This document shows, one piece after another, positions 1-64,000 of a stretch of DNA of 64,000 nt. The notes under the pieces are model-generated. The model did not search any database, was not told where the DNA came from, and saw nothing but the letters and a program-made list of their open reading frames with translations. This DNA comes from Tahibacter harae. GTDB lineage: Bacteria > Pseudomonadota > Gammaproteobacteria > Xanthomonadales > Rhodanobacteraceae. The number at the start of each line of letters is the position of its first letter. The stretch's first letter is position 1. Made by a program: the position numbers and the translations under genes. The stretch covers positions 124,001 through 188,000 of the forward strand of contig NZ_JANFQO010000011.1 of the NCBI RefSeq assembly GCF_024437735.1, in the 5' to 3' direction.

Positions 1-2930
1 GGTTGCGCTGCCGCCGCTGGGCAGGTTCGCCGTATCGCTGATGCTGCCGCTGCCCGACGCGGTGCAGGTGCCGCCGGCGGTGCCTGCGCAGGTCCAGGTG
101 CAGGTCAAACCGGCCGGGAACATGTCGGTCACGCTGGCGCCGCTGGCGTCGCTGGGGCCGCTGTTGCTGGCCATGATGGTGTAGGTCGTGCTGCTGCCGG
201 CCGTAACTGCCGTGACGCCGTCGGTCTTGGTGATGGACAGATCTGCACTCGCGCCCAGCGCATCGGTGTCGGTGGCGCTGTTGTTGGCGGGGTTGGTATC
301 GGTCACGCCGGCGGCTGCGGTCACCGTGGCGGTGTTGACCAGCGCGCCCGTGGCTGCGGCGGAAATGGCGCAGCTGGCGGTATAGGTCACGCTGCCGCCG
401 CTGGGCAGGTTCACCGCATCGCTGATATTGCCGCTGCCCGACGCGGCGCAGGTGCCGCCGCCGGCGCCCACGCAGGTCCAGGTGCAGGTGAGCGGCGCCG
501 GGAAGGTATCGGCGACGGTGGCAGCGGCATTGCTGGGGCCGGCGTTGCTGGCGGTGATGGTGTAGGTGACGCTGCCGCCCGGTGTGGCCGAGGTCACGCC
601 GTCGGTCTTGGTGATCGACAGATCGGCGCTGGCGCCCAGCGCATCGGTATCGGTGGCGCTGTTGTTGCCCGGCGTCGGGTCGGTGACGCCGGCGCCGGCC
701 GTCACGGTGGCGGTATTGGCCAGCGCGCCGGTAGCGGCGGCGGAGATGGTGCAGCTGGCGGTGTAGGTCACGCTGCCCGCGTTGGGCAGGTTCACCGCAT
801 CGCTGATATTGCCGCTGCCCGACGCGGTACAGGTGCCGCCGCCGGCGCCCACGCAGGTCCAGGTGCAGGTGAGCGGCGCCGGGAAGGTATCGGCGACGGT
901 GGCAGCGGCATTGCTGGGGCCGGCGTTGCTGGCGGTGATGGTGTAGGTGACGCTGCCGCCCGGCGTGGCCGAGGTCACGCCGTCGGTCTTGGTGATCGAC
1001 AGATCCGCACTCGCGCCCAGCGCATCGGTATCGGTGGCGCTGTTGTTGCCCGGCGTCGGGTCGGTGACGCCGGCGCCGGCGGCTACCGTGGCCGTGTTGA
1101 CCAGCGAGCCGGTGGCGGAGGCGGAAATGGTGCAGCTGGCGGTATAGGTCACGCTGCCGCCGCTGGGCAGGTTCACCGCATCGCTGATATTGCCGCTGCC
1201 CGACGCGGTACAGGTGCCGCCGCCCGCGCCCACGCAGGTCCAGGTGCAGGTGAGCGGCGCCGGGAAGGTATCGGCGACGGTGGCAGCGGCATTGCTGGGA
1301 CCGGCGTTAGCCGCGCTGATCGTGTACGTCACGCTGCCGCCCGGCGTGGCCGAGGTCACGCCGTCGGTCTTGGTGATCGACAGATCCGCGCTCGCGCCCA
1401 GCGCATCGGTATCGGTGGCGCTGTTGTTGCCCGGCGTCGGGTCGGTTACGCCGGCGCCGGCGGCTACCGTGGCGGTGTTGACCAGCGAGCCGGTGGCGGC
1501 GGCGGAGATGGTGCAGCTGGCGGTGTAGGTCACGCTGCCCGCGTTGGGCAGGTTCACCGCATCGCTGATATTGCCGCTGCCGGATGCGGTGCAGGTGCCG
1601 CCGCCCGCGCCCACGCAGGTCCACGTGCAGGTGAGCGGCGCCGGGAAGGTGTCGGCGACGGTGGCGCCGGCATTGCTGGGGCCGGCGTTGCTGGCGGTGA
1701 TGGTGTAGGTGACGCTGCCGCCCGGCGTGGCCGAAGTCACGCCATCGGTCTTGGTGATCGACAGATCGGCGCTGGCGGCGAGCGAGTCGGTGTCGGTCGC
1801 GCTGTTGTTGCCCGGCGTGGGATCGGTCATGCCGCCCGGCGCGGCGACGGTCGCCGTATTGCTCAATGTGCCGCTGGCCGCGGCCGAGATCGTGCACGAC
1901 GCGGTATAGGTCACCAGGCCGCCCGCCGGCAGGTTCACCGTATCGCCGATATTGCCGCTGCCGGAGGCGGTACAGGTGCCGCCGCCGCCGCCCACGCAGG
2001 TCCAGGTGCAGGTGAGCGACGCCGGGAAGGTGTCGGCCACGGTGGCGCCGGGGGCGTTGCTGGGGCCGGCGTTGGCGGCGTTGATCGTGTAGGTGACGCT
2101 GCCGCCCGGCGTGGCCGAGGTCACGCCGTCGGTTTTGGTGATCGACAGATCCGCGCTGGGTGTGAGCGCGTCGGTATCGGTGGCGGAATTGTTGCCCGGC
2201 GTGGGATCCGTCACGCCGGCCGGGGCGGCGACGGTCGCCGTATTGCCGAGCGAGCCGGTTGCCGCGGCAGAGATCGCGCAGCTGGCGGTATGGGTCACGC
2301 TGCCGCCGGCGGGCAGGTTCACCGTGTCGCTGATGTTGCCGCTGCCCGAGGCGGTACAGGTGCCGCCGCCGGCGCCCACGCAGGTCCAGGTGCAGGTGAG
2401 ACTGGCCGGGAAGGTGTCGGCGACGGTAGCGCCGGGCGCATTGCTCGGACCGGCGTTGCTGCTGGTGACGGTGTAGGTCACGCTGCCGCCCGGCGTAGCC
2501 GAGGTCACGCCGTCGGTCTTGGTGACGGCGAGGTCGGCGCTGGGCGCCAGCGTGTCGGTATCGGTGGCGGAGTTGTTGGCGGGATTCGTGTCGGTGAACG
2601 GCAAGGCCACCGTCGCGGTATTGCTCAGCGAGCCGGTGGCCGACGCGGCGATCGTGCACGACGCGGTGTACGTCACGGAGCCGCCTGCCGGCAGGTTCAC
2701 GCTGTCGGCGATATTGCCGCTGCCGGAAGCGGTGCAGGTGCCGCCGCCGGCGCCGACGCAAGTCCAAGTGCAGGTCGCGATGGCCGGGAAGGTATCGGCC
2801 ACCGTTGCGCCGTTGGCGGGATCCGGCCCGGCGTTGCTCGCGGTAATGGTGTAGGTGACGCTGCCGCCCGGCGTGGCCGTGGTCACGCCGTCGCTCTTGG
2901 TGATGGAGGCATCCGCCTGCAGGGCGCGGC
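1..2930 (-). repeat. Tandem DUF11 coding repeats, period about 381-386 bp
   Basis: The DNA encoding the motif ITKTDGVTSATPGG recurs at about 214, 597, 978, 1359, 1740, 2126, 2509 and 2888, which gives at least eight units of about 127 residues. Each unit carries TPGGSVTYTI, CTWTCVGAGGGTC and TDPTPGNNSATDTD, with two conserved cysteines in the middle block. Units between about 400 and 1700 are close to identical in DNA, while those near 2500-2900 are more diverged. This suggests recent expansion of the C-terminal copies by unequal recombination. The array continues past the left edge. Confidence 0.9.
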
Positions 2931-5112
2931 AGCCAGTCACGCTAACGTCGTCGATGGCGACGCCGCCGAACTGGACCGTGGTGTCGCTGTCGAGGTGGAA
3001 GCGCAGTTCGGTATTCAGCCCGGCCAGGCTGTCGGCCCGGCGCGAATGCACGCCCCAGCCGTAGCTGCCGCCGATATTGTTCTGCGGATTGCCGGTGCCG
3101 GCCGTGGCGCTGATCGGCGTCGGGTCCAGCCACTCGTACAGACGCACTGGCGTGGCGCCGCCGACCTGCTGGAAATCGACGAAGAAGTGGTCGAAGTTCG
3201 CCGTCTCGACCTGGTGCCGCTGCGCCCAGGTGACCACGATGGGCGGCGTGAGGCCGGCCAGGTTGATCGCGGGCGAGAGCAGGTCCTGGTTGGACGAGGC
3301 GTTGTAGGTGTTGTCGAGATCGGTCTTCCAGCAGTTCACCCCGCTGTTGCAGCTGCTGAAGCTGGCGACCGGGTTGGCCGTGGTCGTGGCCACGGTCGCG
3401 GGCAGGCCCAGTTCCCATTCGTCCTGGGCGCCGGTATGGGTGAAGCCGGCGGCACCGGATTCAAAGTCCGTGGCGAGCACGGTCTGGGTGGCGAAGCCGG
3501 GCGGGCAGGACGGCGGCGGCGGTGCCTCGCAGATGCGCAGCGCCCAGGAATTCAGCGTGCCGCCGTTGGCGCCGGCGGTGTCGTCGCGCAGGTCCAGGGT
3601 CCAGGTGCCGCCGGCGTTCTCGCCGTCGAAGGCGGCCAGGCGGTAGCCGCCGGAAGTACTGGCGGTGCCGGCGGTGGAATTGTTCTCCGGCTTGATCTGT
3701 ACCCCGCGCAGCGCCGTGTAAAACGGCGTGATGCCGGCTTCGTCATCGAACACGGCATCCATCTGCTGCTGGCCGCCGGTGGCCGCTGCGCCGATGTCGG
3801 TGAACAGGCCGTTGTCGTTGCCGGCCGGCGAGCGCAGGTGGGCGTCCACGTCCTGCATCAGCGCGTGGTTGAGATTGATGATGACGTCGACGTCGGCGAT
3901 GACCGGATTGCCCGGCACGGTGATGGTCGAGCTGACCAGGCCGGTGCCCGGGCCTATGGTCTTGGGCACGTCGGTGCTGGTGTAGGTAGTGCAGTTGACG
4001 CCTTCGTTGCTGGCCCGGTGCACGCTGACGCTGAGGTTGTAGGTGGCCGTAGGCCCGCCTACCGCGGCGCTGGCCGAATCGACGAAAGCGAAATAGGTGC
4101 CGGAGTCCTTCACCGTGAAGAACATGGCCTCGGACGGAATGTTCGGATTGGGCGATACATCGCCGGTGCCGGCGTCGTCGGCCGGCAGGATCTGGTTGCC
4201 GGCATCGCCGAACAGGGCGAAGCCCAGGCGGCCGTTCCAGCTCACGCCGTCGCGCTCGGGATCCAGGTCCAGCGATAGGAACACGGTGTCGCCGGCATTG
4301 AGGTTGATGCTGTACCAGTCCTGCTCGGTCGCGGCGGCCGGGTTGCGCGCGCCGCTGACCCAGCCGTTGGCCGGCAGCGGCGTGGCCGTGGCCGGTGTGT
4401 CGTTGCTTTCCACCTCCGGCGTCGGCGTGCCGGACTGGATGCGGAAATGCAGTTCGTAGGGCCGTTGCGACGTGGTGCCGGCAGTGAAGTCGTTGACCTT
4501 GAGGTAATAGGTGCCGGTGGTCGGGATCACGGCGCCGGCGATGGACGAGGACAGCGCGGCGAAGGTGCCGTTGTCGTCGTCGAACTCGACGATGGTGGTG
4601 CCGTCGGGGCCGATGATGGTCAGCTGGCTGTCGGTGCTGCTGCCGGCGGAGAACGCGGTCATCAGCGCCGCGTAGACGCGGTCGCCGGCGTTGGCGGTGA
4701 AGGAATAGAAATCGATGTCGCCGTTCGGGTACAGCGGCGCGCGGATGACGGTATCGCCACTGGCGATCGGCGTGGCGGTGGCGGACGTACCGTTGGGCTC
4801 GACTTCGCCGCCGTAGGTCTGGCCCAGCTTCACCTGCGCATAGGAGTGCGCAAGGGTTGAGGGCGGCGCCGGCGCGCGCGCGGGCGGCGTGCCCTTGGCG
4901 GGTTCTTCACCTGGCTGAATCTGCTGGAACTCGACCGCGCCGGCCAGTACCTCGGCCGCCGGCCGGGCGGCGATCTTTACCGCGCCCGGCGCGGATTTCA
5001 GCCCGTCTCCGGCCGCGCCCTGACCGGCCGCCAGCGCCGGCGCGATGCCCGCGCACAGCGTCAAGGCCATCGCAGCAGCGGCATGCGCCATTGCCCTTGC
5101 AAGTGAATTCAC
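1..5112 (-). CDS. Giant exported DUF11-repeat protein, 3' end beyond window
   Basis: Open frame of at least 1704 codons that runs off the left edge, so the C-terminus is missing. I chose the GTG at 5112 because AGGGG lies 6 nt upstream; an ATG seven codons later is the alternative. Residues 1-29 form a signal peptide ending APALAA. Next come two pre-peptidase C-terminal (PPC) domains (about 95-205 and 215-350, each opening with an E-x-N-x-T type motif), a proprotein-convertase P domain (about 375-520, with INLNHALMQDVDAHL), a jelly-roll-like segment (about 530-725) and at least eight DUF11/CARDB-like beta-sandwich repeats. No catalytic site is visible. A secreted or surface-attached stalk or adhesin is the likely role (inference). 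It is the last minus-strand gene after the sigma-factor operon. Confidence 0.85.
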   Translation of the reverse strand, partial: MNSLARAMAHAAAAMALTLCAGIAPALAAGQGAAGDGLKSAPGAVKIAARPAAEVLAGAVEFQQIQPGEEPAKGTPPARAPAPPSTLAHSYAQVKLGQTYGGEVEPNGTSATATPIASGDTVIRAPLYPNGDIDFYSFTANAGDRVYAALMTAFSAGSSTDSQLTIIGPDGTTIVEFDDDNGTFAALSSSIAGAVIPTTGTYYLKVNDFTAGTTSQRPYELHFRIQSGTPTPEVESNDTPATATPLPANGWVSGARNPAAATEQDWYSINLNAGDTVFLSLDLDPERDGVSWNGRLGFALFGDAGNQILPADDAGTGDVSPNPNIPSEAMFFTVKDSGTYFAFVDSASAAVGGPTATYNLSVSVHRASNEGVNCTTYTSTDVPKTIGPGTGLVSSTITVPGNPVIADVDVIINLNHALMQDVDAHLRSPAGNDNGLFTDIGAAATGGQQQMDAVFDDEAGITPFYTALRGVQIKPENNSTAGTASTSGGYRLAAFDGENAGGTWTLDLRDDTAGANGGTLNSWALRICEAPPPPSCPPGFATQTVLATDFESGAAGFTHTGAQDEWELGLPATVATTTANPVASFSSCNSGVNCWKTDLDNTYNASSNQDLLSPAINLAGLTPPIVVTWAQRHQVETANFDHFFVDFQQVGGATPVRLYEWLDPTPISATAGTGNPQNNIGGSYGWGVHSRRADSLAGLNTELRFHLDSDTTVQFGGVAIDDVSVTGCRALQADASITKSDGVTTATPGGSVTYTITASNAGPDPANGATVADTFPAIATCTWTCVGAGGGTCTASGSGNIADSVNLPAGGSVTYTASCTIAASATGSLSNTATVALPFTDTNPANNSATDTDTLAPSADLAVTKTDGVTSATPGGSVTYTVTSSNAGPSNAPGATVADTFPASLTCTWTCVGAGGGTCTASGSGNISDTVNLPAGGSVTHTASCAISAAATGSLGNTATVAAPAGVTDPTPGNNSATDTDALTPSADLSITKTDGVTSATPGGSVTYTINAANAGPSNAPGATVADTFPASLTCTWTCVGGGGGTCTASGSGNIGDTVNLPAGGLVTYTASCTISAAASGTLSNTATVAAPGGMTDPTPGNNSATDTDSLAASADLSITKTDGVTSATPGGSVTYTITASNAGPSNAGATVADTFPAPLTCTWTCVGAGGGTCTASGSGNISDAVNLPNAGSVTYTASCTISAAATGSLVNTATVAAGAGVTDPTPGNNSATDTDALGASADLSITKTDGVTSATPGGSVTYTISAANAGPSNAAATVADTFPAPLTCTWTCVGAGGGTCTASGSGNISDAVNLPSGGSVTYTASCTISASATGSLVNTATVAAGAGVTDPTPGNNSATDTDALGASADLSITKTDGVTSATPGGSVTYTITASNAGPSNAAATVADTFPAPLTCTWTCVGAGGGTCTASGSGNISDAVNLPNAGSVTYTASCTISAAATGALANTATVTAGAGVTDPTPGNNSATDTDALGASADLSITKTDGVTSATPGGSVTYTITASNAGPSNAAATVADTFPAPLTCTWTCVGAGGGTCAASGSGNISDAVNLPSGGSVTYTASCAISAAATGALVNTATVTAAAGVTDTNPANNSATDTDALGASADLSITKTDGVTAVTAGSSTTYTIMASNSGPSDASGASVTDMFPAGLTCTWTCAGTAGGTCTASGSGSISDTANLPSGGSAT

Positions 5113-5243
5113 GCTATTCCCCTTTGTCGCGAATGTGCGGCCAGCCGGCTAGGCGGCTGTAGTCCCGGATCAGACCCCTGCGCCGGGCACTGGCGGCCGG
5201 CGCGCCGACGCCGCCCTCCCCAGGGCAAGTGCGTGACCGCTGC

Positions 5244-5272
5244 AACTTAGGCTTTTGTTTGCGTCGTGTCGA
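5244..5272 (-). promoter_or_regulatory. Candidate promoter of the DUF11 protein gene
   Basis: On the minus strand TCGACA (5272-5267, five of six against TTGACA) is followed after 17 nt by TAAGTT (5249-5244). This lies about 130 nt upstream of the GTG start. TAAGTT also occurs upstream of gatC in this window. The -10 match is weak, so this is a candidate only. Confidence 0.3.
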
Positions 5273-5352
5273 GAGCTGGTTCACGGTTTTCGCAAGATGA
5301 ACCGGCTAGGGGAATCCCGGCATCCGCCGCGCGGATGAGGCGCCCGCCGCTA

Positions 5353-5931
5353 TCACCGTTCGAGCTGCTGCAAAAGCCCGTCTATCGCCGCGATGCGCCG
5401 CCGCTGCCGGCGCACGTACAGCAGGGAAGCCAGCCCGAACAGGACGAGTACCGCCAGCAGCAGCGCCAGCTTGGCCGACGGGCTCCAGCCGGGCATTGCC
5501 GGCGCCGGCGTGGTCCAGCCGCGGCCGACCAGGGTGCCGGTCAGCATGCCCAGCGGCAGGAACAGCGGACCCCACAGCGCCATGCGCACGGCGTTGACGC
5601 AGCGCCGGCGCTGCAGCTTCAGCAGGCCTGTCACGCTGTTGTCCGCGGCCTGCCACAGGCCCTGGCGCAGGCGGTAGTTGATCAGTACCGCGGCGGCCAG
5701 CACGACCAGGCCGACCACGGCACCGACGCGCGGCCAGAACGCGGTCACGTGCAGGAACAGATAGGCCGCGAAGCCGACGCCGGCCACGGCGCAGACCACG
5801 TCCAGCGCCATCAGCAGCCGCATGCGCCAGCTGCGCCGCCGCACCGCGCGCTGCAATGCTTCCAGATCCACGTTCACGGGCTGGGCCTGCCAGGCTGCGG
5901 CGAGCGCCGTCCAGTCGTCGCCGGAACTCAT
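5353..5931 (-). CDS. Four-TM protein coupled to the ECF sigma factor
   Basis: A 192-residue protein. The N-terminal 35 residues are soluble and basic towards their end (RAVRRRSWRMR). Four hydrophobic helices follow (about 38-58, 67-85, 113-133, 147-167), then a basic tail. The ATG overlaps the sigma-factor stop codon as ATGA (5928-5931), so the two genes are translationally coupled. Genes in this position often encode the membrane anti-sigma factor, so a cytoplasmic N-terminus that binds sigma is a reasonable inference. However, I see no zinc-binding anti-sigma motif (HxxxCxxC) and no known family. An unknown membrane protein is the safe call. Confidence 0.75.
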   Translation of the reverse strand: MSSGDDWTALAAAWQAQPVNVDLEALQRAVRRRSWRMRLLMALDVVCAVAGVGFAAYLFLHVTAFWPRVGAVVGLVVLAAAVLINYRLRQGLWQAADNSVTGLLKLQRRRCVNAVRMALWGPLFLPLGMLTGTLVGRGWTTPAPAMPGWSPSAKLALLLAVLVLFGLASLLYVRRQRRRIAAIDGLLQQLER

Positions 5932-6428
5932 GCGGTTTCTCCCATTTGCTGCGTAATGTATTTGCGCGCCCGGTTGAGGCGCACCGCGACATTGCCGACC
6001 GAGATGCCGAGCAGGCTGCCGATCTCCTCGTGCGACAGCCCTTCCAGCGCCAGCGTGACCAGCTGGCGCTGGGCCAGCGGCAGGCGCCGCACGATGGCGG
6101 CAAGGCGTTCGCCGCGCTGCTGCAGGCCGGCGCTGTGCTCGGGGCCGTGCAGCGGGTCGGGCAGGTCCTCGGGCACTTCCTCGCGGGCGAGGTCGCGGCT
6201 GGCCTGCAAGGCATGATCCACCGCGCGGTTGTGGGCGATGCGCAGCACGAAGGTCTTCAGGCTGGATTCGCCGCGGAAGCGCGCCAGGCTCTGCCAGATC
6301 GCCAGCAGGATTTCCTGGCCCAGTTCGTCGCGCCGCGCCGCATTGGCTTCGAACGCGGCGACTATGCGCGCGATCGCCGCGCCGTGGGCACTGACGATGG
6401 CGTCCAGGCTGGCATCGGGCCGGCTCAT
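5928..6428 (-). CDS. ECF-type RNA polymerase sigma factor
   Basis: A 166-residue protein with the two-domain plan of extracytoplasmic-function sigma factors. Region 2 (about 35-78) contains LLAIWQSLARFRGESSLKTF and VLRIAHNRAVDH, the core-binding and -10-reading part. Region 4 (about 112-160) contains LPLAQRQLVTLALEG and a helix-turn-helix SHEEIGSLLGISVGNVAVRL, which reads the -35 element. No region 1.1 or region 3 is present. It is followed by an overlapping membrane-protein gene and preceded (34 nt) by the ABC permease gene, so it may be co-transcribed with the exporter. Its target promoters cannot be told from this window. Confidence 0.93.
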   Translation of the reverse strand: MSRPDASLDAIVSAHGAAIARIVAAFEANAARRDELGQEILLAIWQSLARFRGESSLKTFVLRIAHNRAVDHALQASRDLAREEVPEDLPDPLHGPEHSAGLQQRGERLAAIVRRLPLAQRQLVTLALEGLSHEEIGSLLGISVGNVAVRLNRARKYITQQMGETA

Positions 6429-6462
6429 GCGCGGCCGGCCCGCTGCGCGCTGCGCGGCGCCG

Positions 6463-7640
6463 TCATACGTTCATCACGTAGTGTTCGCTGGCCAGGCGCC
6501 GCGCGGCGAAGGCGATGCAGCCGGCGGTGCCGGCCAGGGCCACGCCCATGGCGGTGAGCGCGTGGCGCCAGTCCAGCGCGCCGTCGCGGGCCAGATCCAG
6601 CAGCAGGGTCTGCTCGGCCAGCAGCGGCACGCGGTACCACCAGTCCTGCACGTCCAGCTGCAGCGCCGGGATGAAGGCCGGCACCAGGGCGAACACCAGC
6701 ACCACCATCATCGAGGACTGCGCTTCCTTGAACGAGCGCGCATTCAACGCGACCGCGATCTGCAGCGCCGGCGCCAGCAGGCACAGGGGCAGGGCGACCA
6801 GATAGAACTGCGCCAGCTGCGTTGCCTCGACCTGCCATGACATTCCGATGTTTTCCAGCGGCAGGGCCTGCAGCACGCAGTGGCCGACGATGAATTCCAG
6901 CGCCAGGCCGATGGCGCAGAATAGCGCCGCGGCCAGCCACTTGCCCACGATCAGGTCCAGTCCGCGCACCGGCTGGGCGAGCAGGATTTCCAGTGAACGC
7001 CGCTCGCGCTCGCCGGCGCTGCTGTCGATGGCGATGTCCATGCCGAAATAGAACACGCCGAGCAGGAAGATGCCGAACAGCACGGCGATGTGGCGGCCGG
7101 CGCGGGTCTGCGGCGTGGCGGTGTCGAAGCGTTCCAGCTGCAGCGGCCTGAGATGCACCAGCGAGACACCCTGGCTGTTCAGCCGTGCCGCGGTCGCCGC
7201 CTGGCCATAGGCCTGCAGTACGCCGTTGATCTTCTCCAGCGCCTCGGGCTTGCCGCGCACGCTGTCGTGCCACAGGGTGATGCGCGCCGGCTGGCGCGCC
7301 GCGTAGCGCTGGGCGTAGTCGGCGGCCAGCTGCAGCACGGCGGCGTAGCGGCCCTGCACCAGCTGCCGGCGCAGCGCGGCTTCGTCGGCGGTTTGCAGGT
7401 CCTCGGTGACGATGCCGGCCTGGGCCAGGCGCGCCAGCAGCTGCGGCGCCTGCGCCGCGGCGACCACGCCGACGCGGATTTCCTTGTCCTCGCTGCGCTC
7501 CTGCTTGCTGATGCTGTTGTGCAGCGCGCTCCACATCAGCAGCGGATAGAGCAGGGTCATGATGGCCAGGCTGCGCAGCGAGCGCCGGTCGCGCAGGGCG
7601 TCGCGCAGTTCCTTGTGCAATACGGTCCACCAGTGGCGGT

Positions 7641-7644
<4 letters not shown>
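6463..7644 (-). CDS. NatB-like ABC-2 transporter permease
   Basis: A 393-residue membrane protein starting at the ATG at 7644, which overlaps the stop of the ATPase gene (ATGA). One TM helix near residues 25-41 is followed by a large hydrophilic domain (about 45-190) and then a block of five or six TM helices to the C-terminus. This is the plan of NatB and other ABC-2 permeases with an extracytoplasmic loop. The loop before TM2 contains ERERRSLEILLAQPV, the usual ABC-2 cytoplasmic motif. Together with the neighbouring ATPase it should form an exporter. Sodium export is known for NatAB, but the substrate here is unknown. Confidence 0.87.
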
Positions 7645-8375
<731 letters not shown>

Positions 8376-8474
8376 GACAGGCTCCTGGCCCGCGACGCGG
8401 CGCGGGCATTGGTGGATGGGGAACGGCGGTGAGTCGGGCCTTGCGGCGAGGGCGGCAGCGCGCTGCGACGGCGG

Positions 8475-9914
8475 CTAGGGCGCGGTCCCCGCGGCGCTGG
8501 TCTGGAACGCCGGCAGCGCGATATCGGCGAGGCAGGCGCCGTCCAGCGGCGCGGCCGGCGCATCGAGAAAACGCCGCAACAGCCGCGGCGCGCAGCCCAG
8601 GCCGGAGACGATATGCCCGGCCCCGGCCGCGATCAGGTGCTGGCCGTGCGGCAGCTGGCGCAGGGCGCGTTCGGCGCGTGCCGGCGGCGTCACCGGATCC
8701 AGCGCGCCCGAGAGCAGCAGGCTGGGGGCGGAGATGCTTTGTGCCGACGCCGATGCCGGTGCTGATGCCGCACCCGTCGCAGGCAGGGCGAGTTCACCGC
8801 ACAGCGCGTCCAGCGCCGCGATGCTGCCGCCGAAGATCGGCGCAGCGGCCAGCTGTGCGCGCTGCGCCGCATCCAGCCGCGGCCAGTCTTCGCGACAGGT
8901 GATGCCCAGCAGCAGGCCTTCGGCGGGCGCTGCGGCGGCCAGATCCAGGCTGTTCGCCTGCGCGGCCAGCAGCGGACGCCAGTCATCGGCCGCCGCGCGT
9001 GCGATCAGATACGGCAGCTGGGCCGCGCTCTGCGGCGAATACAGCAGGTATTTCACCGTCATCAGCAGGCGCTGGCGCGAGATCGGCGCGGCCAGCGGCG
9101 CGCCGTCGCGCGGATGCGGCAGTGATGCGGTCGTCGCGCTGGTGTCGAGTTTCTGCAGCACCGTCTGCAGCTGCTGCGCCAGCGTGGGAAAGGCCCGGCT
9201 GCAGTCGGTGTCGTCGGCGCAGCGCTGCAGCAGGGCGGCCAGCGCCGCCTCGAACTCCAGCGCGTCGGCGCCGATGATCAGGTCCGCATCGGCAACGCCG
9301 TCGAGGATCAGGCTGCGCACCTGCTGCGGATACCGCGTCGCATAGACCTGGGCCAGGCGCGTGCCGTACGAGCCGCCCCACAGATTGATGCGTTCGGCGC
9401 CTACGGCCTGGCGCAGATGCTCGATATCCTCCGCCGCGGCCGCCGTCGTATACGCAAGCAGGCCGGCGCCGTAGCCACGCAGGCAGGCCAGCATGTCCGC
9501 CTCCAGCGCGCTGTCGCTGCGCGCCAGCATGTCGTCCGCGGGAGCGCAGGCCAGGCGCCCGGAACGCCCGGTGCCGCGCTGGTCGATGAAGACGATGTCG
9601 CGGCTGGCGCGCACCTTGGCGAAGGCGCCGTCGAGCAGCGCAGCCAGATCGCTACCGGCCTGTCCCGGGCCGCCGGCGAGGACGAACAGCGGATCCGGCT
9701 CGGCCCTGGGGCGAATGGCTGGCGCCATGGCAACATGGATTTCCACCGTGCCGGCCTGCGCCTGCGCGTAATCGCGCGGCACCGCCAGGCGGCCGCAGCG
9801 CAGCGCCTCGCGCTGGCCGGGAAGATGACAGGCCTGCCAGTCCAGCGGCGCCGCCGCGGCCACCGGCAGCCATGACAGGATCAGCAGACCGACAAAGAAA
9901 TCACGCAAGCGCAT
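8475..9914 (-). CDS. Exported alpha/beta hydrolase, TAP-like peptidase (S33)
   Basis: A 479-residue protein. I chose the ATG at 9914 over a GTG three codons upstream because GAGGTG sits 6 nt before it. A signal peptide (about 1-22, ending VAAAA) suggests periplasmic or extracellular location. The alpha/beta hydrolase fold shows the oxyanion motif LAGGPGQAG, IDQRGTGRS, the nucleophile elbow GGSYGT (Ser near 182) and a C-terminal TAP-like part with GALDPVTP (Asp) and GAGHIV (His). This set is typical of tripeptidyl aminopeptidases and proline iminopeptidase relatives. It likely trims peptides from the N-terminus. It precedes the ABC genes on the same strand with a 99-nt gap. Confidence 0.9.
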   Translation of the reverse strand: MRLRDFFVGLLILSWLPVAAAAPLDWQACHLPGQREALRCGRLAVPRDYAQAQAGTVEIHVAMAPAIRPRAEPDPLFVLAGGPGQAGSDLAALLDGAFAKVRASRDIVFIDQRGTGRSGRLACAPADDMLARSDSALEADMLACLRGYGAGLLAYTTAAAAEDIEHLRQAVGAERINLWGGSYGTRLAQVYATRYPQQVRSLILDGVADADLIIGADALEFEAALAALLQRCADDTDCSRAFPTLAQQLQTVLQKLDTSATTASLPHPRDGAPLAAPISRQRLLMTVKYLLYSPQSAAQLPYLIARAAADDWRPLLAAQANSLDLAAAAPAEGLLLGITCREDWPRLDAAQRAQLAAAPIFGGSIAALDALCGELALPATGAASAPASASAQSISAPSLLLSGALDPVTPPARAERALRQLPHGQHLIAAGAGHIVSGLGCAPRLLRRFLDAPAAPLDGACLADIALPAFQTSAAGTAP

Positions 9915-10336
9915 TCCGGGCACCTCGCTGGGATCGATGTGCCTGTAGTCCGGGGTTTGCGAAAAACCTTACAGCGGGGATTCGGAACGTGGAGCCCGGG
10001 ATTTGGGATCGTGATGGGCGGTGTGGTCGGGACAGGGATTGGGGGCGTGATCGGGATCAAGATCGAGGTCGGGATCGAGTCGGGATTGCGACTGGACGGT
10101 GCGGGATTGCGAGCCGCTGATCCGGCAACGCGCCCTCTCCTCCAAGCGCAGCTTGGGGGAGAGGGTTGGGGTGAGGGGGCTGCGCCGGACCTGGGCGTAA
10201 CGTCAGATTTTCGCCGTTAACATCGAACAAAAGAGCCCGTCGCGAAACCTCGCCTTCGACGCAATCCGAGGCGCCGCCCTCACCCAACCCCTCTCCCCCA
10301 AGCGCGAACGCGCCAGGGGGAGAGGCCTTTTTCCGG
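9915..10336. other. Gene-free gap with repeats
   Basis: No convincing gene. The left part (about 9975-10110) is a degenerate direct repeat built on GGGAT/TCGGGATCG words. The right part holds an inverted pair of REP-like palindromes, described separately. The gap lies between the start of the peptidase gene and the end of the carboxypeptidase gene, both on the minus strand. Confidence 0.7.
10133..10325. repeat. REPIN-like inverted pair of REP palindromes
   Basis: Copy 1 (10133-10180) is a hairpin of the type CCCTCTCC..CTTGGGGGAGAGGG followed by the tail TTGGGGTGAGGGGGC. Copy 2 (10276-10325) is the same element inverted, GCCCTCACCCAACCC then the hairpin. About 95 nt separate the tails, which face each other. 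Copy 2 is followed by CCTTTTT on the plus strand, so its hairpin could also act as a terminator. Similar pairs occur at 27362-27562 and 35937-36128, with single copies at 21220 and 30888. Confidence 0.85.
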
Positions 10337-12934
10337 CTAGAACTGCAACCCCCACCGATCCAGAGTCCCCGTATCCCCCGGCCCATTGTCATTCACCCGC
10401 AACTTCCACACCCCGTTCGCCGCCACCGCCGACGCATTCACGGTGAAGGTCTGGATGATGTTGTCGGTGCCGCCGCCGCTGCGGTTCCACAGGTTAAACA
10501 CGGTGCCGTTGGGCGCGACCAGATCCACCTTCAGGTCGCCCTGGTAGGTGTGGTTGATCGTCACGCTGGCCTTGAGCGCGGCCGGCGCATTGCCGGCGAT
10601 GCCGCTGACCGTGATCGGGCTCTCGACCGTGCTGTTGTCGCCGATGGCGAAATCCGTGCCGTTCTCGAAGCTGGTGCCGCCGCTGCCGCCGGTGGTGTAG
10701 CTGCCCAGCAGGCTCAGGCCGGAATAGGCGGAATAGCCGCGCAGCAGGATGTGATAGGTACCGGCCTGGGGCGTGGCGAAGGTGCAGGTTTCCGCATTGC
10801 CGCTCTTGTAGGGACGGCAGTCGTAGGTGGATGTGGTCGGCGCCGAACCGAAGCGCACATACAGGTCGGCATCGCCGCTGCCGCCGGAAGTGGAAATGTT
10901 CAGATTGCTCGCGCCGGCGGGCACGACGATGGTGTAGGCCAGGCTGGAATTCGCCGCACCGGAAAGCCCGCTCGCCGGCACGCCGTTCTGCAGCACGTTG
11001 CCGCCACCGCTGCTGACCGTGACCTGGCGCGTGGTGCTGTGGCTGGCGCCGCCGTTGTCGGTGACGGTCAGGGCCACGGTATAGGTGCCGGCCGCCGCAT
11101 AGCTGTGGCTGGGGTTGGCCGCGGTCGATGTCGCGCCGTCGCCGAAATCCCAGCTGCGCGCGGCGATGCTGCCGTCGCTGTCGGTGGAGGTATCGGTGAA
11201 GCTGGCGCCGAGCCCGTTCGCCGCGACGCTGAAGCTCGCCACCGGCGGCTGGTTGCCGCCGCCGTCGGTCACGGTAAAGCGCACGGCATTGGGCGTGCCG
11301 GGCTTGCCGGCGGCGTCGGTGCCCTGCACGAACACCGTGTGCACGCCCGGCGCCAGGCTGCTGGTGTTGATGGTCACCCGCACGCTTTCGGCACTGGCAT
11401 TGAAGCTGCCGTCCACCGCGCTCATGGCCAGCGGCGCGGCGCCGGCCTGCCAGGGCGCGGCATCGACATAGGCCGCGGCCGAGGCGATGGCCTGCACGGT
11501 TTCGCTGCCGTTGCGCGTGCTGAAGCGGCTGTCGTCGACACTGGCGGTAACGGTGACACTGCCGCCGGCGGCGACGCTGGCCGGGCTGACGCTGATGCTG
11601 GTGGTATCCGGCCCGGCCGGCAGCTTGTACGGCGCCTGGAGGTTGCGTGCGGCATAGCGCAGCGCGGCCAGGTTCTGCGGCAGGGTGGTGTTCTGGAAGG
11701 TGGTGCAGCTCTCGAAGAAGGCCACGCCCAGTTCTATGGTGAAGGCCGGCACGCCCAGCGAACCGTACATGTTGTCGTCGGTGGCGCCGTCGGTGGCGTA
11801 AAGCTCGTCGGACTGCTGCGGGTAGTAGCCGTTGAAATACGCCAGGCGCCGGCCGAAGGTGCGCAGCGCGGTGCCGTTGGGCGCGGCGGTCGCCGTATCG
11901 CCCCAGGGCCACAGCACCAGCTGGGCGTAGCTGTGGATGTCCATGAAGACACCCTTGTAGTCCTCCGGCGCGGCGGCGCTGACGGCGTCGGCGCGGCGGT
12001 CGGGAAACACGCCGCCGCTGTAGCTGCCGTTGCTGCCCAGGGTGCCGGCGACGTAATTGATGATGGCCTGGGTCTCGGGTTCGGATGCACGCACCGGACC
12101 GCGGTAGGTTTCATTGCAGGGATCGCCGCTGGAGCCGCCCGGCGCGCTGTTCCAGTGGAACGGGAAATTGCGGTTCAGATCGGTGCCGTAGCTGCTGCTG
12201 CCGCAGCTGCCGTTGGTGTTGTTGGTGTTCTTGCGCCAGGACAGGCCGGCCTCGGCCTTCTTGCGTCCGTCCGGATTGGACTGCAGCACCAGATGGAACC
12301 TGAAATGGTCCATCAGCCAGGTCGCCTCGGCATCGCTGCCGTAGCCGTTGACCAGCCATTCGGCGAAGCGCGTCATGGTTTCCGCCGGGGTGTACTCGCG
12401 CGCGTGCAGGCCGCTGAGCACGACCATGTTGGCCTTGTCCGCAATCGTGGCATCGGTGCCCTTGTTGCCCAGGCGCAGCACTTTCAGGGTGTAGCCGTTG
12501 GCGGCGTTGCGCGTCTTTTCCCAGCTCGGACCTATGTCGATGACTTCGGCCAAGTTGGGTTTCTGCGCGGCGAGCTGGCTCATCGTGGTCTGGGTCTCTT
12601 CCACGGTGCGGTAGCAGGCGTAGCCCGGAATGCTCTTGATGCCGCCGCCGGCGTGGCGGTCGCGCTCCCAGTCGTGCAGGCGGTTCGAGGCGGCCTGGTC
12701 TATCTCGATCTCGTAGCCGCCGGCGCGCAGCGCGGCGATGGTCGCCGCGTCGGCTTCCAGCTTCACGCTGCGGTTTTCGCGATCCACGATCAGGTGCTGG
12801 AACTGCGAGGCCAGGGCCTGCAACTGTTCCGGTTTTTCATAGCGCGCGGTGACGAACCAGACTTCTTCCGCCTGCGCGGGCGCGCTGGCGGCGCCGGCGA
12901 TGACCAGCGGCAATACGGCCAGTTTGGACAGCAT
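10337..12934 (-). CDS. Secreted M14 zinc carboxypeptidase with PKD, PPC and P domains
   Basis: An 865-residue exported protein with a signal peptide (1-22, ending APAQA); GGAGA precedes the ATG. The M14 domain (about 100-430) shows the zinc motif HARE (177-180), the substrate-binding TDLNRNFPFHW, the third ligand H334 in MDIHSYAQ and the catalytic Glu in FTIELG (about 401). A linker domain is followed by a PKD domain (about 560-645, with WDFGDG), a PPC domain (about 650-750) and a P/Homo-B domain (about 755-865) ending at RWGLQF. It should release C-terminal amino acids from peptides outside the cell. Its tail is a diverged version of the cassette shared with the next two genes and with the protease at 52753. 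Confidence 0.93.
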   Translation of the reverse strand: MLSKLAVLPLVIAGAASAPAQAEEVWFVTARYEKPEQLQALASQFQHLIVDRENRSVKLEADAATIAALRAGGYEIEIDQAASNRLHDWERDRHAGGGIKSIPGYACYRTVEETQTTMSQLAAQKPNLAEVIDIGPSWEKTRNAANGYTLKVLRLGNKGTDATIADKANMVVLSGLHAREYTPAETMTRFAEWLVNGYGSDAEATWLMDHFRFHLVLQSNPDGRKKAEAGLSWRKNTNNTNGSCGSSSYGTDLNRNFPFHWNSAPGGSSGDPCNETYRGPVRASEPETQAIINYVAGTLGSNGSYSGGVFPDRRADAVSAAAPEDYKGVFMDIHSYAQLVLWPWGDTATAAPNGTALRTFGRRLAYFNGYYPQQSDELYATDGATDDNMYGSLGVPAFTIELGVAFFESCTTFQNTTLPQNLAALRYAARNLQAPYKLPAGPDTTSISVSPASVAAGGSVTVTASVDDSRFSTRNGSETVQAIASAAAYVDAAPWQAGAAPLAMSAVDGSFNASAESVRVTINTSSLAPGVHTVFVQGTDAAGKPGTPNAVRFTVTDGGGNQPPVASFSVAANGLGASFTDTSTDSDGSIAARSWDFGDGATSTAANPSHSYAAAGTYTVALTVTDNGGASHSTTRQVTVSSGGGNVLQNGVPASGLSGAANSSLAYTIVVPAGASNLNISTSGGSGDADLYVRFGSAPTTSTYDCRPYKSGNAETCTFATPQAGTYHILLRGYSAYSGLSLLGSYTTGGSGGTSFENGTDFAIGDNSTVESPITVSGIAGNAPAALKASVTINHTYQGDLKVDLVAPNGTVFNLWNRSGGGTDNIIQTFTVNASAVAANGVWKLRVNDNGPGDTGTLDRWGLQF

Positions 12935-13133
12935 GGATTTCTCCAGGGTCAGGCCGGACGTCCTCCCCGACGGCCGGCGTGAGGATCGGCGCCACCGGCG
13001 CGAGCTGGATGCCGGAGACGCCGTGCGGATGCGGAACGGACAAGGCCCCTGGCATGTATCCGTTCCGCGGCTTTGCCGGATCCGTCCGGATTGCCCCGTC
13101 GCAATCGGTTTCGGCCGGAGCCGGCAGCGCCGT

Positions 13134-13163
13134 TAGATAACATGCGGCACATGGCGCATGTGC
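13134..13163 (-). promoter_or_regulatory. Candidate -10 box and inverted repeat upstream of the carboxypeptidase
   Basis: TATCTA on the minus strand (13139-13134) resembles a -10 box. Just upstream, 13147-13163 is an inverted repeat GCACAT-N5-ATGTGC placed where a regulator could bind over the -35 region. No good -35 hexamer is visible, which would fit an activated promoter. The transcript would have a leader of about 190 nt. Confidence 0.3.
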
Positions 13164-13295
13164 GAACTTGTACGCATTTGGGCGGGGCGCCGTCTGTACG
13201 CCGGCGCCGGTCTGTACAGGCCGGCGCCGGCAGCGGGCGTTGCATCCGCCGCCGGGCCGATGCGGGCAGCCGGCGGCGCGGCAGCGCTGCCGGCC

Positions 13296-13333
13296 GGCGG
13301 CGGAAGCGCCGGTCTTCCCGCGCTTCCGCCGCC
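13296..13333 (-). terminator. Strong hairpin after the BNR protein gene
   Basis: A perfect 13-bp stem, GGCGGCGGAAGCG (13296-13308) with CGCTTCCGCCGCC (13321-13333), and a 12-nt loop, 8 nt beyond the stop codon. No T-run follows on the minus strand, so it may protect the 3' end or assist termination rather than act as a classic intrinsic terminator. Confidence 0.5.
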
Positions 13334-13341
13334 CCGTCAGT

Positions 13342-16300
13342 TCAGAACGTGATGCTCCAGCTGTCGATCTTGCCGGTGTCGCCCGGACCGTTGTCGTTGA
13401 CGCGCAGCTTCCACACGCCGTTGAGCGGTTCGCTGGACAGGTTCAGGCTCACCGTCGTGTTGAGATTGTCGGTGCCGCCGCCACTGCGGTTGTGGATGTT
13501 GTAGAGCGTGCCGTCGGGCGCGACCAGGTCCACCTTCAGGTCGCCCTGGTAGGTATGCACGATGGCGACGGTGACCGAGGCATTGCCGGGCGCATTGCCG
13601 CTGCGGCCGGAGACCGTGATCGGGCTGTCCACGGTGGCGTTGTCGCTGATGGTGTAGTCGGTGGTGTTGGTATAGGTCTGCGTACCACCGCCGCCGGTGG
13701 TGTAGCTGCCGGTGATGGACAGGCCGGAATACGCGGAATAGCCCAGCACCATCACGTGGTAGGTACCCGCCTGCGCCGTCGCGATGGTGCAGGTCTCGGC
13801 GTTGGTGGAACCCTGCGAGCGGCAGTCATAGCTGGCCGTGGTCGGCGCGGAACCGAACTTCACATAGAGGTCCGCATCGCCCGTGCCGCCCGTGGTGACG
13901 AACTTCAGGCCGCTGGCGCCGGCCGGCACGGCCATCGTGTAGAAGGTCTGCGAATTCGCCGCACCGGCCTGGCCGGTCAGGGCCACGCCGTTCTGCAGCA
14001 CGTTGCCGCCCGGCGGGGCGGTGACGGTGACAGAGCTGGTCTTGGTGTTGGTCGCGCCGCCGTTGTCGGTGACGGTCAGGCTGACGCTGTAGGTGCCGGC
14101 TGCGGCATAGGTGCGGCTGGGATTGGTCGCGGTGGACGTGCCGCCGTCGCCGAAGTTCCAGCTGCGCGAAGCGATGCTGCCGTCGGAATCGCTGGAGCTG
14201 TCGGTGAAGTTGGCGGTAAGCCCGTTGGTGACGACGCCGAAATTCGCCACGGGCGGTGCATTCGTGCCGCCGCTGACGGTGACGGAGCTGGTCCTGGTAT
14301 TGGTCGCGCCGCCGTTGTCGGTCACCGTCAGCGTAACGGTATACGTGCCGGCCGCCGCATAGGTCCTGCTCGGATTGGTCGCGGTCGAGGTGCCACCGTC
14401 GCCGAAATTCCAGCTGCGCGCGGCGATGCTGCCGTCGGAGTCGGTCGAGGTATCGGTGAAATTCGCCGTTAGCCCGCTGGTGGCCACACTGAAATTCGCC
14501 ACGGGTGCTGCGTTGCCGCCGCTGTTGAGCGTGACGTTCCAGGCGCCGCGGCCGTAGGTGCCGGCGCTGAGCACGTGCGGCGTGTCGTCGATTTCCAGGT
14601 CGGTGACGACCAGGCCCAGCGGCAGCCCGGTGGAGAAGGCGACGAAGTTGTCGCCGCCGTCGGCGCTCTCGTATACGCCTACGTCCGTGCCCACGAAGAT
14701 GCGGTTGGTATTGAGCGGATCGATGGCCACAGCATTGGCCGGCACATTGGGCAAGCCGGCGCCGACCGCGCTCCAGCTGGTGCCGCCGCTGGTCGAGCGA
14801 TACAGGCGCGCGGCGCCGAAGCCGGCGCGGGTGACGAACACGCGCTGGGCGTTGAGCGGATCCATCGCCACGTCGGAAACCACGCCGCCCGGATAATTGC
14901 CGGTGACATCGGTGAAGCTCACGCTGGGCACGGCTGCATCCGGCGTGGCGTAGATGCGCCCGCCCGAGGTGCCGACATAGGTCGGCACCAGCACGCCCAT
15001 GCTCACCGGCGTAATCACCGACACGGCCGAACCCAGGCTGCCCGAGATCGCCGTCCAGGACAGCGGATTGGCCGACGTGGTGGCGCGATAGACCACGTTG
15101 GACGCGGTGAACAGGCGATTGCCCGCCACCGCCATCGGCGTCACCCAGGGGAAGCTGGACGAGGACGTGATGCCCGTCGTCGGCAACTTGGTGAAGCTGT
15201 TGGCGCCGCCGCCGGAAGTCGAGCGGTAGATGCTGGGGAAGCCGCCCGAGGGATAGCTGGTCTGGAACACGATGGACGGATTGGTCGGGTCTATCGCATT
15301 CATGAAGCCGTCGCCGGAGACGAAGGTCAGGTCCCACACGGCGCTGGTGCTGCGGCGGGACGAGGAATTGTCCTGCGCGCCGCCGAACACGATGTCGGGG
15401 TTCGTCGGATGCACGCTGATGTCGTAGAACTGGGTGACATTGAGGTTGGAATTCATGTTCACCCAGCTGCTGCCGCCGTTGTCCGTGCGCCAGAGGCCGC
15501 CGTCGGTGCCCAGCCAGAAGCGGTCCGGATTGCTGCGCGAATAGCGCACGACGTGGGTGTCCTGATGTACCGCCTGGCTGCTGCCCCAGGTGGAGTGCAG
15601 GATGGTGAAGCTGCTGCCGCCGTTGGTGGAACGCGCGGTGCGGATGCTGCCGACGAGGATGGTGTCGGGCTGGGTCGGGTGCACGTCGATGGCGAGGTTG
15701 TAGCTGCACTGGCCTTCGCAGGCGGTATTGCTGCGCAGGGACCAGCTGGCGCCGCCGTCGGCGCTGCGGTACAGGCTGCCGCTCTGCAGCGCGTACAGCA
15801 CATTGGTATTGCTTGGGGCCATGGCCAGGCGCAGGCGCGAACCGGATACGCTGAGGCCGGAATTCATCGCCGTCCAGCTGGCGCCGCCGTCGCTGGATTT
15901 GTATACGCCGCTGCCGGCCACGCCGGCATAAACGGTGGCCGTGCCCGGCACGAAGATCAGGTCTTCAACATTGCCGTTGAGGGTCTTGCTCCAGCTGCCG
16001 CCGCGGTCGGCCGAGCGGTACAGGCCCGAACCCGACAACGTGCCGCTGCTGCTGCAGCTGCCGGCGCCGCCGGCCAGTACCACGTTGGCATTGGTCGGTT
16101 GTACTGCCACCGCGTTGACGATGGACAGCGGCATGGCCGTCGCGCCGCTGCCATTGCGCGCCTGCCAGCTGTTGCCGCCATCGCTGCTGAGGTAGACGCC
16201 CTGGCCGAAATAGCCGGCGCAGCCGCCGCCGTTGCGGTCGCCGGTGCCTGCCCAGACATTCGCCGGCGCGGCCGGCTCCACGAACAGCGCACCGGTGGGC

Positions 16301-16773
16301 AAGGTGCCGACCTGGTCGAACAGCGCGGTCCATGAACTGCCGCCGTTCGTGGTCTTCCATACGCCGCCGGCGGCGGCGGCAAAGTAGACGGTATTTTCAT
16401 CGGTGGGATGCGGCACTACGGCATTGGTGCGGCCGGCGACGCGGCCCATGCTCCAGTTGCCCATGTTCATCGAGGACGGGCCCAGCGGCGCCCAGGTTTC
16501 GCCGGCGGCGCGCTGCAGCGGGGCGAGGCGCTCGACGTCGGCTTTCAGTTCGGCGGCGGCCTTGCGCCGTTCGGCATCGGCATTGACGGCCTGGTCCAGT
16601 CCGCGCGAGCGGATGAACCATTGCTGGCGCTGTTCTATCTGCCAGCTTTCTTCGCGCGGCTTGCTGCCGCGGTCGCCGCCCGGCGCATCGGACTGTGCGC
16701 TGGCGGTGGTGGTGAGGGAAACGGCGGCCACGAACGAAAGCAGGTGGCACCGCAGGGCAGGGCGTACGTGCAT
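13342..16773 (-). CDS. Secreted BNR-repeat protein with two PKD, PPC and P domains
   Basis: A 1143-residue exported protein with a signal peptide ending TTTASA; GGAGAACC precedes the ATG. Residues 90-745 are BNR/sortilin-type beta-propeller repeats with about nine Asp-box-like motifs (NGGSSW, DGGNSW, RGGSWS, DGGASW, SGGTSW). Two PKD domains follow (about 748-835 and 836-920, each with NFGDGGTSTATNPSRTYA), then a PPC domain (about 925-1025) and a P domain ending SWSITF. Such propellers occur in sialidases, xyloglucanases and non-enzymatic binding proteins. I see no proof of glycosidase activity. The last 300 codons are near-identical in DNA to the following gene's end. Confidence 0.88.
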   Translation of the reverse strand: MHVRPALRCHLLSFVAAVSLTTTASAQSDAPGGDRGSKPREESWQIEQRQQWFIRSRGLDQAVNADAERRKAAAELKADVERLAPLQRAAGETWAPLGPSSMNMGNWSMGRVAGRTNAVVPHPTDENTVYFAAAAGGVWKTTNGGSSWTALFDQVGTLPTGALFVEPAAPANVWAGTGDRNGGGCAGYFGQGVYLSSDGGNSWQARNGSGATAMPLSIVNAVAVQPTNANVVLAGGAGSCSSSGTLSGSGLYRSADRGGSWSKTLNGNVEDLIFVPGTATVYAGVAGSGVYKSSDGGASWTAMNSGLSVSGSRLRLAMAPSNTNVLYALQSGSLYRSADGGASWSLRSNTACEGQCSYNLAIDVHPTQPDTILVGSIRTARSTNGGSSFTILHSTWGSSQAVHQDTHVVRYSRSNPDRFWLGTDGGLWRTDNGGSSWVNMNSNLNVTQFYDISVHPTNPDIVFGGAQDNSSSRRSTSAVWDLTFVSGDGFMNAIDPTNPSIVFQTSYPSGGFPSIYRSTSGGGANSFTKLPTTGITSSSSFPWVTPMAVAGNRLFTASNVVYRATTSANPLSWTAISGSLGSAVSVITPVSMGVLVPTYVGTSGGRIYATPDAAVPSVSFTDVTGNYPGGVVSDVAMDPLNAQRVFVTRAGFGAARLYRSTSGGTSWSAVGAGLPNVPANAVAIDPLNTNRIFVGTDVGVYESADGGDNFVAFSTGLPLGLVVTDLEIDDTPHVLSAGTYGRGAWNVTLNSGGNAAPVANFSVATSGLTANFTDTSTDSDGSIAARSWNFGDGGTSTATNPSRTYAAAGTYTVTLTVTDNGGATNTRTSSVTVSGGTNAPPVANFGVVTNGLTANFTDSSSDSDGSIASRSWNFGDGGTSTATNPSRTYAAAGTYSVSLTVTDNGGATNTKTSSVTVTAPPGGNVLQNGVALTGQAGAANSQTFYTMAVPAGASGLKFVTTGGTGDADLYVKFGSAPTTASYDCRSQGSTNAETCTIATAQAGTYHVMVLGYSAYSGLSITGSYTTGGGGTQTYTNTTDYTISDNATVDSPITVSGRSGNAPGNASVTVAIVHTYQGDLKVDLVAPDGTLYNIHNRSGGGTDNLNTTVSLNLSSEPLNGVWKLRVNDNGPGDTGKIDSWSITF

Positions 16774-16922
16774 GATCGGTTCTCCGCGAGCGGCAGCGTG
16801 ACTGCCGTAGGCATGACTGGGGAAGAGCGGGGCCGCCGCAGTGCGCGCTGCGCCACGGGGCCCCGGCGGCGCGGGAGCGGCGGACGGGGCGTGCTGCGCC
16901 CTGCCCGCGTCCCGCGGCGGCT

Positions 16923-19817
16923 TCAGAAGGTGATGCTCCAGCTGTCGATCTTGCCGACGTCGCCCGGACCGTTGTCGTTGACGCGCAGGTTCCAGGTGCC
17001 GTTGAGCAGTTCGCTCGACAGATTCAGCGTGACCGTCTTGTTGATGTTGTCGGTGCCGCCGCCGCTGCGGTTGTGGATGTTGTAGAGCGTGCCGTCCGGC
17101 GCGACCAGGTCCACCTTCAGGTCGCCCTGGTAGGTATGCACGATGGCGACGGTGACCGAGGCATTGCTGGGCGCATTGCCGCTGCGGCCGGAGACCGTGA
17201 TCGGGCTGTCCACGGTGGCGTTGTCGCTGATGGTGTAGTCGGTGGTGTTGGTATAGGTCTGCGTACCGCCGCCGCCGGTGGTGTAGCTGCCGGTGATGGA
17301 CAGGCCGGAATACGCGGAATAACCCAGCACCATCACGTGGTAGGTACCCGCCTGCGCCGTGGCGATGGTGCAGGTCTCGGCGTTGGTGGAACCCTGCGAG
17401 CGGCAGTCATAGCTGGCCGTGGTCGGCGCGGAACCGAACTTCACATAGAGGTCCGCATCGCCCGTGCCGCCCGTGGTGACGAACTTCAGGCCGCTGGCGC
17501 CGGCCGGCACGGCCATCGTGTAGAAGGTCTGCGAATTCGCCGCACCGGCCTGGCCGGTCAGGGCCACGCCGTTCTGCAGCACGTTGCCGCCCGGCGGGGC
17601 GGTGACGGTGACAGAGCTGGTCTTGGTGTTGGTCGCGCCGCCGTTGTCGGTGACGGTCAGGCTGACGCTGTAGGTGCCGGCTGCGGCATAGGTGCGGCTG
17701 GGATTGGTCGCGGTGGACGTGCCGCCATCACCGAAGTTCCAGCTGCGCGAAGCGATGCTGCCGTCGGAATCAGTGGAGCTGTCGGTGAAGTTCGCCGTCA
17801 GGCCGCTGGTGGCCACGCTGAAGTTCGCCGTGGGCGGAACATTTGTGCCGCTGCTGACAGTGACGGAGCTGGTCTTGGTATTGGTCGCGCCGCCGTTGTC
17901 GGTCACCGTCAGCGTGACGGTATAGGTGCCGGCCGCTGCATAGGTCCTGCTCGGATTGGTCGCGGTCGAGGTACCGCCGTCGCCGAAGTTCCAGCTGCGC
18001 GATGCGATGCTGCCGTCGGAATCGGTGGAGCTGTCGGTGAAGTTCGCGGTCAGGCCGCTGGTGGCCACGCTGAAGTTCGCCACCGGCGCCTGGTTGCCGC
18101 CGCTGCCGGCGAAGCCGCCGATGCCGTAGACGTCCTTGGACTGGGCTGTGCCGCCGGCCTCGTCGCGGTTGTCGGTATAGATGGCCATGATCTCGCTCAT
18201 GACCACGTCCATGCCGTTGTAATCGCCCCACTCAAACGAATCGGTGAGGTTGCGCGAGGTCACCGTGGTCAGGCGCGTGGCCGTGCCCCAGGTCACGCCG
18301 CCATCGCTGGAGACGGCGTAGTAGAGATCGGTGCCGCTGCGGCTGCTGGAATGGCGCGTGTCGTAATACATGACGAAGACGCGGCCGTTGCGGTCCACCG
18401 ACAGCCACTGATTGAAGCGGTCCACCGTGCTGACGTCGCTGCTGGAATGCGGCGAGGAAATCTGCCAGGTGGCGCCGCCGTCGCGCGAGCGCGCCACGCG
18501 GATGATGGCGTGGTTGGCCGTCGCGCTGGTGTTGTTCTCGGTGGTCGAGGTGTCGGTCCAGGACACGTAGATGCTGTTGTTGAAGGCGCCGCCGGAACGG
18601 TCGGTGTCCACCGAGGTGTAGATAAAGGCGCGGCGGGTTTCCATCGCCGGGATGGGGAAGTCGAAGTCGGCGTTGGTGCTGCTCACCGTCGTCGCCGCGG
18701 CGAAGCTGGCGCCGCCGTCGGTGGACTTGGCCATGCGTATGGCCTTGCCCAGGCTGCCGCCGGAGGTGGCGGGATAGAAGAAGTAGACGTTGCCGGCGCT
18801 GTCGGAGGTGATGTCGCTGCCGATGCCGCGGTTGGAGCCGTCCAGGGTCAGCGTCGCGCCGAACGACGTTCCGCCGTTGGTCGAGCGGGCGAATTTCTGG
18901 ATGTTGTTGTCATGCCAGGCGACATAGATATTGCCCTTGTGCGGCGAGCTGGCATGCATGTCGACGTGCAGGTATTCCTTGTCCGAGATGTTCTGGTTGG
19001 ACAGGGTGGCGCTGCGCGTCCAGCTGGCGCCGTTGTCGGTGGAACGGTAGAAATACACATTGGTGCCGGAGCCGACCACGGTCGACAGCGCCGTGGCGTA
19101 GCCGACCGTGCCGTCGGGCGACCAGCCCACGGCCGGGTCGCAGCAGGTGTCGGGCAGGGAGATCGCGCTGCCCCAGCTCACGCCGCCGTCGGTGGAGCGC
19201 CACATCTTCTGGCCGCTGCCCGGGCCGTTGGTGCCGGCGATGACGATGTTGGTATTGACCGGGTTGATCGCCACGGCCGATTCGGCCGCGCCGGCCGGCG
19301 TGGTAATGCGCTTTTCGCCGCCGAGGAAGTTCTGGAAGATGTTGCCGCGCGAGGCTTCGTCCCGCGCCGTGGATTCATGCACGCGGAAGCTGCCGGCCGC
19401 ATCGGCCCTGACCGCGGTATAGGTCCTGCCGTCGATGCGGTAGCCGCCGTACTTGGCCAAGTAGCCGTTCAAGGCGCTGCGCGGATACTGCACCGGGCCG
19501 AACTGCGGCAGCTCCTTGTTGGCCTTGCGCATCTCGACGCGGTAGAACACCGGAATCGCGATGATGGTGTCGGCCTCGTTCTTGGACAGCAGGGCCAGGT
19601 CTTCCGCGGTCAGCGCGTAATTGCGGTCGTCCCAGGGGCCCAGCGCCTGCAGCCCGGCGTAGTCGACGCGCGGGTCGGCGCCCTTGGCCGCATCGACGCG
19701 GAACGCGACGGCGCGGCCCAGTTCCTGTTCTTCTTCGGCGTGCACTGCCAGGCTGATGCTGCAGCCAAGCAGGCCCGCGGCCAGCAGCGGCAGCCGGCCG
19801 ATCAATTTGCTGTTCAT
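16923..19817 (-). CDS. Secreted sialidase-like BNR protein with two PKD, PPC and P domains
   Basis: A 964-residue exported protein. I chose the ATG at 19817 because GGAGGGGAG precedes it; an in-frame ATG five codons upstream overlaps that site. The signal peptide ends AVHA. Residues about 150-570 form a sialidase-like propeller with Asp-box motifs (STDGGVSW, STDNGASW, STNGGTSF, SRDGGATW, SSDGGVTW). Two PKD domains (about 576-660, 660-745), a PPC domain (about 750-845) and a P domain (about 860-964, ending SWSITF) follow. The tail matches the downstream BNR gene almost base for base, so the pair probably arose by tandem duplication or shares a converted tail. Its substrate is unknown. Confidence 0.87.
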   Translation of the reverse strand: MNSKLIGRLPLLAAGLLGCSISLAVHAEEEQELGRAVAFRVDAAKGADPRVDYAGLQALGPWDDRNYALTAEDLALLSKNEADTIIAIPVFYRVEMRKANKELPQFGPVQYPRSALNGYLAKYGGYRIDGRTYTAVRADAAGSFRVHESTARDEASRGNIFQNFLGGEKRITTPAGAAESAVAINPVNTNIVIAGTNGPGSGQKMWRSTDGGVSWGSAISLPDTCCDPAVGWSPDGTVGYATALSTVVGSGTNVYFYRSTDNGASWTRSATLSNQNISDKEYLHVDMHASSPHKGNIYVAWHDNNIQKFARSTNGGTSFGATLTLDGSNRGIGSDITSDSAGNVYFFYPATSGGSLGKAIRMAKSTDGGASFAAATTVSSTNADFDFPIPAMETRRAFIYTSVDTDRSGGAFNNSIYVSWTDTSTTENNTSATANHAIIRVARSRDGGATWQISSPHSSSDVSTVDRFNQWLSVDRNGRVFVMYYDTRHSSSRSGTDLYYAVSSDGGVTWGTATRLTTVTSRNLTDSFEWGDYNGMDVVMSEIMAIYTDNRDEAGGTAQSKDVYGIGGFAGSGGNQAPVANFSVATSGLTANFTDSSTDSDGSIASRSWNFGDGGTSTATNPSRTYAAAGTYTVTLTVTDNGGATNTKTSSVTVSSGTNVPPTANFSVATSGLTANFTDSSTDSDGSIASRSWNFGDGGTSTATNPSRTYAAAGTYSVSLTVTDNGGATNTKTSSVTVTAPPGGNVLQNGVALTGQAGAANSQTFYTMAVPAGASGLKFVTTGGTGDADLYVKFGSAPTTASYDCRSQGSTNAETCTIATAQAGTYHVMVLGYSAYSGLSITGSYTTGGGGTQTYTNTTDYTISDNATVDSPITVSGRSGNAPSNASVTVAIVHTYQGDLKVDLVAPDGTLYNIHNRSGGGTDNINKTVTLNLSSELLNGTWNLRVNDNGPGDVGKIDSWSITF

Positions 19818-20383
19818 TGGTCTCCCCTCCATTTGTTGAAAAGTACACTGCGCGCTGCGCAGTGCTGCGCTGCAGGCGGAGCTGGAGCCCGCTGTGCCAC
19901 GGACGCGGAAGTCACTGTTCGTTTGCGTTCGTCGCGAGTGGCCGGCCGCAGCTGCTGCCCGGTGCCGAACGGCCTGGCGTCTGCGGGCCGGCGGCGGGAA
20001 GCTGCCGGCGAGCGCTGCCTGTGGATGGGCCGGGCGCGCGTTCCCCCCCGAGAACCGCGAGCCGGGGGACGATTTACAGCAAATACTTTGCTCAGTCTAT
20101 GGAATGAGTCGCATAGGTCTTGGGGCCGATATGTGCGGTTGCATCATGAAACCGCCGTATGGATCAAGGGCGGTGCGCCGGGGGCGATGCCGTCCGGTGC
20201 CGGTCCAATCCCTGCAGCAACAGATGTTCGGCTTGGCGGCGGGTCTTCGCCCTGTCCCCGGGTACTACGCAAGCTCGCGTGTGCGCCGCAACATTGCGGA
20301 TCTACCATCTGTGTTTGCGCGGACGCATGCGCTGCCGTGCCGTTCACTTCTCGCCGGCGACGCCTTTGGGCTATCGTGCCGGA
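19818..20383. other. 566-bp gap between divergent genes
   Basis: No gene I can support. It holds the palindrome at 19846-19864 near the left gene and a relatively AT-rich stretch at about 20070-20115, where TTTACA, 17 nt and TCTATG could form a weak plus-strand promoter. The lpxH start has its own -10-like hexamer much closer. An unrecognised small RNA in 20110-20370 is possible but unsupported. Confidence 0.5.
19846..19864. promoter_or_regulatory. Perfect 19-bp palindrome upstream of the sialidase-like gene
   Basis: CACTGCGC-GCT-GCGCAGTG, with 8-bp arms and a 3-nt centre, lies 28 nt upstream of the ATG at 19817. At that place it could be an operator or a hairpin at the start of the transcript. 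Only this one copy was noticed. Confidence 0.4.
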
Positions 20384-20386
20384 ATG
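20372..20386 (+). promoter_or_regulatory. -10-like hexamer exactly 6 nt before lpxH ATG
   Basis: TATCGT (20372-20377), 6 nt, then ATG (20384). No Shine-Dalgarno sequence stands out. The same spacing occurs at 22279 and 42090. If this is the -10 box, transcription would begin at or beside the start codon and give a leaderless mRNA. Confidence 0.4.
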
Positions 20387-21106
20387 ACCAGCCTGTTCAT
20401 CTCCGACCTGCACCTGGACGACGAGCGTCCCGCGATCACCGGATTGTTCCTCGAATTCCTGCGCGGCGAAGCCAGCCGGGCCGAGGCGCTGTACATACTC
20501 GGCGACTTGTTCGAGAGCTGGATAGGCGATGACGACGATTCCGCGCTGGCCCTGCGCGTGCAGCAGGCTCTGGCCGGACTCACCGCGCGCGGCGTCGCCG
20601 GCTACTTCATGGCCGGCAACCGCGATTTCCTCGTCGGCGAACGCTTCGCCGCCGCCACCGGTTTCCGGCTGCTGAGTGATCCCACCTGCCTGGACCTCGC
20701 CGGCGTGCCCACCTTGCTCATGCATGGCGACACCCTGTGCACCGACGATGTCGCCTACCAGCAGTTCCGCAGCGTGGTGCGCGACCCGGCCTGGCAGCAG
20801 AACTTCCTCGCCCAGCCGCTGGAACAGCGCCGCGCCTTCGCCCGCCATGCGCGCGAGCAGAGCCGCGCCCATACCGGCAGCGCGATGGCCGCGATCATGG
20901 ATGTGACCGATGCGGCCGTGCGTGAAGCGATGGCCAGGCATGGCGCGGCCCGGCTGATCCACGGACACACGCACAGGCCCGGCCGGCATCGCTTCGAGCT
21001 GGACGGCATTCCGGTGGAGCGGGTGGTGCTCGGGGATTGGTATGAGCAGGGGAGTGTGTTGCGGGTAGACAGAGACGGGGTGGTGCTGGAGGGGATTCCG
21101 CTTTGA
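20384..21106 (+). CDS. lpxH: UDP-2,3-diacylglucosamine diphosphatase
   Basis: A 240-residue metallophosphoesterase that hydrolyses UDP-2,3-diacylglucosamine to lipid X and UMP in lipid A synthesis at the inner membrane face. The metal-site motifs are in family order: DLHLDD near the N-terminus, GDLFESWIGDDD, GNRDFL, LMHGDTLCTDD and the C-terminal IHGHTHRPG. Length equals the usual 240. The frame is open further upstream, but homology starts at MTSLFISDLHL, which fixes the ATG at 20384. It shows that the organism has an outer membrane with lipid A. Confidence 0.95.
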   Translation: MTSLFISDLHLDDERPAITGLFLEFLRGEASRAEALYILGDLFESWIGDDDDSALALRVQQALAGLTARGVAGYFMAGNRDFLVGERFAAATGFRLLSDPTCLDLAGVPTLLMHGDTLCTDDVAYQQFRSVVRDPAWQQNFLAQPLEQRRAFARHAREQSRAHTGSAMAAIMDVTDAAVREAMARHGAARLIHGHTHRPGRHRFELDGIPVERVVLGDWYEQGSVLRVDRDGVVLEGIPL

Positions 21107-21219
21107 GACGGACGTGGGCGAGGGGCGGCGCTTCAGTCGGGAGGAATTCTGGTTTTCGCCAGCTCTTCGCGTGGTGAAGATTTTGCCGAAAATCCAAATG
21201 CGAGGCGCGTTGGTCGTTG

Positions 21220-21265
21220 CCCCCTCACCCCAACCCTCTCCCCCAAGCGTGCTTGGGGGAGAGGG
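21220..21265. repeat. REP-like palindrome, single copy
   Basis: GCCCCCTCACCCCAACCCTC then the hairpin CCCAAGCGTGCTTGGG with purine-rich flanks, in the same orientation as the right-hand copies of the pairs. It lies after lpxH and before the convergent DMT gene, so the hairpin may help end transcription from both sides. A second stem, AATCCGGC with GCCGGATT, follows at about 21289-21328. Confidence 0.75.
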
Positions 21266-21364
21266 AGCTTTCCGCTTTTTGCTCAGGAAATCCGGCAAAT
21301 TTCGCTTGCCGAAAAAGCCGGATTCCGCCACGCAATCACTGTGGATCGCGAAGAATCCTGCCGC

Positions 21365-22267
21365 TCACCCCTTCCGCGTCGAAAGCACATACATCCCCAG
21401 CAGCACCAGCGCCGAACCGGCCAGCTGCCACGCGGTGATCGGCTCCTGCAGCAGCCAGAAACCCAGGAACAGCGTCGACACCGGTCCCAGCATGCCTGCC
21501 TGTGCGGCGCTGGGCGCGCCGATGCGGGCTACGGCGAGCATGGTGAGGACTACCGGCAGCACGGTGCAGAACACGGAGTTGAGCAGGGAAAGGCCATAGA
21601 CAGCGGGGCCGTGGTGCAGCAGGCGTTCCCACGGGCGGGCCAGTGCGTAGTGCAGCAGTACGGCGATGGTGGATACGCTCATGGCGTAGGCGACCAGGCG
21701 GGTTGCGCCGAGGCGTTTCACCAGTTCGCCGGAGCCGATCAGGTACAGCGCATAGGACAGGGCCGAGCCCAGCACCAGGCCGGCGCCTAGCAAAACGGCG
21801 TCGCCGCCCAGCTGCAGGTCGTGGGCGAAGACCAGCACGATGCCGGCGTAGGCCAGGGCCAGCGCCATCCATTCGCGCGCGCTGATGCGCCGGCGCAGGG
21901 CGGTGGCGCTGATCAGCAGGACGAAGGACGGCGACAGGAACAGGATCAGCCGTTCCAGTGCCGCGCTGATGTATTGCAGGCCAAGGAAGTCGAGATAACT
22001 GGAGAGGTAATAGCCGAGCAGGCCCAGGCCGATTACGCTGACCGTATCGCGGCGGCCGAGGGCAGGGCTGTTGCGCCATTGCCACAGGGCGATGGCGAGA
22101 AAGAACGGCGCGGCGAACGCCATGCGCAGGGCGAGTACGTCCAGCGCGTCGACGGGATGGCGGTAGAGCAGCTTGGCGACGATGGCCTTGGCGGAGAACA
22201 GCACCGAAGCGGTGGCGGCGATCAGCAGTCCCTGGCGGAAGCGTTGGCGGGCGGTGGTTTCGTCCAT
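21365..22267 (-). CDS. EamA/DMT-family transporter
   Basis: A 300-residue membrane protein with ten predicted TM helices arranged as two EamA repeats of five. Typical features are the charged loop after TM1 (VAKLLYRHPVDALDVLALRM) and the second-repeat signature with NSVFCTVLPVVLTMLAVARIGA near the end. I chose the ATG at 22267 because the hydrophobic part starts soon after and TACAAT lies 6 nt before it. Members export amino acids, nucleosides or drugs, or take up sugars; the substrate cannot be assigned. Confidence 0.9.
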   Translation of the reverse strand: MDETTARQRFRQGLLIAATASVLFSAKAIVAKLLYRHPVDALDVLALRMAFAAPFFLAIALWQWRNSPALGRRDTVSVIGLGLLGYYLSSYLDFLGLQYISAALERLILFLSPSFVLLISATALRRRISAREWMALALAYAGIVLVFAHDLQLGGDAVLLGAGLVLGSALSYALYLIGSGELVKRLGATRLVAYAMSVSTIAVLLHYALARPWERLLHHGPAVYGLSLLNSVFCTVLPVVLTMLAVARIGAPSAAQAGMLGPVSTLFLGFWLLQEPITAWQLAGSALVLLGMYVLSTRKG

Positions 22268-22279
22268 CGGCGGATTGTA
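22265..22279 (-). promoter_or_regulatory. TACAAT exactly 6 nt before the DMT gene ATG
   Basis: On the minus strand TACAAT (22279-22274) is followed by CCGCCG and ATG (22267-22265). TACAAT matches the -10 consensus at five of six positions. No -35 hexamer or Shine-Dalgarno site is evident. The arrangement is that of leaderless genes described in other high-GC bacteria (inference). Confidence 0.5.
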
Positions 22280-22472
22280 GCCGGCGCGCCGCGGGCTGGC
22301 CGGTGCGGTTGTCGGCGCCAATGCGCAAGGGCAGGGCAGTATTGCCGCAGGCGAAGCGCGTGCGAGGTCTGCGCAAGTGCACGGCCCTGCTGCGGCCGGC
22401 GACGTGCTCCGGTGCGGCGCAGTGGAAATCCAGCGGAAATTTCATAAGGGCGCGATGCCGCCGGAGGCAGTC

Positions 22473-22880
22473 ATGCAGCGCGAGTGGATCGTGAAGGGAG
22501 TGCTGGTACTGGTCGGCCTGCTCAACCTGCTGCCCGCCGTGGTTGCATTCGATCCGGCGCGCAGCCTGGGCCTGTACGGCATCGCGCTGGACGACGCCGC
22601 GCTGGGCATCGCCATGCGCCATCGCGCGCTGTTGCTGGGAACGGCAGGACTGGGATTAATCGTTGCCGCCTGGCGTACTGGATGGCGTGGTCCGGCACTG
22701 GCGCTGGCCTTGTGCAGCAAGATCGGTTTCCTGGCGTTGTATGGGCTGTATCAGATGCCTGCCGGTCCGCTGCAGCGGGTGGCACTGGCGGATGCGGTTG
22801 CCCTGGTGCTGCTCGTCGTGGTGCTGCTGTTGCGTTGTCGTGATGCCGCCGGCCCGGTCCGCAGGATCGGCGGCACGTGA
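22473..22880 (+). CDS. Small four-TM membrane protein
   Basis: A 135-residue protein starting at the ATG at 22473, chosen because GGAGG lies 7 nt upstream; other in-frame ATGs upstream lack such a site. Four hydrophobic helices (about 6-25, 45-66, 70-88, 98-118) are visible, with short charged loops such as MRHRALL and a polar C-terminus. I do not recognise a family with certainty; it resembles small DoxX- or DUF-type integral membrane proteins. It stands alone, divergent from the DMT transporter. Confidence 0.75.
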   Translation: MQREWIVKGVLVLVGLLNLLPAVVAFDPARSLGLYGIALDDAALGIAMRHRALLLGTAGLGLIVAAWRTGWRGPALALALCSKIGFLALYGLYQMPAGPLQRVALADAVALVLLVVVLLLRCRDAAGPVRRIGGT

Positions 22881-23002
22881 GCAGGTCCAGTACGCAATCG
22901 CAGCGATCGAAGACACGAGCGGACTCAGGCCGGAAGCGCAGGCCGGAACGAAGGCTCACGCCGCCTGCGCCGTCCTGCGATGAAGGCACCCGGCACGCAG
23001 CC

Positions 23003-24181
23003 TCAGACCACATGCCCCGCCAAGGTCCCCACATCCCCGTCCCAGGCACCGAAATAGCTGCGGCTGCGCCGCACGGCCGGATGTTCGGGTCCGCGCGGCA
23101 CCAGCTTCAGCGCACGCTTGCCTTCCAGCCATAGCGACACGGTATTGATGATGCGGCTGTCGCGGCAGACGCGGCCGTGGTCCAGTGCGCCGGCGTAGAC
23201 GGCCAGGGTGATGCCCGGCACGGCGGCGCTGCGCAGGTGGACGCGGCCGTCGCCGAGGTTGTCCTTGCGCGCGCCGGCGAAGTCGAACCAGTTCGGGTTG
23301 GCGCGGTTGGCGCGCTGCACCGTGAGCTGCACCGGCGTGGGCACGCCGCAGCCTTGCAAAACCAGGATGTTTTCCGCATTCGCGGCGAGCGCGGCATCGT
23401 CGAGCAGGGGCGCGGCGCTGCTGCCGCCGTGGCGCGCGGCGCGGCCGCGGGCGAAGGCTTCGGCATCGGCGACGAAGCGCGCCTCGAAGCCGCCGTCGCC
23501 ATCGCGCACATTGGCCTGCCAGTTGGCCGCGTCGAACAGGTCTACGCTGCGGCTGTCCTCGTCCACGCAGCTTTCGGCGTAGTGCGGTGTCATCTGGTAG
23601 ACCGAGGGAAAGCTGCGCGCGATCTTGCGGTAGTCCTCGTCGGTGCCGAACCAGCCGTCGCGTTCGCCGGCGACCAGCATCTGCACCGCGGCCAGCGAGC
23701 CGCGGAACGGCGGCGCGATGAAGACGATGCGGGCGACATCGGCGAAGGCATCGCGGCCGCGCAGGCCCAGCATGCTGCGCAGGACCAGGCCGCCCATGCT
23801 GTGGGCGACGAAGTTCAGCGTGGTGCGGCGGCGCAAGCGGCGCTGGCGGCCGCTCAGTTCCTCGCAGAATTCGGCCAGCTTCTGTGCGGCGTGTTCCACC
23901 GGCCGGCGCCAGTCGTAGGTGAACACATGCAGCGCCTCGTCGGGCTTCCATGCGCGCAGCTTGCCGACCATCTCGCCGTAGGCGTAGCGGATCGGGCGCG
24001 AAGGCAGCATGCGGTGGCCGTCGCTGGCTTCGTAGCGGCCGTCGAGCAGGGCGAAGTCCAGCGGATTCTCGAAGGCGTCGCCGAACACCATGTCTTCCAG
24101 GCTCCAGCGCACCGGCCAGTCCAGCGGATAGCTGTCGGTGAGTTCGCTGCCCTTGATGCCGGGGATAAGGACGGTGGTCAT
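23003..24181 (-). CDS. LCAT/PDAT-like alpha/beta hydrolase (lipase or acyltransferase)
   Basis: A 392-residue cytoplasmic-looking protein without a signal peptide; AGGAG precedes the ATG. It carries hallmarks of the lecithin:cholesterol acyltransferase group: the oxyanion region LIPGIKGSEL (5-14), TYDWRRP (88-94) and the nucleophile elbow AHSMGG (Ser128), with a late His in GALDHGRV. The family hydrolyses or transfers fatty acyl groups from phospholipids. The natural substrate here is unknown. It is divergent from the GNAT gene with a 78-nt gap. Confidence 0.8.
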   Translation of the reverse strand: MTTVLIPGIKGSELTDSYPLDWPVRWSLEDMVFGDAFENPLDFALLDGRYEASDGHRMLPSRPIRYAYGEMVGKLRAWKPDEALHVFTYDWRRPVEHAAQKLAEFCEELSGRQRRLRRRTTLNFVAHSMGGLVLRSMLGLRGRDAFADVARIVFIAPPFRGSLAAVQMLVAGERDGWFGTDEDYRKIARSFPSVYQMTPHYAESCVDEDSRSVDLFDAANWQANVRDGDGGFEARFVADAEAFARGRAARHGGSSAAPLLDDAALAANAENILVLQGCGVPTPVQLTVQRANRANPNWFDFAGARKDNLGDGRVHLRSAAVPGITLAVYAGALDHGRVCRDSRIINTVSLWLEGKRALKLVPRGPEHPAVRRSRSYFGAWDGDVGTLAGHVV

Positions 24182-24259
24182 GCGGGACTCCTGTCTGCGG
24201 GCGCTGGTAGTGTGCCTGTGCCGGCGGCATCATGCGCAGTCTTGCCGGGGGGAAGCTGC

Positions 24260-24820
24260 ATGCACGATCTGCTTTGCGCGGTGCCGGTACTGGAAAGTCC
24301 GCGCCTGCAGCTGCGCAGCATAGACCGCGGCGACCTGGACCGTATCTACGCGCTGCATTCGGATCCGCGCGCCATGCGCTACTGGAGCTTTCCGGCCTGG
24401 ACCGCGCCGCAGCAGGCGCGCGACTGGTTCCTGCGCCAGCAGCATTTCTGCGCGCAGGAGGAAGTCTGGCCCTGGGCGGTGGTGCGGCGCGAGGACGATC
24501 GGCTGATCGGCCTGTTCACCCTGTTCGCGGTCAACCGGCTGCAGCGCCGGGCGGAGTTGGGCTATCTGCTGGATTCCGCCCATTGGGGCCGCGGCTACGC
24601 CCAGGAGGCCGCGCGCCTGGTGCTGGCCTACGCCTTCGACGCGCTGGAACTGGCCCGCGTCGAGGCCGACATAGACCCGCGCAACAGCGCCTCCTGCCGC
24701 CTGGTGGAACGGCTGGGCTTCCAGCGCGAAGGCCTGCTGCGCGAGCGCTGGCACGTCGCCGGCGAAATCGCCGATACCGCGTTCTACGGCCTGCTCGCGC
24801 GGGAATTCCTGCGCGGCTGA
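24260..24820 (+). CDS. GNAT-family N-acetyltransferase (RimJ/RimL-like)
   Basis: A 186-residue protein. The ATG at 24260 is preceded by GGGGGGAAGC. It has the GNAT fold with the acetyl-CoA pyrophosphate-binding segment WGRGYAQEA after a beta strand (LGYLLD), and the motif B region DPRNSASCRLVERLGFQREG typical of the RimJ/RimL ribosomal-protein or antibiotic acetyltransferase subgroup. The acceptor substrate cannot be predicted. Its end faces the beta-helix gene (10 nt between stops). Confidence 0.9.
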   Translation: MHDLLCAVPVLESPRLQLRSIDRGDLDRIYALHSDPRAMRYWSFPAWTAPQQARDWFLRQQHFCAQEEVWPWAVVRREDDRLIGLFTLFAVNRLQRRAELGYLLDSAHWGRGYAQEAARLVLAYAFDALELARVEADIDPRNSASCRLVERLGFQREGLLRERWHVAGEIADTAFYGLLAREFLRG

Positions 24821-24830
24821 GACCGGTGTT

Positions 24831-26180
24831 TCAGGGGTTCTGGAAGCCGTAGGCGAAGATGAGGTCGCCGACAAGTTCAAACGCGCCGATGTCGATCAGT
24901 CCATCGCCGCCGCGCGCCTGCGCAGTGCCGGGTGCGACCAGGCCGCGCCGGGGCTGGAAGGCCGGCGGGAACAGTGGGCCGGGAAAGGCAAAGGCGGGGT
25001 TGCCGGCCGGCGCATTGTTGCCGCTGTCGCGCAGCGGGCTGGCGGCGGTGGGGCGCAGATCGTAGGCGGCCACGTTGGCGAAGCCGGGACTGGTGCCGCT
25101 CAGCGTGCCGCTCCACTCGCCGGCGGCGGGCACGAAGGTGGAACCGGCCTCGATCCAGTTGTTGCTGCCGCGGATCTGGCGGCCGTCGGTCCAGACCAGC
25201 TCGCCGTCCACCGCGCGGATGATGCGCGCGGTGCCGCCGGCGGTGACGTCGATCACGTTGTTGTGCATCTCCACCGACTGCATTTCCTGGAAGATGCGGA
25301 ACACCGTCGCGTCCACGCCGGAGCTGAGCAGGATGGTGTTGTTGACGAAGCGCGCGCGGCCCTTGCTCACGCCGGAGCCGTCGCCGCCGATGCGGATGAC
25401 CGCGCCGAACGCCGGATTGGTGTGGACGATGACATTGCCGACCACGTCCTGGTCTTCGCGGACCAGGTCGCGGGTCCAGCCGGCCTGCTGGGTTTCCTCG
25501 TCCGGGCCTATCAGTTCCAGTTCGTGATAGACCGCGCCCTGGAACCAGTTGTAGTGGATCTCCGCGCGCTGGTGGCGGCATTTGAGCAGGTTGCCGCCGG
25601 TGCCGTCGTGCACGTAGTTGTGGCGCATGCGGAACACCGCATTCGGCCAGGCGACTTCGTCGCTCTGGATATACAGCGCATGCTGCGAAGTACCGGCGCC
25701 GGAGCCGTAGATCTCCGAGTATTCCAGGGTGAAGGAGCCGGAGAACTGGTCCGTGCTCAGGATGCCGTGGGCGGCGCAGGTGTGGATCACGCTGTCGCGC
25801 ACGGTGACCTCGTGGGCGCCCTGCAGGATGCAGCGTGCGCTGCCGCCGCTGACCTCGAAGCCTTCGAACACCACGTAGTCGGACTGGCGGAATTCCACCG
25901 TGTTGCCGCCGCCGTTGATGCGCGGGCGCAGGCCGTTGACGCGGATGCCGCGGATCACCACCGGATTGCCGGCGCTGCCGCCGTCGGCGGCGGGCACGAC
26001 CACGCCGCCGGCGTAGGTGACATTGCCGTCGACCTCGACCACGTCGCCGCCTTGCAGGTCCACCGCGGCGAACAGCTGATTGAGGCTGGTATGGGGCCGC
26101 GTCGGGCCGACCTGGTAGGTAGCGGCACCGGCGCAGCCGGCGTACAGCAGGGGCAGCAACAGCAGTCGGCGGGCGCGCAT
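24831..26180 (-). CDS. Exported right-handed beta-helix protein with IFxxGFQ tail
   Basis: A 449-residue protein starting at the ATG at 26180 (GGAG upstream). The signal peptide (RRLLLLPLLYAGCAGA) could alternatively be read as a lipoprotein box (LYAG-C). The middle (about 80-330) is a right-handed parallel beta-helix with repeated short strands and Asn ladders (NGGGNTVEFR, HNYVHDGTGG, NNVIDV), similar to pectate-lyase-fold proteins. Near the end is DIGAFE, the mark of the choice-of-anchor Q region, followed by GDLIFAYGFQNP at the very C-terminus. It may bind or cleave a polysaccharide; no catalytic residues are certain. Confidence 0.82.
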   Translation of the reverse strand: MRARRLLLLPLLYAGCAGAATYQVGPTRPHTSLNQLFAAVDLQGGDVVEVDGNVTYAGGVVVPAADGGSAGNPVVIRGIRVNGLRPRINGGGNTVEFRQSDYVVFEGFEVSGGSARCILQGAHEVTVRDSVIHTCAAHGILSTDQFSGSFTLEYSEIYGSGAGTSQHALYIQSDEVAWPNAVFRMRHNYVHDGTGGNLLKCRHQRAEIHYNWFQGAVYHELELIGPDEETQQAGWTRDLVREDQDVVGNVIVHTNPAFGAVIRIGGDGSGVSKGRARFVNNTILLSSGVDATVFRIFQEMQSVEMHNNVIDVTAGGTARIIRAVDGELVWTDGRQIRGSNNWIEAGSTFVPAAGEWSGTLSGTSPGFANVAAYDLRPTAASPLRDSGNNAPAGNPAFAFPGPLFPPAFQPRRGLVAPGTAQARGGDGLIDIGAFELVGDLIFAYGFQNP

Positions 26181-26442
26181 GCGGACACTCCAGGCAATCG
26201 GCGGCGCGCAGCCTGCGGTGCCGCGGCCGCGCAATCTGTGAAATGCGCCGGCGGGCGCAAAGCGAACGGGGTCAGTGGCGGAAAGCGCCGGACCGGCGGC
26301 GGCTGGCGAATCCTGCACCGGCTGCGCGCCGGAGCATGGCCTAAGCTACGCGGATGCGCGCGGCAAGCCGCCGCGCCGGCGCCGGCGGATCCACCGCGCG
26401 GACGCTGCCGATCAATGCCGCAAGCCGGCGGGAGCATTGCCG

Positions 26443-27231
26443 ATGAAGTTGTCTGAATTGCTGGGCGCGGCCACGCGCGGGGACGGCCGCCTGAGCGTGC
26501 AGGTGGGCGAGGACTGGCTGCAGGGCCGCAGCGTGTTCGGCGGCCTGCAGGCCGCCATCGCCGTCGCCGCAATGCGCGGCCAGGTCGCTGCGGAACTGCC
26601 GCTGCGTACCTTGCAGATGACCTTCATCGCGCCGGTGGGCCAGGGTGAGGTGCGCGCCGTCGCGACGCTGCTGCGCAGCGGCAAGAGCGCGGTACACGTG
26701 CAGGCGCGGCTGGAAGACGCCGCCGGCGAACTGCTCGCCCTGGTCATCGGCGTATTCGGCCGCGGCCGCGCCTCGCGCGTGCAGCGCCAGCCGGTACGTG
26801 CGCCGGCGTCCGCGCAGGCGGCGGTGCCGCTGCCCTTCCTGCCCGGCGTCACGCCGAATTTCATGCAGCATTTCAAGGTGCGCCTGCGCGAAGGCGCAAT
26901 GCCCTTCAGCAACACGCCCGTGTTCGCCAACCGCTTCGAGGTCGGCCTGCGCGACGACACCGGCATGAGCGAATCGCACCTGCTGGCCCTGGCCGATTTC
27001 GTGCCGCCGGTCGCGCTGTCGTGGATGGAAACCGTCTCGCCGGGCAGCTCCCTGACCTGGATGCTGGAACTGCTGAGCGACGACTATGCCAGCCAGCCCC
27101 TGGACGGCTGGCTGGTGGATGCGGAAATGGTCGCCGCCCGCGACGGCTATACCAGCCAATCCACCCTGATCTGGGCACCGGACGGCAGTCCGGTGGCGGT
27201 GAGTCGGCAGAGTATGGTTGTTTTTGGCTGA
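26443..27231 (+). CDS. Acyl-CoA thioesterase-family protein
   Basis: A 262-residue protein with a double hot-dog fold of the TesB-like type. The ATG at 26443 has GGAG 8 nt upstream. The first half contains VFGGLQAAIAVAAM, like the conserved helix of the family (fits a bound acyl-CoA), and LRTLQMTFIAPV. The second half contains LALADFVPPVALSW, matching the catalytic-Asp region of TesB-like enzymes. It should hydrolyse acyl-CoA thioesters in the cytoplasm; chain-length preference is unknown. It is a single gene with REP elements downstream. Confidence 0.85.
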   Translation: MKLSELLGAATRGDGRLSVQVGEDWLQGRSVFGGLQAAIAVAAMRGQVAAELPLRTLQMTFIAPVGQGEVRAVATLLRSGKSAVHVQARLEDAAGELLALVIGVFGRGRASRVQRQPVRAPASAQAAVPLPFLPGVTPNFMQHFKVRLREGAMPFSNTPVFANRFEVGLRDDTGMSESHLLALADFVPPVALSWMETVSPGSSLTWMLELLSDDYASQPLDGWLVDAEMVAARDGYTSQSTLIWAPDGSPVAVSRQSMVVFG

Positions 27232-27361
27232 TGGTTGGGAGTGGGGGCGGAAGTCGACAGCCGGGAGCCGGGGAGTCGGGAGTCGTTGGAATCGTGCGGC
27301 GAACCCCCCGGGGCTTCCGGCAAACGGAATTGCTGAATTTCTTCGAGAAAAAGCGGGAATC

Positions 27362-27562
27362 TCCCGCTCCCCCAAGCTTCGCTTGGGGGAGCGGGCCGGG
27401 GTGAGGGGGCGACGATCAACGCGCCTCTGCGTTTGAATTTCGTCGATATTTTCAGCGCGCGAAGCGTCGGCGAAAACCCGATTTCGGCGCGAACTGACGC
27501 GCTGCCCCCTCACCCAACCCTCTCCCCCAAGCGCGTAAACGCGCTTGGGGGAGCGGGCTTTT
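27362..27562. repeat. REPIN-like inverted pair of REP palindromes
   Basis: Copy 1 (27362-27410) and inverted copy 2 (27504-27558) have facing tails (GTGAGGGGGC and GCCCCCTCAC) about 95 nt apart. The hairpins are CCCAAGCTTCGCTTGGG and CCCCAAGCGCGTAAACGCGCTTGGGG. Copy 2 is followed by CTTTTTCG on the plus strand, so it would work as a terminator for the thioesterase gene. Confidence 0.85.
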
Positions 27563-27583
27563 TCGAAGCCCGTTCCTCCGGCT

Positions 27584-27720
27584 GCCAAATCCCAAATCCA
27601 ACCCCAAATCCCAAATCCAACCCCGAAACCCGAAACCCGAAACCCGAAACCCGAAGCCCGAAGCCCGAAGCCCGAGCCCTAGCCCAAAGCCCGAATCTCG
27701 ACTCCCAACTCCCAACCCCA
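27584..27720. repeat. Heptad DNA repeats (CCCGAAA-type)
   Basis: A purine/pyrimidine-skewed tract made of 7-nt words: AATCCCA/AATCCAACC at the left, then about eight tandem CCGAAAC or CCGAAGC units around 27622-27680, then degenerate copies to 27720. It fills the space between the REP pair and the stop of the next gene. The remainder of the 27232-27727 gap (27232-27361) holds degenerate GGGAGTC words and no gene. Confidence 0.75.
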
Positions 27721-27727
27721 GGAACCG

Positions 27728-29182
27728 CTACCGAAACTGCTCCGCAGGCAGCCGCGCGCAACCGAACTCGCCCGGATCGTGCAGTTCGAAGTCGCCGTAG
27801 AAGATCGTGTCGCCGCGGTACTCATAGGCGCCGATATCGGTGCGGCCGTAGCCGCGGGCGAAGCCCGCGCCGCGCTGGTCGGTGGCGAGGCCGGCGTCGT
27901 TCTCGCCGCGCTCGCAGGCCGGGCTGCCCAGCGTCAGCGCCATCGTCGGCGTGGGGCCGCCGTTGTCGCGCAGCGGCTCCAGCTGCGGATCGAGCTGCCA
28001 GCGGTTCTCGAAATCCTCGCCATTGACGGTGCTGACGTCGGGCAGGGCCTGGACCAGGCTGCGGCGCGCCGAAACGGTGGCCGGCGTGAGATCGGGGTCG
28101 ATCTCGCGCACCAGATCGCGCGGCGTTGCGGCCGGGCCCTGGGTATTGCCGGCGACGATGCTGCTGACGAGGTCGAGCCGGCTGGCATCGCCGCCGACGA
28201 ACACACCGCCGCCGCTGGTAAAGGCGCCGCTCGCCGGCCCCGTGCTGTTGCCGACCACGGTGCTGTTGCGCAGGATCAGGCGTCCGTGGCCGAGGAAGAC
28301 GGCGCCGCCGCTGGCGGAATCTTCCGGCGCGCGATTGGCGTTGAACGTAGTGTTTTCGATCACCGAGATAGCGCCTTCCAGCGGCGTCGTCAGATGCAGC
28401 GCGCCGCCGTCGGAAGTCGTCGCCTGGTTGTCGGCGAACGTGCTGCCGGCAATGTGCAGCGAAGTCGCGGACGCCAGCAGGCCGCCGCCGCTGTACTGGG
28501 CGCGGTTGCCGTAGAGGTAGCTGTCGCCCAGTTCCGCACTGGCGGTCACGCCGTGGACGGAGATCGCGCCGCCGAATTCGGCCTCGTTGCCGCTGAAGCG
28601 GCTGCGCCGCGCCACCAGGCGCGCTTCGCTCACGGCGACGGCGCCGCCGAGCTTGTACGAGATATTGCTGTCGAACTGGCTGGAGACGAGGCTGAGTTCG
28701 CAGTCGTCGATGAAGATGGCGCCGCCCCAGCCGCCTGCCCGGTTCTGACTGAAGCGGCTGTCCTCGACGCGCAGGCGTGCATAGGACGCATGCACGGCGC
28801 CGCCGTCGCCGTCGAAATAGCCGTCGCGCAGATGCAGGCGTGCCAAGCGCACATCCACCCGGCAGGCCTCGTTGCCGTCGCCCTCGATCAGGAGCAGGCG
28901 CCCCAGGCCGTTGCCGGCCAGTACCGCCGGCTCTGCGCCGGTGCCGAGGATTTCCACCGAATCGGTGACCGGCACGGGGCCGGAACTCAGCACGATGGGG
29001 CCGGCGCTGTGGATCAGGATGCGGTCGGCGCCGGGATTGGCGTTCGCCAGCGCCAGCGCGCTGCGCAGGCTGCCGGAACCGGAGTCGCCGGTCTGGTTCA
29101 CCTCGTAGTCGGCGGCAAACGCGGAAGAGGCCAATGCGGCCCCGCCCAGCCCAAGCCGGGCCAGGAAGCGCAGAAGAGTCAT
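27728..29182 (-). CDS. Exported beta-helix, choice-of-anchor Q protein
   Basis: A 484-residue protein starting at the ATG at 29182 (AAGGA about 10 nt upstream); the frame stays open further upstream. The signal peptide ends SSAFA. Residues 30-380 are a parallel beta-helix with polymorphic outer-membrane-protein-like repeats (GGAVHAS, GGAIFID, GGAISVHG, GGGLLAS, GGAVFLG). The C-terminal part has TDQRGAGFARGYGRTDIGAYE, the choice-of-anchor Q signature, then GDTIFYGDFE and 19 further residues. It is probably a secreted or surface protein; no enzymatic site is visible. Confidence 0.82.
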   Translation of the reverse strand: MTLLRFLARLGLGGAALASSAFAADYEVNQTGDSGSGSLRSALALANANPGADRILIHSAGPIVLSSGPVPVTDSVEILGTGAEPAVLAGNGLGRLLLIEGDGNEACRVDVRLARLHLRDGYFDGDGGAVHASYARLRVEDSRFSQNRAGGWGGAIFIDDCELSLVSSQFDSNISYKLGGAVAVSEARLVARRSRFSGNEAEFGGAISVHGVTASAELGDSYLYGNRAQYSGGGLLASATSLHIAGSTFADNQATTSDGGALHLTTPLEGAISVIENTTFNANRAPEDSASGGAVFLGHGRLILRNSTVVGNSTGPASGAFTSGGGVFVGGDASRLDLVSSIVAGNTQGPAATPRDLVREIDPDLTPATVSARRSLVQALPDVSTVNGEDFENRWQLDPQLEPLRDNGGPTPTMALTLGSPACERGENDAGLATDQRGAGFARGYGRTDIGAYEYRGDTIFYGDFELHDPGEFGCARLPAEQFR

Positions 29183-29518
29183 GGAGACAATTTCCTTGTT
29201 CGATGAAGATGCGCGGCTCACGCCGCGCGGTTAACTTCAGCGAATCCCTCGCGGGCTGGCTTCAAGGGCGTCTCACGTTTTCCTTAAATTTCTCAACTGA
29301 CTGATCCGGCGGCTGTTTTCGAACAGGCCGGAAGCCGCGGCGCGGACGGGCGCGGCGTGAACACGGGCCGCGGCCGCGCCGCTGCGCAGCCGCGGACTCC
29401 GGCGGGCGGGAGCGCTGGGTGTCGCATCCGGCCGCGATGCGTGGCGGCTGCCGGCGCTGTCGCTGGCCGGTCCTTGGCGGCGCCGCCGCGGCGGCCGGCG
29501 CGAAAGACGCGCGGCCGC
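29183..29518. other. 336-bp gap, no gene
   Basis: It holds the leader of the beta-helix gene (short AT-rich stretch at 29275-29300) and a hairpin at 29306-29331 whose inner stem CTGTT/AACAG closes a TTCG tetraloop, without a T-run. The right half is very GC-rich with no recognisable feature. Confidence 0.5.
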
Positions 29519-30586
29519 CTATTCCGGCGGCTGTACCGTATAGCCGCGGCGCTGCAGTTCGGCGACATAGCCGTCGGCGCCGAGGATCTGGTCCATGGGC
29601 AGCACGGCCAGGCTGACCGTGTGCCGGGCCAGCGCCGTTTCCGCGCTTTCCAGCCAGGCGCGGGCGACGCGCTCGCGCAGGTCGCCCATGCCGTGTTCCT
29701 GCACCGCGCTGTTCTGCAGCATGGCCTCGGTGCAGGCCTGGTTCTGGTCCACGTAGGGCAGGGCGCGCAGCGCTTCGATATCGCCCACGGCCCAGGCGTT
29801 GGCGCGCAGCTGCATGGCGGGCAGGTCGGATTCGAGCCGGTCCACGGTGCGGCGCAGGCAGTCGATGTCGTCCAGCTCGGACTTGGCGAAATCGCGCAAG
29901 GTGTCGCGAGCGCCGTCCAGTTTGAGCGCGACTTCGGGCCGGACCAGTTCCACTTTGTGCCGCTCGGCCAGTTTTTCCACGGTATCGGCCACTTTGCCGC
30001 CGCCGCGCAGGCCGGCCTTGTCCAGGGCTTCGCCATACAGCTCGCTAGCGGCGAAAATCGGCCGGCGTTTTTCAACGCCCTGGTCGCGGCCCAGGTATTT
30101 CTGCTTCAACGGCTGCCAGCGCGCATAGAGGTCAGGCGGGACCACGTCGGCCAAGCGCTTGCCATCGGGATTGTTGCGCGCCTTGAGCAGGCTGGGCAGC
30201 AGGAACAGGCCGCCGACCATGCCGCCCTTGATCTTGACCGAGGCCTGCGGCGGCAGCAGCACCTGCTGCGCGCCGGCGATCACGCTTTCGACCTCGCGCG
30301 ACACCCAGCTGATCTTCTTCGGCAGCGGCGACAGCGTGCCCAGTATCCACAGCACATGTTCGCCCTTGGAAATCTTCCACAAGCCGGGGCCGGGCTGTTC
30401 GCCGCTGACCACCACGGTTTCCAGTACGGCGGCTGGCGCCGGCGCGGAGGGCACGGCCGTGGCAGTTGTTGCGGAAGGCGGTACGGCGACGGCAGGCGAT
30501 GGCGTGGCCGGCGCGGTTTCCGGCGCGGCGGCATGGGCGGTGAAGATGCAGAACGACAGGCACAGCGAAAGCGTGGCTCGCAGCAT
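29519..30586 (-). CDS. Exported TraB/GumN-family protein
   Basis: A 355-residue protein starting at the ATG at 30586, chosen because a signal peptide (LSLCLSFCIFTAHA) follows at once; the frame extends upstream without one. An Ala/Pro-rich linker (about 22-52) precedes the TraB/GumN domain, which begins with PGLWKISKGEHVLWILGTLS and contains paired Glu/His motifs spread across the domain (for example WVSREVESVIAGAQ). The fold resembles Tiki/EreA-type metalloproteases, and some members may be peptidases, but activity is unproven. Likely periplasmic. The role is unknown. Confidence 0.82.
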   Translation of the reverse strand: MLRATLSLCLSFCIFTAHAAAPETAPATPSPAVAVPPSATTATAVPSAPAPAAVLETVVVSGEQPGPGLWKISKGEHVLWILGTLSPLPKKISWVSREVESVIAGAQQVLLPPQASVKIKGGMVGGLFLLPSLLKARNNPDGKRLADVVPPDLYARWQPLKQKYLGRDQGVEKRRPIFAASELYGEALDKAGLRGGGKVADTVEKLAERHKVELVRPEVALKLDGARDTLRDFAKSELDDIDCLRRTVDRLESDLPAMQLRANAWAVGDIEALRALPYVDQNQACTEAMLQNSAVQEHGMGDLRERVARAWLESAETALARHTVSLAVLPMDQILGADGYVAELQRRGYTVQPPE

Positions 30587-30887
30587 GGCCGGGTGCGCAG
30601 AAGAAGTTGGGGGGTGGCGACGGAGACTAGGCGGCGGCGCATGAACCGCGGCGGTCTGAAACGGCAGGTCGCGCAGATGCCGGCGGAATGCGTCGAGGCT
30701 GCGGTTTGCGGCGGAGGTGGCCTGGCTGCGAAGGCTGAGCAATTTTTCGCCACTGCGGCCCGGCGAGTGGAAATCGTGCAGCGCCGGCGCCGCCGCCGCT
30801 TTCTCCGAAACCGGCGGAATCCGAGGGGCTTCCCGGTGCCGGCGAAAGCATGATCGCTACTGCGCCGTCGGCAAAAACGGAACCACG

Positions 30888-30924
30888 CCCGCTCCCCCAA
30901 GCGCATTCGCGCCTGGGGAGAGGG
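30888..30924. repeat. REP-like palindrome, single copy
   Basis: CCCGCTCCCCCAAGCGCATT then CGCGCCTGGGGAGAGGG forms the family hairpin but lacks the long GTGAGGGGG tail. It lies in the 367-bp gap 30587-30953, which otherwise holds only the upstream region of the TraB/GumN gene (possible -10 TAGTCT near 30630) and no gene. Confidence 0.65.
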
Positions 30925-30953
30925 CTATGTCCCGGCCGCTGGTTCGCCCGACC

Positions 30954-31583
30954 TCAATCCTCGTCGTCCTGGCCGCGCCGGCTCGGCTTGACCGGCAGCG
31001 GCGCCAGGACCCAGGTCAGGGCGATCAGCTTGTTGCGCGCGCCGCTGCGCGGCTTGTGCAGCAGTTCCAGGGCGCGGCTGAGCAGGCGGTTGATCTCGCC
31101 CAGGTCGCGTTCGTCCACCCAGCCCTTGCTGCGCGAGGCCCACACTTCGCGCTGCGGGCCTTCGGTGGCGACATCGCTGCGCTTGAGCGCATTGGCGAAA
31201 TCGCGCGAGGCGATGCGCAGCATGCTCGCGCCTACTTTCTCCACCGCCGCCGCGCCGGCGTTGCGTCCGCCGCGGTAGCGCAATTGCAGGCGCGCACCCT
31301 TGTCGACGCGGGTGCGGTAGCGGCGGCCGTCGCCCTCGTCGGGGAGTTCTTCCAGCAGGCCGCCGCGGACCAGCAGGCGCAGATGGTAGTAAAGGCCGTC
31401 TGCCGGACGGCCGAGCTGCCCGGCCAGGGCGGCGACGGAGGCTTCGCCGCCCAGCGCCTCCAGCGTATCCACCAGTTCCTGCCGCGCGGGCGAGGCGAGC
31501 AGGGCGATCTCGCGCGGCTTTTCCACTGCGCGGTTGTTCGGGAGCTTGCGCGTCGTTGTGCGGGTCTTGCCGGGCTGTGCCAT
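30954..31583 (-). CDS. Winged-helix (ArsR-like) transcriptional regulator
   Basis: A 209-residue protein from the ATG at 31583; a TTG ten codons upstream lies inside the presumed operator and is less likely. Residues about 25-85 form a winged helix: SPARQELVDTLEALG, a helix-turn-helix in GEASVAALAGQLGRPADGLYYHLRLL, and the wing DGRRYRTR. The rest (about 95-190) is helical and has no recognised ligand site; no metal-binding cysteines are present. It is divergent from the retropepsin-PDZ gene, so it may control that gene and itself. Confidence 0.85.
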   Translation of the reverse strand: MAQPGKTRTTTRKLPNNRAVEKPREIALLASPARQELVDTLEALGGEASVAALAGQLGRPADGLYYHLRLLVRGGLLEELPDEGDGRRYRTRVDKGARLQLRYRGGRNAGAAAVEKVGASMLRIASRDFANALKRSDVATEGPQREVWASRSKGWVDERDLGEINRLLSRALELLHKPRSGARNKLIALTWVLAPLPVKPSRRGQDDED

Positions 31584-31599
31584 CGGTTGGGTTGCCTGT

Positions 31600-31624
31600 G
31601 TTGAAAATTTCAATGAAAATTCAA
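31600..31624. promoter_or_regulatory. Candidate operator between divergent regulator and protease genes
   Basis: Two tandem near-identical AT-rich units, TGAAAATTTCAA and TGAAAATTCAA (31602-31624), each close to a palindrome, stand out in a GC-rich intergenic region. They lie 64 nt from the ATG of the plus-strand gene and 18 nt from the ATG of the winged-helix regulator gene. This is a likely binding site for that regulator (inference). Confidence 0.45.
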
Positions 31625-31687
31625 TCTTGACTGGTTCGATCCGCGCCCGCCGCCCTTGCCCGCGGCCGGCGCCCGCCGGAGGAGATT

Positions 31688-33547
31688 ATGTCGCTACGAC
31701 CGCTATCGCTGTTGCTGCTGTTATTGTCAAGTTGCGCCGCGGTGGCGGCCGACGATACCGCCGCCGTATTGTCCCGCGCCAAGGCCGCCAGCGGCGGGGC
31801 GGCCTGGGATGCCGTCGCCACCCTCGCCGGCCAGGGCGAGATGAAGGCAGCCGGGCTCAGCGGCACCACCGAGACCCGGGAAGACCTGCGCGACGGCCGC
31901 AGCGTCGCACGCTACAGCCTGGGCCTGTTCAAGGGCGCCAATGGCTATGACGGCAAGCAAGCCTGGAGCCAGGATCCGGGCGGCGAAGTCGCCCTGCAGG
32001 ACGCGCCCGAGGCGCGCCAGCGCGCCCGCACCGCCGCCTGGCTGAGCCAGCGCGCCTACTGGTTCCCGGCCCGCGGCGCCGCGGTACTGGCCGCGCCGGC
32101 CGCGCGCGAGGACGGCGGCCGCAGCTACCAGGTGATCCGCGCCGAACCCGCCGGCGGCGAGCCGGTGGAACTGTGGTTCGCCCGCGACAGCGGCCTGCTG
32201 GAGCGTACCGTCACCGGCCTGACCGCGCAGGACCGCGTCGTCACCACGCTGGGCGACTGGCGCGAGGCCGAGGGCCTGCGCCTGCCGTTCCACGTCGTGG
32301 TCGACAGCGGCGTGGAATCGGCCAACCGCGTCGAGATCCGCTACGCCAGCCTTACCGCCGGGGCCACCGTCGATCCCGCCGAGTATGCGCCGCCGCAGAC
32401 AACCGGCGGCGCTCATATAACCGATGCCGGCGGCATCACGCGAATTCCATTTCGTCTGGTGCGCGACCATATCCACATCCAGGCGGAAGTCGACGGCAAG
32501 CCGGTGAAGATGCTGGTCGACACCGGCGGCGTGAACATCCTGCTGCCGGCGGCGGTGCAGCGCCTGGGCCTCAAGAGCGAGGGCCAGCTCAGCGCGCGCG
32601 GCGTAGGCGAACAATCGGCGCAGGTCGCCCTGGGCCGCGCCGGACTGCTGCGCCTGGGCGGCGTCGTATTTGAAAAACCGCTGTTCTACATCATCGACTT
32701 CGGCCGGATTCCCGATGTGGAAGGCGAGGACTTCGACGGCGTCATCGGCTACGAGCTGTTCCAGCGCTTCGGCGTCACCATCGACTACGCCGCGCGCGAG
32801 ATGATCCTGGCCACGCGCGAGAAATTCACCGCGCCGGCCGGCGCCACGGCCGTTCCCTTCACCCTGGCCGAACGCATACCGCTGGTGGAAGGCCGCATCG
32901 ACGGCAAACCGGCGCGGATCAGCGTGGACACCGGCTCCGGCGGTGCGCTGGACCTGCATTCGCCCTTCGTGGCCAAACATGGCTTGAAGCAGCACTACGC
33001 GCCGCGCTTCGAGCAGATTTCCGGCTGGGGCGTGGGCGGCCCCATGCGATCCTGGCCGGTGCGCCTGGGCGAGCTGGAACTGGGCGGCTTCGCCCTGCCG
33101 GCGGTCGCGGCCACCTTGTACACCGGCGACAAGGGCGCATTCGCCTCGCCCACGGTGGATGCGAACCTCGGCGGCCGCGTGCTGGGACGCTTCACCGTGG
33201 CCTTCGACTACGCCGCCAAGATCATGTACCTGGCGCCGAACGCGAGCTACGCCGAACCCTTCCGCAGCGACCGCAGCGGACTGATGCTGCTGCGCGACGG
33301 CAGCGCGCTCAAGGCCTTCGAGGTGCTGGCCGAAGGGCCGGCGGCCGCGGCGGGACTCAAGAGCGGCGACCGCATCACCGCGATCGGCGGCGAGCCGGTG
33401 GCCGCGCGCAGCCTGTCCGACTGGCGCGACCTGCTCGCCCGTGGCGAGCCGGGCAGCCGCGTGGCGATCGGCTACGAACGCGCGGGCAAGCCGGCCACGG
33501 CGACGCTGGTCCTGCGCGAGCTGCTGCCGCCCGTGCCGAAACGGTAA
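31688..33547 (+). CDS. Exported retropepsin-like aspartic protease with PDZ domain
   Basis: A 619-residue protein; GGAGGAG precedes the ATG. The signal peptide (LLLLLLSSCAAVAA) includes a possible lipoprotein cysteine. Residues 20-245 are a beta-rich domain. Two retropepsin-like lobes follow, each with an active-site motif: LVDTGG (Asp278) and VDTGSG (Asp414). A PDZ domain (about 525-615, with GPAAAAGLKSGDRITAIGGEPV) ends the protein. With two Asp motifs in one chain it could form a pepsin-like active site without dimerising. It may act in the periplasm or be tethered to the membrane. Substrate unknown. Confidence 0.85.
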   Translation: MSLRPLSLLLLLLSSCAAVAADDTAAVLSRAKAASGGAAWDAVATLAGQGEMKAAGLSGTTETREDLRDGRSVARYSLGLFKGANGYDGKQAWSQDPGGEVALQDAPEARQRARTAAWLSQRAYWFPARGAAVLAAPAAREDGGRSYQVIRAEPAGGEPVELWFARDSGLLERTVTGLTAQDRVVTTLGDWREAEGLRLPFHVVVDSGVESANRVEIRYASLTAGATVDPAEYAPPQTTGGAHITDAGGITRIPFRLVRDHIHIQAEVDGKPVKMLVDTGGVNILLPAAVQRLGLKSEGQLSARGVGEQSAQVALGRAGLLRLGGVVFEKPLFYIIDFGRIPDVEGEDFDGVIGYELFQRFGVTIDYAAREMILATREKFTAPAGATAVPFTLAERIPLVEGRIDGKPARISVDTGSGGALDLHSPFVAKHGLKQHYAPRFEQISGWGVGGPMRSWPVRLGELELGGFALPAVAATLYTGDKGAFASPTVDANLGGRVLGRFTVAFDYAAKIMYLAPNASYAEPFRSDRSGLMLLRDGSALKAFEVLAEGPAAAAGLKSGDRITAIGGEPVAARSLSDWRDLLARGEPGSRVAIGYERAGKPATATLVLRELLPPVPKR

Positions 33548-33656
33548 GAACGGCCGACAGACGGCGCGGCCGGACAGCTGCCGCGCGACCGCAGTCATAA
33601 CGCGGCGGACGGCGGCGGCGCATCATGGGGGCAAGCCTTTTCACGAAGCTCCGCCC

Positions 33657-35828
33657 ATGAAACCGAACCGCGCCGCCGTCCCGTCTTCGTTCGCGGCCTG
33701 GCTGCTGCTGCTGGCATTGCTGCTCAGCGGCGCAGCCCAGGCCGTCGTGCTGAACATTCCTTCCACCTATCCGCGCAACTGGTACGGCAACGCCGCGCGC
33801 CTGGCCCAGGCGCGGGCGCATCACCAGGCCACGCCGTTCACGCCGTCCGGCGACGGCTCGGTGCTGAACTTCGGCCGCGCGCTGCGCGGCCTGCTCGCCA
33901 ACAATGCCGGGGACTGCGACCAGGCCGTCGCCTTCCTCGACGCCTGGCGCGCGCCCGCCGGCATAGGCGGCTTCCGCGACGCGACCCGGCAGCAGGGCGA
34001 GAACCTGCTGCTGATCTACGACTGGTGCCATCACCGCCTCAGCCCGGCCCAGATCAGCAGCCTGGTCACGCTGTGGAACGGCTACATGGACCGGGACAAC
34101 GGCGACGATTTCGCCAACCAGGGGTCGGAGGCAAACAACTACTTCTGGGGCCGCGTGCGCAATAACCTGCTCTGGGGCATTGCCAGCTACGGCGAAAATC
34201 CGCGTGCGCAGGAATTCATCGACAACGCGCTGCAGACCCGCCTGCAGAACTGGTTTCCGCAGTGGTACGCCGATTTCGGCCGCGGCGGCGTGTTTCCCGA
34301 AGGCGCGGACTACGGCTCGGTGACGCTGTCCTATCCCATCGTGCCGTTCGCCAGCGCGGCGGACTTCGGCTTCGATCCCTACGCCACCACGCCGTATTTC
34401 CGCGAGGCGCTGTACGCGCTGATCTATGGCAGCACGCCGGGACCGACCAGCATCAGCGGCGCCTTCTCCGGCGGCAACGTGCTGTTCCCGTTCAATGACG
34501 ATGCGACGTTCTTCGAGGGTTCGCCGATCAATGTGCGCAGCTATTACGGCGACGTCGCGCGCTTCTTCGGCCAGCGCGATGCGGCCAGCGGCAATGCGCG
34601 GCATATGCGCGCCTGGCTGGCGGCGACCGGTGCCGGGCGCAGCTGGATGTTCGACGCACTCGGCGGCAGCGGCAATGCCGCCGACCTGAACGGGCTGCCG
34701 CTGGACTACTTCGCCCCCGGCGCGGCGGTGTTCTATGCGCGCAGCGGCCACGACGCCAATGCCAGCGCCCTGCATATCCAGCTGGGCACGCCCGGGGGCG
34801 TGCAGCATCGCCACCGCGACGCCGGCAATTTCCAGTTCTGGCGCAAGGGGCGCTGGATCACGCGCGAAAGCACGGGCTATTCCAAGCCCCTGGTGGGCTT
34901 CGGCGGCAGCGGTACGGTCGATACCGAACACCACGTCGCGCACAACGGGCTGCTATTCCAGGGGCGCACCACCGGCCGCTGGATCGGTTCCGGCCCGCGC
35001 GTGATTCCGCCGGGCCAGCCGCGCCAGGACAATCCGGACGGACTGCCCGAAGTCGTGCGCCTGCAGCACCACGCCGATTTCGGCTACGTCGCCGCCGATT
35101 ATTCCAAGGCGTATCGCAATACCGACGGTCCGCGCGTGGACTGGCCCTATGCGGACAAGGCCGTGCGCGAATTCCTGTTCCTGCGCCGCTTCAATGCCCT
35201 GATCATCCTCGACCGCCTGCGCGGCAGCAGCGATTCCCAGCTGCCGTTCTATTTCACGCCGAACTGGATCAACAGCCCCGAAGGCGGCAGCGGCGCCGAT
35301 CCGCTGGCCGTGCATGTGAATGCCGATGCCGTGGTGCGCACGTTCCTGATGCACTTTGAGACTGCGCCCGCGCTGAGTGGCAACCGCGCCAGCGCGAATG
35401 TCGGCAACCAGGTGGCGGAGCTGATCACGCTGTTGCCGGCGGCGCCGAATTTCCGCGTGGTCGCCGAGGACGTGCCGGGCAATGAACTGTACGGCCAGCA
35501 CCGGCTGGAACTGGATTCCAGCGGCAGTGCCGAGAGTTATTTCCTCAACGTGGTACACGGCCGCGACAGCGGCGCGGCAGCACTGGGCGCGAGCCTGGCC
35601 GACAACGGTTCCAGCTGGACGCTGACCTTGTCCGATCCAGTGCAGGGCACGGCGAGCATCGTGCTGGCCAAGGGCATGATTTCCCAGGGCGGCAGCGTCG
35701 CGCTGGGCGGCGCCGCGGCGGTGCCGTTGCGGGGCGATGTGCAGGGGATCAGCGTCGGCGCGGATGGGCCGGTGTGGCAGGGAGACGTGTTGCCGGATGG
35801 GATTTTTGCGGATGGGTTCGAGGTGTGA
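33657..35828 (+). CDS. Exported heparinase II/III-like polysaccharide lyase with IFxxGFE tail
   Basis: A 723-residue protein; the ATG at 33657 is chosen because a signal peptide (LLLLALLLSGAAQA) follows. Residues about 60-330 are alpha-helical with alpha/alpha-toroid features (NQGSEANNYFWGRVRNNLLWG, FPEGADYGSV). The second half is beta-rich and contains VQHRHRDAGNFQFWRKGRW, matching the heparinase II/III C-terminal domain with its conserved His/Asp. The protein ends in GIFADGFEV. It probably cleaves an acidic polysaccharide by beta-elimination outside the cell; the exact substrate is unknown. Confidence 0.75.
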   Translation: MKPNRAAVPSSFAAWLLLLALLLSGAAQAVVLNIPSTYPRNWYGNAARLAQARAHHQATPFTPSGDGSVLNFGRALRGLLANNAGDCDQAVAFLDAWRAPAGIGGFRDATRQQGENLLLIYDWCHHRLSPAQISSLVTLWNGYMDRDNGDDFANQGSEANNYFWGRVRNNLLWGIASYGENPRAQEFIDNALQTRLQNWFPQWYADFGRGGVFPEGADYGSVTLSYPIVPFASAADFGFDPYATTPYFREALYALIYGSTPGPTSISGAFSGGNVLFPFNDDATFFEGSPINVRSYYGDVARFFGQRDAASGNARHMRAWLAATGAGRSWMFDALGGSGNAADLNGLPLDYFAPGAAVFYARSGHDANASALHIQLGTPGGVQHRHRDAGNFQFWRKGRWITRESTGYSKPLVGFGGSGTVDTEHHVAHNGLLFQGRTTGRWIGSGPRVIPPGQPRQDNPDGLPEVVRLQHHADFGYVAADYSKAYRNTDGPRVDWPYADKAVREFLFLRRFNALIILDRLRGSSDSQLPFYFTPNWINSPEGGSGADPLAVHVNADAVVRTFLMHFETAPALSGNRASANVGNQVAELITLLPAAPNFRVVAEDVPGNELYGQHRLELDSSGSAESYFLNVVHGRDSGAAALGASLADNGSSWTLTLSDPVQGTASIVLAKGMISQGGSVALGGAAAVPLRGDVQGISVGADGPVWQGDVLPDGIFADGFEV

Positions 35829-36240
35829 CGAAGTGTGGGATGGTGTTGTTGTTGCAGGTGCAGGGGCAGGGGCTGTCGCTGTAGCAGTTGGCGAGCGATG
35901 GTTGTCAGCGTTTCCCCGATCCCGGGAACGCCAGCTCCCTCTCCCCCAAGCTCTGCTTGGGGGAGAGGGTTGGGGTGAGGGGGCGACGTCGAATCCCGGC
36001 GTGAAACCAGATTGCCGCGAAAAAACTCTGGCCAGCTGGCTGGTGGCGAAAACTGTATTTCGAGGTTATCGGGTGCGTCGCCCCTCACCCAACCCTCTCC
36101 CAAGCGCGTGAACGCGCTTGGGAGAGGGCTTTCCACAGGCTCAGATTCGAGTCCGAGCCCCTGGTTCCTGGCTCTTGGTTCCCGATTCCGAACCCCGATT
36201 CCGAAGTCCGAGTCCGAATCCAGACTCGGAATCCGGTCCC
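35829..36240. other. 412-bp gap made of repeats
   Basis: No gene. It consists of a REP pair (35937-36128) flanked on the right by heptad-like words (ATTCCGA, AGTCCGA, 36138-36240) that run up to the RidA stop codon. Confidence 0.7.
35937..36128. repeat. REPIN-like inverted pair of REP palindromes
   Basis: Copy 1 (35937-35983) has the hairpin CCCCCAAGCTCTGCTTGGGGG and the tail TTGGGGTGAGGGGGC; copy 2 (36081-36128) is inverted with the hairpin CCCAAGCGCGTGAACGCGCTTGGG. The tails face each other about 97 nt apart, the same architecture as at 10133 and 27362. The sequence between tails contains TGGCGAAAAC-type words also seen in the other pairs. Confidence 0.85.
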
Positions 36241-36585
36241 TCACACCGCCGCAGTAACCACAATCTCGATCTTCCACTGCGGATTGGCCAGCGCCGCCTG
36301 CACCGTCGCGCGCGCCGGTGTGTGGCCGGGCACCACCCACTGTTCCCATACCGCGTTCATCGCGGCGAAATCGGCCAGGTCGGTGAGGTAGATCTGCGCG
36401 CGCAGGATCTTTGACTTGTCGCTGCCGGCGCGGGCGAGCAGGGCATCGATGGCGTCGAGGATCTGGCGTGTCTGGCCGGCGATGTCGGCGCTGGCGTCGT
36501 CGGCGACCTGGCCGGCGAGGTAGACGGTGCCGTTGTGCACCACGGCTTCGGACATGCGCGGGCCGGTTTCAAAACGGTGGATCAT
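36241..36585 (-). CDS. RidA-family enamine/imine deaminase
   Basis: A 114-residue protein starting at the ATG at 36585 (AGGAACC upstream). The small chorismate-mutase-like fold of the YjgF/YER057c/UK114 family is clear: MSEAVVHNGTVYLAGQVADD near the start, QTRQILDAIDALLA in the helix, and the C-terminal block HTPARATVQAAL with the conserved Arg that binds the substrate carboxylate. RidA hydrolyses reactive 2-aminoacrylate and related imines. It belongs to the variant subgroup without the usual GP.PYS segment, so its exact substrate is less sure. Confidence 0.9.
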   Translation of the reverse strand: MIHRFETGPRMSEAVVHNGTVYLAGQVADDASADIAGQTRQILDAIDALLARAGSDKSKILRAQIYLTDLADFAAMNAVWEQWVVPGHTPARATVQAALANPQWKIEIVVTAAV

Positions 36586-36699
36586 GGCGGTTCCTGCGGC
36601 TGGGTAAACGGGTATCTGGCCTCGTCGCGGCGCCTGCTGCAAGCCCATAAGCGGGTGCTGGCCGGATGGGCGATGGTCGCGATGATCTGTCGCGATGAT

Positions 36700-37782
36700 T
36701 TATTGCGGATCGACCTTCAGCACCTCGCCACTGTCCGCATCGACCAGCAGGTACAGCCCGCCGTCCGCCGCGACGCGCACATCGCGCAGGCGCTTGCCCA
36801 GTTCGGCGAACAGGATTTCCTGCGCGCCGGGCTGGTCGTCCTGCAGCGGAATACGCCGTGCCTGTTTCGCCGCAAGCGCGGTCACGATCAGGCTGCCGCG
36901 CCACTGCGGAAACGCATCGCCGCGGTACAGCACCATGCCCGAAGGCGCGATCGACGGCGTCCAGTGCAGCAGCGGCGGTTCCAGGCCTTCGCGCTGGGTA
37001 TACGGCGAGACCAGTGCGCCGGTGTAGTCCAGGCCGTAGGTGACCAGCGGCCAGCCGTAGTTCCTGCCCGGCCGTATGCGGTTGACCTCGTCGCCGCCGC
37101 GCGGACCATGTTCGTGAGCGTAGATGCGGTCGGATGCGGCGTCGTAGAGCAGGCCCTGCACATTGCGGTGGCCGTAGCTGTAGATCTCCGGCAGGGCGTC
37201 GTCGCGGCCGCGGAACGGATTGTCCGCGGGCACGCTGCCGTCGGGCTGGATGCGCACGATCTTGCCCAGGTGGCTGCGCAGGTTCTGCGCCTGCTCGCGC
37301 TGGCTGAAACCATCGCCCAGGCCGATCAGCAGGCTGCCGTCGGCCAGCTGGGCCAGGCGCGCGCCGTAGTGGGCGGCGCCGCGCTTGAGCGGCGTGGCGG
37401 TGAAGAGGGTCCTGAGATCCGCCAGCGCCGCGCCGTCCAGGCGTGCGCGCACGACGCGGGTCGCATTGGCCTGGGCATCGCCGCTGGCGAAGGACAGGTA
37501 CAGCGTGCGGTTGGCGGCGAAATCGCGGTCCGGCAGCACATCGAACAGGCCGGCCTGGCTTTTCACGAACGCGGCCGGCACGCCCTGTACCGGTTCGGGA
37601 TTGAGACGCCCGTTCTCGATCAGGCGCAGGCGGCCGGCGCGTTCGGTCACCAGCAGGCGGCCGTCGGGCAGGCTGGCCAGGGACCAGGGGTGATCCAGGC
37701 CCGCGGCCAGCGTGCCGACGCGATAGCCGGCAGCGCCGGCGCCGGTACTCAGCAGCAGCAACAGCAGGGCGGCGGGACGCAT
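36700..37782 (-). CDS. PQQ-dependent sugar dehydrogenase (YliI/GSDH family)
   Basis: A 360-residue exported protein with a signal peptide (LLLLLSTGAGAAG) and GGAAG before the ATG. It is a six-bladed beta-propeller of the soluble aldose sugar dehydrogenase type: GLDHPWSLASLPDGRLLVTE, GLFDVLPDRDF, LYLSFA, HYGARLAQLADGSLLIGLGD and HEHGPRGGDEVN, where His and Arg residues line the PQQ site. In the periplasm it would oxidise aldoses with PQQ as cofactor. No PQQ synthesis genes are in the window. It shares orientation with ridA (114-nt gap). Confidence 0.9.
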   Translation of the reverse strand: MRPAALLLLLLSTGAGAAGYRVGTLAAGLDHPWSLASLPDGRLLVTERAGRLRLIENGRLNPEPVQGVPAAFVKSQAGLFDVLPDRDFAANRTLYLSFASGDAQANATRVVRARLDGAALADLRTLFTATPLKRGAAHYGARLAQLADGSLLIGLGDGFSQREQAQNLRSHLGKIVRIQPDGSVPADNPFRGRDDALPEIYSYGHRNVQGLLYDAASDRIYAHEHGPRGGDEVNRIRPGRNYGWPLVTYGLDYTGALVSPYTQREGLEPPLLHWTPSIAPSGMVLYRGDAFPQWRGSLIVTALAAKQARRIPLQDDQPGAQEILFAELGKRLRDVRVAADGGLYLLVDADSGEVLKVDPQ

Positions 37783-37891
37783 GGCGCGCTTCCGGGCGGA
37801 GAGAAGCCGACCTTAGCAGACTCGCGCCTGGGCGCCGCGGCGCGCTTGCGGCACACTGCGCCGGCCGCAAGCGTGCCGCAGGAGAAAACCG

Positions 37892-38332
37892 ATGACGCGA
37901 TCGACCTGGCTGCCGCGCCTGCGTGCCTTCGCCCTGGCCGTGCTGGCCTGCGCGGTCTGGGGATCGGTCTGGCAGACCCAGTTCAACCTGCACGAGCTGG
38001 AGCGGCTGGGCCTGAACATTCCGGTCGCCACGCGCCTATCGGCCACGCTGCAGGACCTGTACCGTTTCATGCCGCTGTATGCCGCGATCTGCCTGGTCGG
38101 GCTGGCGCCGGCTTTCGCCGTAGCGGGCTGGCTGGGCCGCGGTGCGGCGCGGCAGTGGCTGTACCTGCCGGCCGGCGGTGCGGCGGTGGCCGCGGCGCTG
38201 CGCAGCGCCGATCTGCTCGCCGGCATCGAGGTGCTGGTGTTCGCCACGCGCCGCGCCGGAGGACTGGCCGCGCTGGTGCTGGGCGGTGTGCTGGCCGGCT
38301 GGCTGTATGCGAGGCTGGTGCGGAAAAACTGA
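37892..38332 (+). CDS. Four-TM membrane protein of unknown function
   Basis: A 146-residue protein with an excellent ribosome site (AGGAGAAAACCG before ATG). Four hydrophobic helices (about 10-28, 58-78, 84-104, 118-138) and a basic C-terminus (ARLVRKN). The first loop contains VWQTQFNLHELERLGLNIPV. I do not recognise the family beyond a resemblance to small DUF-type inner-membrane proteins. It is divergent from the sugar dehydrogenase gene. Confidence 0.8.
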   Translation: MTRSTWLPRLRAFALAVLACAVWGSVWQTQFNLHELERLGLNIPVATRLSATLQDLYRFMPLYAAICLVGLAPAFAVAGWLGRGAARQWLYLPAGGAAVAAALRSADLLAGIEVLVFATRRAGGLAALVLGGVLAGWLYARLVRKN

Positions 38333-38643
38333 GTTTCGCACGGTGTGGAATTTTATATTTGGCGCTGTTTTTCAGTGCGCGGGATGAAAATTTTTTCCGC
38401 TCGATTTTGGTGTCATGCAGCTGCGCGGATTCGTCAGCGCAGGCGCCCGGCTCCCGGCGCCGCCGTCTTCCGCCTGTGGGCCTAGCGCAGATTCGGTCGC
38501 GTGGTCCTGCGAAATCCCTGCCCGGCGTGCTCATGCTGGCCGCTTCCCGCGCAACGGCCGCGGCGCCCGCAGCACCGTCGTGTGCGCTGTGCGGTTGTGG
38601 GAAATTTGCATCGAGGGTCTGTTTTCCAATCGGGGGTTTTTGT
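38333..38643. other. 311-bp gap upstream of the metzincin protease gene
   Basis: No gene. The left part (38341-38412) is unusually AT-rich (GGAATTTTATATTTGG, AAAATTTTTT), and the right part ends with GGGGGTTTTTGT before the ATG. The AT-rich island could hold the promoter of the protease gene or a foreign-looking regulatory patch. Confidence 0.5.
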
Positions 38644-40599
38644 ATGCGCAAGATTCACGGGTTGCCGGCGGCCCTGCTGCTGGCCATGACGGCGCCGGCG
38701 GCCTTCGCCGCGGGCGAGGATTTCTGGAGCGACGCCGCGGCGCAGCGGCCGGCGGCGGATGCGCCGCCGGCCCGCGAATTCCGCGCGCTGACGCTGGATG
38801 CAGGCGCGCTGCAGCGTTTCCTCGACGGTGCCGCGCGCCAGGGCGAGGCGCTGGCGCTGCCGCGTCCGCAGGGCGGTTTCAACGAGTTCGTGCTCAGTGA
38901 TTCCGGCGTGATGCCGCCGCAGCTTGCGGCGAAGTATCCGCAGATCCGCAGCTATGTCGGCGTCGCCGCCGACGGCACCCAGGCGCGCATCGACGTGTCG
39001 CCGCTGGGCTTGCAGGCCATGGTGTTCGCCGGCGACGGCGTATGGATGGTGCAGCCCCAGGGCCGCGACCGCGCCGAGTACATGAGCTTTGCCCGCGGCC
39101 AGTTGCAGGCGGGCAAGGATTTCCGCTGCGGCGTGCACGGCCGTCCGGCACCGGGCCGCGTCGATGCCGCGCTGCGCGCGGTGCCCGCGCCCATGACGGT
39201 GACGGGCGCGGTCAAGCGCAACTACGTCGCTGCCGTCGCGGCCAACAGCGCCTATGTCGCCGCGATCAGCCCGTCGGGCGGCGCCACCGTGGCGACCGGC
39301 CTGGCCGGCGTGGTCGCGACCATGAACCGCGTCAACCAGGTCTATGAGCAGGATTTCTCCATCCACATGACCCTGTACGCGAACAACGACCAGCTGATCT
39401 ATCCCTCGGCCGGCACCGATCCGTACCCGAACGACGACACTGCCGTCGACATGAACACCAGTCACCTGAACACCACCATCGGCGTGGGCAGCTACGACAT
39501 AGGCCATGTTCTGACGACCGGCTCGGGCGGCGTCGCCGGCCTGGGCGTGGTCTGCCAGGACAGCTGGAAGGGCGACGGCACCACGGGCTCGGGCAATCCC
39601 ACCGGCGATGCGTTCTGGATCGACTACGTCGCGCACGAGATGGGTCACCAGTTCGGCGGCGACCATACGTTCAATTCCACCACCAGTTTCTGCAGCGGCA
39701 ACCGCAACGGCGCTACCGCGTTCGAGCCCGGCAGCGGTTCGACAGTGATGGCCTATGCGGGCATCTGCGGTGCGGCCGATCTGCAGTCGAATTCCGATCC
39801 GTACTTCACCGCGAGCAGCCTGAGCGAGATCCACACCTATACCGCCGGCGACGGGGCGGGCTGCGCCGGCAATACCGCGAATCCCAATGCTGCGCCGGTG
39901 ATTGCGCCGCTGTCGAACTTCATCATCCCGGCGCGTACGCCGTTCGTGCTGACCGGCTCGGCCACCACCGCCAGCGGCGGCACGCTGAGCTATGCCTGGG
40001 AGCAGAACGACACCGGCGCGACCAACAACAATCTGGCCAACGACCCGGGCACCGGTCCCATCATCCGTTCGCTCACTCCGGCCGCGACCGGCGTGCGCGT
40101 GATCCCGCGCCTGTCCAACCTGCTCGCCGGCACCACGCTCAAGGGCGAGATCCTGCCCACCACCAACCGCACCCTGCATTTCCGCCTCACCGTGCGCGAC
40201 AACGTGCCCGGCGGCGGCACCAGCAGCAGCGCGGACATGAGCGTGCAGTCGGTGGCGACCGGCAGCGCGTTCAAGGTCAATGCCCCCAATACTGCGGTGA
40301 ACTGGGCCGGCCTGAGCAGCCAGAACGTGACCTGGGACGTGGCCGGCACCAATGCGGCGCCGATCTCCTGCAGCCAGGTCGGCATAGACCTCTCCAGCGA
40401 CGGCGGCCTCACCTTCCCGCAGAACCTGGGCACCTTCCCCAACACCGGCAGCGCCAGCATCACCGTGCCCAACACCGCGACGACGCATGCGCGTCTGCGC
40501 GTTTCCTGCATCGGCAATATCTTCTTCAACGTCTCGGCCCCGGATTTCACGATCACGCCGGGCAGCGACGCGATCTTCGACGACAGCTTCGAGCTGTAG
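38644..40599 (+). CDS. Secreted reprolysin-like metzincin metalloprotease with IFxxSFE tail
   Basis: A 651-residue protein. The same frame is open about 2.1 kb upstream by chance; I chose the ATG at 38644 because a signal peptide (LLAMTAPAAFA) follows. A propeptide-like region (about 25-190) precedes the M12B-type catalytic domain with the zinc motif HEMGHQFGGDH (331-341) and the Met-turn VMAYAG about 45 residues later. A C-terminal beta-rich region (about 420-640) ends in AIFDDSFEL. It should be an extracellular endopeptidase. Related proteins are annotated as reprolysin family. Confidence 0.9.
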   Translation: MRKIHGLPAALLLAMTAPAAFAAGEDFWSDAAAQRPAADAPPAREFRALTLDAGALQRFLDGAARQGEALALPRPQGGFNEFVLSDSGVMPPQLAAKYPQIRSYVGVAADGTQARIDVSPLGLQAMVFAGDGVWMVQPQGRDRAEYMSFARGQLQAGKDFRCGVHGRPAPGRVDAALRAVPAPMTVTGAVKRNYVAAVAANSAYVAAISPSGGATVATGLAGVVATMNRVNQVYEQDFSIHMTLYANNDQLIYPSAGTDPYPNDDTAVDMNTSHLNTTIGVGSYDIGHVLTTGSGGVAGLGVVCQDSWKGDGTTGSGNPTGDAFWIDYVAHEMGHQFGGDHTFNSTTSFCSGNRNGATAFEPGSGSTVMAYAGICGAADLQSNSDPYFTASSLSEIHTYTAGDGAGCAGNTANPNAAPVIAPLSNFIIPARTPFVLTGSATTASGGTLSYAWEQNDTGATNNNLANDPGTGPIIRSLTPAATGVRVIPRLSNLLAGTTLKGEILPTTNRTLHFRLTVRDNVPGGGTSSSADMSVQSVATGSAFKVNAPNTAVNWAGLSSQNVTWDVAGTNAAPISCSQVGIDLSSDGGLTFPQNLGTFPNTGSASITVPNTATTHARLRVSCIGNIFFNVSAPDFTITPGSDAIFDDSFEL

Positions 40600-40613
40600 G
40601 GCCGGGATTCGGG

Positions 40614-40677
40614 TTGGTGATTCGGGATTCGGTGTTTGGCGCGGCACCGCCGCGCCTGACCAATCCCGAATCACCAA
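40614..40677 (+). terminator. Large hairpin after the metalloprotease gene
   Basis: Perfect 16-bp arms TTGGTGATTCGGGATT (40614-40629) and AATCCCGAATCACCAA (40662-40677), with an inner stem GGCGCGG/CCGCGCC. It starts 15 nt after the stop codon. No T-run follows, so transcript protection or assisted termination is as likely as intrinsic termination. The GATTCGGGATTCGG words resemble the heptad repeats seen elsewhere in the window. Confidence 0.5.
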
Positions 40678-40751
40678 TCCCGCCGCGCGGCGTTCCTTGC
40701 CCGCGCATCCGCGGCTATGCTCGGCAGGCCCCAGACCCCGGAGACGCCATC

Positions 40752-42041
40752 ATGCTCGACCGCTGGTTCCACCTGCGCGAAAGCGGCAGCGACGTGCGTA
40801 CCGAGTGTCTGGCGGGGCTGGCCACATTCCTGGCCATGGCCTACATCATGTTCGTCAATCCGGAGATCCTCGCCGCGGCCGGCATGCCGCGCGAGGCGGT
40901 GTTCGTCGCGACCTGTCTCGCCGCGGCCCTGGGTTCGGCGGTGATGGGACTGTATGCCAACTACCCCATCGCGCTGGCGCCGGGCATGGGGCTGAACGCG
41001 TATTTCGCCTACGGCGTGGTGCAGGGGCTGGGCTTTTCCTGGCAGGCGGCGCTGGGGGCGGTGTTCATTTCCGGCTGCCTGTTCCTCGCGGTCAGCGTGC
41101 TGCGCGTGCGCGAGTGGGTGGTGCATGCGATTCCGGCCTCGCTCAAGCTGGCTATCTCCGCGGGCATAGGCCTGTTCCTGGCCATGATCGGGTTCAAGAA
41201 CGCGGGACTGGTCGTGGCCAATCCGGCGACGCTGGTCGGGCTGGGCGACCTGCATGCGCCGGGCGTGCTGTACGCCGTGGGCGGATTGCTGCTGATCCTC
41301 GGGCTGGAGGCGCGCCGCGTGCGCGGCGGCATTATCCTCGGCATCCTCGCGGTAACTGTGGCGGCGGTGCTCGGCGGGCACGCGCGCTTTGCCGGCGTGT
41401 TCGCGCCGCCGCCGTCGCTGGCGCCGACCTTGCTGCAGCTGGACATAGGGGCGGCGCTGGAGGCGGGGCTGGTCAGCGTCGTGCTCACGTTCTTCCTGGT
41501 GGAGCTGTTCGATGCCACCGGCACCCTGGTCGGGGTCAGCCATCGCGCCGGCCTGCTCGATGCGCAGGGGCGCCTGCCGCGGCTGCGCCGCGCGCTGCTG
41601 GCCGATTCCAGTGCCATCGCCGCCGGCGCCGTGCTGGGCACGTCCTCGACCACGGCCTATATCGAAAGCGCCGCCGGCACCGCCGTGGGCGGGCGTACCG
41701 GGCTGACCGCGGTGGTGGTGGCCCTGCTGTTCCTCGCCGCGCTGTTCTTCTCGCCGCTGGCGGCGACGGTGCCGCCGTTCGCCACGGCGCCGGCGCTGAT
41801 CTATGTGGCGATCCTGATGAGCCGCGGTCTGGCCGAGCTGCCCTGGGACGATCTGACCGAAACCGCGCCGGCACTGATCTGCGCGCTGACCATGCCGCTG
41901 ACGTTTTCCATCGCCCACGGCATCGCCTTCGGATTCATCAGCTACGCCGGCATCAAGCTGCTGGCCGGACGCGGGCGCGAAGTGCCGCCGGCCGTGGCGG
42001 CGATCGCGCTGGTGTTCGTGGCCAAGTTCGCCCTGGTCTGA
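40752..42041 (+). CDS. AzgA-type (NCS2) purine permease
   Basis: A 429-residue inner-membrane protein with about 12-14 TM helices. Family marks are AMAYIMFVNPEIL near the N-terminus, APGMGLNAYFAY, the pair of half-helix motifs and ELFDATGTLVGVSHRAGLLD, followed by GTSSTTAYIESAAG, all typical of the AzgA/GhxP adenine, guanine and hypoxanthine:proton symporters. The ATG at 40752 has GGAG 9 nt upstream, and CTATGCT near 40712 could be the -10 region. The exact purine specificity is not readable. Confidence 0.92.
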   Translation: MLDRWFHLRESGSDVRTECLAGLATFLAMAYIMFVNPEILAAAGMPREAVFVATCLAAALGSAVMGLYANYPIALAPGMGLNAYFAYGVVQGLGFSWQAALGAVFISGCLFLAVSVLRVREWVVHAIPASLKLAISAGIGLFLAMIGFKNAGLVVANPATLVGLGDLHAPGVLYAVGGLLLILGLEARRVRGGIILGILAVTVAAVLGGHARFAGVFAPPPSLAPTLLQLDIGAALEAGLVSVVLTFFLVELFDATGTLVGVSHRAGLLDAQGRLPRLRRALLADSSAIAAGAVLGTSSTTAYIESAAGTAVGGRTGLTAVVVALLFLAALFFSPLAATVPPFATAPALIYVAILMSRGLAELPWDDLTETAPALICALTMPLTFSIAHGIAFGFISYAGIKLLAGRGREVPPAVAAIALVFVAKFALV

Positions 42042-42089
42042 GCGCCGGCGCGCGGCGTCGTGCCGCAGTGCCGCTCCCGGGCGGGCAGC

Positions 42090-42104
42090 TACAATGGCCG
42101 CATG
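42090..42104 (+). promoter_or_regulatory. TACAAT exactly 6 nt before trhO ATG
   Basis: TACAAT (42090-42095), GGCCGC, then ATG (42102). The hexamer and spacing are the same as before the DMT gene (22279-22265). No Shine-Dalgarno sequence is present, so a leaderless transcript is likely (inference). Confidence 0.5.
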
Positions 42105-42860
42105 ATCCTGAATATCGCGGCTTATCACTTCACGCCCATCGCCGACCCGGCGGCGCTCATCGCGCAGCTGCAACCCGTGGCCCGGCAGCACGCACTGCGC
42201 GGCACCGTGCTGGTCGCGGCCGAGGGCATCAATATTTTCCTGGCCGGGGCCGATGCGGGCATACACGCCTTCCTCGACCGGCTGCGCGCCGATGCGCGCT
42301 TCGCTGCGATCGCGGTGAAATTCAGCCGCAGCGAAACCCCGCCGTTCGCGCGGCTGAAGTTCAAGCACAAGCCTGAAATCATCAGTTTCCGCCGCGACGG
42401 CTGCGATCCGCTGCAGGGCCGCGCGCCCGCGGTGGATCCCGCGACGCTCGCGCGCTGGATCGCCGCCGGCCACGACGACGCCGGCCGCCGCCTGGTGCTG
42501 CTGGATACGCGCAACCGCGAGGAAGTGCGCCTGGGCAGTTTCGCCGGCGCGCTGACCCTGCCCATAGACCGCTTCACCGATTTCCCCGCCGCGATGGACG
42601 CCCAGCGCGAAGCCCTGGCGGATGCGGCCGTGGTGAGCTTCTGCACCGGCGGCATACGCTGCGAGAAGGCCGCGCTATGGCTGCGCGACAACGGTTTTCC
42701 CCAGGCGCTGCAACTCGAAGGCGGCATCCTGGGCTATTTCGAACAGATCGGCGGCCTGGGCTACAGCGGCCATTGTTTCGTGTTCGACGAGCGCGTCGCA
42801 CTGGCGCCGGACCTGAGCCCGCTGGCCGCCGCGGCAGCGCCGGCCGCGGCGGATTTGTGA
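42102..42860 (+). CDS. trhO: tRNA uridine(34) hydroxylase, rhodanese-type
   Basis: A 252-residue protein. The N-terminal part (about 1-95) is the acylphosphatase-like domain with GTVLVAAEGINIFLAG and the second half is a rhodanese domain with LLDTRNREEVRLGSF and the active-site loop FCTGGIRCEKAALW (Cys181). TrhO (YceA) makes 5-hydroxyuridine at position 34 of several tRNAs from molecular oxygen and prephenate-derived chemistry. The protein lacks the C-terminal extension of the E. coli enzyme, which is usual for the short form. Confidence 0.88.
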   Translation: MILNIAAYHFTPIADPAALIAQLQPVARQHALRGTVLVAAEGINIFLAGADAGIHAFLDRLRADARFAAIAVKFSRSETPPFARLKFKHKPEIISFRRDGCDPLQGRAPAVDPATLARWIAAGHDDAGRRLVLLDTRNREEVRLGSFAGALTLPIDRFTDFPAAMDAQREALADAAVVSFCTGGIRCEKAALWLRDNGFPQALQLEGGILGYFEQIGGLGYSGHCFVFDERVALAPDLSPLAAAAAPAAADL

Positions 42861-42877
42861 CTGATGGCGCGGCTCGC

Positions 42878-42919
42878 TACAGTGGCGCGGTGAACAGGGA
42901 CGCCAGGGGAACTGCATGA
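42878..42919 (+). promoter_or_regulatory. Candidate operon promoter with possible 9-codon leader ORF
   Basis: TACAGT (42878-42883) is followed after 6 nt by GTG (42890). A nine-codon frame from that GTG ends at TGA (42917-42919), which overlaps the RDD gene start as ATGA. AGGGGA inside this frame is also the ribosome site of the RDD gene. Simplest reading: a promoter with a 25-nt leader. The leader peptide is possible but speculative. Confidence 0.35.
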
Positions 42920-43485
42920 CGCAACCGCCGCCGCTGCCGGAAACCGCCCGGCTACCGCCGCCGCTTCCGCCGGCCGCGTCCCCGCCGCCGCTGCCCAGCT
43001 ACAACCCGTACTCGGCGCCGCTGGCCCAGGTCGAGCAACAGCCCGGGCAGGCGGACCTGGAGCTGGCCGATCGCGGCAGCCGCCTGGGCGCCTACCTGCT
43101 GGACAGCGTCTTCATCGTCGTGCTCGCCATCGCGCTGGTGGCGGTATCCGCGGTGTTCGAGAACGCGGGCCAGGGCGCGCGCGCCGCCGGCGTGATCCTT
43201 GCGTTGCTGGGTTTTCTCGCCTACATCGGCTTCAACCTGGTGCTGCTGCATCGCCATGGCCAGACCCTGGGCAAGCGCATCGTCGGCATACGCATAGTGC
43301 GCACCGACGGCAGCCGCTGCGAGCTGTGGCGCATCATCGTGCTGCGCGTGATGGCGTCGGGCCTGCTGCAATCGCTGCCCTTTATCGGCTGGATCATCTT
43401 CCTGGTCGATTCGCTGATGATCTTCGGCGACGAGCGGCGCTGCCTGCACGACATCTTCGCCGACACCATCGTGGTGAGAGTCTGA
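42916..43485 (+). CDS. RDD-family membrane protein with Pro-rich N-terminus
   Basis: A 189-residue protein; AGGGGA precedes the ATG. Residues 1-45 are proline-rich and probably disordered. The RDD domain follows: RGSRLGAYLLDSVFIVVLAI (with the family's Arg-Asp-Asp positions partly kept as R and D), a second TM helix (about 93-113), GQTLGKRIVGIRIVRTDGS and a third hydrophobic segment. The function of RDD proteins is poorly known, though some act in ion transport. It is the first gene of the MoxR operon, followed directly by a second RDD gene. Confidence 0.88.
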   Translation: MTQPPPLPETARLPPPLPPAASPPPLPSYNPYSAPLAQVEQQPGQADLELADRGSRLGAYLLDSVFIVVLAIALVAVSAVFENAGQGARAAGVILALLGFLAYIGFNLVLLHRHGQTLGKRIVGIRIVRTDGSRCELWRIIVLRVMASGLLQSLPFIGWIIFLVDSLMIFGDERRCLHDIFADTIVVRV

Positions 43486-43499
43486 GTACGAACGCGCCC

Positions 43500-44186
43500 G
43501 TGACCCTGGTCGATACCCTGACCCTGGTCGAGACGCCCGAGGGCATCGCCCTGCGCCTGCGCGCCGCCGGCATGCTGCCGCGCGCCGCGGCCTGGGTCAT
43601 CGACCTGGCCATACGCATAGGCGTGCTGTGGGTGTGCGCGATCGGGTTCGCCCTGGCCGGCGAATTCGGCATGGCGCTGAACCTGATCCTGATGTTCTCG
43701 CTGACCTGGGGCTATCCGGTGCTGTTCGAAGTGCTGCGCGACGGCCAGACGCCCGGCAAGATGGCCCTGGGCCTGCGCGTGGTCAATGCCAACGGCACGC
43801 CGGTGGGCTGGGTGGCCTCGATCGTGCGCAATCTGATGCGCACCGTGGACATGCTGCCGATCCTGTACGGCTTCGGCCTGGTCTCGGGCCTGATCGACCG
43901 CAGCAGCCGGCGTCTGGGCGACATCGTCGCCGGCACCCTGGTAGTGCATGTGGAGCCGGCCCACGGCCACAGCGCGGCGCCGGTAGTGCCGGCGGTGCCT
44001 TCGCCGCTGCCGCTGCCGGCGGCGGAGCAGGGCGCCATCGTCGCCTTCGCCGAGCGCTCGCGCCAGCTCACCCCGGAACGCCAGCGAGAACTGGCCGAAC
44101 TGCTGCCGCAGCTGACCCAGGCGCGTGGTGCGGTCGCGGTGCAGCGCCTGCTCGGGCTGGCCAACAGTTTCCTCGGACGCGACTGA
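43500..44186 (+). CDS. Second RDD-family membrane protein
   Basis: A 228-residue protein if the GTG at 43500 is used. There is no ATG near. A CTG at 43482 that overlaps the previous stop (CTGA) would add six residues and give tighter coupling; choosing between them needs data. The RDD domain has LPRAAAWVIDLAIRI, GQTPGKMALGLRVVNANGT and SRRLGDIVAGTLVVH. A cytoplasmic tail (about 160-228) is helical and charged (ERSRQLTPERQRELAELLPQ). It is a paralogue of the preceding gene with a different tail, and lies 6 nt before the SpoIIM-like gene. Confidence 0.85.
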   Translation: MTLVDTLTLVETPEGIALRLRAAGMLPRAAAWVIDLAIRIGVLWVCAIGFALAGEFGMALNLILMFSLTWGYPVLFEVLRDGQTPGKMALGLRVVNANGTPVGWVASIVRNLMRTVDMLPILYGFGLVSGLIDRSSRRLGDIVAGTLVVHVEPAHGHSAAPVVPAVPSPLPLPAAEQGAIVAFAERSRQLTPERQRELAELLPQLTQARGAVAVQRLLGLANSFLGRD

Positions 44187-44192
44187 GGCCGC

Positions 44193-45191
44193 ATGAAACA
44201 GGATGTCTTCCAGCAGCGGCACGAGGCGGAATGGCGCGCCCTGGACGAATGGCTGAAGCAGCGCCAGCGGCCGCGGCCGCGCGACCGCGCGCACGACGCC
44301 GAAGGCGTGTTCGGCGATCTCGAATTCCCCGCCGCCTACCGCCGCGTCTGCCAGCACCTGGCCCTGGCGCGCCGCCGCGGCTACAGCGTGGTGCTGATCG
44401 AGCGGCTGCAGGAACTGGTCCACCGCGGCCACTTAGTGCTGTACCGGCCGCGCTCGCCGCGCTGGCAGGCAGTGGCGAATTTCTTCGGTGCCGAGTTCCC
44501 GCGCCTGGTGCGCCAGCAATGGCGCGCGATGGCGCTGGCCGCGGCGCTGCTGTTCCTGCCGCTGATCGGCCTGATCGTGCTGCTGCAGTACCGCCCCGAG
44601 CTGGTGCATTCGATCTACGGTCCGGCCCAGCTGGCCGAATACGAGGCCATGTACAACCCGGCCACCGTCGGCGAGAAGCTCGGCCGCGAGAGCGGCAGTG
44701 ACATGAAAATGTTCGGTTTTTACATAATGAACAATATCAGCATCGGCTTCCGCACCTTCGCCGCCGGCCTGCTCGGCGGCGTGGGCTCGATGTTCGTGCT
44801 GGTGATGAACGGGGTGATGATAGGCGCCGTCGCCGGACACCTGACCGCGATCGGCTACGGCGGGCCGTTCTGGCGCTTCGTGGTCGGCCATTCCGCGCCG
44901 GAGCTGCTGGCCATCGTGATTTCCGGCGGCGCCGGCCTGCAGCTGGGCTTCGCCCTGATCGCGCCGGGCCGGCGCAGCCGCGGCCGCGCCCTGGTCGAGG
45001 CCGGCGTGATCGGCGCACGGCTGATCTTCGGCGTGTTCGCGCTGCTGCTGTTCGCCGCCTTCGTCGAGGCGTTCTGGTCCTCCATCGGCTGGATGCCCGA
45101 CGCGGTCAAGTTCAGCGTGGGCGGGCTGCTGTGGCTGGGCATACTGCTGTGGCTGTGGCGCGGCGGTCGCGGAGTCGCGCATGCGGCTTGA
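44193..45191 (+). CDS. SpoIIM-superfamily membrane protein
   Basis: A 332-residue protein. The first 105 residues are soluble and helical. Then come about five TM segments, including the family core FRTFAAGLLGGVGSMFVLVMNG... and GHSAPELLAIVISGGAGLQL, the block that gives the stage II sporulation protein M family its name. This is not a sporulating lineage; such proteins outside Firmicutes often accompany MoxR ATPases. The gene overlaps the next by 11 nt. It may form a membrane channel or scaffold for the operon's products (inference). Confidence 0.88.
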   Translation: MKQDVFQQRHEAEWRALDEWLKQRQRPRPRDRAHDAEGVFGDLEFPAAYRRVCQHLALARRRGYSVVLIERLQELVHRGHLVLYRPRSPRWQAVANFFGAEFPRLVRQQWRAMALAAALLFLPLIGLIVLLQYRPELVHSIYGPAQLAEYEAMYNPATVGEKLGRESGSDMKMFGFYIMNNISIGFRTFAAGLLGGVGSMFVLVMNGVMIGAVAGHLTAIGYGGPFWRFVVGHSAPELLAIVISGGAGLQLGFALIAPGRRSRGRALVEAGVIGARLIFGVFALLLFAAFVEAFWSSIGWMPDAVKFSVGGLLWLGILLWLWRGGRGVAHAA

Positions 45192-46797
45192 AGGCCTGAC
45201 CGTCGCGCTGCGGCCGCGTACGGCCTGGGAGGCGACCGATCTGGGCTTCGCCCTGGTGCGGCGCCATGCGGGCCGCATCTGGGGCGCCTGGCTGCTGGTG
45301 ACCCTGCCGGTGCTGCTGTTGCTCAACGGCCTGTGCCTGCTGCTGGGCCAGGTGTGGCTGGCCGGGCTGCTGCTGTGGTGGCTCAAGCCCGTGTTCGACC
45401 GCGTGCCGCTGTACATCCTGTCGCGCGCAGTGTTCGGCGCCGCGCCCGGCGTGGCCGAGGCCGCGCGCGCCCAGCTGCGCTGGGGCTGGCGCAGCATGTT
45501 CGCCTGGCTGACCTGGCGCCGCCTGCATCCCTGCCGTTCGCTGCTGCTGCCGGTGGACCTGCTCGAAGGCCTGAGCGGCGCGCGCCGGCGCGAACGTGTC
45601 CGTGTGCTGCAGCGCTCCACCAGCGGCACCGCGGCGCTGACCTTGCTGCTCGCGGTCAACATGGAGCTGATGCTGAACTTCTCCATCGTGCTGCTGGGGC
45701 TGATGTTCGTGCCGGTGGAATTCATGTCCGACGCGGCCAAGGCCGTATGGGACAACCTGATCCAGGAACCGCCGCTGTGGGCCAAGCTGCTGTTCAACCT
45801 GATCGCCTGGCTGGCCATGAGCCTGATGGAGCCGTTCTATGTCGGCGCCGGCTTCGGCCAGTACCTCAACCGGCGCACCCAGCTGGAAGCCTGGGATGTG
45901 GAACTGGCCTTCCGCCGCCTGGCCCAGCGCCTGTCCGCGACCGCGGCGGTGCTGGCCCTGGCCGTGCTGGCCGCGTTCGCGCCGGCGCCGGCCTGGGCCG
46001 AGGATCCGCCCGGCGCCGAACAATTGCTGGAGGAGCTGGCCAAGGCCGGCGCACAGGACTCGTCCAAGGACCGCATCGGCGGCATGGCCGCCGAGCGCGC
46101 GGAGCAGGACCTGGCCGATGCGCCGCCGCGCAGCCTGCGCCGCGTGTTCGGCGGTCAGTACCAGCCCGACGGCGAAGCCTTCGAGGCGGCGGCGAAGAAG
46201 GCCTATGCCGACGGCGATCTCAATCCCAGGACCACCCAGGTCGTGTGGGAGCCGCGCGAGCGCGATCCCGCCAGGTTCGACGCCAAGCCGCCGGCGCTGC
46301 AGTGGCTCAAGCCGCTGGGCAACGGCCTGGCCTTCCTGTTCGAGAACGCGCTGTGGATCCTGCTTGCCGTGCTGGTGGTGCTGCTGATCCGTTACCACCG
46401 CTACTGGCTGCCCTGGGTCAGCGACCGCTTTGAACGCGAGCGCCAGCCCGATCCGGTGCAGGTGCACGACCTGGACCTGCCCGAACAGTTGCCCGACGAC
46501 CTGCCCGCCGCGGTGCGTGCGCTGTGGCGCGAAGGCCGCCAGCGCGCCGCGCTGGCGCTGTTCTACCGCGCCGCGGTGCAGCGCCTGGACGAGGCATTGG
46601 GCCTGCCGCTGCCGCCCGGTGCGACCGAGGCCGAATGCCTGCGCCGCGCGCGCCGTCTGGATGATGGCGACTATGCAAAATTGTTCACTCGTATAGTCCG
46701 TGCCTGGCAGTCCGCCGCCTACGCGCGCCGGCTGCCGGAGCCGGCCGAGCTGGAAGCGCTGCTGGCCGCCTGGTCGGCACCGCGGGGCGCCGCATGA
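45181..46797 (+). CDS. DUF4129-domain membrane protein
   Basis: A 538-residue protein with an N-terminal membrane domain (helices at about 38-70, 150-175, 195-215, 250-275), an extracytoplasmic stretch after APAWAEDPPG (about 275-385), one more TM helix (about 388-405) and a cytoplasmic C-terminus. The DUF4129 signature lies at about 440-490: LWREGRQRAALALFYRAAVQRL followed by LPPGATEAECLRRAR. DUF4129 is a helical domain found beside MoxR/DUF58 genes and transglutaminase proteins. Start and stop overlap both neighbours (11 nt and ATGA), so it is strictly co-translated. Confidence 0.87.
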   Translation: MRLEGLTVALRPRTAWEATDLGFALVRRHAGRIWGAWLLVTLPVLLLLNGLCLLLGQVWLAGLLLWWLKPVFDRVPLYILSRAVFGAAPGVAEAARAQLRWGWRSMFAWLTWRRLHPCRSLLLPVDLLEGLSGARRRERVRVLQRSTSGTAALTLLLAVNMELMLNFSIVLLGLMFVPVEFMSDAAKAVWDNLIQEPPLWAKLLFNLIAWLAMSLMEPFYVGAGFGQYLNRRTQLEAWDVELAFRRLAQRLSATAAVLALAVLAAFAPAPAWAEDPPGAEQLLEELAKAGAQDSSKDRIGGMAAERAEQDLADAPPRSLRRVFGGQYQPDGEAFEAAAKKAYADGDLNPRTTQVVWEPRERDPARFDAKPPALQWLKPLGNGLAFLFENALWILLAVLVVLLIRYHRYWLPWVSDRFERERQPDPVQVHDLDLPEQLPDDLPAAVRALWREGRQRAALALFYRAAVQRLDEALGLPLPPGATEAECLRRARRLDDGDYAKLFTRIVRAWQSAAYARRLPEPAELEALLAAWSAPRGAA

Positions 46798-48055
46798 AGC
46801 GCAACGTGCGCTATCTGATCGCCGGCCTGGGCCTGCTGGTGCTGGGCGGACTGGTGGCCTGGTTCCTCACTACCTTCCACCGGGTCGAGCGCGAATTCCA
46901 CCTGCCGCCGCGCGGCGAGGCGCGCTACAACCCGCTGTATGCCCTGCGCAAGACGCTGCAGGGCTACGGCGTCGAGGCGATCAGCCGCAAGGATCTCAAC
47001 TTCGACGCCATGGCGCTGGCGCCGCAGGACATGCTGCTGCTGGACATCGACGTGCGCACGCTGACTGCGGCCCAGGTCGAGACGCTCATGAGCTGGGTCG
47101 AAGGCGGAGGCCACCTGCTGTTCCGCCTGCCCGCCGGCGACGAAGGCCGTTCCGGCGAACTGCTGGATACCCTGAGCCTGCGCGTGAAGTCGCATTTCAG
47201 CTGCCACGAGTGGTCCGAAGCCGCCGCGGCGACGTCCGGCAGCGGCGGGAAGAACGCAGCCGAAGCGCCGAAGGAAGCGGCCGGCGCAGCGCCTGCAAAG
47301 GCCGACGCGCAGGATCTCGCCCGGACGCTGGAACAGCTGCGCCGCCTGTTCGGCGCCAGCTTCGGCAATGACAAGGCCGGCAGTGGCCGCTTCTGCAGCG
47401 AATTCCGCTTCACCACCGATGCGGAATATGAAACCGATTTCGACTGGCTCTGGGGCAACAGCGATGATGGCTTCATCTTCGGCCGTCATCCCTGGGGCGA
47501 GGGCAGCGTGCTGGTGGCGGCGGACTTCGATCCGCTGCACAACAGCGCGCTGGACAGCCCGGGCTACCAGGCCCTGGCCTGGCAGCTGATCGGCCCTTCG
47601 TTGGGCGAAGGCCGCGCCTTCCTGGTGTATGCCGCCGACGTGCTGCCCTGGTACGTGCTGCTGCTGCGCTATGGCTGGCCGGTGCTGCTGCCGCTGCTGC
47701 TGGCGCTGCTGGCCTGGCTGTGGGCGCGCAGCCAGCGCCTGGGGCCGCTGCTGCAGCAGGCGCCGCCGCACCGGCGCGCGCTGCTGGCGCATGTGCAGGC
47801 GGCCGGCGAATTCGCCTTCGCCCGCGGCCGCGGCGCGGCCCTGCATGCGGCCGTGCTGCGCGCCTTCCAGCAGCGCCTGCGCCGGCGCGACCCGGTCACC
47901 GCGGCGCTCAGCGGCGAAGCCCTGCTGCAGACCCTGGCCGAGCGCCACCAGATCCCGCTGGCGCGCGTGCGCCAGGCCCTGCAGCCGCAGGATCTGGGCC
48001 GTCCCGAACACTTCCTCGTCAGTATCCGTACCCTCATGCAATTGCGAGCCCTCAC

Positions 48056-48059
<4 letters not shown>
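46794..48059 (+). CDS. DUF4350-domain membrane protein
   Basis: A 421-residue protein. TM helix 1 at about 7-27, then an extracytoplasmic Rossmann-like domain resembling glutamine amidotransferase-like folds, starting LPPRGEARYNPLYALRKTLQGYG (conserved in DUF4350) with MLLLDIDVRTLTAAQVETLMSWVEGGGHLLF. An Ala-rich, low-complexity insert (about 142-170) separates it from the part with WGEGSVLVAADFDPLHN. TM helix 2 (about 285-305) leads to a cytoplasmic tail. It overlaps the DUF4129 and MoxR genes by 4 nt each. Function unknown. Confidence 0.87.
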
Positions 48060-49035
<976 letters not shown>

Positions 49036-49039
<4 letters not shown>

Positions 49040-50340
49040 GGCCTGCGCCGGCCCTGCTGCTGGCTTTGCTGCTGTGCGCCGCGATCGGCGCACTGTGCGT
49101 GGCCGGGCTGTTGCCGCTGGCGGCGCTGCTCGCGGCCGTGGGCACGCTGTCGGCGCTGGCCCTGCCCGATGCGTTCGCCCTGCGCCGCACGCCGCTGCCG
49201 GAAATCAGCCGTGACCTGCCGCAGATCGTGCCGGTGGGCGTGGAACGCAGCGTGGTGCTGCGCCTGCGCAATCTCAGCGGCCGCCGCCTGCGCGCCGAAG
49301 TGCACGACCTGCATCCGGGCGAATGGCCGGTGTTCGGCCTGCCGCGTCAGGTGCAGCTGCTGCCGGCGCGGGAGACGGAACTGTCCTACCAGCTCACGCC
49401 GACCGAGCGCGGCGCGTTCCGCTTCGACGGCGTCGCGCTGCGCCTGTTCTCGCCGCTGCGCCTGTGGCGGCTGCAGCGCGAAGTGCCGCTGGCGCAGCAG
49501 GTGCGCGTGTATCCGAATTTCGCACCGCTGGCCAAGCTGGCGCTGATCGGCGCCGAGCGCGCCTCGCGCGTGGTCGGCGCGCATCTCAAGCGGCGCCGCG
49601 GCGAAGGCACCGAATTCCAGCAGCTGCGCGAATACCGCAACGGCGACGCGCTGCGCCAGATCGACTGGAAGGCGAGCCAGCGCGCGCGCAAGCTGATCTC
49701 GCGCGACTACCAGATCGAACGCAACCAGCAGGTGCTGCTGCTGGTCGACACGGGCCGGCGCATGCTCGCCCGCGACGGCGCGCTGGCGCATTTCGATCAT
49801 TGCCTCAACGCCGCGCTGATGGTGGCCTATATCGCCCTGCGCCAGGGCGATGCGGTAGGCCTGCTCGCGGCCGGCGGGCAAAGCCGCTATTTCGCGCCGC
49901 GGCGCGGCCTGGGCACGGTCGATGCGCTGCTCAACAGCGTGTTCGACCTGCACGCGGCCCCGCTGGCCACCGACTATCTCGACGCCGCCACCCAGCTCGG
50001 CCTGCGCCAGCAGCGCCGCTCGCTGGTGCTGCTGATTACCAACGTGCGCGACGAGGACATCGACGAATTGCTGCAGGCTGTGCGCCAGCTGCAGAAGCGG
50101 CATCTGGTCTGCGTCGCCAGCCTGCGCGAACAAGTGCTGGAGCGGCCGCCGGAACAGCCGGTGACCGATCTGGCCGACGCCATCGGCGTAGGCGCGCTGG
50201 CCCAGTACATCGAACAGCGCAGCCGCGCCCACGAGGCGCTGCGCTCGCAGGGCACCGACGTGCTGGACGTGACCTGTGCGGAGCTGCCCGCGGCGCTGGT
50301 GCAGCACTACCTCGCGGTCAAGCGCGCGGCGCGGCTGTAG
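49036..50340 (+). CDS. DUF58-domain (VWA-like) membrane protein
   Basis: A 434-residue protein. Two adjacent TM helices (about 5-45) anchor it, then a beta-rich domain (about 60-165), then the DUF58 core with GEGTEFQQLREYRNGDALRQ followed by IDWKASQR, and a von Willebrand-like strand VLLLVDTGRRML, where the classical DxSxS metal site is replaced by DTGRR. The C-terminus ends AVKRAARL. DUF58 proteins are the usual partners of MoxR ATPases. It is the last overlapping gene of the operon; the next gene is 180 nt away. Confidence 0.92.
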
Positions 50341-50520
50341 CAGGCGCTGCCGGCCGGGAAACGCGGCTTTGGCGCGGATGCGGCATCATTCCGCGGCGGA
50401 ACGCGGCATCGGCGGGGACTGCGCAGCGCGTGCCGGGCCAGCGTGCGCAGCTGTGGGCTGGCGCGCGGTCGCCGCCGCCTTGCCGCGGCGAGAATCACTG
50501 GGGATCTTCAGGGGAAACGC

Positions 50521-51198
50521 ATGAGCAAGAACTGGTATTACGCCGACCGCCGCCGTCAGCAGCAGGGGCCGGTCAGCAGCGACGGCCTGCTCGCGGCACT
50601 GCAGCGCGGCGAAGTGGACATGTCCAGCCTGGTCTGGCACGAACAACTGCCCGGCTGGGTGCCGCTGAGCCAGGTCGCCGCCGAACTGGGTCTGCGCAAC
50701 GTGGCGCCGCCGCCGCCACCGCGGCCCCGGCCGGCAGCGGGGCAGATTGCCGCGCGGCCGCCCAGGTCGGGTTCCAGCACCTGGGTCATCGTGCTCGTCG
50801 TGGTGTTCTTCTTCATCCTGTGCGTAGGCGGCATCCTCGCCGCCATCGCGATTCCGGCCTACCAGGACTACACCATCCGTTCGCGCGTGGCCCAGGTCGT
50901 ACTGGCCGGCAGGGCGCAGCGCATTGCCGTCGCCGAATTTTTCGTTGCCCAGCAGCGCTGCCCGCGCAACGGCGACGAAGGCTTCAATGCGCCGGAAAAC
51001 TATGCCGACCAGTACGTCGCCAGCATCCGCTTCGAAGCCGGCGCCGGCGAATGCGTGATGCGCCTGGCTGCGCGCAACCTCGGCAGCAGCCGCCTGGACA
51101 ATGCCGAGATCATCATGGCCATGGACAAGGACATGAACTGGACCGAGGCGGCTAACGTGCCGGACAAGTACCTGCCCTCGTATATGCGCCGGCGCTGA
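50521..51198 (+). CDS. GYF_2 (DUF4339) domain fused to a pilin-like segment
   Basis: A 225-residue protein; CAGGGGAAACGC precedes the ATG. Residues 3-52 are a GYF_2 domain (NWYYADRRRQQQGPVSSDGL and WHEQLPGWVPLSQV). A proline-rich linker (about 60-82) leads to a TM helix (about 85-108) that continues into GGILAAIAIPAYQDYTIRSR, the classic N-terminal helix of type IV pilins, and then a pilin-like C-terminal domain with cysteines (RCPRNG, GECVMRL). The prepilin cleavage motif GFTLIE is absent, so it is unlikely to be a processed pilin. Role unknown. Confidence 0.85.
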   Translation: MSKNWYYADRRRQQQGPVSSDGLLAALQRGEVDMSSLVWHEQLPGWVPLSQVAAELGLRNVAPPPPPRPRPAAGQIAARPPRSGSSTWVIVLVVVFFFILCVGGILAAIAIPAYQDYTIRSRVAQVVLAGRAQRIAVAEFFVAQQRCPRNGDEGFNAPENYADQYVASIRFEAGAGECVMRLAARNLGSSRLDNAEIIMAMDKDMNWTEAANVPDKYLPSYMRRR

Positions 51199-51250
51199 GT
51201 TGCGCGAATTCCTGCAGCATCCGGCGCGGCAGCGCGCAAGCCGCGCCGGG

Positions 51251-52492
51251 TCAGGCCGCGACCGTGCGGCGCCGGCCGCTGAAGGCGGCCAGCAGCGCGG
51301 CGGCGGCCGAGGCGGCGACCAGCACAGCCAGGCCCAGCAGCGGCAGGGTATCCAGCGGCGCGCCGAACCAGCGTCCGCCTGACAGCAGCATGGCCAGTGC
51401 GGCCAGCAGCCGGATCAGGTCCAGCGCCAGTCCGCGCCGGCTTCCTTCCAGCCAGGCGCAGATCGCCGTCATGCTCAGTACGTTCCAGGCGACGTAGGCT
51501 GCGCCCCAGGCCCAGGGCAGCTGCGGCGCGCGGCTGAGGCAGTCGGTACCGGCCAGCATCAGCAGCAGGAATTGCAGGCCTGCATGCAGCTGTACCGCGC
51601 GCGGGACGGCCGGCGCGTAGCGCGGGCGGGTATACGGATCGAAGGCGGGCTTGGGATCGGCCGCGGCCAGATCGGCCGGGCGCCAGCCGGGCGGCTTTAT
51701 CCACACGTTGAATTTGTCGGCCCAGCGGCGCGTGCGCCAGGCGTCGCGGGCCAGCGCCGCGTAGCCTTCCAGATTGGCCCACAGCGGATCGTAGCGGCGC
51801 AGCGGCGCGCGCGTGCCGTAGATCACCGGCTCGTCATCGTCCTCGTCGGCGTAGGTGCCGAACAGGCGGTCCCACAGGATCAGGATGCCGCCGTAGTTCT
51901 TGTCCAGGTAGCGGTCGTTCACGCCGTGGTGCACGCGGTGATTGGACGGCGAGGCGAAGACGCGGTCGAACCAGCCCAGCTTGCCGATCTGCTCGGTGTG
52001 GATCCAGTACTGGTACAGCAGGTCGATCAGCGCCACGCCTATCCACACCAGCGGCGGCACGCCGAGTACGGCCAGGGGCAGGTAGAAAATCCAGCCGAAC
52101 AGGAAATTCGAACTGGTCTGGCGCAGCGCGGTGGAAAGATTGAAGGCCTCGCTCTGGTGATGCACCACATGGGCCGCCCACAGCACGCCGACCTCGTGGC
52201 CGAGACGGTGATGCCAGTAGTAGAGGAAGTCGTACAGCAGCAGCGCGCCCAGCCATACCGCCACGCTGTGCGCATCCAGGGTGAACAGGCGCAGGTGCTC
52301 GTAGACCAGCACGTAGATGCCCAGCATCAGCGCTTTGGAGAAGACCTCCGTCACCTGCGACACCGCGCCGAGTCCTATGCTGCACAGCGTGTCGGCGAAG
52401 TCGTAGGCGCGGGCCTTGCGCCGGTGGGCCTGCCACAGCTCCAGCCCGATCAGGGCGAAGAAGACCGGCGTGGCGTAGACGATGGGATTCAC
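51251..52492 (-). CDS. Sterol desaturase/fatty acid hydroxylase-family protein
   Basis: A 413-residue membrane protein. I chose the GTG at 52492 because AGGTG lies close upstream and homology begins NPIVYATPVFF. The eight-histidine di-iron motif set is present: WHHRLGHE (about 95), HVVHHQ (about 108) and HRVHHGVNDRYLDKNYGG (about 190), embedded between TM helices. The C-terminal third (about 300-413) adds four TM helices not needed for catalysis. Such enzymes hydroxylate or desaturate lipids with O2 (for example ether lipids or carotenoids). The substrate is unknown. Confidence 0.88.
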   Translation of the reverse strand: MNPIVYATPVFFALIGLELWQAHRRKARAYDFADTLCSIGLGAVSQVTEVFSKALMLGIYVLVYEHLRLFTLDAHSVAVWLGALLLYDFLYYWHHRLGHEVGVLWAAHVVHHQSEAFNLSTALRQTSSNFLFGWIFYLPLAVLGVPPLVWIGVALIDLLYQYWIHTEQIGKLGWFDRVFASPSNHRVHHGVNDRYLDKNYGGILILWDRLFGTYADEDDDEPVIYGTRAPLRRYDPLWANLEGYAALARDAWRTRRWADKFNVWIKPPGWRPADLAAADPKPAFDPYTRPRYAPAVPRAVQLHAGLQFLLLMLAGTDCLSRAPQLPWAWGAAYVAWNVLSMTAICAWLEGSRRGLALDLIRLLAALAMLLSGGRWFGAPLDTLPLLGLAVLVAASAAAALLAAFSGRRRTVAA

Positions 52493-52697
52493 GGGCGCAC
52501 CTGGCGATGACGAAGCGGCCTGCCGGAGAATTCGCGATGGTGGCGGCGGCGTCAAGCGGCGCGGAGGGTGCCAAGCCTGTGCGGCGATCACGCGGGAAAC
52601 CCTGCAGTCCGGCGCGTTGCAGCAGGACTTTCGCCGCGTGGAAGGATTTGAAAACGCGCGGCCGGGTCAGTCAGGTCGGTGGCGTGGCGCGGCAAGG

Positions 52698-52725
52698 AAA
52701 AGCCCCGCGGGAAATCCCGCGGGGC
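52698..52725 (-). terminator. Intrinsic terminator after the lysyl-endopeptidase-like gene
   Basis: A GC-rich perfect hairpin, stem GCCCCGCGGG/CCCGCGGGGC (10 bp) with a four-base loop, followed on the minus strand by CTTTTCC. It lies 28 nt beyond the stop at 52753. This is the best intrinsic terminator in the window. Confidence 0.85.
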
Positions 52726-52752
52726 CGCTGCTTGCAGGCTGGGCGCAATCGC

Positions 52753-55170
<2,418 letters not shown>

Positions 55171-55305
55171 TCAGGGCCGAAACTTGGCTACTATCGCCGC
55201 TCCGGTCAGGCTTGGTCTTGATCGGATCCGACAATCGGGGTGTCGGATCGGGCAGGGGCCGCGCCACCGGCGCGGCGGCGTCCGGCTTGTGGGGAGCAGG
55301 CAGCA

Positions 55306-56067
55306 ATGACGGCAGTCCTGGAGCGTCCCGGCACGGCGATGCCGGGCGGCATTTCCGTGTCCATGCGTAGCGCGGCGGTAGTGGCCGAGCGCCTGTTCGA
55401 CTGCGCCCAGGACACGCTGTTCTTCGTCAAGAACCGCGAGGCGCGCTATGTCGCGGTCAACCGCACCCTGGTCGACCGCTGCGGCGTGCGTTCCAAGCGC
55501 GACCTGCTCGGCCGCACCGCCGAGGAACTGTTCCCTCCGCCCTACGGCGGGCGCTACTACGCGCAGGACCGCGCCGTGCTCGACGGCGGCGTGGAGCTGC
55601 ACGACCTGCTGCAGCCGCTGCCCGCCGCCGGCGGCGCCGAGAGCTGGTGCATATCGTATAAATTTCCCATACTGGAAGACGGCCGCGTGGTCGGCCTGTG
55701 CGGCATCTGCCGCAGCGTCGATCCGGACGACGCCAGCGCCGCCCAGGTTGCCCGCGCGGTGGAGTACATGCGCCAGCACTACGGCGAGGCCCTGCGCGTG
55801 GAAGCCCTGGCCAGGGCCGCCGGCCTGGGCACGCGCCGGCTGGAGCGGCTGGTGCGGCGCCTGTTCGACCTGACGCCCATGCAGCTGCTGGCCAAGACCC
55901 GCATCGAGGCCGCGGCGCGGCTGCTGGCCGAAGGCGAGGACAGCGTCGCCAGCGTGGCCAGCGCCTGCGGCTACAGCGACCAGAGCGCGTTCACGCGCCA
56001 GTTCAAGGCGCTGACCGGCGCCACCCCGCTGCGCTACCGCGAGCGGCGCCGCGGCGCTGCGGACTGA
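55306..56067 (+). CDS. AraC-family regulator with N-terminal PAS domain
   Basis: A 253-residue protein from the ATG at 55306 (GGGAGCAGG upstream). A PAS-like sensor domain (about 25-130) contains DTLFFVKNREARYVAVNRTL and GRTAEELFPPPYGGRY. The AraC DNA-binding domain (about 155-250) has both helix-turn-helix motifs: LRVEALARAAGLGTRRLERL and VASVASACGYSDQSAFTRQF with the family end GATPLRYR. It is divergent from the secreted protease gene and could control it. The ligand of the PAS domain is unknown. Confidence 0.92.
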   Translation: MTAVLERPGTAMPGGISVSMRSAAVVAERLFDCAQDTLFFVKNREARYVAVNRTLVDRCGVRSKRDLLGRTAEELFPPPYGGRYYAQDRAVLDGGVELHDLLQPLPAAGGAESWCISYKFPILEDGRVVGLCGICRSVDPDDASAAQVARAVEYMRQHYGEALRVEALARAAGLGTRRLERLVRRLFDLTPMQLLAKTRIEAAARLLAEGEDSVASVASACGYSDQSAFTRQFKALTGATPLRYRERRRGAAD

Positions 56068-56224
56068 AACAGGTCGGCGCTGCGGACCGGAACAGGCAGG
56101 CGCGCCGGCGCCGCGGACGGAAATGCGCCGGCACCGCCGCACGCCAGCCGGGCGGCGCCGGCGGCAGTGACAGCGGCCGGGCGCCGGGCGATGATGCGGC
56201 CCTGTCCTGGCTGCGGATACCGGC

Positions 56225-58489
56225 ATGTCTGACTGTCCTTTGCGATTGCCGCACCTGGCCCTGGCCGGCCTGCTGGCGCTGTTGCCGGCACTGGCGGCCC
56301 GCGCCGGCGATGCGCGCGGCATCGCGCTGCCGTTGCAGCCAGTCACGGCCCTGGCCAACGGCGTGAACCATGCCTGCGCCATCGCCGAAGGCGGCAAGGT
56401 GTTCTGCTGGGGCTACAACCTCTACGGCCAGCTCGGCAGCGGCGACGACACCAGTACGGTGGATCCGACCCTGGTGCGCGGCCTGCCCGGTGCGGCGGTG
56501 TCGCTGGCCGCCGGCATGTACCACAGCTGCGCGGTGGCCGGCGGCAAGGTCTGGTGCTGGGGCAACAACGACTACGGCCAGCTCGGCAACAACAACCCAG
56601 ACGGCAACCTCGTCCCGGTCGAGGTGCAGGGTCTGGGCGGCACCGCCACGGCGGTGACCGCAGGCTACTATCACACCTGTGCAGTTGTGGATAACGGGAT
56701 TAAGTGCTGGGGCGCCAATGCTTACGGCTCGCTCGGCAACGGCGACGACAACGACAGCTATCTGCCCGTCAGCGCGGCCGGCCTGAGCGGCCCCTTCAGC
56801 CAGATCGCCGCCGGCCTGCTGCACACCTGCGCGGTCAACGCCGAAGGCCTGTGGTGCTGGGGCTACAACTTCTCCGGCCAGATCGGCAATTCCACCCGGC
56901 TGAACCAGTACGAACCGGTCGCGGTGGATGGCCTGCCGGCGGCGGTGGTGCGTATCGCGCCGGGCAGCGAGCACAGTTGCGCCGCACTGGCCAACGGCAG
57001 CGTGTACTGCTGGGGCGCCAACGGTTCCGGCCAGCTCGGCACCGGCGGTTCGGACCCGGCCACCCATCCGGTTGCCGTGACCGGCCTGGCCGGCGCAGCC
57101 AGCGCCGTCGCCACCGGCGCCCTGCACAGCTGCGCCCGGGTCGGCGACCGCGTGCAGTGCTGGGGCGACAACACCTACAACCAGATCGGCAGCCATCCGG
57201 ACGGCAGCGCGGTGCCGGTCAACCTCAGCACGCTCGGCGGCGTGGCCGACGTCAGCGCGCGCACCTACTACGGCTGCGCGCGGCTCGACGATGCCAGCCT
57301 GGCCTGCTGGGGCTACAACTTGCGCGGCCAGCTCGGCGACGCCTCGGCCCTGCTGCGCACGGCGCCGGTGCACACCTTGCCGCCCGGCAGCGGCGTGAGC
57401 GCGGTCGCCGCGGGTTCGGCACACAGTTGCGCAGCGGTGCCGGAAGGGCTCAAGTGCTGGGGCTACAACGCCTCGGGCGCGCTGGGCCTGGGCGAGTTCA
57501 GCGTGTTCGATTCCATTCCCAACCTGGTGCGCGGCTTCACCCATGCGGTGAGTTCGGTATCCGGCGGTGCCGACCATACCTGCGCGGTCTACGACGGCGG
57601 CGTCTGGTGCTGGGGCGACAACGAATTCGGCCAGCTCGGCATCGGCGAAGACGAACCCGCCCAGGAGATCCCGCGGCTGTTGCCCGGACTGGCCGACAGC
57701 GTCAGCCAGGTCAGCGCCGGCGAGAACTTCGCCTGCGCGCTGCGCCTGGGGGCGGTCTGGTGCTGGGGCGCCGGCGCCAACGGCCAGCTCGGCAACGGCG
57801 CGACGGAAGACAGCTATACGCCCGTGCAGGTCAGCGGCCTGGACGGCGGCGTCAGCGCCATCGCCGCCGGCGTCAGCCACGCCTGCGCCGTGCAGTTCGG
57901 CGCCGCCAAATGCTGGGGCATCAACACCGACGGCCAGCTCGGCCTGGGCACGAACGACGGCCTGCGCAGCACGCCGCAGCAGGTCAGCGGGCTGGCCAGC
58001 GGCGTCAGCCTGCTCACTGGCGGCTATACCCACACCTGCGCCGTGGTCGACGGCGGCGCGCGCTGCTGGGGCTACGACGGCTACGGCCAGCTCGGCAACG
58101 GCATCTACGACGATGCCAGCTATGTGCCCCAGGCCGTGGTAGGCCTGGACAGCGGCGTGCAGAACCTGGTCGCCGGCGACGACGTGACCTGCGCCGTGCA
58201 TGACGACTCCGCCCTGTGCTGGGGCGCCGACTACGAAGGCGACCTGGGCAACGGCGGCCCGGTGCGCACCCGGCGCCTGGTGCCGACGCCGGTGCTGGGC
58301 ATGAGCAATATCGCCGCCGGGCCGCTGGCCATACGCGGTACCCATGTCTGTGCGGCGACCCGCGCCGGCGGCCTGCATTGCTGGGGCGACGATCTGCTCG
58401 GCCCGCTGGGCGTGGGCCGCGCCGTGCTCGCGTCCAAGCCGCGGCCGGTGCTGCGGCAGGATCAGCTGTTCGCCAACGGGCTGGATTGA
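56225..58489 (+). CDS. Exported RCC1-repeat beta-propeller protein, 14 repeats
   Basis: A 754-residue protein with a signal peptide (LAGLLALLPALAARA). After it come 14 RCC1-type repeats, each centred on CWGxNxxGQLG (for example FCWGYNLYGQLG, KCWGINTDGQLG, HCWGDDLLGPLG), enough for two seven-bladed propellers. Nearly every repeat pairs the CWG cysteine with one about ten residues earlier (HSCAV, HTCAV, HACAI), so disulfides in each blade are likely. The C-terminus QLFANGLD resembles a weak form of the IFxxGFE tail. It probably binds a surface or extracellular partner; no enzyme motif is seen. Confidence 0.9.
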   Translation: MSDCPLRLPHLALAGLLALLPALAARAGDARGIALPLQPVTALANGVNHACAIAEGGKVFCWGYNLYGQLGSGDDTSTVDPTLVRGLPGAAVSLAAGMYHSCAVAGGKVWCWGNNDYGQLGNNNPDGNLVPVEVQGLGGTATAVTAGYYHTCAVVDNGIKCWGANAYGSLGNGDDNDSYLPVSAAGLSGPFSQIAAGLLHTCAVNAEGLWCWGYNFSGQIGNSTRLNQYEPVAVDGLPAAVVRIAPGSEHSCAALANGSVYCWGANGSGQLGTGGSDPATHPVAVTGLAGAASAVATGALHSCARVGDRVQCWGDNTYNQIGSHPDGSAVPVNLSTLGGVADVSARTYYGCARLDDASLACWGYNLRGQLGDASALLRTAPVHTLPPGSGVSAVAAGSAHSCAAVPEGLKCWGYNASGALGLGEFSVFDSIPNLVRGFTHAVSSVSGGADHTCAVYDGGVWCWGDNEFGQLGIGEDEPAQEIPRLLPGLADSVSQVSAGENFACALRLGAVWCWGAGANGQLGNGATEDSYTPVQVSGLDGGVSAIAAGVSHACAVQFGAAKCWGINTDGQLGLGTNDGLRSTPQQVSGLASGVSLLTGGYTHTCAVVDGGARCWGYDGYGQLGNGIYDDASYVPQAVVGLDSGVQNLVAGDDVTCAVHDDSALCWGADYEGDLGNGGPVRTRRLVPTPVLGMSNIAAGPLAIRGTHVCAATRAGGLHCWGDDLLGPLGVGRAVLASKPRPVLRQDQLFANGLD

Positions 58490-58588
58490 GCGCGGCGGTG
58501 CGCGCCGCGCAGTTGGCCGAGTTTTGGCGCCGTCTGCAGCGCACCGGCGGAAAGCACGCGGCTTTTCCGCCGGAGTAATGGTTTGCCG

Positions 58589-60058
58589 CTAGCCGGCGAG
58601 CTTCTGCTTCAGCAATTCGTTGAGCTGCTGCGGATTGGCCTGGCCGCGCGTGCGTTTCATCACCTGGCCGACGAAGAACTGCAGCAGCTTGTCGTTGCCT
58701 TTGCGGTAGTCGGCGACCTGGCCGGCGTATTCGGCCAGCACGGCGTCGATGGCAGTGGCCAGCGCGCCGGTGTCGGAGATCTGCTTCAGGCCGCGCGCCT
58801 CGATGATGACGTCGGCGCTGCCTTCGCCGGCCCACATCGCGGCGAACACGTCCTTGGCGATCTTGCCGGAGATCACGCCTTCGCGCAGGCGCGACAGCAG
58901 CTGGGCCAGCGCCGCGGCGTCCACCGGGGCGGCGGCGATCTCGACCGCGTTCTCGTTCAGCGCCGCGGCGACTTCGCCCAGCACCCAGTTCGCGCACAGC
59001 TTGGCCTGGCCTGGCACGCCGGCCAGTACGGCCTCGAAATAATCCGCCGTGGCGCGGTCGCTGCAGAGCTGGTCGGCGTCGGCTTCGGGCAGGCCGAGTA
59101 CAGCGATGTAGCGTTCGCGCCGCGCCTGCGGCAGTTCGGGCAGGGCGCTGCGCTCGCGTTCGATCTCCGCGGCGCCGATCGCCAGCGGCGGCAGGTCCGG
59201 GTCGGGGAAATAGCGGTAGTCGTCGGCGGATTCCTTGCTGCGCATGGAGCGGGTCTGGTGCCGGGTCGGGTCGTACAGGCGGGTCTCCTGCACGATGGCC
59301 TCGCCGTTCTCCAGCGCGCGGATCTGGCGCTCGATCTCGTACTCGATGGCTTTTTCCACAAAGCGGAACGAGTTGACGTTCTTGATCTCGGTGCGCGTGC
59401 CCAGCTGTTCCGTGCCGCTGCGGCGCACCGAGACATTGCAGTCGCAGCGGAACGAGCCTTCCTGCATGTTGCCGTCGCAGATGCCCAGCCAGCGCACCAG
59501 GGTATGCACGGTGCGCATGTAGGCCACCGCCTCGGCGGCCGAATGCATCACCGGCGCCGAGACGATTTCCAGCAGCGGCGTGCCGGCGCGGTTGAGGTCG
59601 ATGCCGGTTTCCGCATGGAAGGCGTCGTGCACGGACTTGCCGGCGTCTTCCTCCAGGTGGGCGCGCTGGATCTCGACCTCGATCGTGCGGCCGTCGTCCA
59701 CCCGCACCTTGAGCTTGCCGGGGCCGACCACGGGCAGCTCGTACTGGCTGATCTGGTAGCCCTTGGGCAGGTCGGGATAAAAATAGTTTTTGCGCGCAAA
59801 TACCGAATGCGGCGCGATCGGCGCGCCGATGGCCAGGCCGAACTGGATCGCCTTGCGTATCGCCGCGCGGTTGGGCACGGGCAGGGTGCCGGGCAGGGCG
59901 ATGTCGACCAGCGAGGCCTGGGTGTTGGGCTCGGCGCCGTAGGCGGTGGGCGCGCCGGAGAACAGCTTGCTCGCCGTGCTGAGCTGGGCGTGGATCTCCA
60001 GGCCGATCACGGCCTGCCAGCCGGCGGCGGCCGGCGGGGGGGCTATCTGGGCGTTCAT
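58589..60058 (-). CDS. gatB: Asp-tRNA(Asn)/Glu-tRNA(Gln) amidotransferase subunit B
   Basis: A 489-residue protein of normal length. The cradle domain starts [23 protein letters not shown], with [28 protein letters not shown] and EIKNVNSFR, all diagnostic of GatB. The C-terminal helical YqeY-like tail (from about 340) ends KQKLAG. GatB phosphorylates and binds Glu-tRNA or Asp-tRNA while ammonia comes from GatA. The start ATG overlaps the gatA stop (ATGA at 60055-60058). Confidence 0.97.
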
Positions 60059-61499
60059 GCCTGGGGCTCCTGCGTATGCCAGTCCGTTGCCTGTTGCAGC
60101 TGGTGCGCGGCGTTGAGCAGGCGCGCTTCGGCGAAGGCCGGCGCGATCAGCTGCAGGCCCACCGGCAGGCCGTCGACGAAGCCGGCCGGCGCGGAAATGG
60201 CCGGCAGGCCGGCCAGGTTGACCGCGACCGTGTTCACATCGGCCGCGTACATGGCCAGCGCATCGTCGGATTTCTCGCCGAGGCGGAACGCCGTGGTCGG
60301 TGCCGTCGGGCCGGCGATGAGATCGACCTGCTCGAAGGCGGCGGCGAAATCCAGCGCGATCAGGCGGCGCACCTTCTGCGCGCGCAGGTAGTAGGCGTCG
60401 TAATAGCCGGCAGACAGCGCATAGGTGCCGACCAGGATGCGCCGCTGCACCTCGGCGCCGAAGCCTTCGGCGCGGCTGCGGCTGTACAACTCGTCCAGCG
60501 AACGCGCATCGGCCGCGCGGTGGCCGTAGCGCACGCCGTCGTAGCGGGCGAGATTGCTCGATGCCTCGGCCGGCGCGATCACGTAGTACGCCGGAATCGC
60601 GTGATGCGCGCTGGGCAGGGAAATGTCGACCAGCACTGCGCCGAGCTTCTCCAGCTCGGCCAGCGCCGCGCGCACCTGCGCGGCCACGGCCGCATCCACG
60701 CCGCCGCCGAAGTATTCCCGCGCCAGGCCTATGCGCAGGCCGCGCAGGGGGCGCGGCAGCAATGCCTGCACATCTTCGAGCGGGCGATCCACGCTGGTCG
60801 CGTCGCGGCCGTCATGGCCGGCGATGGCGCTGAACACGCTGGCGCAGTCGGCGGCCGAGCGCGCCAGCACGCCGGCGCAGTCCAGGCTGGAGGCGTAGGC
60901 GATCATGCCGTAGCGCGACACGCGCCCGTAGGTGGGTTTCAGTCCGGTGATGCCGCAGAACGCGGCCGGCTGGCGGATGGAACCGCCGGTGTCGGTGCCG
61001 GTGGCGAAGGGCACTATGCCCGCGGCCACCGCGGCGGCCGAGCCGCCGGAGGAGCCGCCCGGCACGCGCGCCGCATCCCAGGGATTGCGCGCGGCGCCGT
61101 AGGCGCTGTTCTCGTTGGACGAGCCCATCGCGAACTCGTCCATGTTGGTCTTGCCTATGCTGACCGCGCCGGCGGCGGCAAGGCGTTCGACCACCTGGGC
61201 ATCGTAGGGCGGGGCGAAGCCGCGCAGCATGCGCGAGCCGCAGGTGGTGGCTATTCCCTTTGTGCAGAAAATATCCTTGTGCGCAAACGGGATTCCGGCC
61301 AGCGCATGCATGTCGCGGCCGGCGCGGCGGTTGGCATCCACGCTGTTTGCATGGGCCAGCGCGGCTTCCGGCTGCAGGCTGATGAAGCTGTTGAGCGCGG
61401 CGTGCTGCTGCGCGCGGTCCAGCGCCTGTGCGGCGAGTTCGGCTGCGCTGGTGCGGCCGGCGGCGAGATCGGCGCCGAGTGCGGCGAGGCTGGCGCTGC

Positions 61500-61503
<4 letters not shown>
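60055..61503 (-). CDS. gatA: Asp-tRNA(Asn)/Glu-tRNA(Gln) amidotransferase subunit A
   Basis: A 482-residue amidase-signature enzyme. The Ser-cisSer-Lys triad is visible: Lys76 in AHKDIF, Ser151/152 in [12 protein letters not shown] and Ser176 in [14 protein letters not shown]. It releases ammonia from glutamine and feeds it to GatB. Length is normal. It overlaps gatC (61500-61503) and gatB by 4 nt each, so subunits are made in C-A-B order. Confidence 0.97.
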
Positions 61504-63032
<1,529 letters not shown>

Positions 63033-63090
63033 CCCGCGTCACCGGCCGCGGCGCCAGCCGCCGCGGCTGCTTCTCCTGGCCTGATTCCCC

Positions 63091-64000
63091 ATGCCGCTTG
63101 CGCGCACCGACACCAGTCCCCTGTTCGGCTCCGGTGCGACCAGCACGTTGCGCCTGATCGTCTATCTCGCCGCCGGCGTGGTGCTGATGGTGGCCGACTA
63201 CCGCGGCCATTATCTGGCGCGGGTGCGCCAGTACGCCGCCGTCGCGGTAGAGCCGGTCTACCGCGCCGCCGCCATGCCGGCCGATGCCGCGCGCAACCTG
63301 CGCCTGGCCGTGGCCGACCGCCAGGCCCTGACCGAGGAAAACCAGCGCCTGCGCGAGGCTTTGCTGCTGACCCAGGCGCGCCTGAACCGTCTGGGCGCGG
63401 TGGCCGAGCAGAACACCCGGCTGAAGGAACTGCTGGAAGTGCAGCATTCCCTGGGCCTGGGCGTGCAGCTGGCCAAGCTCATCGACATCGTGCTCGACCC
63501 TTACCGCCAGCGCATCACCCTGGATGCGGGCGCCAGGCAGGGCGTGGTCACCGGCCAGGCCGTGCTGGATGCCTACGGCGTCATGGGCCAGATCAGCGAA
63601 GTGCTGCCGACCACCTCCACCGCGGTGCTGATTACCGATTCCAGCCACGCCGTGCCGGTAATGGTCGAGCGCACCGGCCTGCGCACCATCGCCTACGGCA
63701 GCGGCAGCAGCGACCGCCTGAACGTGCCCAATATCCCGGTCAGCGCCGATATCAAGGCCGGCGACAAACTGATTACCTCGGGCCTGGGCGGCAGTTTCCC
63801 GGCCGGTTTCCCGGTCGGGGAGATCACTTCGATAGGCGCCGAGCCCAGCGGCATGTTCGCCGTCGCCGTGGCCAAGCCGGCCGCCGCGCTGGAGCGCAGC
63901 GGCGAAGTGCTGCTGCTGCGTCCGCTGGCCGAGCCGGTAGGCCCGCCGGCCCTGCGCAACGAAACAGGCCCGCCGGCGCCGCCGGCGGAGGAATTGCAGG
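63091..64000 (+). CDS. mreC: Cell-shape-determining protein MreC, 3' end beyond window
   Basis: The first 303 codons are present and the frame is open at the right edge. A TM helix (about 20-37) is followed by a coiled coil (about 65-112, ALTEENQRLREALLLTQARL) and the two periplasmic beta-barrels typical of MreC (LDPYRQRITLDAGARQGV, GVMGQISEV, ITSGLGGSFPAGFPVGEI). After about residue 285 the sequence becomes Pro/Ala-rich (GPPAPPAEE), so the natural end is probably near. It links MreB with the periplasmic wall enzymes. Confidence 0.95.
   Translation, partial: MPLARTDTSPLFGSGATSTLRLIVYLAAGVVLMVADYRGHYLARVRQYAAVAVEPVYRAAAMPADAARNLRLAVADRQALTEENQRLREALLLTQARLNRLGAVAEQNTRLKELLEVQHSLGLGVQLAKLIDIVLDPYRQRITLDAGARQGVVTGQAVLDAYGVMGQISEVLPTTSTAVLITDSSHAVPVMVERTGLRTIAYGSGSSDRLNVPNIPVSADIKAGDKLITSGLGGSFPAGFPVGEITSIGAEPSGMFAVAVAKPAAALERSGEVLLLRPLAEPVGPPALRNETGPPAPPAEELQ

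Follow-up and report, generated by a model that had tools for sequence, protein, structure and literature searches.

The C-terminal tail D-x-[ILV]-F-x-[DNS]-G-F-E (FxDRFE in Wenzhouxiangella), found on unrelated exported proteins of Tahibacter harae and its relatives, is probably a portable, non-transmembrane sorting signal for one lineage of the type II secretion system (T2SS), here called type A. Judging from the sequences, it is almost certain that the tail is a sorting signal and quite likely that it is tied to the type-A T2SS, while its reading by the PDZ domain of GspC is put forward tentatively. The number of tags in a genome follows the type-A system (gspC-gspD-gspE, with a PDZ domain in GspC) and not the co-resident Xps system, the GspC of which lacks this domain.

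The starting point was the window, a stretch of 64,000 nucleotides of the T. harae genome, in which an earlier note had listed five exported proteins of different folds with similar ends. All five tails are present as quoted there, except that 18 and not 19 residues follow the motif in the second beta-helix protein, and a signal peptide is found at the N-terminus of all five proteins (judged by eye). The features are as follows:

24831-26318, minus strand: tagged right-handed beta-helix protein with a signal peptide (Pfam Beta_helix match weak, below cut-off)
24840-24866, minus strand: tag DLIFAYGFQ, a variant with Q for E, near the C-terminal end of this beta-helix protein
27728-29221, minus strand: tagged beta-helix protein with a choice-of-anchor Q domain upstream of the tag (NF041518, 1.7e-19, residues 411-468)
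27785-27811, minus strand: tag DTIFYGDFE, a variant, then 18 residues (sequence reading)
33657-35828, plus strand: tagged heparinase-like lyase with a signal peptide (weak HepB match, 0.0058; no Pfam match)
35796-35822, plus strand: tag DGIFADGFE, with a stop after one more residue, V (sequence reading)
38644-40599, plus strand: tagged M12B (reprolysin-like) metallopeptidase with a signal peptide (PF13574, 3.9e-27)
40567-40593, plus strand: tag DAIFDDSFE, a variant, with a stop after one more residue, L (sequence reading)
56225-58489, plus strand: RCC1-repeat-like exported protein (label from the earlier note and by eye)
58460-58486, plus strand: weak tag-like end DQLFANGLD of the RCC1-repeat protein, counted as a possible variant only

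The tail of the first beta-helix protein reads GDLIFAYGFQNP up to the stop. The RCC1 tail, FANGLD, is weak because the F and the E of the motif are replaced. Only the lyase fits the strict pattern FxxGFE, so genome counts based on FxxGFE are undercounts. Three big exported frames of the window (10337-12934, 13342-16773, and 52753-55137, minus strand) share a similar C-terminal domain with GDTGxxDxWxxxF, P-domain-like by eye; they carry no tag and lie near tagged genes.

The tag is real and genome-wide, and the five window tails are a small sample of it. A whole-genome search, which the earlier note had proposed, returned 67 matches to TTYNNNNNNGGNTTYGAR, the DNA pattern for F-x-x-G-F-E, in the 5.99-Mb genome, as against 3 for the reversed control. 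The frames around all 67 matches were read, a frame met twice being listed once. In 43 of them the frame has at least 100 residues and stops 0-12 codons past the E (frames under 100 residues or with more than 12 residues past the E being left out); 5 of these tags end exactly at the E and 14 one residue later, and two of the 43 (L055 and L056) are doubtful short frames. Seven further matches have either an extra 36-156 residues after the motif (L009, L028, L038, and L048), an inter-domain position (L062), or a position after the signal peptide (L024 and L044); the remainder look like chance or antisense frames. The consensus of the 43 tags is D (30/43)-x-I/L/V/M (43/43)-F-x-D/N/S/A (39/43)-G-F-E, and the residues upstream are unconserved, with at most about 0.6 bit at each of positions -12 to -4. 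The codons are a synonymous mix, with 40 distinct 18-mers among the 43 tags, which argues for selection on the peptide rather than for a DNA repeat.

A few copies lie elsewhere in the protein. In L062, PDPIFRNGFE is a linker that joins two domains, one of them carbohydrate-binding-like (by eye), and L010 has a second copy, FAGGFE, just past its hydrophobic leader in addition to its C-terminal tag. The motif stands immediately behind the signal peptide in L024 and L044 of the window genome, in L128 of G275, and in L348 of G334, and the signal may thus also work at the mature N-terminus.

The tag goes with export, as the earlier note had supposed. A home-made signal-peptide rule was passed by 36 of the 40 full-length tagged frames after upstream sequence had been added (three further tagged frames, still truncated, lie outside the 40); of the four that failed, L049 has a hydrophobic leader that is obvious by eye, none was found in L050, and L055 and L056 are the doubtful frames mentioned above. 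A laxer version of this rule was passed by 37 of the 40 tagged frames; among untagged frames, not all of which need be genes, it was passed by 85 of 163. Pooling the fetched genomes gave 112 tagged proteins, which fall into 51 groups without a BLAST link at 1e-6, 35 of them singletons; this set, like the survey of neighbouring genes, covers those of the named loci in which the motif is preceded by I, L, V, M, or F. These groups, the unconserved upstream residues, and a disordered tail in one AlphaFold2 model (see below) answer the objection that the motif might be the last strand of one domain. The cargo includes an M12B peptidase, CSLREA proteins, proteins with fn3 or P-domains, beta-helix proteins that carry choice-of-anchor Q, and an ExeM/NucH nuclease, and some tagged proteins score partly on the models of rhombosortase- or myxosortase-dependent M36 peptidases. 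The tagged families are thus of the kinds that carry sorting tails elsewhere. Three untagged families recur next to tagged genes (by eye): an ABC-F-like ATPase, a coiled-coil exported family, and a kinase-like family. They were considered as the machine and rejected, none being an obvious anchor or secretion part.

The ExeM/NucH family, as far as the ends of its members were read, shows that the tail is detachable. Seven copies from genomes without type A are untagged and end a few residues past the catalytic SDHDP motif and the last strand. Among ten short copies with readable ends from genomes with the type-A GspC, three carry the tag or a variant (in G000, which is the window genome, G275, and G287) and the other seven have none, so that not all homologs need it; the tag also closes two longer nuclease-like frames (G350 and G400). 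Different tails occur on this family within the same order, since the copy from G390 (L267) has a tail that we take to be IPTL-CTERM-like. In an AlphaFold2 model of the tagged nuclease of G275 (17 sequences, pTM 0.82), the last catalytic strand comprises residues 648-652, and the last five residues of the protein, which include NGFE, lie past it with a mean pLDDT of 45; the tail is thus predicted to be disordered in the one protein modelled.

Outside T. harae, the 20 matches fetched from G286 include 19 C-terminal ones, 10 of which have the E as their last residue; the same proportion holds in G275, where 15 end exactly at the E and one match stands directly behind a signal peptide. A scan of one genome per species, which gives the range only and at least the taxa named, returned matches that look genuine, among those listed, in Lysobacterales, Dokdonella, Tahibacter, Pseudofulvimonas, Chiayiivirga, and Marinicella, and in related or loosely labelled gammaproteobacterial bins; among the matches listed from other phyla, the frames are short and look like chance. 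In a class-wide sample, the window genome had 44 matches and 273 others had 0-14. Of 29 background loci, 8 proved to be one conserved enzyme motif (STRFADGFEYGLGAEIG), presumably that of ProA, and the others are mostly short or unrelated frames. Among 200 genomes of the order, the tag count per genome is bimodal. A broader pattern, D-x-[NTN]-F-x-[DNSG]-x-F-E, gave 6-49 hits in nine genomes of genus g244, taken to be Wenzhouxiangella, and 0 in controls. Eight of these loci were read: six are FxDRFE with 1-17 residues to the stop, one is FADDFE, and one is FENRFE and not C-terminal. From these readings, Wenzhouxiangella, seemingly an exception, would mostly use the variant tag FxDRFE.

The earlier note had proposed looking for the secretion or processing gene that co-occurs with the tag but had named no machinery. 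The co-occurrence points to a second T2SS. In 24 tag-rich and 24 tag-poor genomes, hand-picked from the 200-genome sample of the order, the secretin GspD (TIGR02517) was found over the cut-off in two copies, one shorter and one longer, in all 24 tag-rich genomes. Ten tag-poor genomes of family f1 have the long GspD only (two copies in one genome), and ten of family f2 have no short GspD over the cut-off (two of them, G294 and G318, have two long ones and one has none over the cut-off); four tag-poor genomes of family f180 have both forms. In a tree of 40 GspD sequences, the 20 shorter ones, from 18 tag-rich genomes and two of g244 (a genus of f180), form one clade (100/99), and 19 Xps-like ones stand apart. 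The second GspD of G294 belongs to another lineage, distantly sister to the type-A clade, which we take to be Xcs. The type-A part of the tree roughly follows the families, and this GspD appears ancestral in the order.

Five type-A loci were displayed, and what is known here of the pseudopilin, GspF, L, and M complement of the system comes from these five. All contain gspC and gspD, and four have gspE downstream; in that of G299, one gene lies between gspC and gspD, and gspE is followed by the only gspF among the five. In the window genome, the type-A cluster lies outside the window, at about 52.6-57.1 kb of G000:C15. In G275, the type-A GspC, GspD, and GspE score over the curated cut-offs (TIGR01713, 112 bits; TIGR02517, 566 bits; TIGR02533, 669 bits); by these three components, the machine paired with the tag is a T2SS. 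As a marker of such systems, T2SSK (PF03934) was rejected, this 63-position model having matches in E. coli and Bacillus too.

The type-A GspC (GspC-A) consists of a transmembrane helix, an HR domain, and a C-terminal PDZ domain, and it adjoins GspD, or lies one gene off, in 20 of 20 type-A loci; in 20 comparison loci, the sole GspC-A match, weak at 42 bits, is L330, a GspC that lacks a PDZ domain. It matches the TIGR01713, T2SSC, and PDZ models, whereas the two comparison GspC proteins scanned match XpsN and no PDZ model. Its predicted structure has the HR and PDZ domains, and the best hits in the PDB include the EpsC PDZ domain (2i4s, 3.4e-6), the PulC PDZ domain (5hj1), and GspC-HR; DegS with bound C-terminal peptides comes lower among the hits.

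A GspC-A profile built from 20 sequences was run on the same 200 genomes, which contain the 48 picked genomes from which the idea of type A arose. Presence was taken as an E-value of 1e-35 or better, a line set after the scores had been seen, with a gap between 133 and 83 bits; two genomes near 80 bits are both from f2. By this measure, GspC-A is present in 101 of the 200 genomes, and the median number of tag matches is 32 (1-144) with it and 3 (0-47) without it. Within families f1 and f2 taken together, there are 30-72 matches in the 6 genomes with GspC-A and 0-9 in the 63 without. Counted by genus, 29 of 35 genera with GspC-A are tag-rich (a median of at least 15) as against 1 of 34 without, although p-values (Fisher, about 2e-12 by genus) overstate this evidence because many of the genomes are related and the independent losses are few. 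With the broader pattern, at least three hits were found in 2 of 23 genomes without type A and in 24 of 27 that have it; G353, counted among the 24, is at the threshold, and the one locus read there looks false. In the tree of the Xps GspD, the tag-poor G324 lies among tag-rich genomes, apart from the other tag-poor clade of f1, and the tag-poor genomes of f2 are sister to the tag-rich G362. This suggests about three joint losses of the tag and type A, two of the supporting nodes being under 95.

There are exceptions to this rule. G334 and G368 (97-98% complete) have 20 and 23 matches and neither GspC-A nor the type-A GspD (GspD-A), and three genomes (G398, G427, and G447) have both proteins yet only 0-1 hits to the broader pattern; neither the tag nor a variant of it was found in the 302 kb of G398 searched, which held 43 signal-peptide-like frames. 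In five bins that are 77-94% complete (G319, G330, G389, G449, and G453), 17-47 matches were found and GspC-A was not detected; this absence may be due to assembly gaps, and G389 keeps a GspD-A-like fragment. Finally, three genomes of f2 (G294, G332, and G446) have a second T2SS, the GspD of which is more distant (in G332 and G446 there is a distant GspC match as well), yet only 0-3 FxxGFE-type matches, and a second T2SS as such therefore brings no tag.

How might the type-A system use the tail? A tagged protein would cross the inner membrane by Sec and then fold; in the periplasm, the type-A machine would capture its flexible tail, with the PDZ domain of GspC and/or the N-domains of GspD as the likeliest binding sites, and the protein would then leave through the type-A secretin, to end up in the medium or on the cell surface. 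Three reasons make the GspC PDZ domain the best candidate for the reader: it is present in the type-A GspC and missing from the Xps GspC proteins scanned; domains of this kind bind peptides in extended form; and, according to PMC12369372, one substrate, VesB, depends for its secretion on the PDZ domain of EpsC. A canonical PDZ reading depends on a free C-terminus, and what speaks against it is that only 5 of the 43 window-genome tags stop at the E itself, with a few copies lying inside the protein or at its N-terminus. Equally compatible are strand addition that needs no free carboxylate and a reading by the N-domains of GspD. Two positions of the PDZ domain are acidic in 13 of 13 GspC proteins of the RFE type, a label that rests on genus for several of them (Glu in all 13 at one position; Glu in 12 and Asp in 1 at the other); the comparison was between L308, L309, and L410-L420 and L305, L306, and L421-L428. 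G434, the tags of which are GFE, also has Glu at both positions, which breaks the pattern of G to R in the tag. On balance, we somewhat favour a nine-residue linear T2SS signal read by the GspC PDZ domain, with two dialects (GFE in most genomes and RFE in Wenzhouxiangella); its usual place of action would be the C-terminus, and in some proteins a domain border or the mature N-terminus.

Another explanation, which we consider unlikely, is surface retention: the proteins would be exported by any T2SS, the tail would then bind a partner in the outer membrane or at the surface, and type A would be needed indirectly. Several tagged proteins are indeed from families that have anchoring tails elsewhere (choice-of-anchor Q and J, CSLREA, and relatives of the rhombosortase- and myxosortase-dependent M36 peptidases), and the presumed IPTL-CTERM-like tail of the L267 nuclease homolog would be a case in the same order. 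Moreover, the proteolysis of Wenzhouxiangella AB-CW3, taken to be G329, is cell-bound with none in the supernatant, according to PMC7691419. However, no partner was found among the recurrent untagged neighbours of the tagged genes, and this explanation does not account for the tracking of one T2SS lineage rather than of Xps, which is present in most genomes.

It is about equally improbable that the two are linked by no mechanism at all, type A and the tag being ancestral traits lost together in lineages that give up a large secretome. This would agree with the seemingly ancestral type-A GspD and with the small number of joint losses that can be counted, and the rule is broken by five genomes, besides the incomplete bins. 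But the tags do not simply become fewer without type A: they drop to about zero, with 0-1 hits to the broader pattern in 16 of 16 tested genomes of f1 and f2 lacking it, and export persists in such genomes, where untagged nuclease homologs remain. Furthermore, g244, which has type A and few GFE matches, turned out to hold the variant tag.

Reading of the tail by a processing enzyme (sortase-like, an exosortase, a rhombosortase, or a periplasmic protease) is very unlikely, even though exosortase is somewhat commoner in tag-rich genomes and, as stated in PMC3237569, C-terminal tags elsewhere pair many-to-one with such enzymes. Of the 24 tag-rich genomes, 12 have an exosortase and none has a rhombosortase over the curated cut-off; the corresponding numbers for the 24 tag-poor genomes are 5 and 3. 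Both enzymes were rejected as the paired machinery, being missing from 12 and from all 24 of the tag-rich genomes, respectively. In addition, a TM-like stretch within the last 60 residues occurs in 1 of the 112 tagged proteins, and some motifs are internal or N-terminal. These results agree with the earlier note that the tag is not LPXTG, PEP-CTERM, or GlyGly-CTERM, and the layout of those signals (motif, TM helix, and basic end) is not that of the tag. For 38 tails scanned at E-values up to 1, no NCBIfam model covered the tail, the matches being weak or to upstream domains. A short exosortase-like frame does lie at G000:C78:179568-180002 (minus strand) of the window genome.

Hardly credible is the idea that the motif is no signal but a DNA repeat or the opening strand of a shared domain: three DUF11- or MBG-repeat proteins (L009, L028, and L048) do have 128-156 residues after the motif, but these extensions are at best weakly alike, the 43 C-terminal copies stop 0-12 residues past it, and the tail is disordered in the one AlphaFold2 model, a common domain, DNA repeat, or mobile palindrome being ruled out by the mixed codons and the unrelated folds. 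The sorting-signal reading of the earlier note (sorting, anchoring, or secretion) is supported at the level of sequence, having survived the tests for a common fold and for export.

Several known systems resemble the proposed type-A signal in part. The type IX secretion system has a C-terminal signal, likewise lacking a TM helix, by which folded exported proteins are taken across the outer membrane, but this signal, in Bacteroidota, is a folded domain of roughly 80 residues, whereas the tag has 9 residues and is predicted to be disordered in the one model made. DegS has a periplasmic PDZ domain that binds a short C-terminal peptide of outer-membrane proteins with aromatic residues, as the type-A PDZ domain may bind the tag; it is a stress sensor protease and not a secretion protein, and it reads a free C-terminus, whereas most tags of the window genome have residues past the E. 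GlyGly-CTERM, PEP-CTERM, and MYXO-CTERM are, like the tag, short C-terminal signals on many unrelated exported proteins with a sporadic distribution and many-to-one pairing, and they share cargo with it (M36-like proteins, the ExeM nuclease, and choice-of-anchor domains). Unlike them, the tag has no TM-like end (111 of 112), is often followed by 0-3 residues, and has some internal or N-terminal copies, and its pairing follows a T2SS lineage and not the membrane proteases rhombosortase, exosortase, or myxosortase. For GlyGly-CTERM, Haft and Varghese report (PMC3237569) no evidence that rhombosortase marks a T2SS subclass. The OutC protein of Dickeya and the EpsC protein of Vibrio are likewise GspC proteins with a PDZ domain, and this domain is a substrate-recruiting part of their T2SS (PMC12369372). 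The known PDZ-linked signals, according to PMC12369372 and PMC7949064, are located in Ig or Fn3 folds or in loops of single substrates; the tag differs in being a single linear tail that some 40 proteins of the window genome have in common.

C-terminal sorting tags are known, and we found none that lacks a membrane anchor and pairs with a T2SS lineage. Full-text searches (with the letters of the tag, linear or C-terminal T2SS signals, and these genera) returned no description of this tag among the papers listed, subscription papers and preprints lying outside their coverage. According to a 2025 paper (PMC11981180), the only apparent common feature of T2SS substrates is the Sec/Tat signal, and a conserved signal for transport across the outer membrane has not been identified; according to PMC7949064, the signals of T2SS substrates are composite loops, and the substrates seem to have no linear sequence in common. 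How the T2SS chooses its substrates is an open question, which a nine-residue tail shared by about 40 proteins of one genome and tracking one T2SS lineage would make directly testable. Such a tail would also make it possible to read the secretomes of many Lysobacterales from their genome sequences, and it would provide a short tag for engineered secretion.
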